Source: Allonocardiopsis opalescens (GTDB taxonomy: Bacteria; Actinomycetota; Actinomycetes; Streptosporangiales; Streptosporangiaceae). From it: DNA of 64,000 nucleotides. A program made the position numbers and the translations under genes. This document shows positions 1-64,000 of the stretch, piece by piece. The DNA is taken from NCBI RefSeq assembly GCF_003002095.1, contig NZ_PVZC01000002.1, forward strand, positions 434,001 to 498,000, written 5' to 3'. The notes below the pieces were generated by a model that saw only the letters and a list, made by a program, of their open reading frames with translations, did no database searches and was not told the DNA's origin. The first letter of the stretch is position 1. Each line of letters starts with the position of its first letter.

Positions 1-28
1 ACCATCGCGCACGGTAAAGTCGGGCCCC

Positions 29-1747
29 ATGGTGTGGGTTCGGGGACTTGCCGCCGTGGTCGCGGGGGCGGCCGTCGCGGTCGGCGCGTTCGGAGCCGCA
101 CCGGCGGCGGCCGACGTCCTGGGCGGCTCGATCCAGGCGGCCGAGATCGAGCTGAGGGTCGGCACCGACGGTGTGCTCGACGCCCAGGAGACGCTCGTGC
201 TGCGCGCCGGAACCGAGCTGAGCCGCACCTTCGTCACCCGCGCCCCGTACAACGACAGCTACGACCGCGTCTACCGGGTCGACGGCCTCGAAGCGGCGAG
301 CCCGGACGGCAGCCCCGTGCGGCTGAGCGTTGACGAGGGCGCCGACACCACCACCGTCCGCTTCTCCACCCAGGAGGCGGCCGAGGACCAGGTGGTGGTG
401 CTGCGCTACCGGGTGCACGGCGCCACCACCTCGCTGTCGGACAGCGACGAACTCCAGTGGGTGGCGGCCGGGGGCTACAGCGTGCCCGCGGCCGACATCC
501 GGGTCACCGTCACGGCGCAGGCGCCGCCGCTGAACCTGTCGTGCACCGCGGGCGACCCCGCCAGCTCGATGTACTGCACCACCTCGAACATGGGCGGCCA
601 CCAGGCGAGCCTGGCCCACTTCGAGCAGGCCAGGCTGGGGCCCGGCCAGGAGCTGGGCGTGGCCGTGGGCTACCCGTCGGGCACCGCACCCGGGGAGCCG
701 CGGCTTGAGCACGTGTCGGCCTTCTGGCGGGCCTTCCAGATCACCCCGTCGGCGGGGGCGGCCTTCGGTGTGCTGCTGGTGGCGCTGGTCGGCGGGGTGG
801 CGCTGCTGATCCGGGTGCGCGGCCGCGACGAACGGGCCCGTCGCGAGCACGCCCCCGAGGGCGACCACGCCCCGGTGGCCGAGCGGCCGGGCGGCGGGCT
901 GGAGTTCCGGCCGCCCGACGGCGTGCACCCGGGGCAGATCGGCACCCTCATCGACGAGCAGGCCGACGTGGTCGACATCACCGCCACCATCGTCGACCTG
1001 GCGGCGCGCGGCCACATCGACATCCACGAGCAGGAGCGCGAGCACTTCTCCGCGATCGACTGGCTGCTGCGCAAGCGCACCCCGCCGTCGGGGGATCCGC
1101 TGCTGCGCTACGAGAAGGTGCTGCTGGACGCGCTGTTCAACGGCCGCGACGACGTCCGCGTCTCCGAACTCGGCGACACCTTCGCGGCCCGGCTCGCCGA
1201 GGTCCGCAGCGAGCTGTACCGCGACGTGGTGCGGCTGGGCTGGTTCGCGCGGCGCCCCGACGCCACCCGGGGGCGCACCGCCACCGTCGGCATCGCGGTG
1301 TGCGTGGCGGGGGCGGTGCTCACCGTGGGGCTGGCCTTCTTCACCACCTACGCGGTCACCGGCCTGGCGGTGGTGATCGCGGGCGCGGCGCTGGCCGTGG
1401 GCGCGCAGTACATGCCCGCGAAGACCGCCCAGGGCAGCGCGGTGTTCGCGCACACCTTGGGCTTCCGCGAGTACCTGCACCGCGCCGAGGCCGGAGAGGT
1501 GCCGACCGAGCAGCGGGTGGAGCTGTTCTCCCGCTACCTGCCGTACGCCATCGTGTTCGACCTGGTCGACCGCTGGGCGCAGATCCTGGCCAGCGCGGGC
1601 GCGAACGGCGGCGGCCACGACGACCTGCCCTGGTACCACGGCCCGGCCGACTGGCGGCTGTCGGACTTCGCCGACTCCATCCGCACCTTCACCCTCACCA
1701 TGTCGGGCGCGATCTCGGCCACCCGCCAGTTCCGCACCCTCAGCTGA
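29..1747 (+). CDS. DUF2207 family exported membrane protein
   Basis: Predicted envelope protein of 572 residues in the DUF2207 family, whose biochemical role is not established. The ATG start opens a signal peptide (about residues 1-28, Ala-rich cleavage region). A beta-type extracellular part of about 210 residues follows, with a close cysteine pair at 172 and 183. A first membrane span lies near 240-262, then a soluble part, two further spans near 420-458, and a soluble tail of about 115 residues. Nothing can be said about an operon upstream because only 28 bases precede it. A strong hairpin directly after the stop separates it from the convergent next gene. Family assignment rests on overall architecture and recognisable sequence; function is unknown. 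Confidence 0.85.
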   Translation: MVWVRGLAAVVAGAAVAVGAFGAAPAAADVLGGSIQAAEIELRVGTDGVLDAQETLVLRAGTELSRTFVTRAPYNDSYDRVYRVDGLEAASPDGSPVRLSVDEGADTTTVRFSTQEAAEDQVVVLRYRVHGATTSLSDSDELQWVAAGGYSVPAADIRVTVTAQAPPLNLSCTAGDPASSMYCTTSNMGGHQASLAHFEQARLGPGQELGVAVGYPSGTAPGEPRLEHVSAFWRAFQITPSAGAAFGVLLVALVGGVALLIRVRGRDERARREHAPEGDHAPVAERPGGGLEFRPPDGVHPGQIGTLIDEQADVVDITATIVDLAARGHIDIHEQEREHFSAIDWLLRKRTPPSGDPLLRYEKVLLDALFNGRDDVRVSELGDTFAARLAEVRSELYRDVVRLGWFARRPDATRGRTATVGIAVCVAGAVLTVGLAFFTTYAVTGLAVVIAGAALAVGAQYMPAKTAQGSAVFAHTLGFREYLHRAEAGEVPTEQRVELFSRYLPYAIVFDLVDRWAQILASAGANGGGHDDLPWYHGPADWRLSDFADSIRTFTLTMSGAISATRQFRTLS

Positions 1748-1774
1748 GCCCGCGCCGCTCCCGGCGCGGGCTCA
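1745..1774. terminator. Bidirectional hairpin between convergent genes
   Basis: A perfect 12-bp stem (TGAGCCCGCGCC paired with GGCGCGGGCTCA, arms 1745-1756 and 1763-1774) with a 6-nt loop overlaps the stop codon of the DUF2207 gene. It lies between two convergent genes and probably ends transcription from both sides; no long T-run follows, as is usual in high-GC actinomycetes. Confidence 0.7.
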
Positions 1775-1784
1775 GGCGCGCGGG

Positions 1785-2147
1785 TCAGGCCCCGGCGCGT
1801 TCGGGGCTGACCTCGCGGATGACCCGGGAGCTCCAGGGGCACCAGTGGCCGCCGGGGAGGAAGGCGCCGCCCGCCTCGTCCAGGTGGTCGTTGACGTACT
1901 GGGTGTTGGCGTCGCACACCTCGATCGCCACCTCGAAGAAGTCGACGGTGTCGGGGTCCAGGCTGAAGTCCCAGCGCGGGTTGTAGGGCATCTGCCTCTT
2001 GATGATCCGGCCGTGCACGTGGACCCGCTCCGTCTCCTCGCCGGACACGATCCGGCGGGCGTGCGCGATCCGGGCGTCGTCGGTGAGCTTGAAGACGAAC
2101 TCCGGTTCGTGCGGGGTGGTGGTGAAGGCGAAGTAGGCATCGGCCAT
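1785..2147 (-). CDS. BP74-like small protein
   Basis: Protein of 120 residues resembling the N-terminal domain of BP74, a calmodulin-binding protein first known from Dictyostelium. Visible family features are the FAFTTTP-type first strand, a FVFKLTD motif, and an aromatic-rich C-terminal half (NPRWDFSLDP, FFEVAIEVCD, GHWCPWSSRV). It has no signal peptide or membrane span. The start at 2147 is chosen because the reverse strand carries GGAG six bases before this ATG; the same frame stays open far upstream, but there it runs antisense to ygfZ. The function in bacteria is unknown; cytoplasmic location is inferred. It stands alone, convergent with the DUF2207 gene and divergent from ygfZ. Confidence 0.7.
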   Translation of the reverse strand: MADAYFAFTTTPHEPEFVFKLTDDARIAHARRIVSGEETERVHVHGRIIKRQMPYNPRWDFSLDPDTVDFFEVAIEVCDANTQYVNDHLDEAGGAFLPGGHWCPWSSRVIREVSPERAGA

Positions 2148-2420
2148 GGTGAACTCCGTTCGTGGCGAATTCCGGCGGGTGGCGCCTCGGCTCCCTACCG
2201 GCGGCCGCGACCCTCCCGAGTCGTGCCCGGAGGGTGAGCGCGCGAATACGGAGCGCGGGTCATGGTCGGGGCAGGGAAGCGCAATGCGGGGGCAATTCGC
2301 AGGGGATCGCGCTGGGCGGCGAACCCGCGCCGGCATCACCCGCGTGCCGGATCCGCGACGACCTCCGCCGACCACGACTCCGCCCGTCCGGCTCCGTCCC
2401 CGACCGCATAGCCTGAAGGC

Positions 2421-3434
2421 ATGAACTCCGTGTCGCTCAGCCTGCCCGGCGCGGTGCCGGGCGCCGCCCCCGACGCCGACGTGGCCGCCCACTACGGCGA
2501 TCCCGTCGCCGAGCAGCGCGCGCTGGAACGCGCGGCCGGGTGGGTGGACCGGGGGAACCGGGGCGTGCTGCGCGTCACCGGGCCCGACCGGCTCGGCTGG
2601 TTGAACGACCTCACCTCCCAGCTCGTGCGCGAGCTCCCGCCGGGCGAGGCCACCGAGGCGCTGGTGCTGGGCCCGCACGGCCACGTCGAGCACCACCTGA
2701 GCGCCGTCGACGACGGCACCGCCTTCTGGGCGCACGTCGAGCCCGGCACGATCGGCGCGCTGCACGCCTACTTGGACTCCATGCGCTTCCTGCTGCGGGT
2801 CGAGGTGGACGACGTCACGGACTCCTTCACCGTCCTCACCCTCGCCGGCCCCGAGGCGGCCGCGCACGTCCCCGACGGCCTGGTGGCCCGCCGCACCGGC
2901 GAAGAGGTCGACCTCTTCGTCCCGACGGAGACCGCCGCCGCCACCGCCCAGGCGCTCACCGCCGCCGGGGTGCGCCCGGCCGGGATGTGGGCCTACGAGG
3001 CGCGGCGCATCGCCGCGCACCGCCCCCGCCTCGGCCTGGACACCGACGACCGCACCATCCCGCACGAGACCGGCTGGATCGGCCCGGCCGTCCACCTGGA
3101 CAAGGGCTGCTACCGGGGCCAGGAGACCGTCGCGCGGGTGCACAACCTCGGCCGCCCGCCGCGCCGCCTGGTCATGCTGCACCTCGACGGCCACGCCGAC
3201 CGGCTCCCCGCGCACGGCGCACCGGTGGAGGCGGCGGGCCGCGCCGTCGGCTTCGTCGGCAGCGCCGCCCGCCACCATGAACTCGGCCCCATCGCCCTCG
3301 CCGTGGTCAAGCGGAACACCCCGGTCGACGCCGAACTGCTGGCCGACGGCATCGCCGCCGCCCAGGAGGTCGTCGTCTCCCCCGACACCGGCGCCAACGC
3401 CAACATCACCCTCCGCCGCACCCCGAGGGCCTAG
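2421..3434 (+). CDS. ygfZ: Folate-binding protein YgfZ
   Basis: 337-residue tetrahydrofolate-binding protein of the GcvT-like YgfZ family, which helps maintain or repair certain iron-sulfur enzymes. The diagnostic motif K-G-C-Y-x-G-Q-E is present (KGCYRGQETVARV, about residues 231-243), followed by the C-terminal beta domain. Length fits the actinobacterial family. The ATG at 2421 is preceded by TAGCCT about 7 bases upstream of a likely start site at the ATG itself and lacks a clear Shine-Dalgarno sequence, so the mRNA may be leaderless. In other actinomycetes ygfZ sits close to the Fur and nitrobindin genes, as it does here (about 5 kb away). Confidence 0.93.
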   Translation: MNSVSLSLPGAVPGAAPDADVAAHYGDPVAEQRALERAAGWVDRGNRGVLRVTGPDRLGWLNDLTSQLVRELPPGEATEALVLGPHGHVEHHLSAVDDGTAFWAHVEPGTIGALHAYLDSMRFLLRVEVDDVTDSFTVLTLAGPEAAAHVPDGLVARRTGEEVDLFVPTETAAATAQALTAAGVRPAGMWAYEARRIAAHRPRLGLDTDDRTIPHETGWIGPAVHLDKGCYRGQETVARVHNLGRPPRRLVMLHLDGHADRLPAHGAPVEAAGRAVGFVGSAARHHELGPIALAVVKRNTPVDAELLADGIAAAQEVVVSPDTGANANITLRRTPRA

Positions 3435-3579
3435 CCGCCGGGGCGCACCGCCCTGACCGCCGGCCGGGCGCACCGCCTTGCCCGCCGCGAGCACCCGCCG
3501 CTCCAGGCCGACGGCCTCCGGCGTACACTCACCGGCGCACTGTGCAAGACCATGGCGAACCGAGGGGAACGCATCGTCC

Positions 3580-4131
3580 GTGCCCGACCACGACGACCCG
3601 GCCTGGGGACCGCTCCCGGCCCGGCCGGCCGCGCTGCGCTGGCTGCTGCTGCTCCCGCTGACCCTCCTGTTCCTGCCCCTGTGGTGGGTGCTGTGGGTCC
3701 TCTTCGCGATCTGCTGCTACGGCGCGGCGGCCGTCGCCCAGCTGCTCGTCTACCTGGTGCCGCGCGCCGAGACCGGCGCGGTGCGGGTGCTGGACGCCCT
3801 GCTGAGCCGGGTGCCGTTCATCCCGCTGTGGTGCGTCACGCCGGTGGCACTGGTGCGGGACGGCGACACGGCGTACTACCGGGCGCGGGTGGACCGGCGC
3901 GTCGGGAGGCAGACGCGGCTGGTGGAGACCGCCGGGCCCGCCCGCGAGATCCACCGCGACCTCGACCTCGGCGCGCACTACTACCGGGGCGCGGGCGCCG
4001 CTTACGTCCTGGGTGTCGCCTCGGAGCAGGGCTGGCGCCTGCATCCGGTGCTGCGCTCCCATCCCCGGCGCCGCCTCCGGCTGCGCCACGACGGCCGGCC
4101 ACGGCCGCACCCCGGGAACCGGCCGGCCTAG
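3580..4131 (+). CDS. Small hydrophobic-core membrane protein, unknown function
   Basis: Predicted 183-residue membrane protein that I do not recognise. A Leu/Trp-rich double span lies near residues 18-62, followed by a basic cytoplasmic or external part and a very Arg/His/Pro-rich tail. The GTG at 3580 is preferred over an earlier in-frame ATG at 3478 because GAGGGGA stands about 10 bases upstream and the intervening residues are low-quality Arg/Ser/Thr sequence. It is followed after 117 bases by the MerR gene, which has its own promoter. A structural or transport-accessory role cannot be told from the sequence. Confidence 0.6.
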   Translation: MPDHDDPAWGPLPARPAALRWLLLLPLTLLFLPLWWVLWVLFAICCYGAAAVAQLLVYLVPRAETGAVRVLDALLSRVPFIPLWCVTPVALVRDGDTAYYRARVDRRVGRQTRLVETAGPAREIHRDLDLGAHYYRGAGAAYVLGVASEQGWRLHPVLRSHPRRRLRLRHDGRPRPHPGNRPA

Positions 4132-4210
4132 ACGCTCCTCACCCGGGGCCGCCCCAGGCGGCTCGGCCGCGCCGGGGCCGCACGTCCCTGGTCACGGCCG
4201 GCCCCGGCAC

Positions 4211-4242
4211 TTGACCTTCGACCCGACTCGAAGGCGTACCGT
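4211..4242 (+). promoter_or_regulatory. MerR-type promoter with dyad in a 20-bp spacer
   Basis: A -35 element TTGACC (4211-4216) and a -10 element TACCGT (4237-4242) are separated by 20 bp, longer than the usual 17-18 bp and typical of promoters that MerR proteins activate by twisting DNA. The spacer holds a perfect inverted repeat, CCTTCGA and TCGAAGG (4215-4221 and 4228-4234), resembling CueR-class operators in outline. The ATG of the regulator lies 7 bases after the -10 box, so the transcript is probably leaderless. This implies autoregulation of the MerR gene and of ynfA behind it. Confidence 0.75.
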
Positions 4243-4248
4243 CGCCCC

Positions 4249-5058
4249 ATGGGCGACTACCGGATCTCCGACCTCGCCGCGCGCAGCGGCTTCCCGGCGA
4301 GCACGCTCCGCTTCTACGAGCAGGCGGGCCTGCTCCCGGCCCGCCGCACGGCCGCGGGCCACCGCCGCTACGGCGACACCGACCTCGACCGCCTCGCCCT
4401 GATCCGCACCGCCAGGTCCTACGGCCTGCCGCTGCCCGAGATCGGCCGCCTGCTGGCGGTCTGGGAGGGCGGCGCCTGCGGCCCCGTGCGGGCCGCGCTG
4501 CGCCCGCTGCTCGCCGAGCGCGCCGAGCGCACGGCCGAGCGCGCCGCCGGACTCGCGGCCGGCGCCGCCGCCCTGGCCGAGGCGGACGCCGCCCTGGCCG
4601 CCCCGCCCCCGTCCGGCCCGTGCCGCGACGGCTGCGGCTGCGTCGACCACCGCGCCGCCCCGGCGCGCTTCCCGGACGCCGCACCCGTCGAGCGCGGCGC
4701 CGCCCCCGCCGCGTGCGGCCGCGACTGCGCCTGCCGCGCGGACGCGGCGGCTGCCCCGGCCGCCGCCTGCTCGCTGCCCCCGGACGCGATGGCGGCGCGG
4801 GTCGCCGCCTGGCGGGCGCTGGCGGCGCGGGCCGTGCGGCGGGAGGCGCGACCTGACGGAGTACGGCTGATCTTTCCGACGGAACCGGAGCTGGCCGCCG
4901 AGCTGGCGCGGCTGGCAGCGGCCGAGCTGGACTGCTGCGGCTTCTTCGCCTTCACCCTGGAGCTGGACGCCGAGGGGTTGCGCATGGCGGTGCGGGCGCC
5001 CGAGGCGGGCCTCGGCATGCTCGCGGAGCTTTTCGGCGCCGGTCCGTCCGTTCGGTAG
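4249..5058 (+). CDS. MerR family regulator, cysteine-rich, with extra C-terminal domain
   Basis: 269-residue transcription factor. Residues 1-70 form the MerR winged helix-turn-helix ([26 protein letters not shown], split here as a standard HTH plus the FYEQAGLL wing), followed by an Ala/Glu-rich dimerisation helix at about 85-120. Two cysteine-rich stretches ([11 protein letters not shown] near 124-134 and [11 protein letters not shown] near 154-164) could bind a metal. The C-terminal 80 residues form a separate alpha/beta domain with an adjacent cysteine pair in [10 protein letters not shown]. The family normally senses metals, oxidants or drugs; the cysteines favour a metal or thiol-reactive inducer (inference). 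It lies directly downstream of a MerR-type promoter and 49 bases upstream of ynfA. Confidence 0.85.
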
Positions 5059-5107
5059 CGTTGGCGGGCCGGTCCGTGCCGACGGGCCCCGCGATCGAAG
5101 GGCCGCC

Positions 5108-5440
5108 ATGCCGCTCCGCTCCATCCTGCTGTTCGCGCTCGCCGCGCTGGCCGAGATCGGCGGCGCCTGGCTGGTCTGGCAGGGCGTGCGCGAGCACCGC
5201 GGCTGGATCTGGATCGGCGCCGGGGTGCTGGCGCTGGGCCTGTACGGCTTCGTCGCCACCCTCCAGCCCGACGCGCACTTCGGCCGCATCCTGGCCGCCT
5301 ACGGCGGGGTGTTCGTGGCCGGGTCGCTGGTGTGGGGCATGGTGCTCGACGGCTACCGGCCGGACCGCTACGACATCATCGGGGCGCTGATCTGCCTGGT
5401 CGGCGTCGCCGTCATCATGTACGCGCCGCGCGGCGGCTGA
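5108..5440 (+). CDS. YnfA/UPF0060 family small membrane protein
   Basis: 110-residue protein with four predicted membrane helices, matching the YnfA family, which is related to small multidrug-resistance type transporters. Visible family features are [13 protein letters not shown] at the first helix (residues 12-24), [29 protein letters not shown] split over helices two and three, and a C-terminal [17 protein letters not shown] helix. It follows the MerR gene by 49 bases and precedes the thioredoxin-like gene by 11 bases, so the three are probably cotranscribed. In this context it may export the compound sensed by the regulator; that role is inference. Confidence 0.88.
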
Positions 5441-5451
5441 GAGGACGGACG

Positions 5452-6126
5452 ATGGCGCAGACCACGGCGGGCCCGGAGAACGGCCCGGTCGCGGTGGACT
5501 TCTGGTTCGACCCGGCCTGCCCCTACACCTGGCTCACCTCCCGGTGGATGCGGGAGGTCGAGCGGGTCAGGCCCGTCGCGGTGCGCTGGCACGTGATGAG
5601 CCTGGCGGTCCTGAACGAGCACCGCGACGAGGACCCCGAGGGCGACACCGAGGGCTACCTGTGGATGCCGGTGCGGATCTGCGCCGCCGTGGCGGCCCAC
5701 GGCGGCGAGCAGGCGCTCGGCCGCTTCTACACCGCGCTGGGCCGCCGCTTCCACGGGCCCGGCGGCCCGGACTGGGAGGCGGTCCCCGACGCCCTGGCCG
5801 AGGCGGGCCTGCCGGTGGAACTGGCCGGGGCCGCCACCGCCACCGAGCACGACGGCGCCGTCCGCGCCTCGCACGGGCGCGCGATGGAGCTGATCGGCGG
5901 CGACCACGTCGGTACCCCGGTCATCGCGGTGGACGCCGACCGGGGCCCGGAGGCGACCGCCTTCTTCGGCCCGGTCATCTCCCGGGTGCCGGTGGGCGAG
6001 GACGCCGGGCGGCTGTGGGACGGCACCCTGCTGGTCGCGGGTGTGCCGGGCTTCCACGAGCTGAAGGGCCGCCCGCACGAGGCGCCGCGCACCGGCACCG
6101 TGCCCGACCGCGACCTCGCCGTGTGA
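5452..6126 (+). CDS. DsbA-fold oxidoreductase, Rv2466c (mycothiol-dependent nitroreductase) family
   Basis: 224-residue cytosolic thioredoxin-fold protein of the DsbA superfamily. The active-site region FWFDPACPYTWLTSRW (residues 18-33) is the hallmark of the Rv2466c family, which uses mycothiol. Here the active site reads C-P-Y-T, so only the first cysteine is present and the resolving thiol is probably mycothiol itself. The remainder fits the family: helical insertion, then the conserved cis-Pro region VGTPVIAVD near 159-167. The ATG at 5452 is preceded by GAGAGGACGG. The neighbours (MerR, YnfA) suggest a role in coping with a toxic electrophile or metal. Substrate unknown. Confidence 0.82.
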   Translation: MAQTTAGPENGPVAVDFWFDPACPYTWLTSRWMREVERVRPVAVRWHVMSLAVLNEHRDEDPEGDTEGYLWMPVRICAAVAAHGGEQALGRFYTALGRRFHGPGGPDWEAVPDALAEAGLPVELAGAATATEHDGAVRASHGRAMELIGGDHVGTPVIAVDADRGPEATAFFGPVISRVPVGEDAGRLWDGTLLVAGVPGFHELKGRPHEAPRTGTVPDRDLAV

Positions 6127-6157
6127 CGGACCGCCGCCCGGCACCCCGCCCCCGGCC

Positions 6158-7318
6158 TCAGCCGAGCGCCGCCCGGAAGCGGTCGCGCAGGCCGCCGAGG
6201 CGTTCCACCGGCTCGTTGGAGAACACCAGGCGCAGGAAGTCGGCGCCGCTGGGGCCCCAGCCGGTCATGGGCGTCGCCGCGACGCGGCCGCGGTGGAAGA
6301 GCAGTTCGGCGGCCGCCGCGGGGGCGAGGCCCATGGCGCCGGTGTCGACGAGCAGGGACCAGCCGCCGTGCGGGCGGACGCAGGGGTAGTCGGCGAGCTG
6401 CCTCAGCACGAGGTCGCGGCGCCGCTGCCACTCGCGGGTCGCGGCGGCGACGTCGGCGGCCGCGTCCGGAGCGGTCAGGGCGGCGGCGACCGCCTCCTGT
6501 GCGATGCCGACCTGGCAGACGACATTGGTCAGCCCGACCAGTTCGACATCGGCCATGATGGCGGCCGGTCCGACGACCCAGCCGACCCGCCAGCCGATCA
6601 TGCGCAGCTCCTTGGCGGCGGAGCCCACGGTGATGGTGCGCTCGGCCAGGCCGGGGTGGGCGGCGGGGTGGTCGGGGGCGCGCCCGTCGAAGCGGATCCG
6701 CTCCATCGCGGCGTCGTAGACCAGCCAGCAGCCGTGTTCGGCCACGGCCGGGGCCAGCGCGTCCCAGTGGCGGCGGTCGAGGACGGCTCCGGTCGGCATC
6801 GCGGGCGACATGACCAGCACGGCCGCGGTGTCGGGGCCGACCGCGGCGGCGAGCTCGTCGGGGTCGGTCTCCCAGCCCGCCGCCGCACGGGTGGACGGCA
6901 CGTGCCGGGGCACGCCGCCGGCGAGCCGGACGCGGTTGGCCAGCCCGGCGTAGACGGGGTCCGCCAGCACCACCTCGCGGCCCGGCTCGACCACGGCGAG
7001 CAGCACGTTGAGCACTCCGTTGAGGCCGCCCGCCACGCTCACGCACTCGGTGTCGGGGTCGTAGGCCGCACCCGCGAGGCTGCCGACGTGCCGGGCGGCG
7101 GCCTCGCGCAGCGAGCGGCGCCCGCGGAAGGGCAGGTAGCTGTTGGCGGCGGGGTCGTCGACCGCGGCGCGGGTGGTCTCCAGTGCGACGCGCGGCGGCC
7201 GCAGGTCGGTGTCCAGGTTCTCCAGGCGCAGCAGCTCGGGGTCGCGGGCGGCGTCGGCCGCCTCGCCCACCTGGTCCACGCCGATGCCGGGGATGTGCCG
7301 GAGCCGGGTGACGGCCAT
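6158..7318 (-). CDS. Class I/II pyridoxal-phosphate aminotransferase
   Basis: 386-residue fold-type I PLP enzyme of the AspC/aminotransferase I-II family. The cofactor-binding lysine lies in GSAAKELRMIGWRVGW (about residues 230-245), the loop GGLNGVLNVLL (near 96-106) fits the phosphate-binding site, SPAMPTGAVL stands at the usual SPxNPTG position, and YDAAMERI carries the Asp-Ala pairing with the PLP nitrogen. The C-terminal R of LRLVFSNE matches the carboxylate-binding arginine. Amino-acid specificity cannot be read. It is transcribed away from an XRE-cupin regulator, with a 32-bp palindrome between them ending 10 bases before this ATG, so that regulator probably controls it. A GGAGG ribosome site precedes the start. 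Confidence 0.85.
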   Translation of the reverse strand: MAVTRLRHIPGIGVDQVGEAADAARDPELLRLENLDTDLRPPRVALETTRAAVDDPAANSYLPFRGRRSLREAAARHVGSLAGAAYDPDTECVSVAGGLNGVLNVLLAVVEPGREVVLADPVYAGLANRVRLAGGVPRHVPSTRAAAGWETDPDELAAAVGPDTAAVLVMSPAMPTGAVLDRRHWDALAPAVAEHGCWLVYDAAMERIRFDGRAPDHPAAHPGLAERTITVGSAAKELRMIGWRVGWVVGPAAIMADVELVGLTNVVCQVGIAQEAVAAALTAPDAAADVAAATREWQRRRDLVLRQLADYPCVRPHGGWSLLVDTGAMGLAPAAAAELLFHRGRVAATPMTGWGPSGADFLRLVFSNEPVERLGGLRDRFRAALG

Positions 7319-7327
7319 GGCGCCTCC

Positions 7328-7359
7328 GTTCCATAAACAGAACGTTCTGTTTGCGGAAC
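7328..7359. promoter_or_regulatory. Large palindromic operator between aminotransferase and XRE-cupin gene
   Basis: The core AAACAGAACGTTCTGTTT (7335-7352) is a perfect 18-bp palindrome. It is flanked symmetrically by GTTCC (7328-7332) and GGAAC (7355-7359), so 28 of 32 positions show two-fold symmetry. It sits 10 bases before the aminotransferase ATG and just upstream of a possible -10 box TACAGT (7378-7383) of the divergent regulator gene. The likely ligand is the XRE-cupin protein encoded next to it, acting on both genes. Confidence 0.8.
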
Positions 7360-7420
7360 ACTAGGGACCGGACGGCGTACAGTCAAGGCGTCCCGCACCG
7401 AAGGCGAGCCGAGGGGAAGC

Positions 7421-7963
7421 ATGGATCTGGCCGGCCAGGTGGGCCGACGTCTGCGAGAACTCCGCACGGAGCAGGGCATCTCCCTCTCCGAGCTGGCCCG
7501 GCGCTCCGGCCTGGGCAAGGCGACGCTCTCCGAACTGGAGAGCGGCCGGCGCAATCCCACCCTGGAGACCCTCTACGCGCTCACCACGGCGCTCTCCACG
7601 CACCTCACCGCGGTGCTCACCCCCGCCACCGCGCAGGCCGAGGTGTCCGGCGGGGCGGTCGACGCGGTGCTGCTGGAGCGGTACCAGGACGACGAGGCGA
7701 CCACGGAGGTCTTCCGGGTGCGCGTCCGCGCCGGCGCGCTCCAGGAGTCGCCCGCCCACCCTCCCGGCACCACGGAGCGCATCATTGTCCTCGGCGGCAC
7801 CGCCCGGGTGGGCCCCACCGGAGCGGCCACCCTCGTGGGCCCGGGGCGGCAGGCGGACTGGGCCGCCGACGTGCCGCACGAGTACAGCGCCCCGGACGGC
7901 GACGCCGAGGCCGTCCTGGTCGTCCGCTACCCCCGCCCCGGCGGCGCGGCCGCGCCGCGCTGA
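7421..7963 (+). CDS. XRE family regulator with C-terminal cupin domain
   Basis: 180-residue repressor or activator. An XRE helix-turn-helix occupies residues 5-62 (VGRRLRELRTEQGISLSEL, then RSGLGKATLSELESGRRNP). After a short linker a cupin barrel covers about 85-175 (PPGTTERIIVLGG, DVPHEYSAPDG with a metal-site-like His). Such proteins typically sense a small amino-acid-related ligand through the cupin. GAGGGGAAGC lies just before the ATG. The divergent aminotransferase and the shared palindrome indicate local autoregulatory control. It ends 3 bases before the convergent Fur gene. Confidence 0.9.
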   Translation: MDLAGQVGRRLRELRTEQGISLSELARRSGLGKATLSELESGRRNPTLETLYALTTALSTHLTAVLTPATAQAEVSGGAVDAVLLERYQDDEATTEVFRVRVRAGALQESPAHPPGTTERIIVLGGTARVGPTGAATLVGPGRQADWAADVPHEYSAPDGDAEAVLVVRYPRPGGAAAPR

Positions 7964-7966
7964 CCG

Positions 7967-8428
7967 TCAGCGGCCGTGGTGCTGCCCTTGCGAGGCGCGG
8001 CCCGCGGGCGCGTGGTCGCCGGGGCAGCCGCCGCAGCGGCCGAAGACGGTGAGGTGGTGGATGTCGGTCTCGAAGCCGAGTTCGCCGCGCAGCCGGTTCA
8101 CGAAGCCGTCGGCGACGGACGGGCTGATCTCGATGACCTCGCCGCAGTCGCGGCAGACCAGGTGGATGTGGTCGGCGTGCTCGGCGAGGTGGTAGGTGGG
8201 GGCGCCGTGGCTGAGGTGGGTGTGGGTGACCAGCCCCAGCTCCTCCAGCAGCTCCAGGGTGCGGTACACGGTGGAGATGTTCACGCCCCTGGCGGTCTCC
8301 TGCACCTTGGCGCAGATCTCCTCCGGGGTGGCGTGCACCAGGTGCTCGATGGCCTCCAGCACCATCTGCCGCTGCGGGGTCACCCGGTAGCCGCGGGAGC
8401 GGAGTTCTTGGTGCCAGGTCGCCGACAT
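7967..8428 (-). CDS. Fur family metalloregulator (possibly Nur)
   Basis: 153-residue Fur-superfamily repressor. The winged helix spans about residues 8-85 (YRVTPQRQMVLEAI, then NISTVYRTLELLEELGLV). The dimerisation and metal domain has the HADHIHLVCRDCGEVIEI motif and a second cysteine pair CGGCPG near the C-terminus, together forming the structural Cys4 zinc site. The ATG at 8428 is preferred to one 18 bases earlier because it aligns with the family N-terminus. The regulatory metal cannot be read reliably. From the neighbouring nitrobindin and ygfZ genes I suspect the nickel-responsive Nur type known in Streptomyces; Zur or Fur remain possible. Confidence 0.88.
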   Translation of the reverse strand: MSATWHQELRSRGYRVTPQRQMVLEAIEHLVHATPEEICAKVQETARGVNISTVYRTLELLEELGLVTHTHLSHGAPTYHLAEHADHIHLVCRDCGEVIEISPSVADGFVNRLRGELGFETDIHHLTVFGRCGGCPGDHAPAGRASQGQHHGR

Positions 8429-8476
8429 GCCTCCGAGTGTATGCATGGCCGTGCGACGCGGCTCACGAAAAAAGAG

Positions 8477-8506
8477 TTGCCTCCTGCGTCCGGTGCCGCA
8501 TAGCGT
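8477..8506 (+). promoter_or_regulatory. Housekeeping-type promoter of a short structured transcript
   Basis: TTGCCT (8477-8482) and TAGCGT (8501-8506) are spaced by 18 bp, close to the actinomycete vegetative consensus (TTGACA - 18 - TAGRRT). It points away from the Fur gene on the plus strand, where no annotated-size gene begins for almost 1 kb. The expected start is near 8513. Confidence 0.65.
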
Positions 8507-8537
8507 TCAACTACGCGCGAAAGGAGGTGGTCCGAAA

Positions 8538-8576
8538 GTGCATGCTTCTAGGACTCGCGAGGTGGCTGTCCGCTAG
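8538..8576 (+). CDS. 12-residue peptide frame behind a near-perfect ribosome site
   Basis: GTG start followed by 11 codons and TAG, giving VHASRTREVAVR. It is preceded by AAGGAGGTGG (8521-8530), an almost complete anti-16S match, 7-8 bases from the start codon. No such site would be expected by chance here. It may be a regulatory leader whose translation controls folding of the RNA that follows, or a genuine micropeptide. I have a vague memory of similar basic 'TREVA' peptides in other actinomycetes but cannot confirm it. Confidence 0.4.
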   Translation: MHASRTREVAVR

Positions 8577-8705
8577 CCGCCGTCGCCTGGTTGCCAGTCG
8601 ATGACGGCTCGCGAATCCAAGGCAGACACCCGGGCCCCTGGGGGTCGACACCAGTCCGGTCGACCGGTCTCCGTCCGGAGACGACCCAGGGGTTCGCCCA
8701 TTTTC

Positions 8706-8730
8706 GGGGGCCGGCCGGCGGCCCCCTTCT
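8706..8730 (+). terminator. Intrinsic-type terminator of the structured RNA
   Basis: A 7-bp all-G/C stem (8706-8712 with 8720-8726) with a 7-nt loop is followed by a T-rich stretch. It closes the plus-strand unit and may also act on the minus strand just beyond the end of the nitrobindin gene. Confidence 0.55.
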
Positions 8731-8755
8731 CGTCTCGGCCGAGCGCCGCCGGACC

Positions 8756-9298
8756 TCAGCGCACCCGCTTGAGCTGCGCCGACAGGTACGACTGGAGCGG
8801 CTCCCCGAAGGCCGCGATGTCCCAGGCGTAGCCCAGGTCCTCGCCGATCATCCCGTACAGCCGGTGGCCGCCGGTCACCTCGTGCGCGGTCTCGGTGCGC
8901 GCCACCACATCGGTGTGCAGCTCCACCCGGCGGAAGGCCACTGTGCCGACGTAGACCTCCGAATAGCCCTCGGGGTGCGTCAGCAGCACCTCTACGCCGT
9001 TGTCGAGCCCTTCGGCCTCCTCGGCGCCCGCCTGCGCGCCGTCGGCGCCCGGCCGCGCGGCGCTCACGGGCCGCCAGAAGCCCGACTCCGCGGCAACCGT
9101 CTCGCCGATGCGGCCGTCGTCGTCGAGGCGCCAGGCGGTGCTGGTGTACACGAGGTAGGGCCGGCCGGTGTGGGTGAAGGTGACTTCCTGCCCGAAGCGG
9201 AAGCCGTCCATGGTGGCGTGCCCGCCCACTCCGGCGCCCTCCCAGACGCCGAGCAGGAACGACAGCCTCTCCAGAGCCGGGTGCAGCGGTGTGTCCAT
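8756..9298 (-). CDS. FABP-like nitrobindin family protein
   Basis: 180-residue ten-stranded beta-barrel protein of the THAP4/nitrobindin family (peroxynitrite-isomerising heme proteins in actinobacteria and plants). The N-terminal signature L-G-x-W-x-G-x-G is present (LLGVWEGAGVG, residues 14-24), with the FGQEVTFTHTGRPYLVYTS strand pair behind it. The ATG at 9298 gives the family N-terminus; the longer frame upstream is unlikely. Near the C-terminus, where relatives have a heme-ligating His in a P-L-x-x-H-L-x-A context, this protein reads P-L-Q-S-Y-L-S-A, so heme binding may be altered. It is upstream of fur on the same strand, with the structured RNA antisense between them. Confidence 0.85.
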   Translation of the reverse strand: MDTPLHPALERLSFLLGVWEGAGVGGHATMDGFRFGQEVTFTHTGRPYLVYTSTAWRLDDDGRIGETVAAESGFWRPVSAARPGADGAQAGAEEAEGLDNGVEVLLTHPEGYSEVYVGTVAFRRVELHTDVVARTETAHEVTGGHRLYGMIGEDLGYAWDIAAFGEPLQSYLSAQLKRVR

Positions 9299-9446
9299 GG
9301 GGGCCCAGCCTACGCAAGGTGCGCGGGGCTTCGGTGGTACTACGCGGTGTTCATCACCCCGTCGCCCTTGTGGCCTCCGCGGCTTCGGCGACGGTGTATG
9401 AATATCGGAACCATAACGAGCAACCGAACGACCCGAGAGGACGCGC

Positions 9447-10244
9447 GTGATGGCGCTGGCCGGTGCTGCGCTCGTGATCGTCGCGGCGCTGGTCGCCCCG
9501 CTGGCCTGGACGGCGCTGCGGCGCTGGTGGCGGGAGGCGGCACGGCGCCGGATGGCGCCGCCGCCGGAGCCGGGCGTGCCCGCGGTGCTGGTCGGCACCG
9601 CCGCCCCGGGCCCCGGCGGCCCGGTGGAGTCGCGGCTGGCCGGGGTGGAGTGCGTCTGGCACGGCCACGAGGTCCGCCGCCACTACCGCACCCGCCCGGC
9701 CCCCCGCCGCCGCCCGGCGCACGCCGAGACCGCGGAGCGGCCCGACCCCTCCCAGGGCGGCGAGGCGCCGCCCGGCGAGCTGCGGTGGGACTCCATCGCC
9801 GAGTTCACCTCGCCCGACACCTTCGTGCTGACCGGCCCCTTCGGTCGGCTGCTGGTCGACGGCCGCGAGGCCGTGCCCGACGACGCGCTCATGTGCCTGC
9901 AACGGGTGATCTCGCGCAGCGCCGAGCGCAGCGGCAAGGGCGACGACCTCCTCGCCCGGGTGGCCGGCCGCATCTCGGGCGTGTTCCGCGGCGAGACCCT
10001 GGAGTTCGAGTACCTGGAGTGGGTGGTCAGACCGGGCGAGCAACTGGAGGTCACCGGCGCGGTCGAGGAGCGCGACGGTGTGCCGGTGCTGACGGCACCG
10101 CCCGACGGGCGGCTGCGCTTCGCCGCCGCCCCGCCCGCCCCGCACCCGCCCTTCGGCCCCGCCGACGCGGTCCGCGCCGTCGGCTACGGCGTCACCGTCG
10201 TGCTGACGGCCGCGGCGGGCGTCACCCTGCTCGCCATCGGCTGA
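9447..10244 (+). CDS. GIDE-domain ('E3 ubiquitin ligase-like') membrane protein
   Basis: 265-residue membrane protein with an N-terminal span (residues 2-24), a cytoplasmic or luminal middle, and a C-terminal span (about 240-263). The segment from VECVWHGHEVRRHY (about 70-83) through EYLEWVVRPGEQLEVTGAV (near 190-208) follows the GIDE domain pattern, found in the mitochondrial ligase MUL1 without its RING finger in bacteria. The biochemical role of bacterial members is unknown. The start may be the GTG at 9447 or the adjacent ATG at 9450; GAGAGG lies just upstream. A second protein of the same family follows two genes downstream, with dsrE between. Confidence 0.7.
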   Translation: MMALAGAALVIVAALVAPLAWTALRRWWREAARRRMAPPPEPGVPAVLVGTAAPGPGGPVESRLAGVECVWHGHEVRRHYRTRPAPRRRPAHAETAERPDPSQGGEAPPGELRWDSIAEFTSPDTFVLTGPFGRLLVDGREAVPDDALMCLQRVISRSAERSGKGDDLLARVAGRISGVFRGETLEFEYLEWVVRPGEQLEVTGAVEERDGVPVLTAPPDGRLRFAAAPPAPHPPFGPADAVRAVGYGVTVVLTAAAGVTLLAIG

Positions 10245-10297
10245 ACCCGGCCCCCGCCCCTGGACCACCCGGCCCGTACAGCGGTTAGGGTGCTGGC

Positions 10298-10660
10298 ATG
10301 GCGCGCTCTCTGGTGATCAAGGCCACGGCCGGAACCGACGAGCCCGAACGCTGCAACCAGGCGTTCACCGTCGCGGCCTCGGCCGCCGCCAGCGGGGTGG
10401 AGATCTCCCTCTGGCTCACCGGCGAGGCCGCCTGGCTGGCCGTCCCCGGCCGCGCCGAGGAGTTCGAACTCCCCGAGGCGGCCCCGCTCGCCGACCTGAT
10501 CGGCACGGTCCTGGCCGCCGGACGCATCACCGTCTGCACCCAGTGCGCCGCCCGCCGCGGCCTCACCGGCGAGGACCTGCTCGACGGCGTCCGCATCGCC
10601 GGTGCCCCCGCCTTCGTCGAAGAGGTCACCGCCGAGGGCGTACAGGCGCTGGTGTACTAG
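10298..10660 (+). CDS. DsrE family protein
   Basis: 120-residue cytosolic protein of the DsrE/DsrF-like fold, related to sulfur-relay proteins. It starts with the typical beta strand SLVIKATAGTDEPERCNQAF and has a cysteine pair C-T-Q-C near residues 80-83 (ITVCTQCAARRG) that could take part in thiol chemistry. The ATG lies 7 bases after TAGGGT, suggesting a leaderless mRNA. Neighbours on both sides are GIDE-domain membrane proteins. The specific partner or sulfur pathway is not known. Confidence 0.82.
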   Translation: MARSLVIKATAGTDEPERCNQAFTVAASAAASGVEISLWLTGEAAWLAVPGRAEEFELPEAAPLADLIGTVLAAGRITVCTQCAARRGLTGEDLLDGVRIAGAPAFVEEVTAEGVQALVY

Positions 10661-10881
10661 CCGGAGCGCTTCGATCGCATCCGCCCCGAGCCGGGCCACA
10701 GCGTCCCTGTCCTTCGCCCGGACATGCGGCGGACCGTCCTGGACGCGCGGCACCGGCGGCCGTCTGACCTGATCCGGCCGCTTCCGCCCCTGTCGCCCGC
10801 CACCGGTCCATGCGTCTCTTATGGCGCGGTATAACCGCATGGCCGCCGCCATCCGGCGGCGCGGGACGAGGGGGGGGCGGA

Positions 10882-11637
10882 GTGCAGGTCGAACTGATAG
10901 TGGCGCTGGGGCTCGGGGTGGTGGCGGCCGGGCTGGCCGTGTTCGGGTACCTCTCGCGCAAGAAGCGGTGGCGGATGCAGGACACCCCCACGCTGAGCGT
11001 GGTGGAGATGAACCAGGCCCTCGGGCTGCGGGCCGAACTGCACTGCGAGGCCGTGGGGGTCGCGCAGCCCGGTGCCGGCGGGCCGGTGCGCGGCCCGTTC
11101 TCGGGCACGGCGTGCGTGTGGCACCGCACCACCGTCACCCGCCACTACGAGAAGTGGGAGTACAACTCCCAGACCAAGCGGCGCGAGCGGCGGCGGAGGC
11201 AGCAGCAGGTGGCCGACGAGCGCTCACCGGCGCCCTTCCGGCTCCAGGACGACAGCGGTCTGCTCACCCTCGCGCCCGCGGAGGCGTCGGTCGACGGCGC
11301 GGTCAAGAGCTTCGACCGCTACCAGGAGGCCCGCGACGGCCACACCGTGCAGCTGGGCCCGTTCAGCTTCCGGGCCGGGGGTGGCGGCACCCTCGGCTAC
11401 ACCTACCGGGAGTGGATCATCACCCCCGGCACCCGGCTGTACGCGCTCGGCCAGGTGGTGCGGCAGGGGCCCGAGCTGGTGATGGCCAAGCCCGAGGGGC
11501 AGGAGTTCGTCGTCTCCACCCGCAGCGAGGCCGAGATCACCAAGGGCCTGCACATCCGGGAGCGGATCGGCTTCATCGGCGCGGCCGTGGCGGCCGCGGG
11601 CGGGGCGGTGGCGGCGCTGCTGCCGGTGTTCGGCTGA
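10882..11637 (+). CDS. Second GIDE-domain membrane protein
   Basis: 251-residue homologue of the protein encoded two genes upstream. It has an N-terminal span (residues 3-24), a basic stretch, the motif TACVWHRTTVTRHYEKWEY (about 74-92; compare CVWHGHEVRRHY in the paralogue), and the YTYREWIITPGTRLYALGQV strand near 175-194. A C-terminal span covers about 228-249. The GTG at 10882 is preferred because the in-frame sequence before it is low-complexity Gly/Arg/Pro. It is about 220 bases behind dsrE; the intervening DNA shows nothing certain. Function unknown. Confidence 0.7.
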   Translation: MQVELIVALGLGVVAAGLAVFGYLSRKKRWRMQDTPTLSVVEMNQALGLRAELHCEAVGVAQPGAGGPVRGPFSGTACVWHRTTVTRHYEKWEYNSQTKRRERRRRQQQVADERSPAPFRLQDDSGLLTLAPAEASVDGAVKSFDRYQEARDGHTVQLGPFSFRAGGGGTLGYTYREWIITPGTRLYALGQVVRQGPELVMAKPEGQEFVVSTRSEAEITKGLHIRERIGFIGAAVAAAGGAVAALLPVFG

Positions 11638-11660
11638 GCGGAGCCGGGCCCGCTCAGCCG
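11631..11660. terminator. Bidirectional terminator overlapping two stop codons
   Basis: A perfect 11-bp stem (CGGCTGAGCGG at 11631-11641 with CCGCTCAGCCG at 11650-11660) spans the ends of the convergent GIDE and gatD genes, including both stop codons. The two genes are separated by only 16 bases. Confidence 0.7.
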
Positions 11661-12361
11661 ATGGCGGCGGCCAGCCGCTCCTCGCGCAGCCGCTCGCCCC
11701 AGCCGGGCGGCAGCGGCGGGATCTCGCCGACCGTCCAGCGCAGCAGCAGGTCGGCCAGGCCGGGGTTGCGCGGCAGGGCCGGGCCGTGCAGGTAGCTGCC
11801 GACGACGTGTCCGGCGTAGCCGCCCTCGAAGCCGTCGCCATTGCCGACGCCGACCACCGTGCGCGACAGCGGGGTGGTGCCGGGGCCGAGCTGGGTGCGG
11901 CCCTGGTGGTTCTCGAAGCCGGTGATCCTCGGCACGCCCAGCGCGGGATCCACGTCGGCGACCAGCTCGCCGACCGCGCGGCGGTCGCCGCGGCCGCTGC
12001 GGATGTCGAGCAGGCCCACCCCGGCGATGGGATTATCCTTGTCGTCGCCGAAGGTCTCGCCGATGATCTGGTATCCGGCGCAGATGGCCAGCACGGCGGC
12101 GCCGCGCTCGGCGGCGCGCTTGAGGCCGCCGTCGGCGATCAGCCGCCGCGCGGCCAGGATCTGCGGGCGGTCCTCGCCGCCGCCGAGCAGGTAGACGTCG
12201 CCCTCGACCGGCACGGCGTCGCTGGAGTGGACGTGCACGATCTCGGTGGGGATGCCGCGCAGCCGGGCGCGGCGCTCCAGGATGAGGGCGTTGCCCTGGT
12301 CGCCGTAGGTGCTGAGCAGGTCGGGGTAGATCCAGACGATCCGAAGCGCGCTGTCGTTCAC
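11654..12361 (-). CDS. gatD: Lipid II glutamine amidotransferase subunit GatD
   Basis: 235-residue class I glutamine amidotransferase (CobB/CobQ-like). It supplies ammonia to MurT to amidate the D-Glu carboxyl of peptidoglycan stem peptides. The nucleophile Cys is in LAICAGYQIIG (about residues 91-101), and the catalytic His in GSYLHGPALPRNP near 187-199. The N-terminus (RIVWIYPDLLSTYGDQGNA) is the typical first strand of the family. The GTG start overlaps the murT stop by 4 bases (GTGA), so the two are translationally coupled, as in other Gram-positive genomes. Confidence 0.93.
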   Translation of the reverse strand: MNDSALRIVWIYPDLLSTYGDQGNALILERRARLRGIPTEIVHVHSSDAVPVEGDVYLLGGGEDRPQILAARRLIADGGLKRAAERGAAVLAICAGYQIIGETFGDDKDNPIAGVGLLDIRSGRGDRRAVGELVADVDPALGVPRITGFENHQGRTQLGPGTTPLSRTVVGVGNGDGFEGGYAGHVVGSYLHGPALPRNPGLADLLLRWTVGEIPPLPPGWGERLREERLAAAIG

Positions 12362-13602
12362 GTGACCCTGCCCCACTCCGTGCGGATCTGCTGGAAGGCG
12401 GTGTAGTTGGCGACCACGTCCAGGCGCTTGGTGCCGGTCTTGGCGACGGCCTGGTCGATGTGGTCGATGACCTCGAACTCGACGTCGTCGGTGTCCAGGC
12501 GCAGCGCGAGGTCGGTGCGGCGCTCGCCGAGCACGAACACCTTGCGGCCGCGCAGCACGGTGTAGTCGACGTCCCACAGCCAGGAGGTGTCGCGGCCGTC
12601 GGGCACCTGGGCGTTCACCGACAGCGCCACCGGCACCGGCGGGGGGTCGAGGATGGCGAAGGACTCCAGCCAGCCCGCGGGGTTCTTGGCCATCAGCAGC
12701 CGCACCTCGACGGGGCCGCGCTGGATCGAGGAGTAGCGCCCGGCCACCGAGGTGACCTCGCGCAGCCGCGGCAGCGCGTTGTCGGGCGGCACGCCGAAGA
12801 CGGCGGCGGTGGCCAGCGCGATGGCGGCGTTGGCGCGGTTGGCGTCGCCGGGCAGCTTCATCCGCAGCTCGTGCTTGCGGCCGTGGGGGTCGGTGACGGT
12901 GTCGCCGTCGAGGACCCAGGACGGCTCAGGGCGGCGCAGGCCGCACTCGTGGCACTCCCAGTGGGGGTCGGCGGAGCGGTCGAGGTGGCCGCCGCACTCG
13001 GGGCAGCACCAGGAGTCCTCCTTCCACCGCTGGCCGGCCGCCACCCAGGTGGCATTGGAGGAGCCGAGGCCGGCCCAGGCGACCAGCGGCTCGTCGCAGT
13101 TGGCGACGACGTGCGCGGGACTGCCGCGCAGCGCGAAGCGCCACTTCTGGGCGAGCAGGTTGATCTCGGAGGCGCGGTCCATCTGGTCGCGGCTGAGGTT
13201 CATCAGCACCACCACGGCCGCCTTGGTGTCGGACAGCACCATCGGCAGGTACTTCTCGTCGACCTCCAGCACGGCGTTGCGCGCTTCGAGGTCGGAGGAG
13301 AGCGCGGTGATGTGGCCCGACGGCATGTTCGCGCCGAACTCGTTGGTGGCGACCGGGCCGAGCGCGCGCAGCGCGTTGGTGATCAGCCGGGTGGTGGTGG
13401 TCTTGCCGTTGGTGGCGCTGACCAGGGCCAACTGGCGGCCGCGGGACAGTTCGGCGAGTACGTCGGGCTCGACCTTGAGGGCGACCCGTCCGCCGATGAC
13501 CGAGCCGTCGCCCCGGCCGGTGGCCCGCGACAGCCGCGCGGCGCTGAGTCCCAGCGTCGCGGCGAGCCGGGCTCGCAACGATAGCTTGCTCATCTTCTCC
13601 AC
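12358..13602 (-). CDS. murT: Lipid II isoglutaminyl synthase subunit MurT
   Basis: 414-residue Mur-ligase-like ATPase that, with GatD, converts lipid II D-glutamate to D-isoglutamine at the cytoplasmic membrane. The P-loop ATNGKTTTTRL lies near residues 63-73. An inserted zinc ribbon has two Cys pairs (CCPECGG and CHECGLR, about 192-218), specific to MurT. The C-terminal MurT-specific domain follows. The ATG at 13602 has no obvious ribosome site; an ATG 9 bases downstream is preceded by GGAG but very close. gatD overlaps its end. The pair is divergent from nothing and follows the large 723-residue protein gene upstream on the same strand. Confidence 0.93.
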   Translation of the reverse strand: MEKMSKLSLRARLAATLGLSAARLSRATGRGDGSVIGGRVALKVEPDVLAELSRGRQLALVSATNGKTTTTRLITNALRALGPVATNEFGANMPSGHITALSSDLEARNAVLEVDEKYLPMVLSDTKAAVVVLMNLSRDQMDRASEINLLAQKWRFALRGSPAHVVANCDEPLVAWAGLGSSNATWVAAGQRWKEDSWCCPECGGHLDRSADPHWECHECGLRRPEPSWVLDGDTVTDPHGRKHELRMKLPGDANRANAAIALATAAVFGVPPDNALPRLREVTSVAGRYSSIQRGPVEVRLLMAKNPAGWLESFAILDPPPVPVALSVNAQVPDGRDTSWLWDVDYTVLRGRKVFVLGERRTDLALRLDTDDVEFEVIDHIDQAVAKTGTKRLDVVANYTAFQQIRTEWGRVT

Positions 13603-13710
13603 ATCACAGCCGACAACGGGCAGGACTCCGTCTGAAGGATCGTAGCCGCCCCGGCCGGCCGCCGCGCACGGGTAACCGACCCGTAACGGCGCGGCGGGCG
13701 GCCGAGGGCC

Positions 13711-15882
13711 TCAGCGGCGGGGCCTCCGGGTGCGCCAGTCCAGCCGTTCCGGCGGCGGCCCGAGGTTGGGCGGGGCGGTGGACATCGGGGACGGCGGGTC
13801 GACCCGGCTGGGCACGACGGGGCGGGCGGCGGGCCCGGCCTGGGCGGGCTCCTCGGGGGCGTCGGGCGGCGGCAGCGGCGCCGGGGCGGCCGCGCCCGGC
13901 ACCGGCGCCTCGGGCACCGGCGCGGCCACGCCGCCGGTGCGGCGGGCGCCGTCGAACTCCGCGATGGTGCGGTTCTCCAGGGCGTGCAGGGCGGGGTTGA
14001 CGTCGGCCAGCACCAGCCTGCGCCCGCTCGCGTCGGCGTAGGTGATGATCATCGCGGTGGCGGGCAGCTGCTGCAGCTCGTGCTGCTCGACCAGGAACTC
14101 GCGGGAGCGCTGGAGGCTCTGCGCCTGCGACTCGTTGGTGCCGATCGCGCGGGAGGTGTTCCGCCCCCAGGCGGTGGAGGCGTTGATGCCCTCGCTGATG
14201 GCGGTGGAGTCGCTGGTGGAGAAGGAGGAGTTCGCGTCGCGGCTGCTGGAGAAGGTGCCCGACGCCGACAGCAGCCAGCCGTCGTCGCTGTGGCCGCTGC
14301 CCCGGCTGCGGCCCTTGCTGGTGGACTCCGAGTAGGTGGTGGAGGTGGAGTCGCTGGTGCCGACGGTGGAGGTGTAGGAGTCGCCGAGGGTGTCGGTGAT
14401 GGAGGAGCCGACGGTCTCGGTGAGCTGGCTGAGCACGAAGCGGTGCTCGGTGCCCAGCTGCTCGGCGGCCGCCTTGGCGTCCTCGGCGTTGCCCAGCCGC
14501 ATGTACGCGACGGCGGCGTGGCCCCGGCCGAGCCGCTCCTTCACGGGGGCGCCCAGCGAGCGGTAGGCGAGCACGAGTCCGGCGCGGGTGGACTCGCAGG
14601 CGTCGGTGAGCCGGTCGAGCACGTCGCCGCGCAGCTTCTCGGCGCCGCAGACGATCAGGGTGTGCTGCCAGGGCAGCGCCTCGGGCGCCTGGCGGAGCAG
14701 GTGGGTGAGCGCGGTGACCGCGTAGGTGCCGAGCACCTTGTTGCCGAAGACGCCGGAGCGGCGGTCGGTGGCGACCACCCGCAGCCGCGAGCGCGGCATC
14801 CGGGCCGGGCGGGTGCCCAGCGACTCCAGCTTGCGCAGCTGCGCCTCCAGCGCCCAGGCGCGCTCGATCACCACCCGGTCGGTGGCGCCCTGGCCGTACA
14901 GGGTGGTGATCCGCTCCACCTGCTCGGGGGTGAGCAGACCGGCCCGCACGTCGTCGCGCGGGTCGCCCACCTGGGCCAGGGCGCGCAGCGCGGCGGCGAC
15001 GGAGGCGATGGTGGCGCCCTCGCCGAGGATGCCGAGCAGGCGGTCGAGGATGGAGTTGTCGAAGGAGAGGTCTCGGGTGCTGCTCTCCTTCTCACTGACG
15101 CTGACGACCAGCGAGAGCAGGTCGGCGGTGGCCTCCCGCCCCAGGCCCAGGCCGAGGTCGAGCCGGGGCAGGTCGGCCGGGAGCACCCACACCAGCGGGT
15201 CGACGCCCGAGCGCTCGGCCATCGCGACCAGGTCGGTGGCGACGGCGCCGTCGGACAGGTCGAGCACGATCACGTCGCCGCCGGCCGCGAGCCGGGCGGC
15301 GCCGATCATGGTGACCGCCGCGGACCAGCCGACCAGGGTGCCCCCGGCCAGGTCGACCCGGTTGACGTCAGGCGGCAGGGCGACGGCCTGCCAGGGGCGC
15401 TGCCGTTCGAACTCCTCGCGGCGCTCCTGCCAGACGTGGTGGAGTTCGGCGTGCTCCTCCTGCTCGATGCGGAGCCTGCGGTCCTTCTCGGTCCGGATGC
15501 GGTCCAGCCGTTCCTGCTCCTCGCGGATGCGCTCCTTGAGCGCCTGGCCGCCCTGCCAGGTGGCGTAGGCGGTGAGGGCGGTGATCACCAGGCAGCAGCC
15601 GATCAGGATCGCGCCCAGGACGGAGTTGACCGCGCCGGTGGCGGTCAGCACCAGGAAGACGACCACGCCGGCGGCGGCGCCGATCAGCACGGCCTTGAGC
15701 GGCCGGTTGATCAGGTTCTCCTCGCGGCGCTGGGCCGCGACCCAGTCGTCGCTGATCCGGTCGTGCTCGGGGGGCACGGGGCGGCGCGGCGGCGGTCCGG
15801 GGTCGGGGTGGTCCTGGCGGAACTGCCAGCCCAGTCTGACCTGGTCGGGGCGGACGCGGAGCTCAGGTGAATCAGCCGACAT
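13711..15882 (-). CDS. TraG/VirD4- or HerA-like membrane protein with Ser-rich insert and degenerate P-loop
   Basis: 723-residue protein. Two membrane spans lie at about 62-108, then a charged coiled coil at about 110-165 (ALKERIREEQERLDRIR and onward). An ATPase-like core follows, beginning LAGGTLVGWSAAV where a GxGKT/S P-loop would stand, and VIVLDLSDG as the next strand. HTLIVCGAEKLRGD and the later LGTEHRFVLSQLTETVG resemble the second half of coupling-protein ATPases. Residues about 480-600 form a striking Ser/Thr-rich insert, and the last 100 residues are Pro-rich. The P-loop lacks its lysine, so ATP hydrolysis is doubtful. The upstream gene, 16 bases away, encodes a related protein. 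No relaxase, integrase or pilus genes accompany them. Confidence 0.6.
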   Translation of the reverse strand: MSADSPELRVRPDQVRLGWQFRQDHPDPGPPPRRPVPPEHDRISDDWVAAQRREENLINRPLKAVLIGAAAGVVVFLVLTATGAVNSVLGAILIGCCLVITALTAYATWQGGQALKERIREEQERLDRIRTEKDRRLRIEQEEHAELHHVWQERREEFERQRPWQAVALPPDVNRVDLAGGTLVGWSAAVTMIGAARLAAGGDVIVLDLSDGAVATDLVAMAERSGVDPLVWVLPADLPRLDLGLGLGREATADLLSLVVSVSEKESSTRDLSFDNSILDRLLGILGEGATIASVAAALRALAQVGDPRDDVRAGLLTPEQVERITTLYGQGATDRVVIERAWALEAQLRKLESLGTRPARMPRSRLRVVATDRRSGVFGNKVLGTYAVTALTHLLRQAPEALPWQHTLIVCGAEKLRGDVLDRLTDACESTRAGLVLAYRSLGAPVKERLGRGHAAVAYMRLGNAEDAKAAAEQLGTEHRFVLSQLTETVGSSITDTLGDSYTSTVGTSDSTSTTYSESTSKGRSRGSGHSDDGWLLSASGTFSSSRDANSSFSTSDSTAISEGINASTAWGRNTSRAIGTNESQAQSLQRSREFLVEQHELQQLPATAMIITYADASGRRLVLADVNPALHALENRTIAEFDGARRTGGVAAPVPEAPVPGAAAPAPLPPPDAPEEPAQAGPAARPVVPSRVDPPSPMSTAPPNLGPPPERLDWRTRRPRR

Positions 15883-15898
15883 CGAGTTCCTGCCTGTG

Positions 15899-18082
15899 CT
15901 ACGGGCCTGTTGTTCGGGGTCTCCGGCGCGGCGGCGGGGTCGAGCCGCCCGGCGCCCGGTCCTGCGGTCCCCGTGTGCGGAACTGTAGCGGCGCGGGGCC
16001 GGTCGGGCGGATGGGCGGGGCGGGCGGCTCGGGCGGGGCGGGGTCGAGGTCGGGGGGCCGCCAGCGCTGCCGCGGCGCGGCCGGGCCGGCGTCGGCGTCG
16101 GCGGGGACGGGGGCGGCGAGCGGCATGCCGCGGCCGCCGGGCCGACCGGATCCGGCCGGATCGGCCGGGGCGGCGGCGCGCTTCCGGGCGGGGACGGGCG
16201 GCGCGGGCTCGGCGGCCTCCGTTCCGGTGTCGGCGGGCGCGGCGGCGTGGCCGAGCCGCGGCGGCACGGCGAGCACGTCGGCCAGCATGCGCCGCCTCGG
16301 CCGTTTGACGGCCATGACGAAGGTGTAATCGTCCAGTTCCTGGATCTCGGCGGGGGTGACCGCCAGCACGCGGTCGTGGCTGGGCCCCTCGCCCGGCTCG
16401 TCCAGGCCGGCGCTGTACGCGGCGCTCTCGGCGACCTCCGGCGCGGCCACCGTGCCGCGCCGCTCGCCGGCCAGCCGGGCCAGCCGGAAGGCGGCGTCGG
16501 AGTCGGTCATCCGGTGGATGAGCACAGTGCCCATGCGCTCGCCGAAGCGGTCCAGGGTGGAGCCGACCTCGGCGCGGTCGTCGGAGGTGGTGAAGACGGG
16601 GGCGACGCCGTCGCGCACGCCCCGGTTCACCAGCTCGGCCAGGGGCTCGGCGGGCAGTTCGTCGCAGCGGTCGATCCAGACCAGGGCGTCGCCGCCGATG
16701 CCCATCTCGCGCAGCTCGGCGCAGCGGGCCAGCAGGTCGTGGACGACCAGCCCGGCCAGGGAGGCGGCGGCGCGGCCGTGGGCGGAGGTGTCCAGGCTGA
16801 ACAGGACGGCGCCGCGCCGCACGATGAGCCGTTCGAGGTCCACGCCGCCGTCGCCTGCCTCGCCCTCGGCGAGCCGCCCGGGGTCGGGGCGCAGCGAGGG
16901 GCCGAGTTCGGAGCCGAGCAGTTCGCGCAGCCGCGCCGCGACGGTGGGCAGCGGCCGGGCGTCGGCCTCGATCACCTTGACGCAGACCTTGACCCGCTCC
17001 AGCAGCCGCTTGCGGTGCGGGTGGTGGGCGGGGATCACCTCGGCGCGCGCCCGCAGCGCCGCCGGGCCGAGCAGGTGCGCCACCTCGGCCAGGACGGGGG
17101 TGCGGGGGTCGCCGGGCGCGGCGTCCAGCACCGCGAACAGCTCGCGCAGGTAGGCGCGGGCGGTCCTGCGGTGCTGCTCGGCGATGCCCGCCCAGTCGAC
17201 CATGCCGAGCACGAGTTCGGCGCGGTGGGCGGGGTCGCCGCGGCGCAGCGGCTCGTACACGGCGGCCTCGCCGGGGCCGATGACCTGGGCGGGGATACCG
17301 GTGGCGCGGCAGGCGTCCAGGAAGCGGCGCCGGATCTCGTCGCTGCCGGACAGGTCGACGGCGACCACCGGCTTGCGGCGGCGCAGCGCCCCGTAGACGA
17401 GCTGGAAGCTGGTGGTGCTCACCCCGGTGCGGGACATGCCGACGGTCAGCACGCCCTCGGCCAGCTCGCGCCAGGTCAGCACCGCGCGCTCGCCGGTGCG
17501 CCGCACCACGCCGACCGCGACGCCGTCCTTGGTCAGCACCGCGCCCCGGCGCACCGCCAGGCCCGAACCGGCCCGGCGCAGCAGCACCAGCGGGGAGGGG
17601 TGGCGGTGCCCCACCCGCCACTCGTCGGTGTGCAGCCAGTCGAGCCAGACGAAGAATGCCGCCTCCGCGGCGCCGACCGCGATGGCCAGCGGCAGCTGGC
17701 CGGGCAGCCAGCCGGCCCAGCCCGCCCAGGCGGCGGCGGGGTCGCGCAGCCGGGCGGGGTCGCCGGCGACGCCGCCGAAGTAGCCGAGCACCTCAAGGGG
17801 GCCGCGCACCAGCCCCGCGACGGCGTCGACGGGCCCGGTGACCAGCGCCCACAGCAGGCTGAACGCGGCCGGCACCACCAGCCAGGACGCGGGCAGCCTG
17901 GCGGCGCGGGCGATCAGGTAGAGGCCCGCGACGGCGAGCAGCGCCAGCTGCGCGAGCACGAGGTGCGCGAGCAGCCACAGCAGCCAGCAGGCGCCGAGGA
18001 CCTGCGCACGGCGCGGCATGGTCTTCGGCAGCAGGTATCTGGCACGCCGAGGGCCGCGTCGGCGGGCGTCTGGCGTCGGCAT
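15899..18082 (-). CDS. TraG/VirD4-like membrane protein with lysine-less P-loop
   Basis: 727-residue protein with four or so N-terminal membrane spans (about residues 28-165), then a type IV coupling-protein-like ATPase fold. The P-loop reads VGMSRTGVSTTSF: the invariant Lys of GKS/T is Val221 (GTG codon at 17420-17422). The next strand VVAVDLSGSDE and a Walker B-like DALVWIDRCDELP (near 480) match TraG/VirD4 proteins, as does the APVFTTSDD strand that follows. The C-terminal 130 residues are Pro/Ala/Arg-rich. It precedes the 723-residue protein by 16 bases and is probably cotranscribed. This may be a non-hydrolysing structural or regulatory relative of conjugation ATPases; the role is unknown. 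Confidence 0.65.
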   Translation of the reverse strand: MPTPDARRRGPRRARYLLPKTMPRRAQVLGACWLLWLLAHLVLAQLALLAVAGLYLIARAARLPASWLVVPAAFSLLWALVTGPVDAVAGLVRGPLEVLGYFGGVAGDPARLRDPAAAWAGWAGWLPGQLPLAIAVGAAEAAFFVWLDWLHTDEWRVGHRHPSPLVLLRRAGSGLAVRRGAVLTKDGVAVGVVRRTGERAVLTWRELAEGVLTVGMSRTGVSTTSFQLVYGALRRRKPVVAVDLSGSDEIRRRFLDACRATGIPAQVIGPGEAAVYEPLRRGDPAHRAELVLGMVDWAGIAEQHRRTARAYLRELFAVLDAAPGDPRTPVLAEVAHLLGPAALRARAEVIPAHHPHRKRLLERVKVCVKVIEADARPLPTVAARLRELLGSELGPSLRPDPGRLAEGEAGDGGVDLERLIVRRGAVLFSLDTSAHGRAAASLAGLVVHDLLARCAELREMGIGGDALVWIDRCDELPAEPLAELVNRGVRDGVAPVFTTSDDRAEVGSTLDRFGERMGTVLIHRMTDSDAAFRLARLAGERRGTVAAPEVAESAAYSAGLDEPGEGPSHDRVLAVTPAEIQELDDYTFVMAVKRPRRRMLADVLAVPPRLGHAAAPADTGTEAAEPAPPVPARKRAAAPADPAGSGRPGGRGMPLAAPVPADADAGPAAPRQRWRPPDLDPAPPEPPAPPIRPTGPAPLQFRTRGPQDRAPGGSTPPPRRRPRTTGP

Positions 18083-18403
18083 GGGACCCTTGGGCGTTCG
18101 GCGGAACCGGCTGGTGGGCGGGCTGGACCAGGCGTCTCGGGGCCCGTCACCGTTCGGGGTTTTTCGGCAACAAGGTTTTCAGGCGGGCTGGCCGCTGTCC
18201 AGATCGCTATGTCCGCCCTGGTGATCACTTAGCCGCTGGTAGCGGCGTCGGGGCAGCTCAGCGGCGCTTCCGCCGTCCGGCGCGCGAGTAAGGGTGTTGT
18301 CACCCGAACGACAGGGCGGTGCGGCGCGGCCGCTCAGACGCGTCCGCTCCCGGCACCGCGCGGGCGCCGGGAGCGGACGTGGGACGGAAACGGGCGGGTG
18401 CGC
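18083..18403. other. Intergenic region with terminator and divided transcription
   Basis: This 321-base stretch carries the upstream region of the coupling-protein-like pair (minus strand) and the downstream end of the rhodanese block (minus strand). It contains a strong hairpin at 18342-18378 and a small hairpin CCGCT-GGT-AGCGG near 18233-18245. No convincing -35/-10 pair for the minus-strand gene was found, and no gene is seen. Confidence 0.5.
18342..18378 (-). terminator. Terminator after the DUF1416-rhodanese genes
   Basis: A perfect 13-bp stem (GTCCGCTCCCGGC at 18342-18354 with GCCGGGAGCGGAC at 18366-18378) encloses an 11-nt loop. It lies 26 bases beyond the stop of the DUF1416 gene on the minus strand. 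No T-run follows. Confidence 0.7.
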
Positions 18404-18712
18404 TCAGGCGGTGACCTGGACGTCGATCACCTTGCCGGTCTCCGCCTGGACCGGGTAGGTCTCGGCGAAGCCGCCCGAGGCGAGCACGCGCAGCTGCCAG
18501 GGGCCGTCGGCGGCGAAGAAGCGGAAGGTGCCCTCGTCGCCGGTGGCGACCTCGCCGGCGAACTCACCGTCGGGGTTGAGCAGCCGCGCGTAGGCGCCGC
18601 GCACGGGCCGGCCGTCGCGGGTGACGGTGCCCTGGATCACGGCCTGGCCGCCCGCGTCGACGTCCTCCAGCGCGACCCCGCCCACCGGGGCACCGCAGCC
18701 GTCGGCGCTCAC
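18404..18712 (-). CDS. DUF1416 family protein
   Basis: 102-residue protein of the actinobacterial DUF1416 family, with a single transthyretin/carboxypeptidase-regulatory-like beta sandwich (GTVTRDGRPVRGAYARLLN, then GTFRFFAADGPWQLRVLA). A conserved Cys lies near the N-terminus (SADGCGAPVGG). The GTG start overlaps the stop of the rhodanese gene by 4 bases, so the two are translationally coupled. The constant pairing with CysA-type rhodanese in actinomycetes suggests a shared sulfur-transfer role; the mechanism is unknown. Confidence 0.88.
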   Translation of the reverse strand: MSADGCGAPVGGVALEDVDAGGQAVIQGTVTRDGRPVRGAYARLLNPDGEFAGEVATGDEGTFRFFAADGPWQLRVLASGGFAETYPVQAETGKVIDVQVTA

Positions 18713-19548
18713 TTGGCCTCCCCCAGCTCCACGGGCACGCCCACCAGCGAGCCGTACTCGGTCCAGGAGCCGTCGTAGTTCTTCACGTTGTCCAGGCCGA
18801 GCAGCTCGTGCAGGGCGAACCAGGTGTGCGAGGAGCGCTCGCCGATCCGGCAGTAGGCGATGACGTCCTTGTCCAGGTCGACGCCGGCGTCCTGGTACAG
18901 CTCCTTCAGCTCCTCGTCGGACTTGAAGGTGCCGTCCTCGTTGGCGGTCTTCGCCCACGGGATGTTGCGCGCCGTGGGGATGTGGCCGGGGCGCTGCGAG
19001 GTCTCCTGCGGCAGGTGCGCGGGGGCCAGCAGCTTGCCGGTGAACTCGTCGGGCGAGCGCACGTCGACCAGCGCCTTGCTGCCGATCGCCGCGACGACCT
19101 CGTCGCGGAAGGCGCGGATGGACGCGTCCTGCTCGGAGGCGCTGTAGCTGGTGGGGGTGCGCTCCGGCACCTCCTCGACCAGCTCGCGGGAGTCCAGCTC
19201 CCACTTCTTGCGGCCGCCGTCGAGCAGCTTGACGTCCTGGTGGCCGTAGAGCTTGAAGTACCAGTAGGCGTAGGCGGCGAACCAGTTGTTGTTGCCGCCG
19301 TAGAGCACGACGGTGTGGTCGTTGCCGATGCCCCGGCTGGACAGCAGCTTCTCGAAGCCCTCGCGGTCGACGAAGTCGCGCCGCACCGGGTCCTGCAGGT
19401 CCTTCTTCCAGTCGATCTTGACCGCGTTGCGGATGTGCCCCTTGTCGTACGCCGACGTGTCCTCGTCGACCTCGGCGATGACAACGCTGGGGTCGTCCAG
19501 GTGGGCTTCCACCCAGTCGGCGTCCACGAGGACGTCGGAGCGGGCCAT
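18709..19548 (-). CDS. Thiosulfate sulfurtransferase (rhodanese, CysA/SseA type)
   Basis: 279-residue two-domain rhodanese that moves sulfane sulfur from thiosulfate to an acceptor. The inactive N-terminal domain has DYKGHIRNAVKIDW-like features (YDKGHIRNAVKIDWKKDLQDP, read in parts). The active C-terminal domain carries VDVRSPDEFTG and the catalytic cysteine in AYCRIGERSSHTWF (about residues 231-244). AAGGAGG precedes the ATG by 8 bases. Downstream DUF1416 overlaps it; upstream is DUF4395 with a cysteine-containing leader peptide, which points to sulfur-status control of the block. Confidence 0.93.
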   Translation of the reverse strand: MARSDVLVDADWVEAHLDDPSVVIAEVDEDTSAYDKGHIRNAVKIDWKKDLQDPVRRDFVDREGFEKLLSSRGIGNDHTVVLYGGNNNWFAAYAYWYFKLYGHQDVKLLDGGRKKWELDSRELVEEVPERTPTSYSASEQDASIRAFRDEVVAAIGSKALVDVRSPDEFTGKLLAPAHLPQETSQRPGHIPTARNIPWAKTANEDGTFKSDEELKELYQDAGVDLDKDVIAYCRIGERSSHTWFALHELLGLDNVKNYDGSWTEYGSLVGVPVELGEAK

Positions 19549-19641
19549 GATGAGCCTCCTTGTTCGGCTTGCTTGATCTATCCGGTCTGATCGGTAGTGA
19601 TTGACGTCGCCGTGCGGACGGCGTCGGCCGCACCGGCCGGG

Positions 19642-20067
19642 TCAGGCGGCGGCGCGCCCGGCCGGGAGCAGCCGCCGCAGCACCAGGTACATCTCGCAGC
19701 CCAGGCAGAAGCCGAAGGCCGCGTTGAGGAAGGCGGCGACCAGTGCCGCCGCCGTGGCGCCCAGCGCCAGCCACTCGGCGCCCAGCGCGTAGCCGGCCAG
19801 CCCGGCCAGCGCGAAGGCCAGCCCGACGCCCTGCGCGAAGCGGGGCGGGGCGGCGTCCTCCAGTTCGGCCGGCGGCCCGAGCCTGGGCCGCAGCGCGACC
19901 GCGTACAGCAGGCCGTAGGGCGAGTGGCGCGGCCCGGCCAGCGCGGCGATCGCGAACACCGCCGCCTGGGCCGCCAGCAGCCACACGCTCCCGGTGACCA
20001 GCACGGCGGCCAGCACGAGCGTCGTCAGCACGGCGGCGAAGCGCTGCCCGCGCGGATCGATCTGCAT
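19642..20067 (-). CDS. DUF4395 family membrane protein
   Basis: 141-residue integral membrane protein with about four spans. The family signature FGFCLGCEMYL near residues 118-128 holds two cysteines spaced C-x-x-C, suited to thiol or sulfur chemistry at the membrane face. The N-terminus IDPRGQRFAAVLTTLVL fits the family. It is 93 bases upstream of the rhodanese gene, on the same strand, and is preceded by two hairpins and a leader peptide frame. Relatives are usually found beside thioredoxin and rhodanese genes; a thioredoxin gene is indeed 394 bases upstream here. Exact function unknown. Confidence 0.85.
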   Translation of the reverse strand: MQIDPRGQRFAAVLTTLVLAAVLVTGSVWLLAAQAAVFAIAALAGPRHSPYGLLYAVALRPRLGPPAELEDAAPPRFAQGVGLAFALAGLAGYALGAEWLALGATAAALVAAFLNAAFGFCLGCEMYLVLRRLLPAGRAAA

Positions 20068-20114
20068 GGTTCAGGCCCTTCGCAGGGGACGAAAGAGCGG
20101 AGTGGTGCGGGTGA

Positions 20115-20177
20115 CGGAGCGGGGTGCTCCGGGGACGGTGCGCGATGCGGCGGTGTCGACCCGCGCCGGGGCGCGGG
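20115..20177 (-). promoter_or_regulatory. Two hairpins between leader peptide and DUF4395 (attenuator candidate)
   Basis: CGGAGC-GGGGT-GCTCCG (20115-20131) and CCCGCGC-CGGG-GCGCGGG (20160-20177) lie in the 130 bases between the end of the leader peptide frame and the DUF4395 start. With the leader cysteine codons this is the layout of translation-dependent attenuation. Which alternative pairings form was not computed. Confidence 0.45.
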
Positions 20178-20197
20178 GACATCCAGGCCGGGGAAGC

Positions 20198-20305
20198 TCA
20201 GGCAGTACGACAGAGCGCGGTCTCGCAGCGGCCGAAGTCGACCGCGCGCCGCTTGGTGAGCAGCTGCCTGGTTCCGGTGAGCACGTCCCCGATGCTACGG
20301 CGCAT
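20198..20305 (-). CDS. Putative cysteine-containing leader peptide
   Basis: A 35-codon frame ending TKRRAVDFGRCETALCRTA-stop. This is the recognisable pattern of actinomycete leader peptides that precede sulfur-assimilation and thiol genes (basic RRAVD-type core followed by Cys near the end). The actual start is uncertain: ATG at 20305 or GTG at 20284, giving 35 or 28 residues; neither has a strong ribosome site. It lies upstream of DUF4395 and rhodanese on the same strand, consistent with attenuation by cysteine supply. Confidence 0.65.
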   Translation of the reverse strand: MRRSIGDVLTGTRQLLTKRRAVDFGRCETALCRTA

Positions 20306-20460
20306 GACCGGCGATGTCACGGCCGAGTTTCCGTACCACCCCCCGCCGGCGGCCCGGAAGCCTGTGATCAGCACCACGGCGGCGGCCCGCCGGGCGGCTT
20401 TCGGCCGGACCGCGGGCGCCGCCCGGCCGCTCCGCCTCGGCGCCGCAGCGGCGGAGCGCG

Positions 20461-20907
20461 TCACCGGACGGCCTCGCCGATCGCCGCGATCACGTCGGCC
20501 TTCCGCGGCAGCCCGGCCGCCCGCCGCACCACGGCGCCCTCGGCGTCCAGCACCAGCAGCGTGGGCGTGCGCAGCACGTTCAGGCGCCGCACCAGTCCGA
20601 GATTGGCCTCCGCGTCCAGCTCCACCTGCCGCACTCCGTCGACCATGCCCGCCACCTCGGCCACCACCCGCCGCGTCGCCCGGCACGGCTGGCAGAACGC
20701 GCTGGAGAACTGCACCACCGTCGCCCGCTCTCCCAGCGGTTCACCCAGCTCCGCCGCGCTCAGCACCTCGCCGACCGCCCCGCCGCCCACCGCGCCTCCC
20801 CGCCGCACCCCGCGGAACCGCCCGCCGCGCCACCGCCACACCAGCCCGAACACGGTGGCGCCCCCCAGCGCCACCACCAGGACCACGAGTCCGGCCGTTC
20901 CGGTCAT
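20461..20907 (-). CDS. Membrane-anchored thioredoxin-like protein
   Basis: 148-residue protein with one N-terminal span (about residues 4-24), a short basic Gly/Arg linker and a thioredoxin fold. The redox motif is C-Q-P-C in VVQFSSAFCQPCRATRRV, and the cis-proline loop is RTPTLLVL. The ATG at 20907 is used rather than an in-frame TTG 12 bases upstream. It is the first gene of the sulfur block on this strand and probably faces either side of the membrane; without a cleavable signal, topology cannot be fixed. It may hand electrons to the DUF4395 or rhodanese products (inference from location). Confidence 0.85.
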   Translation of the reverse strand: MTGTAGLVVLVVALGGATVFGLVWRWRGGRFRGVRRGGAVGGGAVGEVLSAAELGEPLGERATVVQFSSAFCQPCRATRRVVAEVAGMVDGVRQVELDAEANLGLVRRLNVLRTPTLLVLDAEGAVVRRAAGLPRKADVIAAIGEAVR

Positions 20908-20989
20908 ACCAAGATCCAATCATCACGGGATCTCGGGCTATTCCCGGTGGCAACTCCGGACGGCGCAGCACTCTCGTTGCCGGAAGCTC

Positions 20990-21685
20990 CTACTGCGGCG
21001 TCTGCGAGAGCGGGATGTCCTGGCCGGTGGCGGTGATGGCGATGCCCTCGTCGCGGACGACGGCGTCGGAGATCTGGAGGCCCATGGGGAGGGTGGAGAA
21101 GCCCATGCCGAAGCCGAGCTGGTCCTGGACGGCCTCGATGGGGACGCTGTCGACGCTGACCTGCTGGGGGACGGCCTGGAGGCCCTCTTCGGTGACTTCC
21201 AGGGCGAGGGTGGCGGAGACGGGGACGGCCATGCCGAGGGCGGTGATCTGGCCGTCGATGCGCAGGAGGTCGCCCTCCGGGGTGATCTCGAAGCCCTCGG
21301 GGGCGCGGCGCTGGACCTCGGAGTAGGGGACGACGACGGTGCCCTCGGCGCTGCCGGCCACCACGGAGGCGGCGCCGGAGGTGAGGAGGTCCGACAGCGG
21401 CGCCTGGACCTCGCGGAGGTAGACGTCGACCGAGCTGACCTGGACGTCCTCGTAGGTCTGCTCGCCCATGGTGACGCGGATCTCGTCGTAGGTGCCGCTC
21501 ACCGCCTGGGTGAGGAAGGGGAAGCCGGCGATGGCGACCGCGGGCTCGCTCTCCAGCTGGAAGCCCGACTGGATGCGGCCGGCAAGCTCCGACTGCGCGG
21601 CGCTGTGCGCGACCCGGTCCAGAATGCCCAGACCGATGACGAGCACGATCAGCACGATGCCCAGACAACCCAGAAACCTACGCAT
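20990..21685 (-). CDS. DUF2993 family membrane-anchored protein
   Basis: 231-residue protein with an N-terminal hydrophobic anchor (about residues 5-25, LGCLGIVLIVLVIGLGILD) and a long extracytoplasmic beta-rich domain typical of DUF2993, related to lipid-binding tubular folds. Family-like pieces are IAGFPFLTQAVSGTYDEI and the repeated VDSVPIEAVQDQL region. An ATG 15 bases upstream (21700) is an alternative start. It likely acts at the membrane surface, perhaps in lipid handling, but no function is proven. It is the gene next after moaD on this strand, 278 bases apart. Confidence 0.8.
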   Translation of the reverse strand: MRRFLGCLGIVLIVLVIGLGILDRVAHSAAQSELAGRIQSGFQLESEPAVAIAGFPFLTQAVSGTYDEIRVTMGEQTYEDVQVSSVDVYLREVQAPLSDLLTSGAASVVAGSAEGTVVVPYSEVQRRAPEGFEITPEGDLLRIDGQITALGMAVPVSATLALEVTEEGLQAVPQQVSVDSVPIEAVQDQLGFGMGFSTLPMGLQISDAVVRDEGIAITATGQDIPLSQTPQ

Positions 21686-21963
21686 GGCGCACCCAATCAT
21701 TCCGTACCGTCCGTAGCGGAGGCGCTGCGCACGGTCCTCGAAGCGGCAGGCGCGTCGTGCCCCACCTGAATCGCGGGAAACCTTACCGCTTGTCGTAATA
21801 GGAAGGATTGACATGGCGGAAAAGCGGGCGAACATCCCGGGCACATTTTCCCGTTAGGCCCGTTCGCCCGGCTTGTCCGGTTCGCTGGGCCGAGTCCGCC
21901 GGCAGGGGCCCGGCCGCTCCCGGTCGCGCGGGCCCGCGTCCGCCCGCCCCGCGCGACCGGGCG

Positions 21964-22224
21964 TCAGCCGCCCGCGAAGGGGGGCAGCACCTCGACGGTG
22001 GCGCCCTCGGCCAGCGCCACGCCGGCGGGGTCGCGGCGGCCCACCGGATCGGAGTCCACGAGGAAGGAGCTGCGCGCCAGCACCCGGCCGAAGCGGTCGT
22101 CGCCGGAGCGCCGCGCCCGCACCGCGGCCAGCGCCTCGGCGAGCGTGGCGGCCTCGCAGCTCTCCTCCTGGGTGCCCGCGGCCTCGCGGGCCGCGGCCCA
22201 GTACCTCATGGTCACGGTGGGCAT
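21964..22224 (-). CDS. MoaD/ThiS family sulfur carrier
   Basis: 86-residue beta-grasp protein ending in the Gly-Gly tail required for adenylation and thiocarboxylate formation (EVLPPFAGG). The N-terminal strand [14 protein letters not shown] and the hydrophobic [14 protein letters not shown] end fit MoaD or ThiS. No MoaE or ThiG gene is nearby, so its dedicated pathway (molybdopterin, thiamine or another sulfur transfer) is not certain. The ATG at 22224 is chosen on family length. It is divergent from glnR, 121 bases away. Confidence 0.85.
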
Positions 22225-22345
22225 GTCGGTTATCCTTGTCTGCGGACGGGATCCCGGCAAAGGCGCCAGGTGGGTGGATGTTGCCCGGATCCCTTCGTCG
22301 TTCGAGCCCTGTCATCCCGGGGTTCCACGCTGTGGAAGGGCATGT

Positions 22346-23062
22346 ATGAGCAACCTACTGCTCCTCACCGACACCACCGAGCCCGCGGACGAGATCCTGC
22401 CCGCGCTCGGGCTGCTGACCCACCAGGTGCAGCTCGCGCCGGCCGAGGCCGCCGCCCTGATCGACCTCCAGACCAGCGAGAGCGCCCCCGTGCACGCCGT
22501 GCTCGTGGACGCCCGGCGCCAGCTGGTCGTGGCGCGCGACCTCTGCCGGCTGCTCACCACGACCGGCCTGCGCTGCCCGCTGATCGCCATCGTCACCGAG
22601 GGCGGCCTGGCCGCGATCAGCGCCGACTGGGGCCTGGACGACGTCGTCCTCGCCGACGCGGGCCCCGCCGAGGTCGAGGCCCGGCTGCGGCTCGCCGTGG
22701 GCCGCACCGACGGCGACGGCGACACCGGGGAGATACGCTGCGGCGACCTGGTGATCGAGGAGGCCACCTACAGCGCGCGGCTGCGCGGCCAGGTGCTCGA
22801 CCTCACCTTCAAGGAGTTCGAGCTGCTGAAGTTCCTGGCCCAGCACCCCGGCCGGGTCTTCACCCGCGCCCAGCTGCTCCAGGAGGTCTGGGGCTACGAC
22901 TACTTCGGCGGCACCCGCACCATCGACGTCCACGTCCGGCGGCTGCGCGCCAAGCTCGGCACCGAGCACGAGACCCTCATCGGCACGGTCCGCAACGTCG
23001 GCTACCGCTTCGTCCCTGAACTGGGCGAACTCGGCGAGGCCGAGACCGTAACCGCCGGTTAA
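22346..23062 (+). CDS. glnR: Nitrogen-response regulator GlnR
   Basis: 238-residue OmpR-family transcription factor that controls ammonium, glutamine synthetase and other nitrogen genes in actinomycetes. The N-terminal receiver-like half ([21 protein letters not shown] and [20 protein letters not shown]) closely follows known GlnR proteins, which lack a working phosphorylation pocket and have no partner kinase; none is encoded here. The C-terminal winged helix ([19 protein letters not shown] through [12 protein letters not shown], read in two parts) is almost identical to GlnR of Streptomyces as I remember it. GGAAGGG lies 6-7 bases before the ATG at 22346; earlier in-frame starts lack support. 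Confidence 0.95.
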
Positions 23063-23144
23063 TTCGCTGCCGCCGCGCTCCGGCCGCCACCTGCCCGACC
23101 AGGGCCGACGCGCTGGAGGCGGTGACCGGGGGCGGCCCCGCGTG

Positions 23145-23175
23145 TTGACGCGCGCAGGGGTCGCCCCGTTACCGT
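23145..23175 (+). promoter_or_regulatory. Possible promoter before the first surface-protein gene
   Basis: TTGACG (23145-23150) and TACCGT (23170-23175) are spaced by 19 bp, about 100 bases before the GTG at 23275. The match is fair; spacing is slightly long. Confidence 0.4.
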
Positions 23176-23274
23176 TTGCGGTGTGGATGTGTGGTTCGAG
23201 CGATACCAGGTACATAGACTGCTGCACATCCTCGACCCGCGGCCGGCGGCCGTAGTACTGGGAGGGCGGTAGCG

Positions 23275-24357
23275 GTGACGATTCGCGGACGTGTGACGGC
23301 TCGGTCGCTCATCGCCGCCACCGCGGGGATGGCGCTGTTCGTGCCGCTCGGCGCCGGCGTCAGCTGGGCCGACACCGGCACCGCCGACCCGAGCCCCAGC
23401 CCGAGCACCCCCGCCGAGCCGATCGAGCTCGTGCTCACGGTCCGGCCGACCGGCGAGGTCGAAAGCGACTCCGAACTCGTCTTCAGCCTGGGCGTGGTCA
23501 ACCCCAACGACCAGCCGGTCGTCATCGAGTCGGCCGAGGTCAACGTGGTGCCCGCCGAGCTGGACGCCGCCTTCGAGGAGCTTGCGCAGCTCGAACTCCC
23601 CGCCACCATCCAGCCCAACACCGGCCCCACCACCGTGCTCACCGCCGAGGGCGCGGTCGAGGCCGAGGGCACCGAGAACCTGGAGTTGAGCGCCGTGGGA
23701 ACCGCCACGGCCGAGGGCGCAGAGCCGGTGGAGTCCGAGGCCGCCGGGGTGACGGTGCTGTCGGAGCGCATCGCCTGCGACGACGGCTCCACCGTGCCGC
23801 GCGGCGACGACTGCCCCACCCCTAGCCCCACCCCCACGCCCTCCCCCACCGGCTCCGACGACCCGGACCCGACCCCCGACCCGGACCCCTCCGAGTCGGA
23901 GTCCGGCTCTGGCGGAGGCTCCGGCGGCGGCTCGCCGTCGAACGGGTCCAACGGCTCCAACGGCGGCTGGTCCGGCTGGTCCCCCTCGGCCAACGGCCCG
24001 CTGCTGGACGTGCCCAGCTCCGGGCTGACCGGCGGCGACCTCGACGACCTCCTCGGCGGCGACCCCTTGGCCGACTCCCCGCTGCTCCAGGACGAACTGG
24101 CGCTGCCGATGGTCACCCCCTCGGTCTCCGGCGAGGACCCGGCGGCGACCACCGCCAATGTCGCCGACGTCGCCGAGCCCTCGCCCACCGTGCAGCCCGC
24201 CATCCTGCTCGGCGTGCTGGCCCTGCTGGCCTGGCTGGCCATCCCCGCCATCCCGGCCCGCCGGGTGCGCGTCGGCGGCTACGGCACCGGCCGGCACCGC
24301 AGGCCGGTCAGCCTGAAGCCCTTCGACTTCGCTCTGCTCACCTTCTGGAAGAAGTAG
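23275..24357 (+). CDS. Secreted, membrane-anchored Ser/Pro-rich protein
   Basis: 360-residue surface protein I do not recognise by name. It begins with a signal peptide (about residues 1-33), then a beta-rich domain near 45-165 reminiscent of bacterial Ig-like or DUF11-type modules. A long low-complexity linker of Thr/Pro/Asp/Ser and Gly/Asn-Gly-Ser repeats follows (about 180-250), then a C-terminal membrane span (about 303-323) and a short basic tail. There is no LPxTG motif. The GTG start at 23275 follows a GGAGGGCGG ribosome site. The next gene encodes a paralogue with the same C-terminal design; both probably project into the cell wall. Confidence 0.7.
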   Translation: MTIRGRVTARSLIAATAGMALFVPLGAGVSWADTGTADPSPSPSTPAEPIELVLTVRPTGEVESDSELVFSLGVVNPNDQPVVIESAEVNVVPAELDAAFEELAQLELPATIQPNTGPTTVLTAEGAVEAEGTENLELSAVGTATAEGAEPVESEAAGVTVLSERIACDDGSTVPRGDDCPTPSPTPTPSPTGSDDPDPTPDPDPSESESGSGGGSGGGSPSNGSNGSNGGWSGWSPSANGPLLDVPSSGLTGGDLDDLLGGDPLADSPLLQDELALPMVTPSVSGEDPAATTANVADVAEPSPTVQPAILLGVLALLAWLAIPAIPARRVRVGGYGTGRHRRPVSLKPFDFALLTFWKK

Positions 24358-24438
24358 CCGCCCACCGACTGACCACCCCCGCGCCGGCAGCGGTCGAAGC
24401 ACGACCCGCACCGGCGGTCGAGTCCCCGGAGGCTGACC

Positions 24439-25347
24439 ATGCGGCGCCGAAGCTCCGTCCGCGCCCTGCCCGCCCTGGTCGTCGGCCTGGTGGTCTGGCT
24501 CTCCGCCTTCGCGTTCACCCCGGCGGCGCACGCCGAACCCTCGCCCTCGCCGTGCCCGAGCGCGGAGACCTGCGGCGAGCCCGAGCCCACGCAGGAGCCC
24601 GAGCCGACGCAGGAACCGGAACCCACCCAGGAGCCCGAGCCCACCCAGGAGCCCGAGCCCACGCAGGAACCGGAGCCGACCGAGGAGCCGGAGCCCACTG
24701 AGGAGCCGGAGCCCACCGGGGAACCCGAGCCGACCCAGGAGCCCGAGCCGACCGGGGAACCCACGGGATCGCCCACCGGTTCGCCCACCGGCCCCTCCCC
24801 GTCGCCGACCGGCCCCTCGCCGACCTCGACCGGCTCGGACGGCCCGCCCGGCGGTGGCGGCGGCTCACCCGGCGGCGATGGCGGTGGCGGCGGCTCCGGG
24901 GACGGCGGCTCCGGCGGCGGCTCTGACGGTTCCGACGGCCCGTCCGGCGGCTCATCGGACGGCGGCGGCGCGCAGGGCGGCGAGCCCTTCGCCACCACCA
25001 GCGGCCCGGTGCCGGCGCCGGTCGAGGTGGGCCCGCCGCTGCTCGGCCCGCCCGGCGCCTCCTTCGCGGCCCCGTCCGCCGCCGACGCGCCGATCCCGCT
25101 GCCGCTGGTCACCGCCGAACTGGCGCTTCCCACCGTCACCCCCGAGCCGCCCGGCTCCGGCCGGGCGCTGCCCGCGGGCGCCACCACCGGAGCCGCCGCG
25201 CTCGGCCCCGCGCCCACCCTGCGCCCCGCCGTCCTGGCCGGCGCCGCCGCGGTGCTGGTCTGGCTGGCACTGCCCGCCTGGCTGGGCGCCCGCCGGGTGC
25301 GCACCGGCGCGGCCTACCCCGGACGGCACCGCCGCACCCCGGCCTGA
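24439..25347 (+). CDS. Paralogous surface protein with EPEPTQ repeats
   Basis: 302-residue secreted protein: signal peptide (about 1-32), a short Cys-containing segment (PCPSAETCGE), ten repeats of the hexapeptide EPEPT(Q/E/G), a Gly/Ser/Asp-rich linker, and a C-terminal span followed by RRVRTG and a basic tail. The part around ELALPTVTPEPPG and the end (VLAGAAAVLVWLALPAW, then ARRVRTG) match the preceding gene (ELALPMVTPSV, RRVRVGG), so the two arose by tandem duplication. The extended, acidic repeat suggests a stalk through the cell wall. No enzyme domain is present. Confidence 0.75.
   Translation: MRRRSSVRALPALVVGLVVWLSAFAFTPAAHAEPSPSPCPSAETCGEPEPTQEPEPTQEPEPTQEPEPTQEPEPTQEPEPTEEPEPTEEPEPTGEPEPTQEPEPTGEPTGSPTGSPTGPSPSPTGPSPTSTGSDGPPGGGGGSPGGDGGGGGSGDGGSGGGSDGSDGPSGGSSDGGGAQGGEPFATTSGPVPAPVEVGPPLLGPPGASFAAPSAADAPIPLPLVTAELALPTVTPEPPGSGRALPAGATTGAAALGPAPTLRPAVLAGAAAVLVWLALPAWLGARRVRTGAAYPGRHRRTPA
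24577..24756 (+). repeat. Ten in-frame 18-bp tandem repeats
   Basis: Ten copies of an 18-bp unit encode EPEPTQ (copies 1-5 and 9), EPEPTE (6, 7) and EPEPTG (8, 10). Synonymous third-base differences (GAG/GAA, CCC/CCG, ACC/ACG) show that the repeat is not freshly expanded. Copy number could vary between strains. Confidence 0.9.
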
Positions 25348-25433
25348 GCGGCGCGGCGGACGGCCCGGACCGATCGGGGCGCACCGGACGCGTCGGACCG
25401 GGCCGGAGCGGGCCCCGCCCGTAGGCTGGCTTC

Positions 25434-26378
25434 ATGATCGACGTCCGCATCGAGGTGCATCCAGAGCTCTCCGACGACCAGGCGGCCGCGGCGCTGCGGC
25501 TGGTCGACGCCGCGACGGCGGCCGACTCCACCGCCCCGCTGTCGGAGCAGGCCGCGCTGCGGCTGCGCTACGGCGGCCAGACGGCGCTGCGGCACATCCT
25601 GCTGTGGTCCGGCGACGAGCTGGCGGGGCTGGCCACCGCGGAGCTGGACGGCCTGGCCAGCGACTGCGTCGCCGAGCTGGTCGTGCACCCCGGCCACCGC
25701 GGGCGCGGCCACGGCCGACTGCTGCTGGACCGGCTGCTCGCCGAGGCCGGGCCCCGGGTGCTGCGGCTGTGGGCGCACGGGCGGCACCCGGCCGCCGGGC
25801 GGCTCGCGGAGCGGGCCGGGCTGCGCCCGGTGCGCGAGCTGCTGAAGATGCGCCGCCCGCTGGGCGCGGCGGCGCCGGCGCTGCCCGAGGTGAGCGTGCC
25901 GCTTGGCATGAGGGTCCGCACCTTCCGGCCCGGCGCCGACGAGGCGGCGTGGCTGGAGGCGAACGCCCGCGCCTTCGCCGACCACCCCGAGCAGGGCTCG
26001 ATGACCCTCCTCGACCTCCGCCACCGCGAGGACGAGGACTGGTTCGACCCCGACGGCTTCTTCCTGGTCGAGGACGGCACCACCGGCGCGCTGCTCGGCT
26101 TCCACTGGACCAAGGTGCACGCCGACGGCGCCGGCCTGGATCCGGGGCGGCCGGTGGGCGAGGTCTACGTGGTCGGGATCGATCCGGCGGCGCAGGGGCG
26201 CGGGCTGGGCCGGCTGCTGACCGTGGTCGGGCTGGGCCACCTCCGCGACCGCGGGCTGGAGCAGGTGCTGCTCTACGTCGAGGCCGACAACGCCCCGGCC
26301 GTACGGCTGTACCGGGGGCTCGGTTTCACCGAGTGGGATGCCGACATCATGTACTCGAATGAACCGGAACCGCCCTGA
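25434..26378 (+). CDS. mshD: Mycothiol synthase MshD
   Basis: 314-residue acetyltransferase for the last step of mycothiol synthesis: transfer of acetyl from acetyl-CoA to Cys-GlcN-inositol. Two GNAT domains are visible. The N-terminal one has VAELVVHPGHRGRGHGRLLL near residues 80-100. The active C-terminal one has VYVVGIDPAAQGRGLGRLLT (about 242-261) and the closing AVRLYRGLGF. Length and two-domain order fit actinobacterial MshD. The ATG lies 7 bases after TAGGCT, so the mRNA may be leaderless. A PHO-type repeat begins 7 bases after its stop. Its presence marks the organism as an actinomycete. Confidence 0.93.
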   Translation: MIDVRIEVHPELSDDQAAAALRLVDAATAADSTAPLSEQAALRLRYGGQTALRHILLWSGDELAGLATAELDGLASDCVAELVVHPGHRGRGHGRLLLDRLLAEAGPRVLRLWAHGRHPAAGRLAERAGLRPVRELLKMRRPLGAAAPALPEVSVPLGMRVRTFRPGADEAAWLEANARAFADHPEQGSMTLLDLRHREDEDWFDPDGFFLVEDGTTGALLGFHWTKVHADGAGLDPGRPVGEVYVVGIDPAAQGRGLGRLLTVVGLGHLRDRGLEQVLLYVEADNAPAVRLYRGLGFTEWDADIMYSNEPEPP

Positions 26379-26384
26379 CCTGGG

Positions 26385-26406
26385 GTTACACTCCGGTTCA
26401 CCGCTG
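26385..26406 (+). promoter_or_regulatory. Distal PHO-box-like direct repeat
   Basis: Two adjacent 11-bp units, GTTACACTCCG and GTTCACCGCTG, match the Streptomyces PHO box unit GTTCACC plus four variable bases. It lies 7 bases after mshD and 350 bases before pstS. It may assist PhoP at pstS or mark a separate promoter. Confidence 0.6.
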
Positions 26407-26629
26407 GGAGGCGGCTGACGTGCCGGGGTTTCGGGCGCGGTGCGGCGATCACGTTCCGTCGGCCGGCGGAGCACAGCATGTGGCCGCGCCTAAAACAACG
26501 GCGCATGGTTGTCAAGGTTTGGGAACCGATGCCGAGACGTGCTTGTATCGTGACTTCACGCCGGTGACCTGCGTGTTCATACGTACGTTAGTAGTAGGCC
26601 ACTGTGATTTCCCTTACCGAAGCGGCACC

Positions 26630-26651
26630 GTTCACTGCCAGTTCACCTTTG
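26630..26651 (+). promoter_or_regulatory. PHO box of pstS
   Basis: Two adjacent 11-bp direct repeats, GTTCACTGCCA and GTTCACCTTTG, agree closely with the PhoP-binding PHO box of actinomycetes. It lies 106 bases before the pstS GTG. Phosphate starvation control by PhoR-PhoP is expected. Confidence 0.85.
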
Positions 26652-26756
26652 CACGAACGGATCGTCACTTGTCCTCCTTAGCGTCACTTTGCGTGGTCCG
26701 CGGATCGGGCCATTCCCCAATCCCATGACCCAGTCCATGGAAGGACAGGTAGGGCA

Positions 26757-27875
26757 GTGAAGCTCTCCAAGTACGGCAAGTTCGCGGGTGTGGCGCTGGC
26801 CGGCGCCCTCGCCCTGAGCGCCTGTGGCGGCGACCCCGAGCCGGCGGGCGGCGGCAGCGCCTCCCCCGCGGCCCTCCCCGAGGGGGTGGAGTGCGCTCCC
26901 GGCACGCTGAACGCGGGCGGCGCCACCTCGCAGGAACTCGCGATGAACGCCTGGCGGTCGGCCTACCAGAGCGCCTGCCCGGATGCGACGGTCAACTACG
27001 ACCCCACCGGCTCCGGCGCCGGCCGCACCAACTTCGCCGACGGCGCGATCGCGCTCGCCGGCTCCGACGCGGTGATGGACGCCGAGGAGCAGGCGGCGGC
27101 CGACGAGCGCTGCGGCGGCCAGGCCGTGCACCTCCCGCTGTACATCAGCCCGATCGCCGTCATCTTCAACCTGGAGGGCGTCGATGAGCTGAACCTTAGC
27201 CCCGAGGTCATCGCCGGGATCTTCAACCAGGAGATCACCAACTGGAACGACGAGGCGATCGCGGCCGACAACCCCGACGCCGAGCTTCCCGACCTGGAGA
27301 TCACCCCGGTCAACCGCTCCGACGAGTCGGGCACCACCGAGAACTTCGTCGCCTACCTGTCCGCCGTGGCGCCCGACGCCTGGCCGCACGAGGTCTCCGG
27401 CGACTGGCCGAGCGAGCTGTCCTCGCAGTCCGGCCAGGGCTCGGCCGGCGTGGTCACCACCGTCCAGGGCGGCAACGGCACCATCGGCTACGTCGACGCC
27501 AGCCAGGTCGCGGCCAACGACCTCTCCTCCGCCCGCGTGGGCGTGGGCGAGGAGTTCGTGGAGTTCTCCCCCGAGGCCGCCGCGGCCATCGTGGACAGCT
27601 CCCCCGCCGCCGAGGGCGTGGCAGAGGGCGACCTCGCCATCGAGCTCGACTACACCACCGAAGAGGCCGGGGTCTACCCGATCGTGCTGATCTCCTATGA
27701 GATCATCTGCACCTCCTACGAGAACGCCGAGGAGGGCGCGCTGGTGCAGAGCTTCGTGTCCTACCTGGCCAGCGAGGACGGCCAGCAGGTCGCGGCCACC
27801 GAGGCCGGCTCCGCGCCGATCTCGGAGACCACCCGTGAGAACGTGATGGCGGTGCTCGAGGGCCTTGGCGCCTGA
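26757..27875 (+). CDS. pstS: Phosphate-binding lipoprotein PstS
   Basis: 372-residue periplasmic-type binding protein that delivers inorganic phosphate to PstCA. A lipoprotein signal with lipobox L-S-A-C lies at residues 20-23 (LALSACGG). Phosphate-binding segments are GGATSQELAMNAW, YDPTGSGAGRTNFADG and NRSDESGTTENF, in the usual order. The GTG start at 26757 is preceded by GTAGGGCA. It is the first gene of pstSCAB under the PHO box. A strong hairpin behind it may lower read-through into pstC, which would explain the excess of binding protein usual for this system. Confidence 0.96.
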   Translation: MKLSKYGKFAGVALAGALALSACGGDPEPAGGGSASPAALPEGVECAPGTLNAGGATSQELAMNAWRSAYQSACPDATVNYDPTGSGAGRTNFADGAIALAGSDAVMDAEEQAAADERCGGQAVHLPLYISPIAVIFNLEGVDELNLSPEVIAGIFNQEITNWNDEAIAADNPDAELPDLEITPVNRSDESGTTENFVAYLSAVAPDAWPHEVSGDWPSELSSQSGQGSAGVVTTVQGGNGTIGYVDASQVAANDLSSARVGVGEEFVEFSPEAAAAIVDSSPAAEGVAEGDLAIELDYTTEEAGVYPIVLISYEIICTSYENAEEGALVQSFVSYLASEDGQQVAATEAGSAPISETTRENVMAVLEGLGA

Positions 27876-27900
27876 CAGCCGCGTCGGCACGTAGCCCCTG

Positions 27901-27932
27901 AGTCGGGTGACCCTCAGTGGTCACCCGGCTCG
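27901..27932 (+). terminator. Partial terminator or mRNA-stabilising hairpin between pstS and pstC
   Basis: A 13-bp stem with one G-U pair (GAGTCGGGTGACC at 27901-27913 with GGTCACCCGGCTC at 27920-27932) encloses six bases. It lies in the 122-base gap after pstS, as in many binding-protein operons. Confidence 0.7.
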
Positions 27933-27997
27933 AGGCATGTCTGAAGCACCTTCCCCGTGACCCGCCGCAGCACCGAGAAGTTCCCACCGGAGCCCGC

Positions 27998-28981
27998 ATG
28001 ACCACCACCCAGCCCCCCCAGACGGAGCAGCCGGCCAAACCGCCGCCCGGCCGCAGGACCAGGCGCCGGCCCGGCGACCTCGTCTTCGAGAACAGCGCAC
28101 GCCTGTCCGGCGTGCTCATCCTGGTCATCCTCGCCGCCGTCGCGGTGTTCCTGCTCGTGCAGGCGCTGCCGGCGCTGAGCGAGAACCAGGGCAACTTCCT
28201 GACGGACACCGAGTGGGCGCCCAGCGGCGACGCGCCGTCCTTCGGTGTCGCCGCCCTGGTCTTCGGCACGCTGCTCGCCGCGGTGCTGGCCCTGGTCATC
28301 GCCACCCCGGTGGCCGTGGGCATCGCCCTGTTCATCAGCCACTACGCCCCGCGCCGGCTGGCGTCGCTGCTCGGCTACGTCGTCGACCTGCTGGCCGCGA
28401 TCCCCAGCGTCGTCTACGGCCTGTGGGGCATCACCTGGCTGATGCCGCAGATCGGCCCGTTCTTCGAAGGACTCAACCGCTACCTGGGCTTCATCCCGAT
28501 CTTCGCGGGCCCGGTGGCCAGCCCGCCGCGCACCATCCTCACCGCCTCCATCGTGCTGGCCGTGATGATCCTGCCGATCGTCACCGCGGTGGCCCGCGAG
28601 GTCTTCCTGAAGACCCCCACCATGCACGAGGAGGCCGCGCTCGCCCTCGGCGCCACCCGCTGGGAGATGATCCGGATGGCGGTGCTGCCCTTCGGCCGCT
28701 CCGGCGTGATCAGCGCGGCCATGCTGGGGCTGGGCCGCGCGCTGGGCGAGACGATGGCGGTCGCCATGGTGCTCTCGCCGGGCCTGCTGATCGACTTCTT
28801 CCTGCTCCAGGCCGGCCACCACCAGACCATCGCCGCCCTGATCGCCCTCCAGTTCCCCGAAGCCAGCACCTTGCAGGTGAGTGCGCTGATCGCGGCCGGC
28901 CTGGTGCTGTTCGCGATCACCCTGGTGGTGAACATGGCCGCCCGCTACATCGTGTCGCGCCGCAAGGAGTTCACCGAATGA
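27998..28981 (+). CDS. pstC: Phosphate ABC transporter permease PstC
   Basis: 327-residue inner membrane permease with about six spans. The permease EAA-type loop is seen in EEAALALGATRWEMIRMAVLP (read as HEEAALALGATRW and IRMAVLPFG). GRALGETMAVAMV is conserved in PstC. The ATG at 27998 has CCGGAG six bases upstream and is preferred over an earlier in-frame GTG. Its stop overlaps the pstA start (ATGA). Confidence 0.95.
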   Translation: MTTTQPPQTEQPAKPPPGRRTRRRPGDLVFENSARLSGVLILVILAAVAVFLLVQALPALSENQGNFLTDTEWAPSGDAPSFGVAALVFGTLLAAVLALVIATPVAVGIALFISHYAPRRLASLLGYVVDLLAAIPSVVYGLWGITWLMPQIGPFFEGLNRYLGFIPIFAGPVASPPRTILTASIVLAVMILPIVTAVAREVFLKTPTMHEEAALALGATRWEMIRMAVLPFGRSGVISAAMLGLGRALGETMAVAMVLSPGLLIDFFLLQAGHHQTIAALIALQFPEASTLQVSALIAAGLVLFAITLVVNMAARYIVSRRKEFTE

Positions 28982-30048
28982 GCACCCTGACCACACCCCC
29001 CGCCGCGCCGGGCGCGGGTGTGTCCCTGCTGAGCCGCAGCCTGCCGCGCTGGGCTCCGGCCGCCACGCTGGCCGGCAGCGCCGCGGTGGTGGCGGCCGTC
29101 CTGGTCGCGGTGGGCGCGTTCGGGCTGGCGCAGTGGACCGTGCTGTCCGTGCTGCTGTTCGCGGTCACCATCACCGCCGCCTCGGCCTCGGTCGAGGGCG
29201 GGCGCCGCGCCAAGGACCGCCTGGTCACCACCCTGGTGTACGTCTGCTTCGGCCTGGCGATGATCCCGCTGGTCAGCGTGTTGTGGACCACGGTGCAGAA
29301 CGGCGTCCTGCGGCTGGACCCCTACTTCCTGCAGACCTCGATGCGCAACGTCCTGGCCAGGGACGACGCCGGCGGCGCCTACCACGCCATCATGGGCACC
29401 CTCATCGTCACCGGCTGGGCCACCGTCATCTCGGTGCCTGTCGGGCTGATGACCGCCATCTACCTGGTGGAGTACGGCCGGGGGCGGCTGGCGCAGGCCA
29501 TCACCTTCTTCGTGGACGTGATGACCGGCATCCCGTCGATCGTGGCGGGCCTGTTCATCGCGGCGCTGTGGCTGCAGCTGTTCGGCGCCGGCAACTTCAT
29601 GGGCTTCGCGGGCTCGTGCGCCCTGTCGGTGCTGATGATCCCGGTGGTGGTCCGCTCCAGCGAGGAGATGCTGAAGCTGGTGCCCAACGAGCTGCGGGAG
29701 GCGTCGTACGCGCTGGGCGTGCCCAAGTGGCGCACGATCGTGAAGGTGGTGCTGCCCACCTCGATCGCGGGCGTCACCACCGGCGTGATGATCGCGATCG
29801 CCCGGATCATCGGCGAGACCGCTCCGCTGCTGGTCACCGCCGGGTTCACCGACTCGATCAACTTCAACGCCTTCGACAGCCGCATGATCACCCTGCCGGT
29901 GTACGTGTACCGGCAGATCTCCCAGGGCGGGCAGATCCCGTTCGAGCGCGCGTGGGCGGCGGCGCTGACCCTGATCGTGATCGTCATGGCGCTGAACCTG
30001 CTGGCCCGGCTGGTGTCGCGGATCTTCGCCCCGAGGACCGGGCGGTGA
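28978..30048 (+). CDS. pstA: Phosphate ABC transporter permease PstA
   Basis: 356-residue partner permease of PstC. It has an N-terminal extension with extra spans (about residues 20-95) and the conserved PstA core: MTAIYLVEYGRGRLAQAITF, MTGIPSIVAGLFI and the EAA loop LREASYALGVPKWRTIVKVVLP (quoted as REASYALGVPKW). IIGETAPLLVTAGF closes the substrate path. The start ATG overlaps the pstC stop codon; pstB follows after 69 bases. Confidence 0.95.
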   Translation: MSTLTTPPAAPGAGVSLLSRSLPRWAPAATLAGSAAVVAAVLVAVGAFGLAQWTVLSVLLFAVTITAASASVEGGRRAKDRLVTTLVYVCFGLAMIPLVSVLWTTVQNGVLRLDPYFLQTSMRNVLARDDAGGAYHAIMGTLIVTGWATVISVPVGLMTAIYLVEYGRGRLAQAITFFVDVMTGIPSIVAGLFIAALWLQLFGAGNFMGFAGSCALSVLMIPVVVRSSEEMLKLVPNELREASYALGVPKWRTIVKVVLPTSIAGVTTGVMIAIARIIGETAPLLVTAGFTDSINFNAFDSRMITLPVYVYRQISQGGQIPFERAWAAALTLIVIVMALNLLARLVSRIFAPRTGR

Positions 30049-30117
30049 CCCGGCCCGCGCCCCAAGCGGCGCCCCGCACCCCCGACCGGCACGACCTGAG
30101 GACGATGAGGAAAAGCT

Positions 30118-30897
30118 GTGGCTAAGCGAATCGACGTCTCCGGACTCAATGTCTACTACGGTGCCTTCCGCGCCGTGGAGGACGTCTCCATGACCATCGA
30201 GCCGCGCTCGGTGACCGCGTTCATCGGCCCGTCGGGCTGCGGCAAGTCCACCTACCTGCGGGCGCTGAACCGGATGCACGAGGTCATCCCCGGCACCCGG
30301 GTCGAGGGCAAGGTGCTCCTGGACGACCAGGACATCTACGCCGCCAATGTCGACCCGGTCGCGGTGCGCGGCCAGATCGGCATGGTCTTCCAGCGCCCCA
30401 ACCCCTTCCCCACCATGTCGATCTACGACAACGTGATCGCCGGGGTGCGGCTGAACGGCCGCCGGATGCCCAAGGCGGAGCTGGACGCCCTGGTGGAGCG
30501 GGCGCTGCGCGGCGCCAACCTGTGGAACGAGGTCAAGGACCGGCTGAACCGCCCCGGGGCGGGCCTGTCCGGCGGCCAGCAGCAGCGGCTGTGCATCGCC
30601 CGCGCCATCGCGGTGCGGCCCGACGTGCTGCTGATGGACGAGCCCTGCTCGGCGCTCGACCCGATCTCCACCCTCGCCATCGAGGACCTGATCGCGGAGC
30701 TGAAGACCGAGTACACGATCGTCATCGTCACCCACAACATGCAGCAGGCGGCCCGCGTCAGCGAGACCACCGCCTTCTTCAACCTGTCGGCCCCCGGCAA
30801 GGGCGGCATGCTGGTGGAGATGGGCGACACCAACAAGATCTTCACCAACCCCGACAAGAAGGACACCGAGAACTACATCACCGGCCGCTTCGGCTGA
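30118..30897 (+). CDS. pstB: Phosphate ABC transporter ATP-binding protein PstB
   Basis: 259-residue ATPase that powers PstSCA. Walker [10 protein letters not shown] is at about residues 37-45, the signature [16 protein letters not shown] near 149-164, Walker [14 protein letters not shown] near 171-183 and the switch His in [14 protein letters not shown]. The GTG start at 30118 follows GAGGAAAAGC. It ends the pst operon before a strong bidirectional terminator shared with pit. No phoU gene stands in this operon; a DUF47 (PhoU-like) gene is with pit instead. Confidence 0.96.
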
Positions 30898-30904
30898 CCG
30901 GCGC

Positions 30905-30936
30905 CCGTGCGGGCGGGCAGGCCCCCGCCCGCACGG
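30905..30936. terminator. Bidirectional terminator between pstB and pit
   Basis: A 13-bp G/C stem (CCGTGCGGGCGGG at 30905-30917 with CCCGCCCGCACGG at 30924-30936) and a 6-nt loop lies between convergent genes. Confidence 0.8.
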
Positions 30937-30954
30937 CGCCTCCCGGTTCCCGGG

Positions 30955-31965
30955 CTAGAGCACCAGCGCGGTGAGCCAGTAGACGGCCGCGGCGACCAGC
31001 CCGGCGGCCGGGATGGTCAGCACCCAGGCGAACACGATGTTGCCGGCCACCCCCCAGCGCACCGCCGACAGCCGCTTGGTGGCGCCCACGCCCATGATCG
31101 CCGAGGTGATGGTGTGGGTGGTGGAGATGGGCGCGTGCCAGATGAAGGCGGTGGCGTACAGCACGCTGGCGGCCGTCGCCTCGGCGGCGAAGCCCTTGGG
31201 CGGATCCAGCTCGATCACCCGCCGCCCCAGCGTGCGCATGATCCGCCAGCCGCCCGCGTAGGTGCCCAGCGAGAGCACGCTCGCAGTGAGCACGGTGACC
31301 CACACCGGCACGCTGTAGCCGGTCTGGTAGCCGGTGGTGACCAGGGCCAGCACCACGATGCCCATGGTCTTCTGCGCGTCCTGCAGGCCGTGGCCGAGCG
31401 CCATGGCGGCGGCCGAGACGGTCTGCGCCAGCCGGAAGCCGCGGCTCACCCGGCGGGGGCTGGACCTTCGGAAGATCCACAGGATGGCCACCATCACCAG
31501 GTAGCCGAGCAGCCCGCCGACGATCGGCGACAGCACCATCGGGATGACGACGCTGTCCAGCACCCCGTTCCACAGCACCGTGCTGGTGGCGGCCAGCGCC
31601 GCGCCGATCATGCCGCCGATGAGGGCGTGCGAGGAGGACGAGGGCAGGCCGAACCACCAGGTGACCAGGTTCCAGGTGATCGCGCCGACCAGTGCGGCGA
31701 AGACCACGGCCAGCCCGTTCATGCCCTGGGGCGCCTCGATGATGTCGGCGCCGACCGTCTCGGCCACCCCGGTGCCGAGGAAGGCGCCGATCAGGTTCAT
31801 CACCGCCGCCATCGCCAGCGCGGTGCGCGGAGTCAGCGCCCGGGTGGACACGGAGGTGGCGATGGCGTTGGCCGCGTCGTGGAAGCCGTTGGTGTAGTTG
31901 AAGAACAGGGCGACGCCGACGACCACGAGGAGCGCGAGGAACTCGGCGTCCAGAGGCAGGAGCAC
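30955..31965 (-). CDS. pit: Low-affinity inorganic phosphate transporter PiT
   Basis: 336-residue membrane protein of the PiT family, a proton- or cation-coupled phosphate carrier, with about ten spans. Both family signatures are visible: FNYTNGFHDAANAIAT near residues 20-35 in the first half and ALGHGLQDAQKTMGIV in the second. The GTG start lies 3 bases after the stop of the DUF47 gene, with which it forms an operon. Converges on pstSCAB, so both high- and low-affinity phosphate uptake are encoded together. Confidence 0.95.
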   Translation of the reverse strand: MLLPLDAEFLALLVVVGVALFFNYTNGFHDAANAIATSVSTRALTPRTALAMAAVMNLIGAFLGTGVAETVGADIIEAPQGMNGLAVVFAALVGAITWNLVTWWFGLPSSSSHALIGGMIGAALAATSTVLWNGVLDSVVIPMVLSPIVGGLLGYLVMVAILWIFRRSSPRRVSRGFRLAQTVSAAAMALGHGLQDAQKTMGIVVLALVTTGYQTGYSVPVWVTVLTASVLSLGTYAGGWRIMRTLGRRVIELDPPKGFAAEATAASVLYATAFIWHAPISTTHTITSAIMGVGATKRLSAVRWGVAGNIVFAWVLTIPAAGLVAAAVYWLTALVL

Positions 31966-31968
31966 GAC

Positions 31969-32586
31969 CTAGGACTCCTTGACCGCGATGCTCTCGATCG
32001 TGTTCGCGACGCGCTCGAAGGCGTCGGCCGCCTCTTCCAGCTGCTCGATGACGTCCTTGAGCTTCAACACGCTCAGGGAGTCGTACTCGCCGCTGAACAG
32101 GTGGGCCAGCAGCCGCCGGTAGATCTGGTCGGCCTGGTTCTCCAGCCGGTTGATCTCGATCCAGTACTCGGTGAGGTCGCGCATGGAGCGCAGCCGCGGC
32201 ATCGCCTCCGCGGTGATCTCGGCGGCCCGCTCCAGCACGGCCACCTGCTGGACCACGTCGCGGGGCAGCTGCTTGATCTGGTACAGCACCACCAGGTCGG
32301 CGGCGGCCTCCATCGCGTCCATCACGTCGTCGAGGGTGCCGGCCAGCCGGTAGATGTCCTCGCGGTCGAAGGGGGTGATGAAGGTCTCGTTAAGCCGCCT
32401 CATGATCACATGGGTATGCTCGTCACCCACGTGCTCGCAGACGCGCAGCTTCTCCGCGATGGCCTCGCGCTCGCTGTCGTCGCTGATCAGCTCGCTGAGC
32501 AGCCGCGATGCGGTGACCAGGTTGTTCGCCGAGTCAGAGAACAACTCGTAGAAGCTGTCCTCGCGCGGCGTCAGGCGCAGGCGCAC
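31969..32586 (-). CDS. DUF47 (PhoU-like) protein partner of PiT
   Basis: 205-residue all-helical cytoplasmic protein of the DUF47/PhoU-like family, usually encoded next to pit and thought to restrain it. Family features are the start RLTPREDSFYELFSDSANNL, the helix RVCEHVGDEHTHVIMRRLNETFITPFDREDIY and the closing VLKLKDVIEQLEEAADAFE, quoted in parts. The GTG at 32586 is chosen since upstream in-frame sequence is Pro/Arg-rich non-coding. A PHO-like repeat lies about 62-83 bases upstream. Confidence 0.92.
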   Translation of the reverse strand: MRLRLTPREDSFYELFSDSANNLVTASRLLSELISDDSEREAIAEKLRVCEHVGDEHTHVIMRRLNETFITPFDREDIYRLAGTLDDVMDAMEAAADLVVLYQIKQLPRDVVQQVAVLERAAEITAEAMPRLRSMRDLTEYWIEINRLENQADQIYRRLLAHLFSGEYDSLSVLKLKDVIEQLEEAADAFERVANTIESIAVKES

Positions 32587-33019
32587 GGTTGTTCCCCCAA
32601 CTCTTCCGCCCCTCTCCCGGGCAGACATGGCTCGTGAGGATGTTACGGGCAAGTGAGCACCAAGCGAACACCCAGCGGATATCGATCGAACCCTGTCCGC
32701 CATCGGTCTGGAAGGCGGCGGATCCGCACCCGGCGGACCGGCCGGATGTCCGGACCGCCGCCGGGCGCGGCAGCGGCGTGGCGGCAGGCGCTCCGGCGCG
32801 GGGGACGGCGGGGAGAAGGGGCGGCGCGGCCGGTGCGGTGCCGGCCGGGGCCCGGAGGGAGGGGGTGGAAAAGCGACGCGGATCACGCCGGTCCGCGCCG
32901 GGGGGCGGTTGCCGCGCTCGACCGGGGGGACGGGAGCGCCGCGGCTTCAGCGCGGCGGGCCCGCTCGGCGGCGGCGGGCCGCCGCGGGCGCCGGCACCCG
33001 GCTGCTAAGCGGACTAGTA
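32587..33019. other. Intergenic region upstream of the DUF47-pit operon
   Basis: These 433 bases hold a PHO-like repeat near 32648-32669 and then very GC-rich DNA with many open but non-coding frames. Apart from the likely pit-operon promoter I see no gene, RNA or repeat. Confidence 0.5.
32648..32669 (-). promoter_or_regulatory. Weak PHO-box-like repeat before DUF47-pit
   Basis: Read on the minus strand, GTTCGCTTGGT and GCTCACTTGCC are adjacent 11-bp units, each one or two bases off the GTTCACC unit. It is 62 bases from the GTG start of the DUF47 gene. PhoP control of the pit operon is known in Streptomyces, so this is a reasonable candidate. Confidence 0.4.
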
Positions 33020-33187
33020 CTAACGAGTCACATCCTGGCCGACCGGCACGCGCAGGCCGAGAACCTCGTCGATCTCCTCGACCGACAGCCGCCGTTCGCT
33101 GATCGCCACCGCCGTCAGCACCTCGGCGTACAACTCGATCTCGTCCAGCGCGACGTGGTCGTGAAGGCGCATGTCGAGGTTGTTCAC
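33020..33187 (-). CDS. Small conserved actinobacterial protein
   Basis: 55-residue acidic protein (NLDMRLHDHVALDEIELYAEVL start, LSVEEIDEVLGL end). Short proteins of this type, with a C-terminal E-I-D-x-x-L-G motif, are widespread in actinomycetes and have no known function. GGAGGAGGG lies 7-8 bases before the GTG at 33187, which decides the start over a longer frame. Helical, cytoplasmic, no cysteines. It is isolated between the pit operon and the NADH dehydrogenase gene. Confidence 0.65.
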   Translation of the reverse strand: MNNLDMRLHDHVALDEIELYAEVLTAVAISERRLSVEEIDEVLGLRVPVGQDVTR

Positions 33188-33376
33188 CGCGCCCTCCTCC
33201 CCGTTGCCCTGCCCGCGGCCCGCCGGCGCCGGCGAGCCGGCGCCTCGCGGGTGCCGCGGTCCCCTGCGGTCTCCCATAACCTGCCGTTCAGGCTACGGCG
33301 GGACCAGGGGTCCGCACATGGCTAACGCGAGTCATTTTCCCGTTGCCCATCGGCCTTCCCGGCCCGCCCGTCCGGG

Positions 33377-34705
33377 TCATCGCACCGCGCCGGACTCGGC
33401 GGCGGCGTCCTCGAAGGTGTGCCTTGGGTCGTGCAGGGTGCCCAGCGAGACGGCGTCCCTGGGGAAGCACAGCGCCAGCGCCCAGTCCGCGGTCACCCGC
33501 GCCTTGCGGTTGAAGGTCGGGACCCGGCCCAGGTGGTAGACGCGGTGCAGCGCCCAGGCCGGCAGGCCCTTGACCCGCACCCCGTAGACATTGGCCACGC
33601 CGTCGAACAGGCCCAGGCTGGCCAGCGAGCCGGCGTAGGCGTGCCGGTAGGGGCGCTGCGGCCGGCCCAGCAGGGCGGCGTGCACATTGTCGGCCAGCCG
33701 CACCGCCTGGCGGACGGCGTGCTGGGCATTGGGCGCGCAGAACTCCCCCGGCTTGGTCAGGTCGGGCACGGCCGCGCAGTCGCCCGCCGTGTACACCTCG
33801 GGGTGGTCGTGCACCGTGAGCAGGGCGGTGGCCGAGATGCGGCCCTTGTCGTCGATGGGCAGGCCGCTCTCGCGGACCAGCGGGTTGGGCTTGACCCCGG
33901 CCGTCCACACCAGGGTGGAGGTGGGCACCCGCTCACCGTCGTTGAGGGTGACGGCATCGGCCTCGACCTTGTCGACCATGGTCTTCAGCCGCACCTCGCA
34001 GCCGCGGGCGCGCAGCCGCTCCGCCGTCCAGGCGCCCATCTCCGGACCCACCTCGGGCAGGATGCGCTCGGTCGCCTCGACCAGGATCCAGCGCATCTCC
34101 TCGGCGCCGATGCCGGGGTACTCCTTGCGGGCGACGTCCCTGGCCATGTCCTCCAGCTCGGCGAAGGCCTCCACGCCCGCGAAGCCGGCGCCGACGAACA
34201 TGAAGGTGAGCGCCTGGCGGCGCAGCTCGGGGTCCTCGGTGGCGGCGGCGATGTCGAGCTGGTAGAGGACGTGGTTGCGCAGCGCCACCGCCTCCTCGAT
34301 GGTCTTGAAGCCGATGCCGTGCTCGGCCAGGCCCGGCACCGGCAGCACCCGGGAGATCGAGCCGGGGGCCATCACCAGCACGTCATAGCCGATGGTGCGC
34401 TCGCCGCCGCCGGCCGGGGTGAAGCGCACAGTGCGCTCGGAGGGGTCGCAGCCGCGCACCACCCCGGCGAGGACGCGGAGGCGGGGCAGCACCCGGCGCA
34501 GCGGCACCACCACGTGGCGGGGCTCGACGCTGCCGGCCGCCGCCTCGGGCAGGAAGGGCTGATAGGTCATGTAGGACTGGGAGTCGATGAGGGTGATGCG
34601 CACCCGGCCGGAGCGGATCAGCGGCCCCATCCGGCGCTGCATCCGCAGGGCGGCGTAGAGCCCGACGTGCCCCGCACCGACGATCACGATCTCGCGCTTG
34701 GCCAT
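33377..34705 (-). CDS. ndh: Type II NADH dehydrogenase (NDH-2) like FAD oxidoreductase
   Basis: 442-residue flavoprotein that passes electrons from NADH to quinone without pumping protons. The N-terminal FAD-binding motif is IVIVGAGHVGLYAALRMQ (residues 5-22), and a second Rossmann segment TFMFVGAGFAGVEAFAEL lies near 168-185 for NADH. A further FAD-contact motif is VYTAGDCAAVPD, and the C-terminal amphipathic part (ALHRVYHLGRVPTFNRK) is the usual membrane-binding region. Length matches actinobacterial Ndh. Monocistronic; the gamma carbonic anhydrase gene lies 44 bases upstream on the same strand. Confidence 0.9.
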   Translation of the reverse strand: MAKREIVIVGAGHVGLYAALRMQRRMGPLIRSGRVRITLIDSQSYMTYQPFLPEAAAGSVEPRHVVVPLRRVLPRLRVLAGVVRGCDPSERTVRFTPAGGGERTIGYDVLVMAPGSISRVLPVPGLAEHGIGFKTIEEAVALRNHVLYQLDIAAATEDPELRRQALTFMFVGAGFAGVEAFAELEDMARDVARKEYPGIGAEEMRWILVEATERILPEVGPEMGAWTAERLRARGCEVRLKTMVDKVEADAVTLNDGERVPTSTLVWTAGVKPNPLVRESGLPIDDKGRISATALLTVHDHPEVYTAGDCAAVPDLTKPGEFCAPNAQHAVRQAVRLADNVHAALLGRPQRPYRHAYAGSLASLGLFDGVANVYGVRVKGLPAWALHRVYHLGRVPTFNRKARVTADWALALCFPRDAVSLGTLHDPRHTFEDAAAESGAVR

Positions 34706-34749
34706 GCCGGGCCCCTAACCCCGGCGGGCGGGCGGAAACCGCGCGCCGG

Positions 34750-35301
34750 CTAGCCCGCCCAGCGCACTCCGGCGTGCTCGGCGCCCCTGCGCACGTAGTT
34801 GTCGGGAGTGCGCGCCTGCCGGGCGATGTCGTCGTCGGTCAGCTCCCTGATGACGCGTCCGGGCACCCCGGCGTAGAGCACCCCGGCCGGCACCGCGGTG
34901 CCCGGCGGCACCACCGCTCCGGCGGCCACCAGCGCGCCCGCCCCGACGGTGGCGCGGTGCAGCACGGCCGCGCCGATGCCGATCAGCGCGCCGGTGCCGA
35001 TGTGCGCGCCGTGCACCATGGCCTGGTGGCCCAGGCTGACGCGGTCCTCCAGCAGGGTGGGCTCGCCGGGGTCGACGTGCAGCACGCAGCCGTCCTGGAT
35101 GTTCACCTCGGCGCCCACCTCGATGTCCTCGGCCTCGGCGCGCAGCACCGAGCCGTACCAGACGGTGCTGCCGGGGCCGAGGATGACCCGGCCCACCACC
35201 ACGGCGGTGGGGGCCACCCACGCCTCGGGGTGGATCTCCGGGCCGCCGAAGTCGGCGGACCCGATCCAGGCTCCGGGGTAGCGCTCGGCGTAGTCCGACA
35301 T
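34750..35301 (-). CDS. Gamma-class carbonic anhydrase family protein
   Basis: 183-residue left-handed beta-helix hexapeptide-repeat protein of the gamma-CA/YrdA/PaaY group. Repeats run from VAPTAVVVGRVILGPGSTVW through GALVAAGAVVPPGTAVPAG. Metal-ligand histidines are visible in HVDPGEPT and SLGHQAMVHGAHIG (the GHxxxxHG pattern). An ATG at 35301, preceded by GGAAGGGCAGGAC, is chosen over an earlier one 75 bases upstream. Active as CO2 hydratase or as an acyl-CoA-type accessory is undecided. It overlaps the ndh operon by position only. Confidence 0.9.
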   Translation of the reverse strand: MSDYAERYPGAWIGSADFGGPEIHPEAWVAPTAVVVGRVILGPGSTVWYGSVLRAEAEDIEVGAEVNIQDGCVLHVDPGEPTLLEDRVSLGHQAMVHGAHIGTGALIGIGAAVLHRATVGAGALVAAGAVVPPGTAVPAGVLYAGVPGRVIRELTDDDIARQARTPDNYVRRGAEHAGVRWAG

Positions 35302-35392
35302 GTCCTGCCCTTCCGGCACGCTCTGTCCTTGGGACACGCCGTGCCTTTCCCTCGCTGTCGTCGTCCGGTGCTCCACCGGTCCCGGCCTCCCC

Positions 35393-36481
35393 TTACTGCC
35401 GCTCCTGCACGCACGGGCTGGTGGCGAAGATCCGCGCGGGCGTGCGGTAGGAGTTCACCGAGAACTCCCACTGGTAGTCGCCCGGGAACGAGGGTTCGCT
35501 GGGGTCGTCGGTGGAGCGGATGGAGCCGGTCGCGTTCTCGCCCTGCTCGAAACGGTAGCTGGAGACGGTGGTGAAGCCGAGTTCGTGCCAGTAGGCGATC
35601 AGGGCGCCGCGCGCCGCCGCGGCCTGCCGCGGGTCGAGTGCGCGGGTCTCCATCTCGATCCGCCAGGGATCGCGGGAGCCCGGACCGCAGTAGTGGTCGG
35701 TCCACGGACCGCTCTGCAACAGGGTGTAGCCCAGTGCGGTGCCCAGCTCGGCGTCGATGACCTGCTGCATATCGGCCAGGCCGGTCTCCAGGATGTGAAT
35801 GGTGTGCTCGAGGTCGTGCCCGCCGTCGCCGCCGGGGGTGCCGTCGATGTGCACGACACTGCGGCCGCCGGTGCCCACCGGGGTCTCCACAAGCGGCAGC
35901 TCCGTGGAGCCGGCCTCGGCCCTGGCCAGTGTCCCGGTGGTGAACTGGCCGGCCGCGAGCGCCAGTGCGACGGCGGCCACCGCCCACGGCAGCACCCGCG
36001 AGCGGACGATGCCGGACAGTGCGCCTCGGGCCCAGGGGCCGCCGCCCGGAGGGCCGTCGTCCTCGCCCTCGTCGTCCCCGTCCGCCTCGCGTTCGTCCGG
36101 CTCGTCCGCGCTGTCGTCGGGCTCGCCGCCGGGTCCGGGCGCGGCCGCCTCCTCGACCGCGAGCTGCACCAGTTCGGCCCGCGCCTCCTCGGCGCTGCGC
36201 CCGACCGCGTCCGCGCCGCCGGGCCCGGCCAGGGCGGGCTCCGCCTCGGCGAGCCGGCGGGCCTGGTCGGCATAGCCGGCCAGCAGCACCACCACCTGGG
36301 CGGCGGGCAGCGCCGGGGTGATCGGCGGCGGGGCGGAGCCGGAATCGGCCAGCATCGCGCGCAGCCGCCCGGCGGGGAGGCCGGTGGCGGCGGCCAGCAG
36401 CTCCGCCCACTGCCCGACCGGTTCCGCGGTGTCGGAACCGCTTGCTCGCAGGCGTTCCAGCATGATCCGGACGGGGTGCAT
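35393..36481 (-). CDS. Acidic membrane-anchored protein of unknown function
   Basis: 362-residue protein that I do not recognise. Residues 1-95 are a soluble helical part resembling a small DNA- or protein-binding module (QWAELLAAATGLPAGRLRAML). A strongly acidic linker (about 110-150, Glu/Asp runs) leads to one membrane span near 165-185 (VLPWAVAAVALALAAGQF). The remaining 175 residues lie outside and contain two cysteines (DHYCGPGS and ATSPCVQERQ) that may form a disulfide. GAGGGG lies 8 bases before the ATG at 36481. It is divergent from the DivIVA-domain gene. Confidence 0.6.
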   Translation of the reverse strand: MHPVRIMLERLRASGSDTAEPVGQWAELLAAATGLPAGRLRAMLADSGSAPPPITPALPAAQVVVLLAGYADQARRLAEAEPALAGPGGADAVGRSAEEARAELVQLAVEEAAAPGPGGEPDDSADEPDEREADGDDEGEDDGPPGGGPWARGALSGIVRSRVLPWAVAAVALALAAGQFTTGTLARAEAGSTELPLVETPVGTGGRSVVHIDGTPGGDGGHDLEHTIHILETGLADMQQVIDAELGTALGYTLLQSGPWTDHYCGPGSRDPWRIEMETRALDPRQAAAARGALIAYWHELGFTTVSSYRFEQGENATGSIRSTDDPSEPSFPGDYQWEFSVNSYRTPARIFATSPCVQERQ

Positions 36482-36869
36482 GAGCGGCCCCTCACTGGGA
36501 AGGAGGCGGGTCGGGTACCGGCGGGGCCTCGGCCGCGGCACCGGCGCGCCCATCCTGCCGATCGAGTGGTCGGGGTCGGACCGGCGGGACCGACGGACAT
36601 AATTGTGACCGGGGTACGCGGCGGCACGCTTTTCGGGGTCGATGTTCGCCGATCCGGGCCGGGACGGCACGACCGTGTGGTAGTCCAGAACTGGATGTCG
36701 CGCTTGCCCCGGACGAACCCAACCTGGCGATATGACGTGCGGACCACATGTTTCGGCTGCGTAGGGGGATGATGGGGGAAGCGTCTCCGCACCATCGCAC
36801 CTTGCTCCCTCAGCCGCTGCGCACCACCGACGTCGCTCCGCGATTCGCCACCAACCCACGTGATTGGCT
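36482..36869. other. Divergent promoter region, no gene
   Basis: These 388 bases separate the acidic membrane protein gene (minus) from the DivIVA-like gene (plus). A CATAAT box lies near 36597-36602 and TAGGGG near 36761, but no -35 partner is convincing. Nothing else is seen. Confidence 0.4.
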
Positions 36870-38027
36870 ATGAACGAACAGAACGAATTCTTGCCGAACC
36901 TGCTCCGCGACGACCAGTTCGACGTCGTGCGGAAGGGCTACGAACGGCGCCAGGTCGACGACTTCATCGCCCGACTCCACCACCAGAACCGCGACCTCCA
37001 GGAGCGGCTGGCCCGCGCCCTGGACGAGACCGAGCAGGCGCGGCGCGAACTCCAGTCCGCCCGTGAGCAGGCCGCGCCCAAGGCCGAGCACGAAGTGCTC
37101 AGCGAGCGCATGTCCCAGATCCTCAAACTCGCCGAGGAGGAGGCCAGCGCCAAGCGCTCCTCCATCGACAAGGAGATCGAGGGCATCCGCGCCGAGGCGT
37201 CCCAGGAGGCCCAGCGGGTCGTCGCCGAGGCGCAGACCCACGCCGACCGCCTGGTCAGCGCCGCCCGCGAGCAGGCGCAGGAGCTGGTGGGCACGGCCCG
37301 CAAGGAGGCCGACCAGCTGCGCAGCGTCACCCAGGCCGAGGCCGAGCGCGTCCGCAGCGAGGCCGACCGCCGCGCCACCGTCGTGAACGAGACGGCCGAC
37401 CGCCGCCTTGAGACGGCCATGGCCACCCACGGCGAGGCGCTGCGCCGGCTCACCGACATCCGCGACACGCTGGCCGACCTGCTTCGGCACGAGGAGTCCT
37501 CGGCGTCGATCGAGGAGACGGTGAACAAGAAGGCGCCCCGGTCCGAGGGGCGCTCGAGCCGCCCGGTCAGCCCGGGTGTGTCCCGCCGTCCCGAGCAGCG
37601 CGGCTCTGCTGCCCCGGCCGAGGGCCGGTCCGGGCAGCAGGGGCACGTCGGCACCGGTTCGCAGCCGCCGGCGGCGCAGTCGGGTCCGCGTCCGGAGCAG
37701 GACCGTCCGGAGAACCGCCCGCCGCAGGACCGCAGGCCGTCGGCGGCTCCCGGCGCCGAGGCGGCGGAGCGGCCGGCGCGCGAGCGCGAGGGCGACCCCG
37801 AGTCCACCGACCCGATCCGGCCGCAGCAGCGGGCGGTGGCGGTGGCGCAGCAGGAGCGCTCCGACCGGCAGGCCGCGCCCGCGGGCACCGACGCTGAGGC
37901 GACCACCCGGCTGTCCACCGGCGCCAAGCAGGCCGACCGCTCGCCGGCCGCCGCGGAGACGGCGCCGGAGGCCGACGACAGCAAGGATCCGGCGCAGACC
38001 ACCGTCCGGATCATCAGGAAGAACTGA
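36870..38027 (+). CDS. DivIVA-domain coiled-coil protein
   Basis: 385-residue cytoskeletal-type protein. The N-terminal DivIVA-like domain (QFDVVRKGYERRQVDDFIARL, about residues 13-33) is followed by a long heptad-rich coiled coil to about residue 215 (LQERLARALDETEQARRELQ and on). The last 160 residues are Pro/Gln/Arg/Ser-rich and probably disordered. It resembles DivIVA/Wag31 and other polar-growth proteins but is not the canonical divIVA of the cell-division cluster. The ATG at 36870 follows a TTG-GCT pair; the TTG could also start it. Confidence 0.8.
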   Translation: MNEQNEFLPNLLRDDQFDVVRKGYERRQVDDFIARLHHQNRDLQERLARALDETEQARRELQSAREQAAPKAEHEVLSERMSQILKLAEEEASAKRSSIDKEIEGIRAEASQEAQRVVAEAQTHADRLVSAAREQAQELVGTARKEADQLRSVTQAEAERVRSEADRRATVVNETADRRLETAMATHGEALRRLTDIRDTLADLLRHEESSASIEETVNKKAPRSEGRSSRPVSPGVSRRPEQRGSAAPAEGRSGQQGHVGTGSQPPAAQSGPRPEQDRPENRPPQDRRPSAAPGAEAAERPAREREGDPESTDPIRPQQRAVAVAQQERSDRQAAPAGTDAEATTRLSTGAKQADRSPAAAETAPEADDSKDPAQTTVRIIRKN

Positions 38028-38052
38028 GGGGCCTGCCTCGGCCGTGACGAGC

Positions 38053-38092
38053 GGCCCGCGGGCGGCCCCTGACGGGGCGGGCTCCGCGGGCC
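38053..38092 (+). terminator. Terminator after the DivIVA-like gene
   Basis: GGCCCGCGG (38053-38061) pairs with CCGCGGGCC (38084-38092), with an inner hairpin GCCCC-TGAC-GGGGC inside. It lies 26 bases past the stop. Confidence 0.55.
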
Positions 38093-38144
38093 CCCGGCGG
38101 CCGGGCGCGGCACTGGTTCGCGATCACCCATAATTGGCTGCACA

Positions 38145-38603
38145 ATGCGCGAACCATTCACCATCCGGGCGGCCATCCGGTCCGACCTGGGGGCTCTGCT
38201 CAGGCTGCTCCAGCACCTCGGCGACGTCCCCTCCCCCGGCCACAACGCGCGGATGTCGTCGGCGGCGGTCCGCGCCTGGACCCGTATCGAGTCCGACCCC
38301 GACCGCACGGTCCTGATCGCCGAGCGGCGCGGCCAGCTGATCGGCACGCTCGACCTGATCCTGGTCGCCAACCTCACCCACGACGCCAAGCCGTGGGCGG
38401 TGGTGGACAACCTGGTGGTCGACCCGCCGCACCGCCGGCGCGGTGTCGGCCGGGCGCTCGTCGACGAGGCCGTCGACCGCGCCGAGGCAGCGGGCTGCTT
38501 CCGGATGGAGCTGCTGTCGCACCAGTCGCGCGAGGACGCCCACCAGTTCTACGCGGCCGTCGGCTTCGAGAACTCCGCCGAGGGCTTCCACCGCTACCTG
38601 TGA
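38145..38603 (+). CDS. GNAT family N-acetyltransferase
   Basis: 152-residue acetyltransferase. Acetyl-CoA-binding motif A is in NLVVDPPHRRRGVGRALVDEAV (residues about 88-109; quoted as VDPPHRRRGVGRALVD), and motif B in GCFRMELLSHQSREDAHQFY. N-terminal start FTIRAAIRSDLGALLRLL is typical. A CATAAT box about 11 bases before the ATG suggests a very short or absent leader. It may acetylate an amino acid, antibiotic or protein lysine or N-terminus; the substrate cannot be read. It converges on the MFS gene. Confidence 0.88.
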   Translation: MREPFTIRAAIRSDLGALLRLLQHLGDVPSPGHNARMSSAAVRAWTRIESDPDRTVLIAERRGQLIGTLDLILVANLTHDAKPWAVVDNLVVDPPHRRRGVGRALVDEAVDRAEAAGCFRMELLSHQSREDAHQFYAAVGFENSAEGFHRYL

Positions 38604-38612
38604 GCGCGCCCG

Positions 38613-40154
38613 CTAACGGCCCTTGAGCGGCGTGCCGGGGACGAACAGCACCAGGACCAGCCCCACCAGCATGATGGGCACCCCGGCGAGGAAGAGCGTG
38701 CCCATGGCCTCGCTGAAGGCGCCGACCACCAGGGTGCGCACCGCCTCGGGCAGGGCGAGGATGGCGTCGGGCGAGCCGAGCGCGACGGCCGGGCCGCCGG
38801 CGGCCGCCCCGGGCGGCGCCCCCGCGGCCAGCTCGCCGGCCAGCCGGTTGGTCAGGATGGCGCCGAAGACGGCCACGCCCATCGCGCCGCCCAGCGAGCG
38901 GAAGAACGAGGCGCCCGAGACCGCGACCGCGATGTCGGCGCGCTCCACGGCGTTCTGCGCGGCCAGCAGCAGGATCTGCAGGGTGAGGCCGATCCCGGCG
39001 CCCAGCACGGCGATGTAGGAGCCGAGCAGGGTCAGGCTGGTCCCGGTGTCCAGGGTGGACAGCAGCAGCAGCGAGGCGCAGACCAGCACCATCCCGACCA
39101 CCGGATAGGGCTTCCAGACGCCGGTGCGGCTGACCAGCACGCCGGAGCCGATCGAGGTGACCAGCACGGTGCCGACCATCGGGACCATCATCAGCCCCGA
39201 CGCGGTGGGGCTCAGCCCCTTGACGATCTGCAGGTACTGCGGCAGGTAGATCATCATGCCGAACATGGCGCTGGCGATGACCGCCAGGCCGAGGCTGGCC
39301 AGCACCACCGAGCGGTTGCGGAACAGCCGCGGCGGCAGGATCGGGTCCGACGCCCGCCGCTCGGCCGGCACCGCGAGCGCCACCAGCGCCACCGTGAGGA
39401 CCAGCAGGGCGGCCGACGGCCAGGAGACCCAGGCGAACTCGCGGCCGCCGAGGGAGAGCAGCAGCATGGCGGCGGCGGCCGCGCCGGTGATGGCGGTGGC
39501 GCCCCACCAGTCGATGCGGGCGTCGCGGTTCCTGCGGTTGGGGATGTGCGCGTTGAAGTGCAGCGCCACCATCGGGATGACGGCGAGCGGGATGGTGATG
39601 AAGAAGCACCAGCGCCAGCCGAGCCATGAGGTGTCCACGATGAAGCCGCCGAGCAGCGGTCCGGCCACGGTGGACACGGCGAAGACGGAGCCGAGTACCC
39701 CGCCGTAGCGGCCGCGCTCGCGCGGGGTGAACACGTCGCCGAGGATGATCTGCGGCAGGGCGGCCAGGCCGCCCGCGCCGACGCCCTGGAAGAAGCGGGC
39801 CGCGATGAGCTGCGGCATGTCGGCGGCGAAGCCCGCGCCGGCCGAGGCGAGCACGAAGATGACCAGGGAGAGCTGGAACATGCGCTTGCGGCCGTAGAGG
39901 TCCGACAGCTTGCCCCACAGCGGGGTGGAGGCGGTCAGCGCCAGCAGGGTGGCGCTGGCCACCCACGACAGCTGCTCCTGCCCGCCCAGCTCGCCGACGA
40001 TGGTCGGCAGCGCGGTGCCCACGATCGAGGTCGAGAGCATCGAGGTGAGCATCGCGAGCATCAGCCCGGTCAGGATGGCGGCGATCTGGCGGCGGCTGTA
40101 CCCGCCCGCCTCCGCCTCGGGGGCGTCCTCCTGCCGGACGACGGGTTGCGCCAT
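38613..40154 (-). CDS. DHA2-family multidrug efflux MFS transporter
   Basis: 513-residue drug/proton antiporter of the EmrB/QacA type with 14 predicted spans. The loop 2-3 motif WGKLSDLYGRKRMF (near 77-90) and the motif C-like GVGAGGLAALPQIILGDVFTPRERGRYGG, quoted as VGAGGLAALPQ and PRERGRYGG, are typical. The gene is divergent from a TetR gene, and its promoter contains a TetR-type operator inside the -35/-10 spacer, so it is almost certainly repressed by that protein. Substrates are unknown; lipophilic drugs or a native metabolite are possible. Confidence 0.92.
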   Translation of the reverse strand: MAQPVVRQEDAPEAEAGGYSRRQIAAILTGLMLAMLTSMLSTSIVGTALPTIVGELGGQEQLSWVASATLLALTASTPLWGKLSDLYGRKRMFQLSLVIFVLASAGAGFAADMPQLIAARFFQGVGAGGLAALPQIILGDVFTPRERGRYGGVLGSVFAVSTVAGPLLGGFIVDTSWLGWRWCFFITIPLAVIPMVALHFNAHIPNRRNRDARIDWWGATAITGAAAAAMLLLSLGGREFAWVSWPSAALLVLTVALVALAVPAERRASDPILPPRLFRNRSVVLASLGLAVIASAMFGMMIYLPQYLQIVKGLSPTASGLMMVPMVGTVLVTSIGSGVLVSRTGVWKPYPVVGMVLVCASLLLLSTLDTGTSLTLLGSYIAVLGAGIGLTLQILLLAAQNAVERADIAVAVSGASFFRSLGGAMGVAVFGAILTNRLAGELAAGAPPGAAAGGPAVALGSPDAILALPEAVRTLVVGAFSEAMGTLFLAGVPIMLVGLVLVLFVPGTPLKGR

Positions 40155-40242
40155 GGCGTGCCGTGCCTCCTGGGTCCATGGTCGAGCGCACCGGCGGGGG
40201 CGGGCGCGTGGACGGGGACCGCACCGGTCGGCGGAGAATTGA

Positions 40243-40253
40243 TGTACGGTACA
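40243..40253. promoter_or_regulatory. Short dyad next to the efflux promoter
   Basis: TGTAC-G-GTACA is an 11-bp perfect inverted repeat just downstream of the MFS -10 box on the minus strand. It may be a second regulator site or a chance palindrome. Confidence 0.35.
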
Positions 40254-40256
40254 ACC

Positions 40257-40285
40257 AAACTAAGTAAACACTGTTTACTTGTCAA
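40257..40285 (-). promoter_or_regulatory. MFS pump promoter with TetR operator in the spacer
   Basis: On the minus strand TTGACA (40280-40285) and TAGTTT (40257-40262) are spaced by 17 bp, an excellent vegetative promoter. The spacer and edges are covered by a perfect 19-bp inverted repeat, AAGTAAACA-C-TGTTTACTT (40262-40280). Binding here would block RNA polymerase. The overlapped TetR gene starts about 90 bases away on the other strand. Confidence 0.85.
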
Positions 40286-40367
40286 GCGACCGAGCCCCGG
40301 CGGCGGTGCGCCACAATGGGCTGCGTCCAGGCCGCAGACGGCTCCGTACCAGGTGAGGGCGATTTCC

Positions 40368-40991
40368 GTGCCAAGCGACACCCCAGGCGCGTTCCACCGG
40401 GACGCCGACGCGGACGCCGGCGGGCGTCCACCCGTCAGGGACCGCGCCCTCACCCGGCGGCGCATCCTGGACGCGGCCCGAGACCTGTTCACCCGCGAGG
40501 AGTACGGCGCGGTGTCCTCGCGGGCGATCGCCGCCGCGGCGGGCGTGAACGTCGCGCTGATCAACCGGTACTTCGGCTCCAAGCTCGGCCTGCTGCGCGA
40601 GGTGGTGGCCGAGGAGGCGGCCTTCCCGCGCATCTTCGAGGGCGACCGCGCCGGACTGCCGCGCCGGCTGGCCCGGCACATGGTCGAGCGCACGCACGGC
40701 GGCGGCAGCCCGCTGCTGCGCGCGCTGAACCGGTCGAGCGCCGACCCCGACCTGAAGGCGGTGTTCCGGGAGCGGCTGGACTCCGCGCTGGTCGGCCCGC
40801 TGCGGGAGCGCCTTGACGGGCCCGAGGCCGAACTGCGCGCCGAGCTGGCCGTCACCTTCCTGGTGGGGGCGAGTACCCTGCGCCAGATCCACGAGCGCGG
40901 CGGCCTGGCCGACTACGACCCCCAGCGGCTGGAGGACCGGCTCACCGGCGTGCTCGCCGCCTGCCTGGGCGAGGAGCCCTCCGGCGGCTGA
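40368..40991 (+). CDS. TetR family repressor
   Basis: 207-residue regulator. The HTH covers about residues 25-70 (RILDAARDLFTREEYGAVSSRAIAAAAGVNVALINRYFGSK, quoted as SSRAIAAAAGVNVALINRYF), the rest forms the ligand-binding helices (ending AACLGEEPSGG). The GTG at 40368 is favoured because GTGAGGGCG lies 8 bases upstream; an earlier ATG adds non-coding-like residues. It controls the divergent efflux pump through the operator at 40262-40280 and possibly itself. Inducer unknown; probably a drug exported by the pump. Confidence 0.92.
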   Translation: MPSDTPGAFHRDADADAGGRPPVRDRALTRRRILDAARDLFTREEYGAVSSRAIAAAAGVNVALINRYFGSKLGLLREVVAEEAAFPRIFEGDRAGLPRRLARHMVERTHGGGSPLLRALNRSSADPDLKAVFRERLDSALVGPLRERLDGPEAELRAELAVTFLVGASTLRQIHERGGLADYDPQRLEDRLTGVLAACLGEEPSGG

Positions 40992-40995
40992 CCGC

Positions 40996-41595
40996 TCAGC
41001 CCGGCGGCGCGGCCCGGTCCCGCTCGGCGCGGCGGCGCGCCCGCCGCCGTCGCCACAGCACCACCAGCCCGGCGGCGGTGCCCAGCGCGAGCACCAGCCC
41101 GAGCACGGGGGCGAGCACCGCCGCCAGCGCCATGCCCAGGCTCAGGCCGTCCTCGGCGGTGCTGACGATCGGCGCGCCGGCGCCCATGGTGGCGGCGTTC
41201 ACCCCGGCCCGGCCGACCGCCTTGAGGCCGTGGAAGGCGAGCGCGATCAGCACTCCGGCGATGACCGGCCCCCAGTCGGCCGCGGTGGCGGCGGTGGGGT
41301 CGACCGTCTGCGCGGCCGCCCCGGCGCCGAAGGCGATACCGCCCGAGGTGGGCCGGACCACGGTCTGCAGCACGTCGTTGACGTGGTCGACCATCGGGAC
41401 CTTGTCGGCCACCACCTCGATGACCAGCAGCACGCCGAGCACGACGAGGGTGACGGGGTGCTCCAGCCACTCCCAGCCGCCCGACAGCGGCACCAGCTCG
41501 GTGTAGCGGGCCAGCAGGCCGACGACCAGCAGCGGAATGTAGGCGTTCAGGCCCGCGGCGGAGGCGAGCCCGGTTCCGACCAGCGCCTCGATCAC
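40996..41595 (-). CDS. DUF4126 family membrane protein
   Basis: 199-residue integral membrane protein of the DUF4126 family, related to small-solute or polyol membrane proteins of unknown role. Pieces typical of the family are GTGLASAAGLNAYIPLLVVGLLARYT (spans 1-2, quoted as ASAAGLNAYIPLLV), DVVLQT-like DHVNDVLQTVVRPTSGGIAFGAG and IAGVLIALAFHGLKAVGRAGVNA. A basic C-terminal tail ends it. Starts with GTG. It converges on the TetR gene with only 4 bases between. Confidence 0.85.
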   Translation of the reverse strand: MIEALVGTGLASAAGLNAYIPLLVVGLLARYTELVPLSGGWEWLEHPVTLVVLGVLLVIEVVADKVPMVDHVNDVLQTVVRPTSGGIAFGAGAAAQTVDPTAATAADWGPVIAGVLIALAFHGLKAVGRAGVNAATMGAGAPIVSTAEDGLSLGMALAAVLAPVLGLVLALGTAAGLVVLWRRRRARRRAERDRAAPPG

Positions 41596-41747
41596 CGCCG
41601 GCCGTCCGGGCGCTCAGGGGCGGTCCACGTGTTCGGCACACCGGCATTCTGCCCGTGTCCGGGCGCTACCCGCACGAACGGGGACCGGTCGGGCGGTCCG
41701 GTTCCGGCCGCCGGGGGCTGGAACCGGACCGGCGCCGGCGGCGCCCG

Positions 41748-42032
41748 CTACTGGCGGTAGTTCTCGACCTGCCCCGGCGGGCGCACGCTCGCGTCGTCGG
41801 GGTCGCGGCCGAACTCGGCCTCGGCGCGGCGCTGCCTGAGCAGGTCCCAGCACTGGTCGAGCCGGACCTCCAGACCTTTCAGACGGTCGCGCTCCTCGGC
41901 GCTCAGGGCCTGCGGGCCCTGCGCGCCGCTCCGGTTCCGCAGCGCGCGCTCCTCCTCCACCAGTTCGGTGATCGACCGCAGTATCTCGGCATTGCCCGCG
42001 TCGGGACGCGCGGGCTCAGGTGCTTGGGTCAT
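41748..42032 (-). CDS. DUF2630 family protein
   Basis: 94-residue helical protein of DUF2630, common in actinomycetes. Core: ILRSITELVEEERALRNR, then RLKGLEVRLDQCWDLLRQRRA, and a Pro-rich tail ending VENYRQ. The core looks like a short coiled coil. Function unknown. The ATG at 42032 gives the family length. Confidence 0.82.
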   Translation of the reverse strand: MTQAPEPARPDAGNAEILRSITELVEEERALRNRSGAQGPQALSAEERDRLKGLEVRLDQCWDLLRQRRAEAEFGRDPDDASVRPPGQVENYRQ

Positions 42033-42228
42033 GCGCCAATGCTTCGCCAGTCGGCCCCGATGCACAATCCCTGGTTTCGAACGGAAGGTAAAAAGAACAC
42101 CAGGACCATCGGCTTCCGCACTTAATTGCTCGGCGAATCGCGGCCGGTGTGCTGTTCTGATCCGCGGTGGCGCCAGGGCCGATGCGCCGCCCACGGGGGA
42201 TTCGGCCCAGCACTCAACGGGGGATCCA

Positions 42229-42750
42229 ATGCTGTTCACCACTGTTTTCACCGCCAAACAACGGCTCAAAAAGGCCCGCCGGTCCCATACCGGCTTCGCG
42301 GCCGCCATGGCCGCGGTGGTGGTCGGGCTGACGACGCTGGCCGGGGCCACCGCGCCCGCCTCGGCCGGGCCGCTCCCGGCCGAGCGCGCTCCGGGCACCG
42401 CCGAGGAGGCCGTCGAGCACGCGCTCAGCAGGGTCGGCAAGCCCTACCGCTACGGCGCCGAGGGACCCGACGCCTTCGACTGCTCGGGCCTGGTGCAGTG
42501 GTCGTTCCGCAAGGCGGGCGTGCGGCTGCCGCGCACCACCTACGACCAGTACGACGTCGGCACCCGGGTCTCCTACGGGAACCTGCGCCGCGGCGACGTG
42601 GTGTTCTTCTACTCCGGCCCCGGGCACGCCGGGATCTACCTGGGCGGCGGCCGGATGGTGCACGCCCCCAACTCCGGCGGCCGCGTCGAGGTGGTGCGGA
42701 TGTCCGGCCACTACCGCGGCCACTTCGCCGGCGCGGTGCGCGTCACCTGA
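42229..42750 (+). CDS. Secreted NlpC/P60 peptidoglycan hydrolase
   Basis: 173-residue exported cysteine peptidase that probably cuts gamma-D-Glu-mDAP bonds in peptidoglycan stems. A signal peptide with a basic start and hydrophobic core covers about residues 1-43. The catalytic Cys lies in DAFDCSGLVQWSFRKAG (about 79-95), the His in GPGHAGIYLGGG (near 126-137) and the third polar residue in MVHAPNSGG. No binding domain accompanies it. GGGGGA five bases before the ATG at 42229 decides the start. Confidence 0.92.
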   Translation: MLFTTVFTAKQRLKKARRSHTGFAAAMAAVVVGLTTLAGATAPASAGPLPAERAPGTAEEAVEHALSRVGKPYRYGAEGPDAFDCSGLVQWSFRKAGVRLPRTTYDQYDVGTRVSYGNLRRGDVVFFYSGPGHAGIYLGGGRMVHAPNSGGRVEVVRMSGHYRGHFAGAVRVT

Positions 42751-43087
42751 CCGGCCCGGCGCGCCGCCCCGCCGCAGACCAGGCGCCGCGGCGGCGGCGC
42801 GCCCCGCACCGGCCATCCCTCGGCCGCGGAATCGAATACCGTCCCGCCCTGGTCCGCGGCCGCCCGCACGCCGTTCGGAGAATTGCGGTCCGTGGTCGAT
42901 ATTCGCGCGCCGAAAGGTGATTACCATCCACTGAAGCGGGAACAGCGGTGGCCTTCTGAACGGCTCCTCCACCGCGCGGTGCACATCCGCGGCGGCATTT
43001 CCGCACGCCGTAAAATCGCAGGCCGGACGGTGGCGCGCCCGATGCCGCCGCCCCTCGGACACCCGCCCGGCCCGTCCGCCGGGCGGA
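42751..43087. other. Intergenic region without recognised feature
   Basis: These 337 bases after the NlpC gene contain GC-rich DNA followed by a slightly more AT-rich part (around 42830-42930). I saw no convincing promoter, terminator or coding frame. Confidence 0.4.
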
Positions 43088-43363
43088 TCAGGGCTGGGGC
43101 ACGCTCCGCAGCAGCGGACCGCCGTGCTGGACGGTGATGGTGATCATCACGGTCCGCTGGTCGGGTTCGGCCCCGGTGGCGGGCAGGTAGCAGCGGTGCT
43201 CCAGTTCGGTGCCAGGCGGGTGCGCGCTCGCCTCGGGGATGCCGGCGTCGCAGCGCGGCGGGGGGAGGCCGTGCCGGTGGAACTCCGCCCAGACCGCCTG
43301 CTCGATACCCGCGCGGGTGATGACGAGGCGGTCGGGGACGGCGTCCCACCCGTAGGTTCCCAT
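43088..43363 (-). CDS. Small protein, likely the C-terminal part of a frameshifted secreted protein
   Basis: 91-residue frame starting MGTYGWDAVPDRLVITRAG and ending VMITITVQHGGPLLRSVPQP. It has two cysteines (PPPRCDAG, EHRCYLP) that suggest an oxidising, extracytoplasmic location. Directly upstream and in the -1 frame, a GTG at 43479 that overlaps the dgoD stop begins an excellent membrane anchor (SALVLVLGGGALIALVAAIGWAA), which then runs into nonsense-like Ser/Arg sequence. The two pieces probably belong to one anchored protein broken by a frameshift (genuine or sequencing). Function unknown; I do not recognise the family. Confidence 0.5.
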   Translation of the reverse strand: MGTYGWDAVPDRLVITRAGIEQAVWAEFHRHGLPPPRCDAGIPEASAHPPGTELEHRCYLPATGAEPDQRTVMITITVQHGGPLLRSVPQP

Positions 43364-43475
43364 GCGTCCTCGGCCGGCTCGGCCGGCCGCGCCGCCCACC
43401 CGATGGCGGCGACGAGCGCGATGAGCGCCCCGCCGCCGAGCACCAGGACCAGGGCGGAGCGGCCGGCCGGCCGGC

Positions 43476-44624
43476 TCACCACTCCGCGAAGGAGCCGTCG
43501 CGGCGCCGCCAGACCGGGCCGCGCCAGCGGTGGCCGTCGGCCGCGGCCTTGCGGACGGCGGCCTCGTCGATCTGGACGCCGAGGCCGGGGGCGGTGGGCC
43601 GCGGGCAGTAGCCGCCGGTGAAGGCGAACACCGAGGGGTCCACCAGGTAGTCGAGCAGTTCGGCGGTGGTGTTGTAGTGGATGCCGGCGCTCTGCTCCTG
43701 GATCAGGAAGTTCGGCGTCGCGAAGGCCAGTTGCAGCGAGGCGGCCAGCGCGAGCGGGCCGAGCGGGCAGTGCGGCGCGATGTGCACGTCGAAGGTCTCG
43801 GCCAGCGACGCGATCCTGCGCCCCTCGGAGATGCCGCCGCAGTGCGCCAGGTCGGGCTGGGCCACCCCGATCCCGGCCTGGAGCACCGGCAGGAAGCCGG
43901 GCCGGTCGTAGATGCGCTCGCCGGTGGCGATCGGGATGGAGGTGGACTCCACCACGTCGCGCAGCCGGTGCGGCGCGTACTCGGGCAGCACCGGCTCCTC
44001 CACGAACATGGGCCGCAGCGGCTCCAGTTCGCGCAGCACCCGGCGGGCCATCGCGGTGCTGAAGCGGCCGTGGAAGTCGATGCCGAAGTCGGCGTCGCTG
44101 CCCAGCGCCTCGCGGGCGGCGGCGGCCAGCGCCACCGTCCGGTCGACGGCGAGCGGGGTGTCGATCGGCTCCAGCGCGCCCGAGCCGTTCATCTTGACCG
44201 CGGTGAACCCGGCCTCGCGCTGGGCGGCGGCCTGGTCGGCGATCTCGGCGGGGTCGTCGCCGCCGATCCAGGAGTACACCCGCACCCGCTCGCGGACCGG
44301 CCCGCCGAGCAGTTCGTGCACGGGCGCGCCGCGGTACTTGCCCGCGATGTCCCACAGCGCCTGGTCGATCCCGGCCACCGCCGAGGACAGCACCGGGCCG
44401 CCCCGGTAGAAGCCGGATCTGGTCAGCACCTGCCAGTGCGCCTCGATCCGCAGCGGATCGGCGCCGAGCAGGTACTCGGCGAGGACGTCGACGGCCGCCG
44501 CCACCGGCTCCGACCGGCTCTCCAGGGTCGCCTCGCCCCACCCGTCGGGGCCGTCGTCCGTGCTGATCTTGACGAACAGCCAGCGCGGGGCGACCAGGAA
44601 GGTCTCGACCTGGGTGATCTTCAC
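43476..44624 (-). CDS. DgoD-type sugar-acid dehydratase (enolase superfamily)
   Basis: 382-residue dehydratase of the mandelate-racemase subgroup, closest in appearance to D-galactonate dehydratase, which makes 2-keto-3-deoxygalactonate. The metal and general base residues fall at FGIDFHGRF (Asp, His), MFVEEPVLPEY (Glu) and IATGERIYDR (Glu), and the His of HIAPHCPLGP. RSGFYRGGPVLSSAVAGIDQALWDI and GIHYNTTAELLDYLVDP are strikingly DgoD-like. GTG start. It is the last gene of the catabolic operon. In context it could act on galactonate, gluconate or the de-aminated product; strict substrate not provable. Confidence 0.9.
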   Translation of the reverse strand: MKITQVETFLVAPRWLFVKISTDDGPDGWGEATLESRSEPVAAAVDVLAEYLLGADPLRIEAHWQVLTRSGFYRGGPVLSSAVAGIDQALWDIAGKYRGAPVHELLGGPVRERVRVYSWIGGDDPAEIADQAAAQREAGFTAVKMNGSGALEPIDTPLAVDRTVALAAAAREALGSDADFGIDFHGRFSTAMARRVLRELEPLRPMFVEEPVLPEYAPHRLRDVVESTSIPIATGERIYDRPGFLPVLQAGIGVAQPDLAHCGGISEGRRIASLAETFDVHIAPHCPLGPLALAASLQLAFATPNFLIQEQSAGIHYNTTAELLDYLVDPSVFAFTGGYCPRPTAPGLGVQIDEAAVRKAAADGHRWRGPVWRRRDGSFAEW

Positions 44625-44635
44625 ACCGCTCCCCT

Positions 44636-45016
44636 TCAGCCGCGCAGCCGCGCGACCACGTCGATCTCCACCAGGATGTCGTAGAGGTCCGAGCCGACCG
44701 TGGTGCGCACCGGGAAGGGCTCGGTGAAGAACTCGCGGTAGGCGGCGTCGTACTCGGCGAAGTCGCGCTTGAGGTGCTGGAGGTGCGCGGTCACCTTGAC
44801 GACGTCGTCGAAGGTCAGGCCGCGCTCGGCCAGCACCGCCGCGATATTGCGCAGCACCTGCCTGGTCTGCTCCCCGACGCTCTCGGCGATCTCGCCGGTG
44901 GCGGGGTCCTGCGGGCCGAAGCCGGCCGTGTAGAGGAAGCCGCCGGTGGCGATGCCCTGGCTGTAGCTTCCGGCCGGGCGCGGGGCCCCGTCGGTACTGA
45001 TCTGCTGCTTGCTCAC
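44636..45016 (-). CDS. RidA family reactive-intermediate deaminase
   Basis: 126-residue trimeric Rid protein that hydrolyses enamine and imine intermediates. Family pattern: APRPAGSYSQGIATGGFLYTAGFGPQDPATG and the Arg-containing closing strands (FPVRTTVGSDLYDILVEIDVVARL). The context with a PLP-dependent ammonia-lyase in the same regulon fits a role in clearing the aminoacrylate-like product. GTG start; 11 bases from dgoD and 31 bases from the aldolase. Confidence 0.9.
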   Translation of the reverse strand: MSKQQISTDGAPRPAGSYSQGIATGGFLYTAGFGPQDPATGEIAESVGEQTRQVLRNIAAVLAERGLTFDDVVKVTAHLQHLKRDFAEYDAAYREFFTEPFPVRTTVGSDLYDILVEIDVVARLRG

Positions 45017-45047
45017 ACTGCCCTCCAGGCTCTGCGGTGGATGGGTG

Positions 45048-45665
45048 TCAGGCCCGCACCAGGGGTGCGAGCAGGTCCAGCTGCTCGGGGTCGGCCAGCG
45101 CCGAGCCGACGGCGACCACCCGCGCCCCGGCCGCGAAGTACTCCGCGGCGTTGCGGGCGTCGACGCCCCCGGTGGCCACCAGTCTGACGGCGGGGAACGG
45201 GCCGCGCATCGCGCTGAACCAGGCGGTGCCCAGCGCGGTGGCCGGGAACATCTTCAGCCAGCTCAGGCCGTGCCGGACCGCCTGCTGCACCTCGGTGGGA
45301 GTGGCCACCCCCGGCAGGTGCGGCAGCCCAGCGGCGGCCGAGGCGGCGGCGACGGCGGGGTCGAAGCCGGGCGCCACCGTGAACACGGCGCCCGCCGCGG
45401 CCACCGCGCGCACCTGCTCGACCGTGGTGACGGTGCCCGCACCGATGTCTCGGCCGCGCTCGCGGGCCGCGGCCACCGCCGCCGCCAGCGAGGGCAGCGC
45501 GTCGGGGGTCTGCACCGGCACCTCGACCTGCTCGATGCCCAGGTCCCAGGCGCGCTGGGCGAGTTCGACGGTCTGCCCGGGCGGCATTCCGCGCAGGATC
45601 GCCATCACCCGGCGGTCGCCGAAGATCGCGTCGAATCCGGACGGGTTCTCCGGTGCGGTCGTCAT
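45048..45665 (-). CDS. KDPG/KDPGal aldolase
   Basis: 205-residue class I aldolase that splits a 2-keto-3-deoxy-6-phospho-sugar acid into pyruvate and glyceraldehyde 3-phosphate. Schiff-base Lys is in LSWLKMFPATALG; phosphate-binding GAGTVTTVEQVRAV and VATGGVDARNAAEYFAAGA are present. The segment VEVPVQTPDALPS replaces the VTLRT of Eda, more like DgoA, so KDPGal or broad specificity is likely. ATG at 45665 is preceded by GAGGAG eight bases upstream. Confidence 0.9.
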   Translation of the reverse strand: MTTAPENPSGFDAIFGDRRVMAILRGMPPGQTVELAQRAWDLGIEQVEVPVQTPDALPSLAAAVAAARERGRDIGAGTVTTVEQVRAVAAAGAVFTVAPGFDPAVAAASAAAGLPHLPGVATPTEVQQAVRHGLSWLKMFPATALGTAWFSAMRGPFPAVRLVATGGVDARNAAEYFAAGARVVAVGSALADPEQLDLLAPLVRA

Positions 45666-45717
45666 GGCAGCACTCCTCACTGCGGGTCGGCGCGGACGGC
45701 GGACGGCGGTCCGCCGC

Positions 45718-46742
45718 TCAGGGCAGGTCGGCGGCGGCCGGCTCCGGACCGGGCAGCCGGGCGCCGGCCCACTCGTGCTCGGACAGGCCGATCAGCCGCT
45801 CGCGCGACCCGGCCGGGGGCGGTTCGGCCAGGTCGCCGACCTGGCGCAGGGTCATCGCGGCCAGCAGGTGGCCCAGCCGCAGCCGCCGCACCGGGTCGCG
45901 CCCGTCCAGCAGTCCGGACAGGTACCCGGCCGCGAAGGCGTCACCCGCGCCGACCGGTTCGACCACCGGCACCCGCAGCGCGGGCACGAAGGTCGCCGGG
46001 CCGTCGGCGGCGAACAGGGTGGCGCCCTCGCCCGCGTCCTTGACCACCACCGCGGGCACCGAGCCGAGCAGCCGCCGGATCGCCGCCGGATCACCGGTGC
46101 CCCACAGGGTCTGCGCCTCGTCGCGGCCGACGAAGACCAGGTCGGCGGCGCGGGCCAGCCGCAGCAGCGGCTCGGCCGCCTGCTGCGCCGACCACAGCGC
46201 CGGGCGGTGGTTGACGTCGAAGCTCAGCAGCGGGCCGGGCACCGCGCGCCGCACCAGCAGCTCGTCGGTCAGCTCGGCGCAGCTCTCCGACAGCACCGGG
46301 GTGATGCCGGACAGGTGCACGATCCGGGCGCCGCGCAGCACGGCGCCGGTGCCCGGCCGCGCGGCCAGCCCGGCGTCCATGGCGGCGGCGGCCGAACCGC
46401 GCCGGTAGTAGTGCACGCGGGTGCCGCCGGGCCTGGGGTCCTTGAAGTACACGCCGGTCGGCCGGTCGGGGTCGACCTCCACGTGCGCGGTGTCCACGCC
46501 GCGAGCGGCCACCTCGGCGCGGACCAGCGCGCCGAAGGGGTCGTCGCCGACGCGGCTCAGCCAGGCGGCCCGGTGGCCGAGCCCGGCGAGGCCGCAGGCG
46601 ACATTGGACTCGGCGCCGCCCAGCGCCATCTCCAGCCGCGGCCGCTCCAGCAGCGGCCGGGCGTCCACCGGGGTGAGCAGGGCCATCGTCTCGCCGACGC
46701 AGACCACCTCGGCGGCGGCGCGGCCGCCGTCGTCGCCGTCGG

Positions 46743-46746
<4 letters not shown>
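45718..46746 (-). CDS. PfkB-family 2-keto-3-deoxygluconate/galactonate kinase
   Basis: 342-residue ribokinase-like kinase. The N-terminal GETMALLTPV and the ALGGAESNVACGLAGLG sugar pocket match KDG kinases. The catalytic motif VEPVGAGDAFAAGYLSGLLDG near 243-263 (Asp base) is present. Likely reaction: KDG or KDGal plus ATP to the 6-phosphate for the aldolase next to it. Its start codon overlaps the stop of the ABC ATPase gene; the aldolase follows after 52 bases. Confidence 0.88.
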
Positions 46747-47930
<1,184 letters not shown>

Positions 47931-47934
47931 CCGG

Positions 47935-48771
47935 CTATCCCTTCACAGAACCCGCGGTCAGGCCGCTCACGATGCGGCGCTGCATCAGCAGGAAGAAAAC
48001 GATGGCGGGCAGGGTGAACAGCAGCGCGGCCGAGAAGACGGTGTCCAGCGGTGTGCTGAACTCGCCGACGAACGAGGCCAGCCCGGTCGAGGCCGCCCAC
48101 AGCTCGCGGTCCTCGATGAAGGTGGTGGCGAACAGGTACTCGTTCCAGCCGTCAAAGAAGGCGATCACGGCGGCGGCGGCCAGGCTCGGCATCACGATCG
48201 GCAGCATGATCATCTGGAGGATCGCGAAGGGCGAGCAGCCGTCCACCCGCGCGGACTCCTCGATCTCGTAGGGCACCCCGTCCATGGCCGACTTCAGGAT
48301 CCACACCGCGACCGGCATGGCGAAGGAGGTGTTCACCAGGATCAGCCCGCCCAGGCCGTTGAGCAGCCCGAGGATCGCGAAGAGCGAGTACAGCGGCACC
48401 AGTAGCAGCGCCTCGGGCAGCATCTGGGTGGCGAACAGGCCGAAGCCGAGCAGGCCCTTGCCGTGGAACTTGTACCGGCTGAGCGCGTAGGCGGCCATCA
48501 CCGCGATGGCCAGGCTCAGCAGGGTGGTGCCGAAGGCGATCACGGCGGAGTTGCCGAGCCAGCGCAGGAAGGGGGTGTCGGAGGCGAGCACGCTGAAGAC
48601 GTTGCCCGCGCGGGTGAGGTCGGGCAGCCAGGACTGGTCGCCGCGGTAGAGGGCGTCGCTGGGGGTGGTGGCGGTGTCGAACATCCAGTAGACCGGGAAG
48701 CCGGCCAGTACGGTCGTGGCCAGGGCCAGTACGACGCGCACGCCCAGCGAGAGCCTGCGGTGCATCAGCAT
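47935..48771 (-). CDS. Sugar ABC permease, MalG type
   Basis: 278-residue inner membrane permease with six spans. The EAA loop is EIEESARVDGCSPFAILQMIMLPIVMPSL (quoted as EESARVDGCSPFAI). It pairs with the MalF-type permease; its ATG overlaps that gene's stop by 1 base (TAATG). Exporter direction is excluded by the binding protein in the operon. Confidence 0.93.
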   Translation of the reverse strand: MLMHRRLSLGVRVVLALATTVLAGFPVYWMFDTATTPSDALYRGDQSWLPDLTRAGNVFSVLASDTPFLRWLGNSAVIAFGTTLLSLAIAVMAAYALSRYKFHGKGLLGFGLFATQMLPEALLLVPLYSLFAILGLLNGLGGLILVNTSFAMPVAVWILKSAMDGVPYEIEESARVDGCSPFAILQMIMLPIVMPSLAAAAVIAFFDGWNEYLFATTFIEDRELWAASTGLASFVGEFSTPLDTVFSAALLFTLPAIVFFLLMQRRIVSGLTAGSVKG

Positions 48772-49697
48772 TACCTGTCCCCCTCCTGCAGCATGGCCCG
48801 CCGCTCCATGACGAAGTAGACGACGGTCACGATGAGCGACAGCACCAGGCCGAGCATCCCGATCGCGGCGGCGGTGCCGAGGTCGGAGTTGAGGAAGGCT
48901 TCGCGGTAGACGTGCACCACGATGGTGTTGGTGTCCGCGCCGCCGCCGGTGAGCAGGAAGATGATCTCGAAGCGGCGGAAGGACCAGATGGTCATCAGCA
49001 GCGCGACGACCCGCAGGGTGGGCATCAGGTAGGGCAGCACGACCGCCTTGAAGGTGCTGAGCCCGTCGGCCCCGTCGACGCGGGTCGCCTCGTACAGCTC
49101 GTCGGGCACCGACTGGAGCGCGGCCAGCACGACCAGCATGACGAAGGGGGTCACCTTCCAGACCGTGGCGATCAGCACCGCGAGCATGCCGTAGCGCGGG
49201 TCGATCAGCCAGTTGGGCTGGCCCAGGCCCAGTGCGCCGGTGACCTGGTTGGCCACGCCGGTGCCGTCGTTGTAGATCCAGCGGAACACCAGCACGACGG
49301 CGACCGTCGGCACCGCCCAGGGCAGCGTCATGACGGCGCGGGCGAAGGTGCGGCCCGGGAAGGCCCGGTTGATCAGCACGGCGGCCGCTGTGCCGAAGAC
49401 CAGCGAGCAGGCGACGGTGGCCCCGGTGTAGACCAGCGTGGTGGCGACCGAGTTCCAGAAGGCCGCGCCGCCCAGCACCGACACGTAGTTGTCGAAGCCG
49501 ATGTAGCGACCCCCGGTCGGGTTGAGCAGCCGGGTGTCGGTGAAGCTCATGTCGACGCCGCGGAACAGCGGTGTGGCGGTGAACGCCAGCAGGTACAGCG
49601 CCGCGGCCGCGGCGAAGACGTAGGGCGCGACCTGGCGACGGCGCCGCCGCTTGGCGGGCGGCGGCGCGTCGCGGGTCGGCGCGGCGGATGCGCTCAC
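48771..49697 (-). CDS. Sugar ABC permease, MalF type
   Basis: 308-residue permease with six spans, basic N-terminus (KRRRRRQVAPYVF). EAA loop: YEATRVDGADGLSTFKAVVLPYLMPTL, quoted as YEATRVDGADGLSTF. GTG start 4 bases after the stop of the binding-protein gene. Second half of the importer channel. Confidence 0.93.
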   Translation of the reverse strand: MSASAAPTRDAPPPAKRRRRRQVAPYVFAAAAALYLLAFTATPLFRGVDMSFTDTRLLNPTGGRYIGFDNYVSVLGGAAFWNSVATTLVYTGATVACSLVFGTAAAVLINRAFPGRTFARAVMTLPWAVPTVAVVLVFRWIYNDGTGVANQVTGALGLGQPNWLIDPRYGMLAVLIATVWKVTPFVMLVVLAALQSVPDELYEATRVDGADGLSTFKAVVLPYLMPTLRVVALLMTIWSFRRFEIIFLLTGGGADTNTIVVHVYREAFLNSDLGTAAAIGMLGLVLSLIVTVVYFVMERRAMLQEGDR

Positions 49698-49701
49698 TCG
49701 G

Positions 49702-50988
49702 CTACTCCACCGCCGCCTCGGCGTCGGCCTGGGCCTGCGCCAGCGCCTCGGCCGGGTCGACGTCCTCGGTCAGCACCCGGGCGACCTGGGTGAGGATCGC
49801 GGTGCGGATCTGCGGGGTCTCGGTCTCGAAGCCGGCGATCACGGCGGTGGTGGCGTTGGGCAGCTGCTCGTGGAAGGTGGGCACCCAGGGGTTGGCCTCG
49901 ACGAAGTCGGCGGGCACCTCCACGTCCGTGCCGACCAGGCTGGGCGCCAGGCCCTCGGCCATCGCGGCCTGGCCCTCCTGGGTGAACATCCACCGGACGA
50001 AGTCGCGGGCCAGCTCCTTGTTCTGGCTGTTGGCGTTGATGCCGATCGCGAAGCCGGCGTAGGTGGAGCCGTCGGTGGTGAAGGGCAGCGGCGAGGCGCC
50101 GATGTCCTCGCTGGTCACCGTCTCGTTGTCGGCCACCATGGTCAGCAGCGCGGAGCTGTTGTCGATCATCATTGCCACCTCGCCCTCGGCGAAGCGGGAG
50201 CGGAAGGTGGAGGCGTCGTCGCCGACGGCGAAGGCGCCGGAGTCGTAGACCTCCTGGTAGGCGGTGAGCGCCTCGATGTTCTCAGCGGAGTCGATGGTCA
50301 GCTGCTCGCCGTCGGACCAGCCGCCGCCGAAGCCGTACGGCCAGTTGGCGAAGTCCAGCCACCAGACGGTCTCCTCGTTCATCTGGTGCCGCACCGCGAA
50401 GCCGGTGGCGCCGGTCTCGTCCTGGACGGTCTGCGCGGCCTCGACCAGTTCCTCGGGACTGGTCGGCGGCTCCACGCCGGCCTCGTCCAGCAGGTTCTCG
50501 TTCCAGAAGAAGGCGAAGGGGACGCTCTCCCAGGTCAGCGCGAGCTGCTGGCCGTCGACGGCGAAGTTCTCGTTGGTGGCGTTCAGCCGCTCCTGGTCGG
50601 CCGGGTCGAGGACGCCGTCGAGGGGTTCCAGCGCCCCGGAGGCGGCCAGTTCCGGGAAGTAGGTGTCGGGGATGATGAACACGTCGGGTCCCTGGCCGCT
50701 GCCGATCTGGGTGCTGATCGTGCGTTCGTAGTCGGCCCGGACGATCTCCTGCTGGACCAGTTCCACCTGGGGATTGGCCTCGGAGTAGCCGCCGACGGCA
50801 CTCCAGATCTGCTCGCCCCTGCCGGGTTCGAGCCACTGCCAGTTGGCGAAGGTGAGCTGCCCGCCCTCCTCCACCGAGGGGCCCTCGCCGCCCTGGCCGC
50901 CGCCTCCCGCCCCGGCGCAGCCGGACAGCGTCAGGCCCAGCCCCACGGCGACGCCAAGCGCCGCCCCGCGCATCGTCTTCGACCTCAT
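49702..50988 (-). CDS. Sugar or sugar-acid binding lipoprotein of the ABC importer
   Basis: 428-residue solute-binding protein of the carbohydrate cluster. Lipobox L-S-G-C lies at residues 21-24 (LTLSGCAGAGG), placing it outside, tethered by lipid. The fold-typical segments include FANWQWLEPGRGEQI, DVFIIPDTYFPELAASGALEPLD and DFVRWMFTQEGQAAMAEGL. The ligand cannot be read; the enzyme set of the operon suggests an aldonic or N-acyl-amino-aldonic acid. A TTGC-N7-GCAA operator stands 26-42 bases upstream. Confidence 0.9.
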   Translation of the reverse strand: MRSKTMRGAALGVAVGLGLTLSGCAGAGGGGQGGEGPSVEEGGQLTFANWQWLEPGRGEQIWSAVGGYSEANPQVELVQQEIVRADYERTISTQIGSGQGPDVFIIPDTYFPELAASGALEPLDGVLDPADQERLNATNENFAVDGQQLALTWESVPFAFFWNENLLDEAGVEPPTSPEELVEAAQTVQDETGATGFAVRHQMNEETVWWLDFANWPYGFGGGWSDGEQLTIDSAENIEALTAYQEVYDSGAFAVGDDASTFRSRFAEGEVAMMIDNSSALLTMVADNETVTSEDIGASPLPFTTDGSTYAGFAIGINANSQNKELARDFVRWMFTQEGQAAMAEGLAPSLVGTDVEVPADFVEANPWVPTFHEQLPNATTAVIAGFETETPQIRTAILTQVARVLTEDVDPAEALAQAQADAEAAVE

Positions 50989-51103
50989 CGCCTCTCCCAG
51001 CTACCGTCCTGCTGTTGCACATGTCGCAACGCTTGTTGCGCTCTTTGTGGGGTGAAACTTTGCTGGTGGGAGGGCCGCGTGTCAATAGCGGATTCCCGAA
51101 CCG
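50989..51103 (-). other. Promoter region before the binding-protein gene
   Basis: 115 bases between the deacylase and binding-protein genes. They contain overlapping palindromes at 51014-51040 close to the ribosome site of the binding-protein gene. This gap suggests an additional promoter inside the operon under the same regulator. Confidence 0.55.
51014..51040. promoter_or_regulatory. Overlapping dyads, IclR operator candidate
   Basis: GTTGC-N7-GCAAC (51014-51030) overlaps CGCAAC-GCTT-GTTGCG (51025-51040). The first has the same TTGC-N7-GCAA layout as the dyad in the iclR-deacylase gap, which supports a shared regulator. Confidence 0.65.
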
Positions 51104-52744
51104 TTATCCGCGCGGGTCCGTCCGGCGGCGCAGCGCGCGCCCGGGCAGCAGGCCGGTGCGGCGGCCGTAGGCCAGGGTCTTCACCCCGTTGACGAACACG
51201 TGCTCGATGCCCGCGGGGCGGCGCTTGGGGTTCTCGTACGTGGCGGTGTCGGCGACCCGGTCGGGGTCGAAGACGACCAGGTCGGCCACCGCCCCCCGGC
51301 GCAGCACGCCCCGGTCGGCCAGGCCGAGGCGGCGGGCCGGGCGCGAGGTGAAGTGCGCGACGGCCTCCTCCAGGCTGAGCAGGCCCAGCTCGCGGACGTA
51401 GTGGCCCAGGTAGCGGGGGAAGGTGCCCCAGCCGCGCGGGTGCGGCCGGGCGCCGACCAGGATGCCGTCGCTGCCGCCGGTGTGCGCGCGGTGCGTCATG
51501 ATGGCGCGCACGTTGTCCTCGTTGCCGACCTGCACCAGGCAACCGGTGGCCAGCTCGTCGGCGAGCAGCAGGTCGAAGAAGAGCTCGGCCGGGGCGGCGC
51601 CGCGCTCGGCGGCCAGCTCGGCGATGGACCGGCCGACCGCCCACGCCTGCTCCTCGCCGGTGCCCGAGATGACGATGGTGGACCAGTCCATCGGCATGCC
51701 GTGGTGGCCGTCGGAGCCGCTGACCTCGATCTCGTGCGCGATCTCGGCGCGGCGGGCCGGGTCGCGCAGCCGCGCCAGCGTGGCCGCGGTACCGCCGGCC
51801 TGGACCCGGCTGGGCAGCAGCGCCGCCAGGTAGGTGGCCCCGGCCAGGTAGGGATAGGTGTCGAGGGTGACGTCCAGGCCGTGCTCGGCGCTCGCGCGGT
51901 CGATCGCGTCCAGCACCTCGTGGGCGCGGCCCGCGTTGGGCGGGAAGTTGACATGGCAGTGCGCCAGGTGCAGCGGCACCTGCGCGCGGCGGGCGATCTC
52001 CAGGCAGTCCAGATAGCCGCGGACCACCTCGGCGCCGTAGTTGCGGTGGTGCGGGCAGTAGTAGCCGCCGTGGGCGCGGACCGCGGCGCACAGCTCGACG
52101 ATCTCCTCGTCATCGGCGTACATGCCGGGGGTGTAGGTGAGGCCGGTCGACAGGCCGGCGGCGCCCTGCGCCAGCCCCTCCTCCACCAGCGCCCGCATCC
52201 GGGCCAGCTCTTCGGCGGTGGCCGCGCGCTCGTCGGTGCCCATCACGGCCAGCCGCACGGTCCCGTGCGGCACCAGGTAGGCGGCGTTGACGGCGGCGCC
52301 GCGGTCGATCCGGTCCAGGTACTCGCCGACGCTGCGCCAGTCGTAGTCCAACTCCGGGTCGCCGTTCCAGCCGCGCAGCTGCTCGCGCAGCTGGCCGAGG
52401 GTGGCGTCGGTGACGGGGGCGTAGCTGAGCCCGTCCTGGCCCAGCACCTCGGTGGTGACGCCCTGCGCCACCTTGGCGATGTGCTCGGGATCGGCCAGTA
52501 CGGCCAGGTCGGAGTGGGAGTGCATGTCGATGAAGCCGGGCGCCACCACCAGGCCCCCCACATCGATCGTGTGCTGGGGCAGCGGGAAGCCGGGCCGGTG
52601 CCGCTCCATCGAGGCGATCCTGCCGTCGCGGATCAGCACGTCGGCGCGGCGTGGCGGCCCGCCGGTGCCGTCCACCACCGTGCCGCCCCGCAGCAGCAGT
52701 TCGTAGTCGGGTCGCCAGTCCGCCGCCGCCTGCCGGTCCACCAT
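51104..52744 (-). CDS. D-aminoacylase family N-acyl-D-amino acid deacylase
   Basis: 546-residue zinc amidohydrolase of the N-acyl-D-amino-acid deacylase family. The HxH metal motif is in PGFIDMHSHSDLAVL (about residues 67-81); GVTTEVLGQDGLSYAPV is diagnostic of the family. Further His ligands lie in LHLAHCHVNFPP. It removes the N-acyl group from D-configured amino acids. Sugar-derived 2-acetamido-aldonic acids have that same D-amino-acid end, and the operon otherwise handles sugar acids, so N-acetyl-glucosaminate or -galactosaminate is a likely substrate (inference). ATG at 52744 is chosen with GGAGG just upstream; a GTG lies 3 bases earlier. Confidence 0.88.
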   Translation of the reverse strand: MVDRQAAADWRPDYELLLRGGTVVDGTGGPPRRADVLIRDGRIASMERHRPGFPLPQHTIDVGGLVVAPGFIDMHSHSDLAVLADPEHIAKVAQGVTTEVLGQDGLSYAPVTDATLGQLREQLRGWNGDPELDYDWRSVGEYLDRIDRGAAVNAAYLVPHGTVRLAVMGTDERAATAEELARMRALVEEGLAQGAAGLSTGLTYTPGMYADDEEIVELCAAVRAHGGYYCPHHRNYGAEVVRGYLDCLEIARRAQVPLHLAHCHVNFPPNAGRAHEVLDAIDRASAEHGLDVTLDTYPYLAGATYLAALLPSRVQAGGTAATLARLRDPARRAEIAHEIEVSGSDGHHGMPMDWSTIVISGTGEEQAWAVGRSIAELAAERGAAPAELFFDLLLADELATGCLVQVGNEDNVRAIMTHRAHTGGSDGILVGARPHPRGWGTFPRYLGHYVRELGLLSLEEAVAHFTSRPARRLGLADRGVLRRGAVADLVVFDPDRVADTATYENPKRRPAGIEHVFVNGVKTLAYGRRTGLLPGRALRRRTDPRG

Positions 52745-52760
52745 CACGCCTCCGCACCTG

Positions 52761-52775
52761 TTGCGCCATATGCAA
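52761..52775. promoter_or_regulatory. IclR operator candidate in the divergent gap
   Basis: TTGC-GCCATAT-GCAA is an inverted repeat with 7-nt centre. Two copies of ATATGCA (52768-52774 and 52789-52795) stand 21 bases apart, two helical turns. It lies 17 bases before the deacylase ATG and about 135 bases before iclR. Confidence 0.65.
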
Positions 52776-52907
52776 TCGAGGCGGCATTATATGCACGCAC
52801 TCATGGCCGTCACCGGGCCGGCGCGGAGCTGCCGCCGCCCGGGCGGCCCGCGCCGGCGCGGGCGTACCGCGGCGGCGCCACCACCACGGCGAGGAGCACG
52901 GACCGGT

Positions 52908-53642
52908 ATGTCGCAGACGGTGCAGCGGGCGATCGTCATCGTCGAGTTCCTGGCCGAGCGGGCGCGGGGGCTGTCGGAGGTGGCCGACCGGCTCGGCGTG
53001 CACCGCTCCACCGCGCTGCGGCTGCTGCAGACGCTGGAGGCCAACGGCTTCGCGCTGCGCCGCGCCGACGGCAGGTACGCGGTCGGCACCCGGCTGATCG
53101 CCATCGCCCAGGAGGCGCTGGAGTCGCTGGACGTGCGCCAGGTCGCCGCCCCGCACATCCGCGCGCTGCACCAGTCCTGCGGCCACACCATCCACCTGGC
53201 CCAGCTGGTCGGCCGGGAGATCATCTACATCGACAAGGTGGAGTCCTCGGGCGCGGTGCGGATGTACTCGCGGATCGGGCGGCCCGCCTCACCGCACGCC
53301 AGCGGCGTCGGCAAGGTGATCCTCGCCCAGCTCACCCCCGAGCGGCGCGAGGAGGTGCTGGCCGCCGCCGAGCTGACCTCGCACACCAGCACCACCTTCG
53401 ACACCCTCGGCGCGCTCGACGCCGAGTTGGAGCGGATCGCGCAGCGCGGCTGGGGCGTGGACGACGGCGAGTTCGAGGACTTCATCAACTGCGTCGCCGC
53501 CCCCGTGCGCAACAGCACCGGCGACATCGTCGCCGCCGTCTCGATCACCTCGCTGAAGGTCATCGCGGCGCTGCCCGAGCTGAGCAAGCTGCTGCCCGAG
53601 CTGCGCGCCACCACCGACGCCATCTCCCGCGAGCTGGGCTGA
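52908..53642 (+). CDS. IclR family regulator of the catabolic island
   Basis: 244-residue regulator. The N-terminal winged helix spans residues 1-62 (VQRAIVIVEFLAERARGLSEVADRLGVHRSTALRLLQTLE, quoted as LSEVADRLGVHRSTALRLL). The effector domain (about 75-240) is of IclR type. An ATG at 52908 is preferred over an earlier start with a Pro/Arg-rich leader. It is divergent from the deacylase and transport operon and upstream of the PLP lyase in the same direction, hence at the centre of the regulon. Ligand probably a keto-sugar acid of the pathway. Confidence 0.92.
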   Translation: MSQTVQRAIVIVEFLAERARGLSEVADRLGVHRSTALRLLQTLEANGFALRRADGRYAVGTRLIAIAQEALESLDVRQVAAPHIRALHQSCGHTIHLAQLVGREIIYIDKVESSGAVRMYSRIGRPASPHASGVGKVILAQLTPERREEVLAAAELTSHTSTTFDTLGALDAELERIAQRGWGVDDGEFEDFINCVAAPVRNSTGDIVAAVSITSLKVIAALPELSKLLPELRATTDAISRELG

Positions 53643-53701
53643 GCCGTCCGGCCGCCCCTTCGCCACCGACCGCCCCCGAACCGAAGGACGACCACGCGAC
53701 C

Positions 53702-54847
53702 ATGGGCTTCCACACCGCGCTCGGGCTCACCCGGGTGATCAACGCCAGCACCACCTTCACCGCGCTGGGCGGCTCGCTGATGCCGCCCGAGGTGCTGGAC
53801 GCGATGCGCGAGGCCGCCGGCGCCTTCGTGGACATGCACGAGCTGCACGCCGCGGCGGGCCGCCGGCTCGCGGAGCTGACCCGCAACGAGGCCGCCTACG
53901 CCACCTCCGGCTGCGCGGCCGCCCTGGTCCTGGGCGTGCTGGCCGCTCGCACCGGCGGCGACCCCCGGCTGATCGGCCGGATCTCCGAGGGCGCGGCCGG
54001 CGAGCCCGATATCCCCGACGAGGTCGTGATGCACGCCGCGCACCGCATCCCCTACGACCCGGCCGTGACGCTGGCCGGCGCCCGCGTCCGCCAGATCGGC
54101 AATGTGCTGCAGACCTTCGACTGGGAGCTTGAGGCGGCGCTCACCGAGCGCACCGCCGCCGTCCTCTACGTCGCCGGCTCGCACCTGCCGCCCGGCGCGC
54201 TCCCGCTGGACCAGGTGGTCAGGGCGGCGCACGAGCGGGGCGTGCCCGTCATCGTCGACGCCGCCGCCCAGCTGCCGCCCGTCTCCAACCTGTGGCACTT
54301 CACCGCCGAGGCCGGCGCCGACCTCGCCGTCTTCAGCGGCGGCAAGGCCCTGCGCGGCCCGCAGGCCAGCGGCCTGATGGTCGGCCGCGCCGACCTGGTG
54401 GAGGCCGCCCGCCTCAACGGCGCCCCCTACCAGCGGCTGGCCCGCGCGATGAAGGCGGGCAAGGAGGAGATCGCCGGCCTGCTGGCCGCCGTGCAGCGCT
54501 ATGTCGAACTCGACCACGACGCGCTCGCCCGCGACTGGGAGGCGACCGTCGCCCACTGGCTGGCCGAACTGTCCGACCTCCCCGGCGTCACCGCCACCCG
54601 CGACCCCCTCAACGAGGCCGGGCAGCCGGTCCCCCGCGTCCACCTGCGCGTCGACGCCACCCCCGACCGGGTCGCCGCCGCCATCACCGCCCTGCGGAAG
54701 GACGACCCCGCCGTCGCCGTCCTCCCCGACGCCCCCCTCGGCGCCGCCCGCGGCCTGTGGCTCGGCCCCGACCAACTCCAGCCGGGCGAGGCCGAGATCG
54801 TCACAGCCCAGGTCAGACGCCACCTGGGCGGACTCGCGGCAGACTGA
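53702..54847 (+). CDS. SelA/DgaE-like PLP enzyme (predicted amino-sugar-acid ammonia-lyase)
   Basis: 381-residue fold-type I PLP protein resembling the selenocysteine-synthase-like group that includes D-glucosaminate-6-phosphate ammonia-lyase. It opens LTRVINASTTFTALGGSLMPPEVLDAM and has VDMHELHAAAGRRLAELTRNEAAYATSGCAAALVLGVLA (read in parts). The PLP Lys is in FSGGKALRGPQASGLMVGR (about residues 217-235), and VIVDAAAQLPP holds the Asp for the pyridine ring. No other Sec genes are near, so it is not selenocysteine synthase. Likely reaction: elimination of ammonia from D-glucosaminate or -galactosaminate to 2-keto-3-deoxy acid. 59 bases behind iclR. Confidence 0.8.
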   Translation: MGFHTALGLTRVINASTTFTALGGSLMPPEVLDAMREAAGAFVDMHELHAAAGRRLAELTRNEAAYATSGCAAALVLGVLAARTGGDPRLIGRISEGAAGEPDIPDEVVMHAAHRIPYDPAVTLAGARVRQIGNVLQTFDWELEAALTERTAAVLYVAGSHLPPGALPLDQVVRAAHERGVPVIVDAAAQLPPVSNLWHFTAEAGADLAVFSGGKALRGPQASGLMVGRADLVEAARLNGAPYQRLARAMKAGKEEIAGLLAAVQRYVELDHDALARDWEATVAHWLAELSDLPGVTATRDPLNEAGQPVPRVHLRVDATPDRVAAAITALRKDDPAVAVLPDAPLGAARGLWLGPDQLQPGEAEIVTAQVRRHLGGLAAD

Positions 54848-54899
54848 GGCACGCGAGGCCATCTGGACAGCGGTTTGGCAGCTCTTTACGACGAAAGCC

Positions 54900-54929
54900 T
54901 TCGCAAGTTGACCTCAAACTGCATAGTGT
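54900..54929 (+). promoter_or_regulatory. Candidate promoter of the RloA-RloB pair
   Basis: TTCGCA (54900-54905) and TAGTGT (54924-54929) are spaced 18 bp, about 30 bases before the rloA ATG. Confidence 0.45.
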
Positions 54930-54959
54930 GGCGCTGGACGGGCGTGAGAGAGGGCGACC

Positions 54960-56312
54960 ATGCTGTTGAGGTTCCGAGTGAAGAACCACCGCTCGCTCCG
55001 GGACGAACAGGAACTCTCCCTTGTGCGGGTCCCCCGAAGGGGCGAGCCGAAGCCGAAGGGCGGCGAGATCCCGCCCACGGCGCGGGTCGCCGGGATCTAC
55101 GGTGCGAACGCCTCGGGTAAGTCGAACGTGCTGGATGCGCTGCGCTGGATGAAGGAAGCCATCTACGAGTCGCATATGTTCTGGCCTCCCGACAAAGGAG
55201 TACCACGGACGCCGTTCTTTCTCGACAAGAAGGCGCGCGCCGACCCATCGTTCTATGAGATAGATTTCACCTGGGAACAGGTGCGTTATTCCTATGGCTT
55301 CGAAGTCACTGACGCAGCCGTCACGAGCGAATGGTTGTTCACCTTTCCACATGGACGATCACAACGACTATTCGAGCGCTCCACCACGAACGAATACTCC
55401 TTCGGCCGCCATCTGACCGGTCAACTGGATCAGATCAGGAAGCTGACTCGCGAGAATTCACTATACCTTTCATGCGCCGCTTCCAATAATCATCATCTCC
55501 TCAGGAACCTACATCATTCACTGTCCCAGAGCATCAGGTCCGCCCACGTCGGAGACCAAGCCGCTCGCACAAGCGCCACGAAACAAATCATCAAGGACCC
55601 CGTAGACCAGTCTCACATCGACCGCCTTCTCCAAGTTGCCGATCTCGGCATATCGGGAACCGAGATCACCAAGAGTTCTTTCCCGGAGACGGCAATAAGT
55701 CATTTCGAAAACCTTATCAAAGACCTTGAGGTTCCCGAGGAATTATTTGACCAGATCAGCAAAGGCGCGAGAGAGGACCTCGCGTTCAAGATCTCACTTC
55801 GGCACCAGCCGACCGGCGGCATACTCCCGATCGACCAGGAAAGCGACGGCACTCAAGCCTGGCTGGCGCTCGCCGGGCCACTCCTCAGCGTCCTTCGGAA
55901 CGGAGAGGCCTTTCTGGTGGACGAAATCGACTCCAGCCTGCATCCCATGATCACGTCGACCTTGATCCGGATGTTCAAGGATGTCGAGATCAACCCGAGG
56001 AACGCACAACTCGTGTTCGCCTCCCACGACACGGCCCTGCTCGGTAGCATGCTCGAAAACGATCTGCTGGAGCGGGACGAAGTATGGTTCACCGAGAAGG
56101 ACCAGGACGGCGCTACGTCGCTGTACTCCCTCGCCGAGTTCCATCCTCGGGGCTCGGAGAACACCGAGCGCGGCTACCTGCAAGGTCGCTACGGGGCCGT
56201 CCCGTTCGTGAACTTCGCGGATATCCGGAAACTCTTCATCGACATTCATCGGGCGTCCGATGAGCCCGCGCCGGGGAAAGCCGAGTCTGCGCCGCAAGGT
56301 CGGCACGCGTGA
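54960..56312 (+). CDS. RloA-like AAA ATPase of an AbiL-type defence pair
   Basis: 450-residue SMC/ABC-like ATPase of the RloA/AAA_15-21 group. Walker A YGANASGKSNV is near residues 47-57, the ABC-type signature region before EIDSS, Walker B FLVDEIDSSLHPMI near 312-325 and the His switch FASHDTALLG. The middle (about 100-290) is variable, as usual for substrate-sensing inserts. It overlaps the RloB gene by 53 bases. Codon use is less GC-rich than in neighbours (many A/T third positions around 55.4-55.7 kb), a sign of horizontal gain. Start ATG with GAGAGGGCG. Confidence 0.85.
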   Translation: MLLRFRVKNHRSLRDEQELSLVRVPRRGEPKPKGGEIPPTARVAGIYGANASGKSNVLDALRWMKEAIYESHMFWPPDKGVPRTPFFLDKKARADPSFYEIDFTWEQVRYSYGFEVTDAAVTSEWLFTFPHGRSQRLFERSTTNEYSFGRHLTGQLDQIRKLTRENSLYLSCAASNNHHLLRNLHHSLSQSIRSAHVGDQAARTSATKQIIKDPVDQSHIDRLLQVADLGISGTEITKSSFPETAISHFENLIKDLEVPEELFDQISKGAREDLAFKISLRHQPTGGILPIDQESDGTQAWLALAGPLLSVLRNGEAFLVDEIDSSLHPMITSTLIRMFKDVEINPRNAQLVFASHDTALLGSMLENDLLERDEVWFTEKDQDGATSLYSLAEFHPRGSENTERGYLQGRYGAVPFVNFADIRKLFIDIHRASDEPAPGKAESAPQGRHA

Positions 56313-56928
56313 GGCGCGGCCGCGCCTGCTGATCGCCTGCGAGGGCACGGTGACCGAATGCCAGTATATTGAAGGGCTGAAACGCTACCTGCAGTCACAG
56401 CTGGTCGAGTTACGGGATTGCCGGACCCTGGGAATCGGGTGCGATCCGCTCAATGTCGTCAAGGCCGCCATCGATGAACGGAACAAGGAAGCCAGGAAGG
56501 CGGATGCGCGCGGCGACGCCAACCTGCGCTTCGATGAGGTGTGGTGCCTGGTCGACGTTGACGAGCACACCACCCTGCTGCCCGCTCTGGAGACCGCGAA
56601 GAGGAACGGCATCAAGGTCGTCGTATCCAACCCGAGCTTCGAACTGTGGCTGCTGTACCACTTCCAGGACTATCTATCGGCAGTGAGCCGCGACCACCTG
56701 GCAAAGAACAAGCTGCCCAAGCGCATCCCCGGCTACGACAAGCACCTGCCGGACGACTTTCCCTTCGCGGCCCACGAAGCAGCGCGCCAGCGCGCCCAGC
56801 GGGCCTGCCCCGAGCACACAGAGGCGAATCGCAACGGCCCGAACCCGTCGACCAATGTCTGGCTCGTGGTCGACGCCGTGAGCGACACCGGCAAGCGCGG
56901 CCGCGAGGTGAAACGGGCGCGGGGCTGA
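56260..56928 (+). CDS. RloB-like TOPRIM protein of an AbiL-type defence pair
   Basis: 222-residue partner of RloA. A TOPRIM-like core is seen with LLIACEGTVTECQYIEGL (residues about 23-40, Glu motif) and VWCLVDVDEHTTLLPAL (near 88-104, DxD motif), followed by VVSNPSFELWLLYHF, typical of RloB/AbiLii. Such proteins are predicted nucleases that act on an invader or a cellular RNA/DNA target when RloA detects infection. It is encoded in one unit with RloA. Specific trigger unknown. Confidence 0.85.
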   Translation: MSPRRGKPSLRRKVGTREARPRLLIACEGTVTECQYIEGLKRYLQSQLVELRDCRTLGIGCDPLNVVKAAIDERNKEARKADARGDANLRFDEVWCLVDVDEHTTLLPALETAKRNGIKVVVSNPSFELWLLYHFQDYLSAVSRDHLAKNKLPKRIPGYDKHLPDDFPFAAHEAARQRAQRACPEHTEANRNGPNPSTNVWLVVDAVSDTGKRGREVKRARG

Positions 56929-56956
56929 TGCCGCCCAGGCGTCGGATCGGCGGCGG

Positions 56957-57520
56957 TCAGGACATCGAGAAGGTGAGGCAGCCCAGGCGGGCGCCCGCGG
57001 TGCCGGCGACGCCGTGGCCGGTGGCGGTGTGGTGCTCGTGGATGACCACCGAGTGGGCCTCGTCCTCGCGGAAGGTCCAGTTCACCGCGGCGTGCGCGGA
57101 GTCGTGGCCGGTGTGGTCGGTGGTGAAGTCGAGCCAGATCTCGTTGCTCGGATTGGCGTAGGCGGGGTCGACGGAGGGCTGCACCGGGTCGACCTCGTTC
57201 TGGTAGTGCGGCCCGGCGTCGGCCGGGTCGGGGCCGCAGCGCTCGGTGTGCACATGCGCGCCGTACTCGCGGTTGGGCTCCAGCCCGTGCACCGTGAGGT
57301 TCACGGCCGTGCCGCCGTTGCCGCTGCTGGTGACCCGCACCGCGCCGCGGGCGCCCACGGGCACCGACTCGTCGTAGGAGACGGCGATGCGCCCGGGGCC
57401 GTACAGGCCGAAGGTGGAGTTCATCGAGGTGACGGACGAGGAGGCGGCGAGTCCGCCGGGAGCGATGACGAAAACGGTGCCGAGCAGTGCTGCGACCGCC
57501 TCGGCGAGCGGGTTGGACAT
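56957..57520 (-). CDS. Cu/Zn superoxide dismutase-like exported protein
   Basis: 187-residue protein with a signal-like N-terminus (about residues 1-28, ALLGTVFVIAPGGLAAS) and a SodC-type beta barrel. The first Cu ligands are in GAHVHTERCG, the bridging-type His in AGPHYQNE, later HEHHTATGHGVAGT gives another His, and a conserved-looking Arg is in GARLGC. Two Cys (ERCGPDP, LGCLTF) form the expected disulfide. Some classical Zn positions are altered and the middle is His/Asp-rich (TDHTGHDSAHA). Activity is likely but not certain. ATG at 57520 with GGAGGGAT region upstream. Confidence 0.8.
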   Translation of the reverse strand: MSNPLAEAVAALLGTVFVIAPGGLAASSSVTSMNSTFGLYGPGRIAVSYDESVPVGARGAVRVTSSGNGGTAVNLTVHGLEPNREYGAHVHTERCGPDPADAGPHYQNEVDPVQPSVDPAYANPSNEIWLDFTTDHTGHDSAHAAVNWTFREDEAHSVVIHEHHTATGHGVAGTAGARLGCLTFSMS

Positions 57521-57792
57521 GATCGATCCCTCCGTCGGAAGACAGTTCTGAAACGACCGGCGCGACGTGCCCCGGAGGGAGGGACCGCCGCCGAGCGGAA
57601 CACTAACCCGCCGCGGGCCGAGAATGAAACACCCCAGGTCGGCGCGGCGCGGACCGGTCGCACACCGTCGCGCCCCAATGCCGACATCGCACTTTTCGCA
57701 CCGATTCAACGGCATTTTCCGGCCGGTATCGACGCGAAGCCGTCAATCCATTTCATGGCGAAACGGAGCGGATGCCGCATTCCCAGGTACGG

Positions 57793-58320
57793 TCAGGACT
57801 CCAGCCGGTTCAGCAGCCGGGTGGTGGACTGGTCGGGGACCAGCGCGATCTCGACCACCTCGATGCCCAGTTCGGCCGCCGCGAGCCGCTTCTCGGCGGC
57901 GTAGGGGTCGCCGCTGGTGTAGGCCAGCGCCGTGGGATCGCAGGCCCGCAGCACGTCGAGGTAGGCGTCGGGCTTGTTCACCTGCGGGTCGCCGTGCACC
58001 AGGAACACTCCGTCGACGCACTCCAGCGCGGCCAGCACCTCGGCCCGCTGCGCCGCCGGCACCACCGGCCGCCCCGGCCCCTTCCAGGACCGCACCCGGG
58101 GATCGTCCTCGACCCCCACCACCAGCGCCGTCCCCGCCGCCCGCGCCTGCACCAGGAAGCGCACATGCCCGACGTGCAGCAGATCGAAGACCCCGGTCAC
58201 CGCCACCGGCCGCACCCCGCCGCCCGGCCGCCGCCACCACGACACCGTCAGCCGCTCACCGCCACCGTCCACCGACGCCCCCCGCTCCTCCACAAGCGAC
58301 AGGGTACTGATGCCCGCCAC
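57793..58320 (-). CDS. Nucleotidyltransferase of the cytidylyltransferase-like family
   Basis: 175-residue protein with the HxGH nucleotidyl-transfer motif [18 protein letters not shown] (about residues 38-55) and a following phosphate-loop-like [13 protein letters not shown]. The [24 protein letters not shown] part resembles the ISSTxIR-containing end of glycerol-3-phosphate- or HldE-type enzymes, although that motif reads STTRLLNRL. It activates a small molecule with CTP or ATP; substrate unknown. The start is uncertain: GTG at 58320 gives 36 residues before the domain, a later GTG may be real. Confidence 0.7.
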
Positions 58321-58497
58321 CCCCGGGCGAAGCAGGGACGGGCCCGGCGGCCCCGGCCGCCCGCCGCGCCTCGGTGGCGAGCGCGCCCGACCCGCTGTTC
58401 GGCGGGAAGACGGCCACCACCCGCTTGGCCGGGGCGAGCCGCTTCACCGCGCGGACCGCCGTGTGCACGCTCACGACCCTTGACCCCTCACGCTCAG

Positions 58498-58528
58498 TTG
58501 CGACCAGACCGAGCGGGTCGTGTATAGT
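58498..58528 (+). promoter_or_regulatory. Promoter of a very short transcript
   Basis: TTGCGA (58498-58503) and TATAGT (58523-58528) with 19-bp spacing. TATAGT is an excellent -10 box. It drives a unit of only about 60 bases before a perfect terminator. Confidence 0.6.
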
Positions 58529-58534
58529 TTGGTC

Positions 58535-58596
58535 GTACCCCGCCAGAGGTTAACGTCTCTGGCCTAGCGGCTCCTTCGGGAGCCGCTTCTTCTTTT
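58535..58596 (+). ncRNA. Candidate small RNA, about 62 nt
   Basis: Transcript predicted from the promoter just upstream. It has a first hairpin CCAGAG-GTTAACGT-CTCTGG (58542-58561) and then the terminator AGCGGCTCC-TTCG-GGAGCCGCT with TCTTCTTTT. Neither side has a plus-strand gene, and the nearest minus-strand gene ends at 58624. I do not recognise the family. Confidence 0.5.
58566..58596 (+). terminator. Strong intrinsic terminator
   Basis: Perfect 9-bp stem (58566-58574 with 58579-58587), UUCG tetraloop, and a T-rich run to 58596. This is the most canonical rho-independent terminator in the window. Confidence 0.9.
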
Positions 58597-58623
58597 CGGC
58601 CGGGTGTTCCTTCCGCGCCGGAG

Positions 58624-59289
58624 TCAGGTCCCTTCCGGCCGCCACGGGCGGGCCGAGCGTTCGATGACGGCGACGAGTTCGGCTTCCGTCAGGACGCGGG
58701 GCTCGCCCAGTTGCGAGGCGCGGATGTAGACGCCGCAGAGCCATTCGAGGAGTTCGGCGTTGTCGCGGGCGCGGGTGAGGTCGGGGCCGATGGCGAGGGC
58801 GCCGTGGTTGGCCATCAGGGCGGCCGACTTTCCGTCCAGGGCGGTGAGGACCGACTCGGCGAGTTCAGGGGTGCCGTAGGTGGCGTACGGGGCGACGCGG
58901 ACGGTGCCGCCGAGGGCGAGGGCGGTGTAGTGCAGCGGCGGGAGTTCGGTGCGGACGGAGGCGACGGCGACGGCGTCGCGGGAGTGGGTGTGCACGGCGG
59001 CGCCCGCGAAGGTGGTGCGGTAGACGCCGAGGTGCAGGCTGGTCTCGGAGGTGGGGTCCAGGGTGCCCGCCAGGCGGTTTCCGGCCAGGTCGAGCACGGG
59101 GCAGTCGTCGGGTTCGAGCGCGTCCAGGGCGACGCCCGCCGGGGTGACGACCACCAGCTCGCCCAGGCGGGCGCTGAGGTTGCCCGAGGTGCCGGTGACG
59201 AGTCCGGCGGCGGCCAGCAGGCGGCCGGTGGCGCACAGCTCGCGGCGCAGCGCCTCGGTAAGGACGGCGGGGTCGGCGGCCCCGGTCAC
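58624..59289 (-). CDS. Class II aldolase/adducin family protein
   Basis: 221-residue zinc-dependent aldolase of the L-fuculose-phosphate/L-ribulose-phosphate family. Residues that bind the metal are seen in AAVHTHSRDAVAVAS (HxH near 100) and MANHGALAIG (His near 161). LVTGTSGNLSARLG is the phosphate-binding N-terminus and EPDDCPVLDLAGN fits. It cleaves a phosphorylated sugar or sugar acid; the exact one is not readable. GTG start overlaps the TetR stop by 4 bases (GTGA), so both belong to one unit. Confidence 0.88.
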   Translation of the reverse strand: MTGAADPAVLTEALRRELCATGRLLAAAGLVTGTSGNLSARLGELVVVTPAGVALDALEPDDCPVLDLAGNRLAGTLDPTSETSLHLGVYRTTFAGAAVHTHSRDAVAVASVRTELPPLHYTALALGGTVRVAPYATYGTPELAESVLTALDGKSAALMANHGALAIGPDLTRARDNAELLEWLCGVYIRASQLGEPRVLTEAELVAVIERSARPWRPEGT

Positions 59290-59894
59290 CGCTCCTCCTC
59301 GGGGACCGGCACGACGCGGTCGAGTTCGGCCAGCAGCAGGCGCTCGACCCGGGCGGCGGGCATCCGGTCGGGGTAAAGCACGTGGTGAAGGCTGAGGCCG
59401 TCGACCAGGGCGAGCAGCCGCTCGACGAGGTCGTCGGGGTCCTCCGCCGACACGATCTCGCCCCCGGCGGCCGCCTCGTCCAGCAGGGTGCGCAGGGCGT
59501 CGCGCAGGTCGCCGCCCTCGGAGCGCTGCACCTCGGCGAGTCCGGGGCGGCCGAGGCTCGCGCCCCAGAAGCCGATCTCCAGCCGGGTCTCCTCGGCCCG
59601 GGGGGCGTCCAGCGGCAGGTTGTCCAGCAACAGGGCGCGCAGGGCGGCGAGGCCGTGCGCCGCGGCGAGCTTGGTGTGCAGCCGCCGCACGATCCGCTGG
59701 TGGGACAGGCGGAGCGCGTGCAGCAGGATGTCGGCCTTGTCGGCGAAGTAGTGGGTGAGCACGCCGTTGGAGTAGCCCGCCTCGCGGGCGATGGCGCGGG
59801 TGGTGGCGCCGTCGATGCCCTCGCGCACGATCACCCGCCAGGCCGCCTCGACGATCTCCTGCCGCCGCGCCTCGTGGTCGACCACCTTCGGCAT
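59286..59894 (-). CDS. TetR family regulator
   Basis: 202-residue repressor. HTH: RRQEIVEAAWRVIVREGIDGATTRAIAREAGYSNGVLTHYFADK, quoted as TTRAIAREAGYSNGVLTHYF (about residues 27-46). Ligand domain to 200. BetI-like in the HTH. It is translationally coupled to the class II aldolase and divergent from the kinase-aminotransferase pair. A CCGAGTA-N8-TAGTCGG dyad in the gap is the likely operator. Confidence 0.9.
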   Translation of the reverse strand: MPKVVDHEARRQEIVEAAWRVIVREGIDGATTRAIAREAGYSNGVLTHYFADKADILLHALRLSHQRIVRRLHTKLAAAHGLAALRALLLDNLPLDAPRAEETRLEIGFWGASLGRPGLAEVQRSEGGDLRDALRTLLDEAAAGGEIVSAEDPDDLVERLLALVDGLSLHHVLYPDRMPAARVERLLLAELDRVVPVPEEER

Positions 59895-59938
59895 TCCCCC
59901 GACCTCCGCCCCGCCTCCGCGCCCCGATCCGGACCTTT

Positions 59939-59960
59939 CCGAGTATTTCTTTTTAGTCGG
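59939..59960. promoter_or_regulatory. TetR operator candidate in the divergent gap
   Basis: CCGAGTA (59939-59945) and TAGTCGG (59954-59960) form an inverted repeat with one mismatch and an 8-nt T-rich centre. TACTAT (59970-59975) may be the plus-strand -10 box just behind it. Confidence 0.6.
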
Positions 59961-60035
59961 GCGCCTGTCTACTATGGCGGCTCCCGTACGCGGCCGGGTC
60001 CGTCCCGCCCGGCCGCCCGAACCCGAGGACCGCCC

Positions 60036-60989
60036 ATGACCGCATCCGCGCCCGTCCCGGGCACCGTCGTCACCCTCGGCGCGCACATCGTGGACGTGCT
60101 CGCCCGCCCGGTCGAGGCGATCCCCGACGGACAGGACACCCACGTCGTCGAGCAGATCCGGGTCACCGCGGCGGGCGCGGCGGCCGCCACCGCCGTCGAC
60201 CTGGTCCGGCTCGGGCTGCCCGTCGAGACGGCCGGGGCGATCGGCGACGACGAGCTGGGCGACTTCCTGCTGGCGATGCTGGCCAGGCGCGGCGTCGGCA
60301 CCCGCCACCTCGTCCGCCGCTCCGACGCGCAGACCAGCGCCTCGGTGCTGCCGATCCGCGCCGACGGCGGCCGCCCGTCCTTCCACGCGCCGGGCGCGAA
60401 CCTCACCGTGCAGACGGCCGACGTCGACCCCGCGCTGCTGCGCTCGGCGGCCGCCGTGCACCTCGGCGGCCCCGACGTCACCTTCGGCCTGAACGAGCCC
60501 GGCTTCCTGGCCCTGCTGGACGAGGTGCGCGCGGGCGGCACGATCGTCACGATGGACCTGCTGTCCAACCTGCCCGACCTGGTCGCGGCCACCGCGAGCT
60601 TCCTGCCGCACATCGACTACCTGCTGCCCAACGAGGAGCAGGCCCGAGCGCTGGCCGGCACCGGCGACACCGCCGCGGCCGCGGCCGCGCTGCTGGCCGC
60701 CGGCCCCGCCGGGGTGGCCGTCACGCTCGGCGCCGAGGGCAGCCTGCTGGCCACCGCCGACGGGCAGCACCACGTCCCCGCACTGCCGGTCGAGGTGGTC
60801 GACACCACCGGCTGCGGCGACGCCTACAGCGCCGGCTTCCTGGCCGGGCTGCTGCACGGCCGCCCGCCGCTCACCGCCGCCCACTGGGGCACCGCCGCCG
60901 CGGCCGCCACCGCCACCGGCCTCGGCTCCGACGCCGGGCTCACCGACCTGCCCACCGCCCTGCGCCCGCTCGACCCCGCGCACCGCTGA
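60036..60989 (+). CDS. PfkB-family carbohydrate kinase
   Basis: 317-residue ribokinase-fold kinase. N-terminal VTLGAHIVDVLARPVEAIPDG, the GAAAATAVDLVRLGLPV sugar side, and catalytic VVDTTGCGDAYSAGFLAGLLHG (about residues 250-271, Asp base) are clear. Unlike KDG kinases it lacks the GETM start. It probably phosphorylates the substrate that the class II aldolase cleaves. The ATG at 60036 has ACCCGAGGACC upstream. The aminotransferase follows after 38 bases. Confidence 0.88.
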   Translation: MTASAPVPGTVVTLGAHIVDVLARPVEAIPDGQDTHVVEQIRVTAAGAAAATAVDLVRLGLPVETAGAIGDDELGDFLLAMLARRGVGTRHLVRRSDAQTSASVLPIRADGGRPSFHAPGANLTVQTADVDPALLRSAAAVHLGGPDVTFGLNEPGFLALLDEVRAGGTIVTMDLLSNLPDLVAATASFLPHIDYLLPNEEQARALAGTGDTAAAAAALLAAGPAGVAVTLGAEGSLLATADGQHHVPALPVEVVDTTGCGDAYSAGFLAGLLHGRPPLTAAHWGTAAAAATATGLGSDAGLTDLPTALRPLDPAHR

Positions 60990-61027
60990 GGGCGCGGCCC
61001 GCGCCGAACACCCAGAAGGGGACCACC

Positions 61028-62287
61028 GTGACCCAGCCGAGCACCCGGCCCGCCGGCCGGCACCCGCACAGCGACGCCGACCTGCGCGCCCGCGCCGCCC
61101 GCGCCGTGCCGGGCGGGATGTACGGGCACCTCAACGCCGCCCTGTTCCCGCCGGACTTCCCGCAGTTCTTCGTGCGCGGCGAGGGCGCCCGCACTGTCGA
61201 CGCCGACGGGCGCGAGTACATCGACCTGATGTCGTCGTGGGGCCCGATCCTGCTCGGCCACCGCCATCCCCGGGTGGAGGAGGCCGTCGCCGCCCAGCTG
61301 GCCAGGGGCGACACCCTCAACGGCCCCGGCCCGGTCTTCGTGGAGCTGGCCGAGCTGCTGATCGAGCTGGTGCCCTCCGCCGACTGGGCGATGTTCTCCA
61401 AGAACGGCACCGACGCGACCTCCCAGGCCCTGGTGGTGGCCCGCGCCGCCACCGGCCGCGCCAAGGTGCTGATGGCCCACGGCGCCTACCACGGCGCGAA
61501 CTCCTGGTTCACCCCCGCCACCGTCGGCCTCACCCCCGCCGACCGCGCGGACTTCGTGGAGTTCGCCTACAACGACCTCGCCAGCGCCGAACGGGCCGCG
61601 GCGAGCGCCGAGGGCGACGTGGCCGCCATCATCGTCACCCCGTTCCGGCACGACGCCTTCGAGGACCAGGAGCTGGCGGACCCCGCCTTCGCACGCGGCC
61701 TGCGCGCGCTGGCCGACCGGATCGGCGCCGCGCTGGTCATCGACGACGTCCGGGCCGGCTGGCGGCTGGACCTGGGCGGCAGCTGGGAGCCGCTGGGCGT
61801 GCGCCCCGACCTCACCGCCTGGAGCAAGGCGCTCGGCAACGGCCACCCCATCGCCGCCGTCACCGGCACCGACGCGCTGCGCGACGCGGCCGCGAGCCTG
61901 TACAGCACCGGCTCCTTCTGGTTCTCCGCCGCGCCGATGGCGGCCGCCGTCGCCACCCTGGAGACCCTGCGCGACACCGGCGGGATCGCCGCGATGGCCC
62001 GCGCGGGCGAGCTGCTGCGCGCCGGGCTGGCCGAGCAGGCCGCCGCGCACGGACTCGCGGTCACCCAGAGCGGCCCGCCCCAGATCCCGTTCCTGACCTT
62101 CGCCGACGACACGAGCTTCGAGAAGGCGTACCACTGGACGACCGCCGCGCTGGCCGCGGGCGTCTACGTGCACCCCTGGCACAACTGGTTCCTGAACACC
62201 GCGCACACCGAGGACGAGATCCGCACCGCGCTGGAGCGCACCGACGACGCCTTCGCGAGCACCCGGCGCCGCTTCGGCGCCGACTGA
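61028..62287 (+). CDS. Class III aminotransferase (glutamate-1-semialdehyde aminomutase-like)
   Basis: 419-residue fold-type I PLP enzyme of class III. The PLP Lys is in TAWSKALGNGHPIAAVTG (about residues 263-280), VIDDVRAGWRLDLGG holds the Asp of the cofactor ring, and FSKNGTDATSQALVVARAATGR is the usual phosphate and substrate loop. It resembles GSAM/HemL-type aminotransferases but lies in a catabolic divergon with kinase and aldolase, so it likely acts on a sugar-derived or omega-amino substrate. GTG start. Its plus-strand neighbour is trkH. Confidence 0.88.
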   Translation: MTQPSTRPAGRHPHSDADLRARAARAVPGGMYGHLNAALFPPDFPQFFVRGEGARTVDADGREYIDLMSSWGPILLGHRHPRVEEAVAAQLARGDTLNGPGPVFVELAELLIELVPSADWAMFSKNGTDATSQALVVARAATGRAKVLMAHGAYHGANSWFTPATVGLTPADRADFVEFAYNDLASAERAAASAEGDVAAIIVTPFRHDAFEDQELADPAFARGLRALADRIGAALVIDDVRAGWRLDLGGSWEPLGVRPDLTAWSKALGNGHPIAAVTGTDALRDAAASLYSTGSFWFSAAPMAAAVATLETLRDTGGIAAMARAGELLRAGLAEQAAAHGLAVTQSGPPQIPFLTFADDTSFEKAYHWTTAALAAGVYVHPWHNWFLNTAHTEDEIRTALERTDDAFASTRRRFGAD

Positions 62288-62313
62288 GCCCCACGCCGCC
62301 CGATCGCCGGGTC

Positions 62314-62336
62314 GCCCCCGCGCCGTCCGCGGGGGC
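62314..62336 (+). terminator. Terminator after the aminotransferase
   Basis: GCCCCCGCG (62314-62322) pairs with CGCGGGGGC (62328-62336), 9 bp, 5-nt loop, 27 bases after the stop. It separates the catabolic pair from trkH. Confidence 0.65.
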
Positions 62337-62451
62337 TGGCAGTATTGGTCCCCGCGGCAGCTCCCGGTGCCGCCGCCGGGCCACCGGGGGCACCTCCGCC
62401 GAGCCCCGCGAACGGCACCAGCGGCAGCGGGCGAGGAAGGTGGGCGGTGCG

Positions 62452-63852
62452 GTGGTGAGCTGGACGCTGGGCATGCGGCGCCGCCGCAGGCGCGACGGCT
62501 TCGCCCGGATGCTGCACAAGCTCACCCCCACCTGGCGCGCCCCGGCCCGCATCGTGCTGACCGCCTTCTTCGTCGGCATCATGATCGGCACCGGCCTGCT
62601 GATGCTGCCGGCCGCCACTGCCCCCGGCTACCAGACCACCTTCGTCGACGCCCTGTTCACCGCCACCTCGGCGCTGTGCGTGGTGGGCCTGGCCGCCGTC
62701 GACACCGCGGTGCACTGGTCCTTCCTCGGCCAGGTGATCATCCTGTGCCTGGTGCAGGTGGGCGGGCTCGGCATCATGATGCTGGCGGCCGTCTTCGGCC
62801 TGCTGGTCTCCCGCCGGGTGGGGCTGCGCCTCCAGATCACCGCGCAGACCGAGAGCCACGGCCTGGGCCTGGGCGACTTCCGCTCGCTGGCGCTGAACGT
62901 GGCGCGGCTGAGCCTGTTCTTCGAGGCGGTCACGGCCGTGCTGCTCACCGCCCGGTTCTGGCTCGGCTACGACTACACCTTCCCCCAAGCGCTGTGGTTC
63001 GGCGTGTTCCACGCGGTGGCCGCGTTCAACCAGGCGGGCTTCGCGCTGTTCTCCGACAGCATGATGGGCTTCGCCGCCGACCCGTGGATCTGCCTGCCGG
63101 TCATCGTCACCGCGATCGCCGGGGCGCTGGGCTTCCCGGTGCTGGTGGAGCTGCGCCGGCGGCTGCGCACGCCGCGCCGCTGGAACCTGCACACCAAGAT
63201 CACCGTGATCACCTCCGGGCTGCTGCTGGTGGTCGGCTTCCTCCTGATCACCGCGCTGGAGTGGAACAACCCGAACACCCTCGGGCCGCTGAGTCCGGGC
63301 GGCAAGCTGCTGGCCGGGTTCTTCCACGGCACCATGCCGCGCAGCGCCGGCTTCAACAGCGTCGACGTCGGCCAGATGAACGAGGCGACCCTGCTCGGCA
63401 CGATGGTGCTGATGTTCATCGGCGGCGGCAGCGTGAGCACGGCCGGCGGTATCAAGGTCACCACCTTCGCGCTGCTGCTGTTCGTGCTGGTCGCCGAGGC
63501 CCGCGGCGACAGCAAGGTGAACGTGATGGGCCGCACCATCCCGGCCACCACCCAGCGGCAGGCCATCAGCGTGGCGCTGATCAGCCTCGGCGTGGTGGTG
63601 GTCGGCACGATGGTGCTGCTCACCATCACCGACTTCGGGCTTCCGGTGGTGATGTTCGAGGTAGTGTCCGCGTTCGGAGTGGTAGGACTCTCCACGGGGG
63701 TGACACCCGACCTCCCGCCCGCCGGGCACGTCCTGATCACCGCGCTGATGTTCGCCGGACGGCTCGGGCCGGTCACCCTGGCGGCCGCGCTGGCGCTGCG
63801 CGAACGCAGCCTGCGCTACGAACTACCCGAGGAGCGACCCATCGTTGGCTAG
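62452..63852 (+). CDS. trkH: TrkH/KtrB family potassium channel subunit
   Basis: 466-residue potassium uptake protein. The four P-loop filters can be followed: TSALCVVGL, HAVAAFNQAGFAL, GTMPRSAGFNSVD and SAFGVVGLSTG; each has the filter Gly. About eight main spans are predicted. GTG at 62452 (or the adjacent 62455) with GAGGAAGG about 11 bases upstream is chosen; longer readings run antisense-like over the aminotransferase. The trkA gene overlaps its end. Confidence 0.92.
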   Translation: MVSWTLGMRRRRRRDGFARMLHKLTPTWRAPARIVLTAFFVGIMIGTGLLMLPAATAPGYQTTFVDALFTATSALCVVGLAAVDTAVHWSFLGQVIILCLVQVGGLGIMMLAAVFGLLVSRRVGLRLQITAQTESHGLGLGDFRSLALNVARLSLFFEAVTAVLLTARFWLGYDYTFPQALWFGVFHAVAAFNQAGFALFSDSMMGFAADPWICLPVIVTAIAGALGFPVLVELRRRLRTPRRWNLHTKITVITSGLLLVVGFLLITALEWNNPNTLGPLSPGGKLLAGFFHGTMPRSAGFNSVDVGQMNEATLLGTMVLMFIGGGSVSTAGGIKVTTFALLLFVLVAEARGDSKVNVMGRTIPATTQRQAISVALISLGVVVVGTMVLLTITDFGLPVVMFEVVSAFGVVGLSTGVTPDLPPAGHVLITALMFAGRLGPVTLAAALALRERSLRYELPEERPIVG

Positions 63853-64000
63853 ACGCAAATCCGCATCCGGCCGGGCGCGTGCGATGCCCAAGGACACCCG
63901 CGTGCTGGTGATCGGCCTGGGCCGTTTCGGTGGTTCGCTCGCCCTCGAACTGGTCAGCTCGGGCTGGGAGGTGCTGGGCGTCGACTCCACCCAGCGCCTG
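63845..64000 (+). CDS. trkA: TrkA potassium-uptake regulator, N-terminal part
   Basis: Partial gene cut by the window end; 52 codons visible. The Rossmann motif VLVIGLGRFGGSLALEL (GxGxxG, about residues 20-36) and the conserved acidic residue at the end of the next strand (VLGVDST) bind NAD(H) or ATP in RCK domains. A TTG start at 63845 is proposed because GAGGAG stands 10 bases upstream; it overlaps the trkH stop. An ATG at 63884 is the alternative. It gates TrkH. Confidence 0.85.
   Translation, partial: MARRKSASGRARAMPKDTRVLVIGLGRFGGSLALELVSSGWEVLGVDSTQRL

Follow-up and report, generated by a model that had tools for sequence, protein, structure and literature searches.

Between genes for a nitrobindin and a Fur-family regulator, both on the opposite strand, the 64-kb stretch of DNA analyzed here (the window) carries a short gene for a structured RNA. 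An earlier note on this sequence had placed a self-contained structured RNA gene at this position. Pfam agrees on the neighbors (Fur-family; THAP4/nitrobindin-type, PF08768), and the gene itself is borne out by a match to an Rfam family, a promoter pattern of its own, and a fold and reading frame common to relatives. By cmscan, the sole match in the window at gathering threshold is Ms_IGR-5 (RF02471), located at 8513-8702 on the + strand, where all RNA features described below also lie. The match covers model positions 1-184 of 184 and scores 94.5 bits against a gathering score of 45 (E 7.6e-20). The Rfam family, the complementarity of the ribosome site to most of the 16S tail and the pseudoknot had gone unrecognized in the earlier note.

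On re-reading of the sequence, the parts that had been named, namely the promoter TTGCCT-N18-TAGCGT, AAGGAGGTGG, the mini-frame, the fold and a hairpin, were all located as described. The -35 element TTGCCT (8477-8482) is separated by an 18-nt spacer from the -10 element TAGCGT (8501-8506), and a putatively UP-element-like A-tract (8468-8473) lies directly 5' of the -35. An A-rich block at similar distance was found in 54 loci of the same family or order and in 120 named loci among the matches listed. The promoter pattern TTG-(16-19)-TANNNT recurs at comparable distance in 186 of 242 loci versus 0.6% of shuffles, with TANNNT starting 22 nt upstream of GGAGG in 109 loci and 23 nt upstream in 101. 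The RF02471 model starts at 8513, 7 nt past the -10, where the 5' end is expected. Strict consensus scans found neither a sigma-70 site nor a U-tract terminator at the locus. The terminator that had been proposed stands in part: a GC hairpin (8706-8726) is present and is followed by TTCTCGTCT, making a terminator-like element with a weak T-rich tail (8706-8735) by sequence reading, but the strict scan reports no U-tract. This hairpin also faces the convergent nitrobindin gene. As predicted from sequence, the Ms_IGR-5 RNA here is most likely a stand-alone small RNA of about 215 nt.

Distribution of the family

Ms_IGR-5 is listed in Rfam as an Actinobacteria sRNA, and its founding paper is said to be a study of M. 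smegmatis. Two reports describe Ms_IGR-5 transcripts as sRNA in S. lividans (PMC8079986) and S. avermitilis (PMC8780764). A third reports ribosome footprints on the RNA, both for M. abscessus and for M. smegmatis, with its authors' caution that footprints on ncRNA may stem from co-sedimenting RNPs (PMC4974804). The family is already known, and its score places this copy within it. The conserved frame with its drifting peptide, the long match to the 16S tail and the pseudoknot may be new: in a literature search by family or locus name and by topic, the listings and passages covered mention neither these features nor a function.

With the Rfam model, a match was found in 99 of 100 genomes of the same family, the exception being a 74%-complete genome, and in all 200 genomes drawn from the same order, a set that overlaps the family set in many genomes. 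Across the phylum 70 of 396 genomes match at E <= 0.001, with 35 above the cut-off, and none of 14 control genomes match. Our own covariance model, R1, which has the corrected structure and omits the pseudoknot, matched 77 of 198 genomes drawn across the phylum. Thirty-nine of these were also among the Rfam-model matches, some of which had been used in training R1, and the other 38 were new to R1. Two RF02471 matches occurred within one genome in G412 (C299:989-1297, side by side) and in G514; these are possibly tandem copies or one split match.

Comparisons were made on 243 loci, which reduce to 228 or 232 distinct cores depending on the way duplicates were removed. The sequences share ancestry, and counts are not independent events. 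The 120 named loci are the matches listed for a search pattern in which GGAGGTG, GGAC and GAGGTG were fixed, so conservation of these letters cannot be argued from them; the pattern left start, stop and frame free. Among the 38 R1-only matches, one (L289) is cut at a contig end and two duplicates were removed, leaving 35 for the frame test. L271, which lacks the GAGGT motif, was included in that test and omitted from the frame-length comparison.

Conservation of the reading frame

The 12-codon frame VHASRTREVAVR occupies 8538-8576, with start GTG at 8538 and stop TAG at 8574-8576. A start 6-14 nt past GGAGG that is open in frame to the fixed stop exists in 227 of 228 distinct sequences; the same test on the two control frames left 0 and 33 open. 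ATG, GTG or TTG is available in 209 of the 227, and the remaining 18, all outside the class of the window copy, offer CTG, ATT, ATC or ATA only. The lone exception (L031) has ACG as its only candidate start. In the later set, whose sequences had entered neither the search pattern nor the model, the frame is kept in 35 of 35 sequences (31 with ATG, GTG or TTG), and the other frames are open in 0 and 8. An invariant UGA in the core partly blocks the control frames, so the variable stretch was tested separately. There the kept frame is stop-free in 224 of 224 sequences versus 95 and 119 for the other two. An alternative frame from ATG 8542 (MLLGLARWLSASRRRLVASR) was rejected on those same two counts.

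Start and stop are themselves kept. Inside a variable loop, 99% of 189 sequences, mostly of the same class, retain the T of the start codon, and 99% retain its G. The stop is TAG in 207, TGA in 16 and TAA in 9 of 232 sequences, and lies five codons past GAG(GTG) in 224 of 228 distinct cores; in L056, L061, L062 and L065 it is 1 nt nearer the motif and is again reached by an open frame. In 237 of 237 sequences the stop codon keeps its U (T in the DNA), although in 178 the partner in helix P3 is G, with which C would make the better pair. Frame lengths range from 10 to 17 codons, overall and within the later set, and the frame of L271 spans about 12 codons from ATT by eye. Judged by this conservation, the frame is real. 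A translated frame, as in a dual-function sRNA, is supported here through conservation (227/228 and 35/35).

Drift of the encoded peptide

Substitution ratios were calculated for the 200 of 243 loci, duplicates retained, that have GAGGTG and an ATG, GTG or TTG 36 nt before the stop. Over 166 pairs sharing ancestry, pN/pS was 0.93 for codons 2-12, 0.82 for codons 2-4, which row selection leaves unaffected, and 0.70 for codons 6-12, where selection for GAGGTG fixes Glu-Val at codons 8-9 and the remaining residues also serve RNA pairing. Conservation thus gave no sign of the purifying selection on the peptide expected of a micropeptide or dual-function gene (pN/pS 0.82-0.93). Codon 6 is Thr in 200 of 200, and codon 7 is Arg in 144 and Cys in 50, alternating with changes in a pair of helix P1a. 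A run of one amino acid was not found among the frame codons of the 200 loci. In a displaced group (L061, L062, L065 and, in the later set, L269, L270, L275 and L290) the motif is read in another register and Gly-Gly replaces Glu-Val; the genomes concerned carry several family labels (f22, f47, f53, f69).

The earlier note had allowed for a micropeptide gene, in which the 12-residue peptide is the product that matters. The kept frame, the constant Thr at codon 6 and a Glu-Val that is constant through row selection would suit such a gene. Ratios of 0.93 and 0.82 do not, however, and the constant residues sit in paired or invariant RNA, codon 7 follows its P1a pair, and in some families the motif is read in a different frame, giving Gly-Gly. 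We therefore regard a micropeptide as very unlikely. The note had also looked to relatives for conservation of the stem and peptide; stem and frame are kept there and the peptide sequence is not. Because the frame is kept through changes of length, start, stop and register while the peptide drifts, the act of translation is singled out as the selected trait. From these comparisons we conclude that selection maintains translation of the frame, or at least its capacity to be translated, and for the most part does not act on the peptide.

Ribosome-binding site

The ribosome site, described earlier as near-perfect, extends to both sides of AAGGAGGTGG (8521-8530): with G-U allowed, an extended Shine-Dalgarno (SD) sequence of 16 nt (8519-8534) is complementary to the 16S 3' tail, and the long match is kept in relatives. 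Of 232 distinct cores, 231 have 15-20 complementary nt when G-U is counted, and the remaining core has 12. An 18-mer matching the 16S tail sequence used was present in 6 of 21 genomes searched, and the 20-mer was not found in this draft assembly, which may lack rRNA ends. Spacing from SD to start is 10-12 nt in 202 of 232 cores, while exactly 12 codons occur in 191. AAAGGAGGTGRTCC has a single occurrence in the 6.97-Mb assembly, at the Ms_IGR-5 locus.

Such a site raises the prospect of a ribosome trap, in which the RNA works by binding 30S subunits through its complement to the 16S tail, and the frame serves only to clear ribosomes that have become stuck. The long complementarity, the uniqueness of AAAGGAGGTGRTCC in the genome and an A-tract promoter that could be strong all fit this reading. 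A trap would, however, have no need of the conserved knot described below, nor would it explain why a G-U pair is kept at 8530, where the base is G in 226, A in 10 and T in 1 of 237 sequences although A is the better pair. We consider a trap improbable.

Comparative fold and pseudoknot

The nested fold of the earlier note was recovered as a predicted structure with a minimum free energy (MFE) of -117.9 kcal/mol (z -3.43; equalled or bettered by 1 of 200 shuffles). Covariation supports a different fold. The MFE fold lacks helix P1a, and the MFE program cannot form a pseudoknot. We trust the comparative fold over this single-sequence prediction.

For the comparative fold, 70 sequences were hand-picked from 119 diverse ones and aligned without structure (alignment A2). 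Six helices including a pseudoknot pair 88.1% of cells, and 310 cells are changed on both sides. None of 500 shuffles reached any of five measures and sliding destroyed the fold; shared ancestry in the 70-sequence set can itself exceed shuffles. P1a (8514-8517/8556-8559) has codon 7 and the first base of codon 8 as its 3' strand; three of its four pairs change on both sides, and 97.1% of cells are paired (99.3% in the later set). The pseudoknot joins GGACU (8551-8555, codons 5-6) to AGUCC (8653-8657) in the loop of P4b, with two of five pairs changing on both sides (36 cells at 8555/8653) and 92.0% of cells paired. P2 pairs GGUGGCUGUC (8561-8570), which runs from the last base of codon 8 to codon 11, with 8621-8630; six of ten pairs change on both sides and 90.4% of cells are paired, and in this copy 8565/8626 is a non-standard G-A. 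P3 (8572-8577/8607-8612) holds the stop codon, 8574-8576, in its 5' strand, with five of six pairs changing on both sides and 82.7% of cells paired; here 8574/8610 is U-C. P4a (8635-8641/8685-8691) and P4b (8644-8648/8660-8664) change on both sides in six of seven and five of five pairs, with 89.9% and 76.7% of cells paired, respectively.

Mutual information across 237 aligned sequences, calculated with no structure given, ranked the P1a pairs at the top and placed P2, P4 and two pseudoknot pairs high, beside some column pairs that do not pair. The pseudoknot recurs in later sequences with other letters (GCGACC/GGTCGC, GTGACC/GGTCAC, TGTGACG/CGTCACA). In alignment A3, which comprises 37 new R1 matches and the window copy fitted to the pseudoknot-free R1, four types of pair keep 8551/8657 paired in 30 of 31 cells (gaps in 7 of 38 rows), and pairing at 8555/8653 fails in 10 of 31. 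Two added outer pairs fail in 11 and 17 of 32.

Two other helices were rejected. P1b, which would pair GGUCC (8529-8533) with GGACU (8551-8555), shows a two-sided change at none of its pairs, and in later sequences GGACC varies with the P4b loop while the SD side is GGTCC in nearly all; it may serve as an alternative pairing. P1b would account for the G at 8530, but without covariation. Helix 1 of the Rfam model (8526-8531/8565-8570) shows no change on both sides in any of its six pairs across the 70 sequences, with 89.5% of cells paired. Since 47 of the 70 are RF02471 matches, some under the cut-off, this failure is a weakness of the family model and not of this copy. P1a, P2, the pseudoknot and the frame are absent from the RF02471 structure line.

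Between P3 and P2, a conserved unpaired G-A-A-U-C-C-like stretch (8610-8620, CGCGAATCCAA) is seen in much of the alignment, a possible protein or tertiary contact.

Genomic context

In the window the RNA overlaps neither the fur nor the nitrobindin coding region, and the next downstream gene is convergent. Neighbors were taken as the three nearest predicted genes per side, using clusters and a simple GC-frame gene finder. A nitrobindin-like gene is nearby in 90 of 243 loci, a Fur-like gene in 50, both in 41 and neither in 144; many loci reach just 1.5 kb and some less, so these are low estimates. The antisense RNA on fur or nitrobindin mRNAs that was suggested earlier would, if acting in cis, suit the placement of the RNA between both genes on the other strand and the 41 loci with both clusters. 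We find this extremely unlikely given the lack of coding overlap and the 144 loci with neither cluster, where frame and fold are nevertheless common; the change of neighbors argues against such control. Because frame and fold are common to differing neighborhoods, the RNA most likely acts in trans.

Hairpins downstream of a short frame whose stop is fixed also call to mind a leader peptide with an attenuator of a same-strand downstream gene, and in 81 of 228 loci the first predicted gene downstream shares the strand of the RNA. These genes are spread over many clusters, the largest among those listed holding 11 of 228, and a conserved same-strand downstream gene was not found across the 228 loci. 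With a convergent next gene in the window and no run of codons for one amino acid as well, attenuation is highly unlikely as the general role, but the RNA may serve as a leader in single lineages, given those 81 loci.

Proposed function

Judged by coordinates, the pseudoknot, P1a and P2 all draw one of their strands from codons 5-11, and P3 includes the stop codon. Comparison places the start codon in a variable, A/U-rich loop. Since codons 5-11 form three core helices, translation and folding should exclude each other. We judge the chances about even that the Ms_IGR-5 RNA works as a stand-alone small RNA and that translation determines its state. A 30S subunit would dock through the long 16S duplex, and a ribosome reaching the stop would strip the pseudoknot, P1a and P2 and sit on the foot of P3. 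Untranslated RNA would instead fold into the knot, whose core would block the frame and leave the ribosome site and start accessible in the P1a loop. The balance between the translated, open form and the untranslated, knotted form would then report the ease of ribosome start and movement. Candidate outputs in trans include protein binding, release of the C-rich 3' strand of P2 for SD-like targets, and holding of 30S subunits. Our guess is that the knotted form is active when translation falters. As to the peptide-controlled riboregulator proposed earlier, control through the mini-frame is the best supported part, and it is translation itself, not the peptide sequence, that appears to matter.

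A simpler account would see an ordinary structured sRNA in which translation of the short frame only tunes lifetime, through ribosome cover or ribosome-coupled decay, with no sensing. It would explain a kept frame with a free peptide, and P1a, which starts beside the predicted 5' end, could shield the RNA from decay. Left unexplained are the coincidence of the coding strand with the strand of three core helices and the 15-20 nt match to 16S, and we think this account rather unlikely.

If translation and a pseudoknotted, trans-acting form are mutually exclusive, the RNA whose state is set by translation would read ribosome supply or initiation rate directly. We tentatively propose, with less confidence than for a translation-set state as such, a phylum-wide RNA sensor of translation, in which the signal is ribosome loading on the 16S-matching site and a run through the frame, with the peptide a by-product. 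In a regulator of this kind, coding would serve a stand-alone RNA solely as a mechanical switch. A family that Rfam enters as an sRNA is probably translated, and the first helix of the family fold needs revision. Being matched in each of 200 genomes from the order and in 77 of 198 from across the phylum, the RNA can be put to the test in laboratory actinobacteria.

Relation to known systems

Dual-function sRNAs such as SgrS/SgrT, RNAIII/hld and Spot 42 carry a peptide that is conserved or active. The Ms_IGR-5 RNA resembles them as a stand-alone small RNA with a short frame; it differs in keeping the frame but largely not the peptide, and in using strands of core helices as the frame. tmRNA likewise combines pseudoknots with a short frame in a small structured RNA. 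In contrast to tmRNA, Ms_IGR-5 has its own ribosome site and start codon, and no tRNA-like part was found (ARAGORN, 0 genes in 8300-8900).

Leader-peptide attenuators and regulatory uORFs adjust the action of an RNA when their short frame is translated. One report describes such modulation by a uORF in the S. aureus rbf leader (PMC13009471). The likeness to these systems, here proposed from comparison, lies in short-frame translation modulating the RNA; Ms_IGR-5 differs in having no general same-strand downstream gene and no diagnostic codon run. The same report describes extended Shine-Dalgarno sites in S. aureus with long SD-aSD pairing, non-canonical starts and small ORFs, all of which have counterparts here. 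The distinguishing features of Ms_IGR-5 are a match of 15-20 nt, its occurrence in one phylum-wide RNA family, and a frame inside a pseudoknotted core. RF02471 itself is alike in its full-length match above the gathering score and differs in a helix 1 that does not covary and in a structure that lacks P1a, P2, the pseudoknot and the frame.

Other features of the neighborhood

A perfect 18-bp palindrome, AAACAGAACGTTCTGTTT, lies at 7335-7352, with a class I/II aminotransferase gene (-) on one side and the divergently oriented gene (+) for an HTH_3 regulator on the other. It is the only match in the window even at three mismatches and is perhaps the putative operator of the HTH_3 regulator. Two proteins with the GIDE domain, which takes its name from an E3 ubiquitin ligase, are encoded at 9447-10244 and 10810-11637, on either side of a DsrE-family gene at 10298-10660. 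By eye, DsrE-like and GIDE-like clusters recur near the Ms_IGR-5 RNA in relatives.
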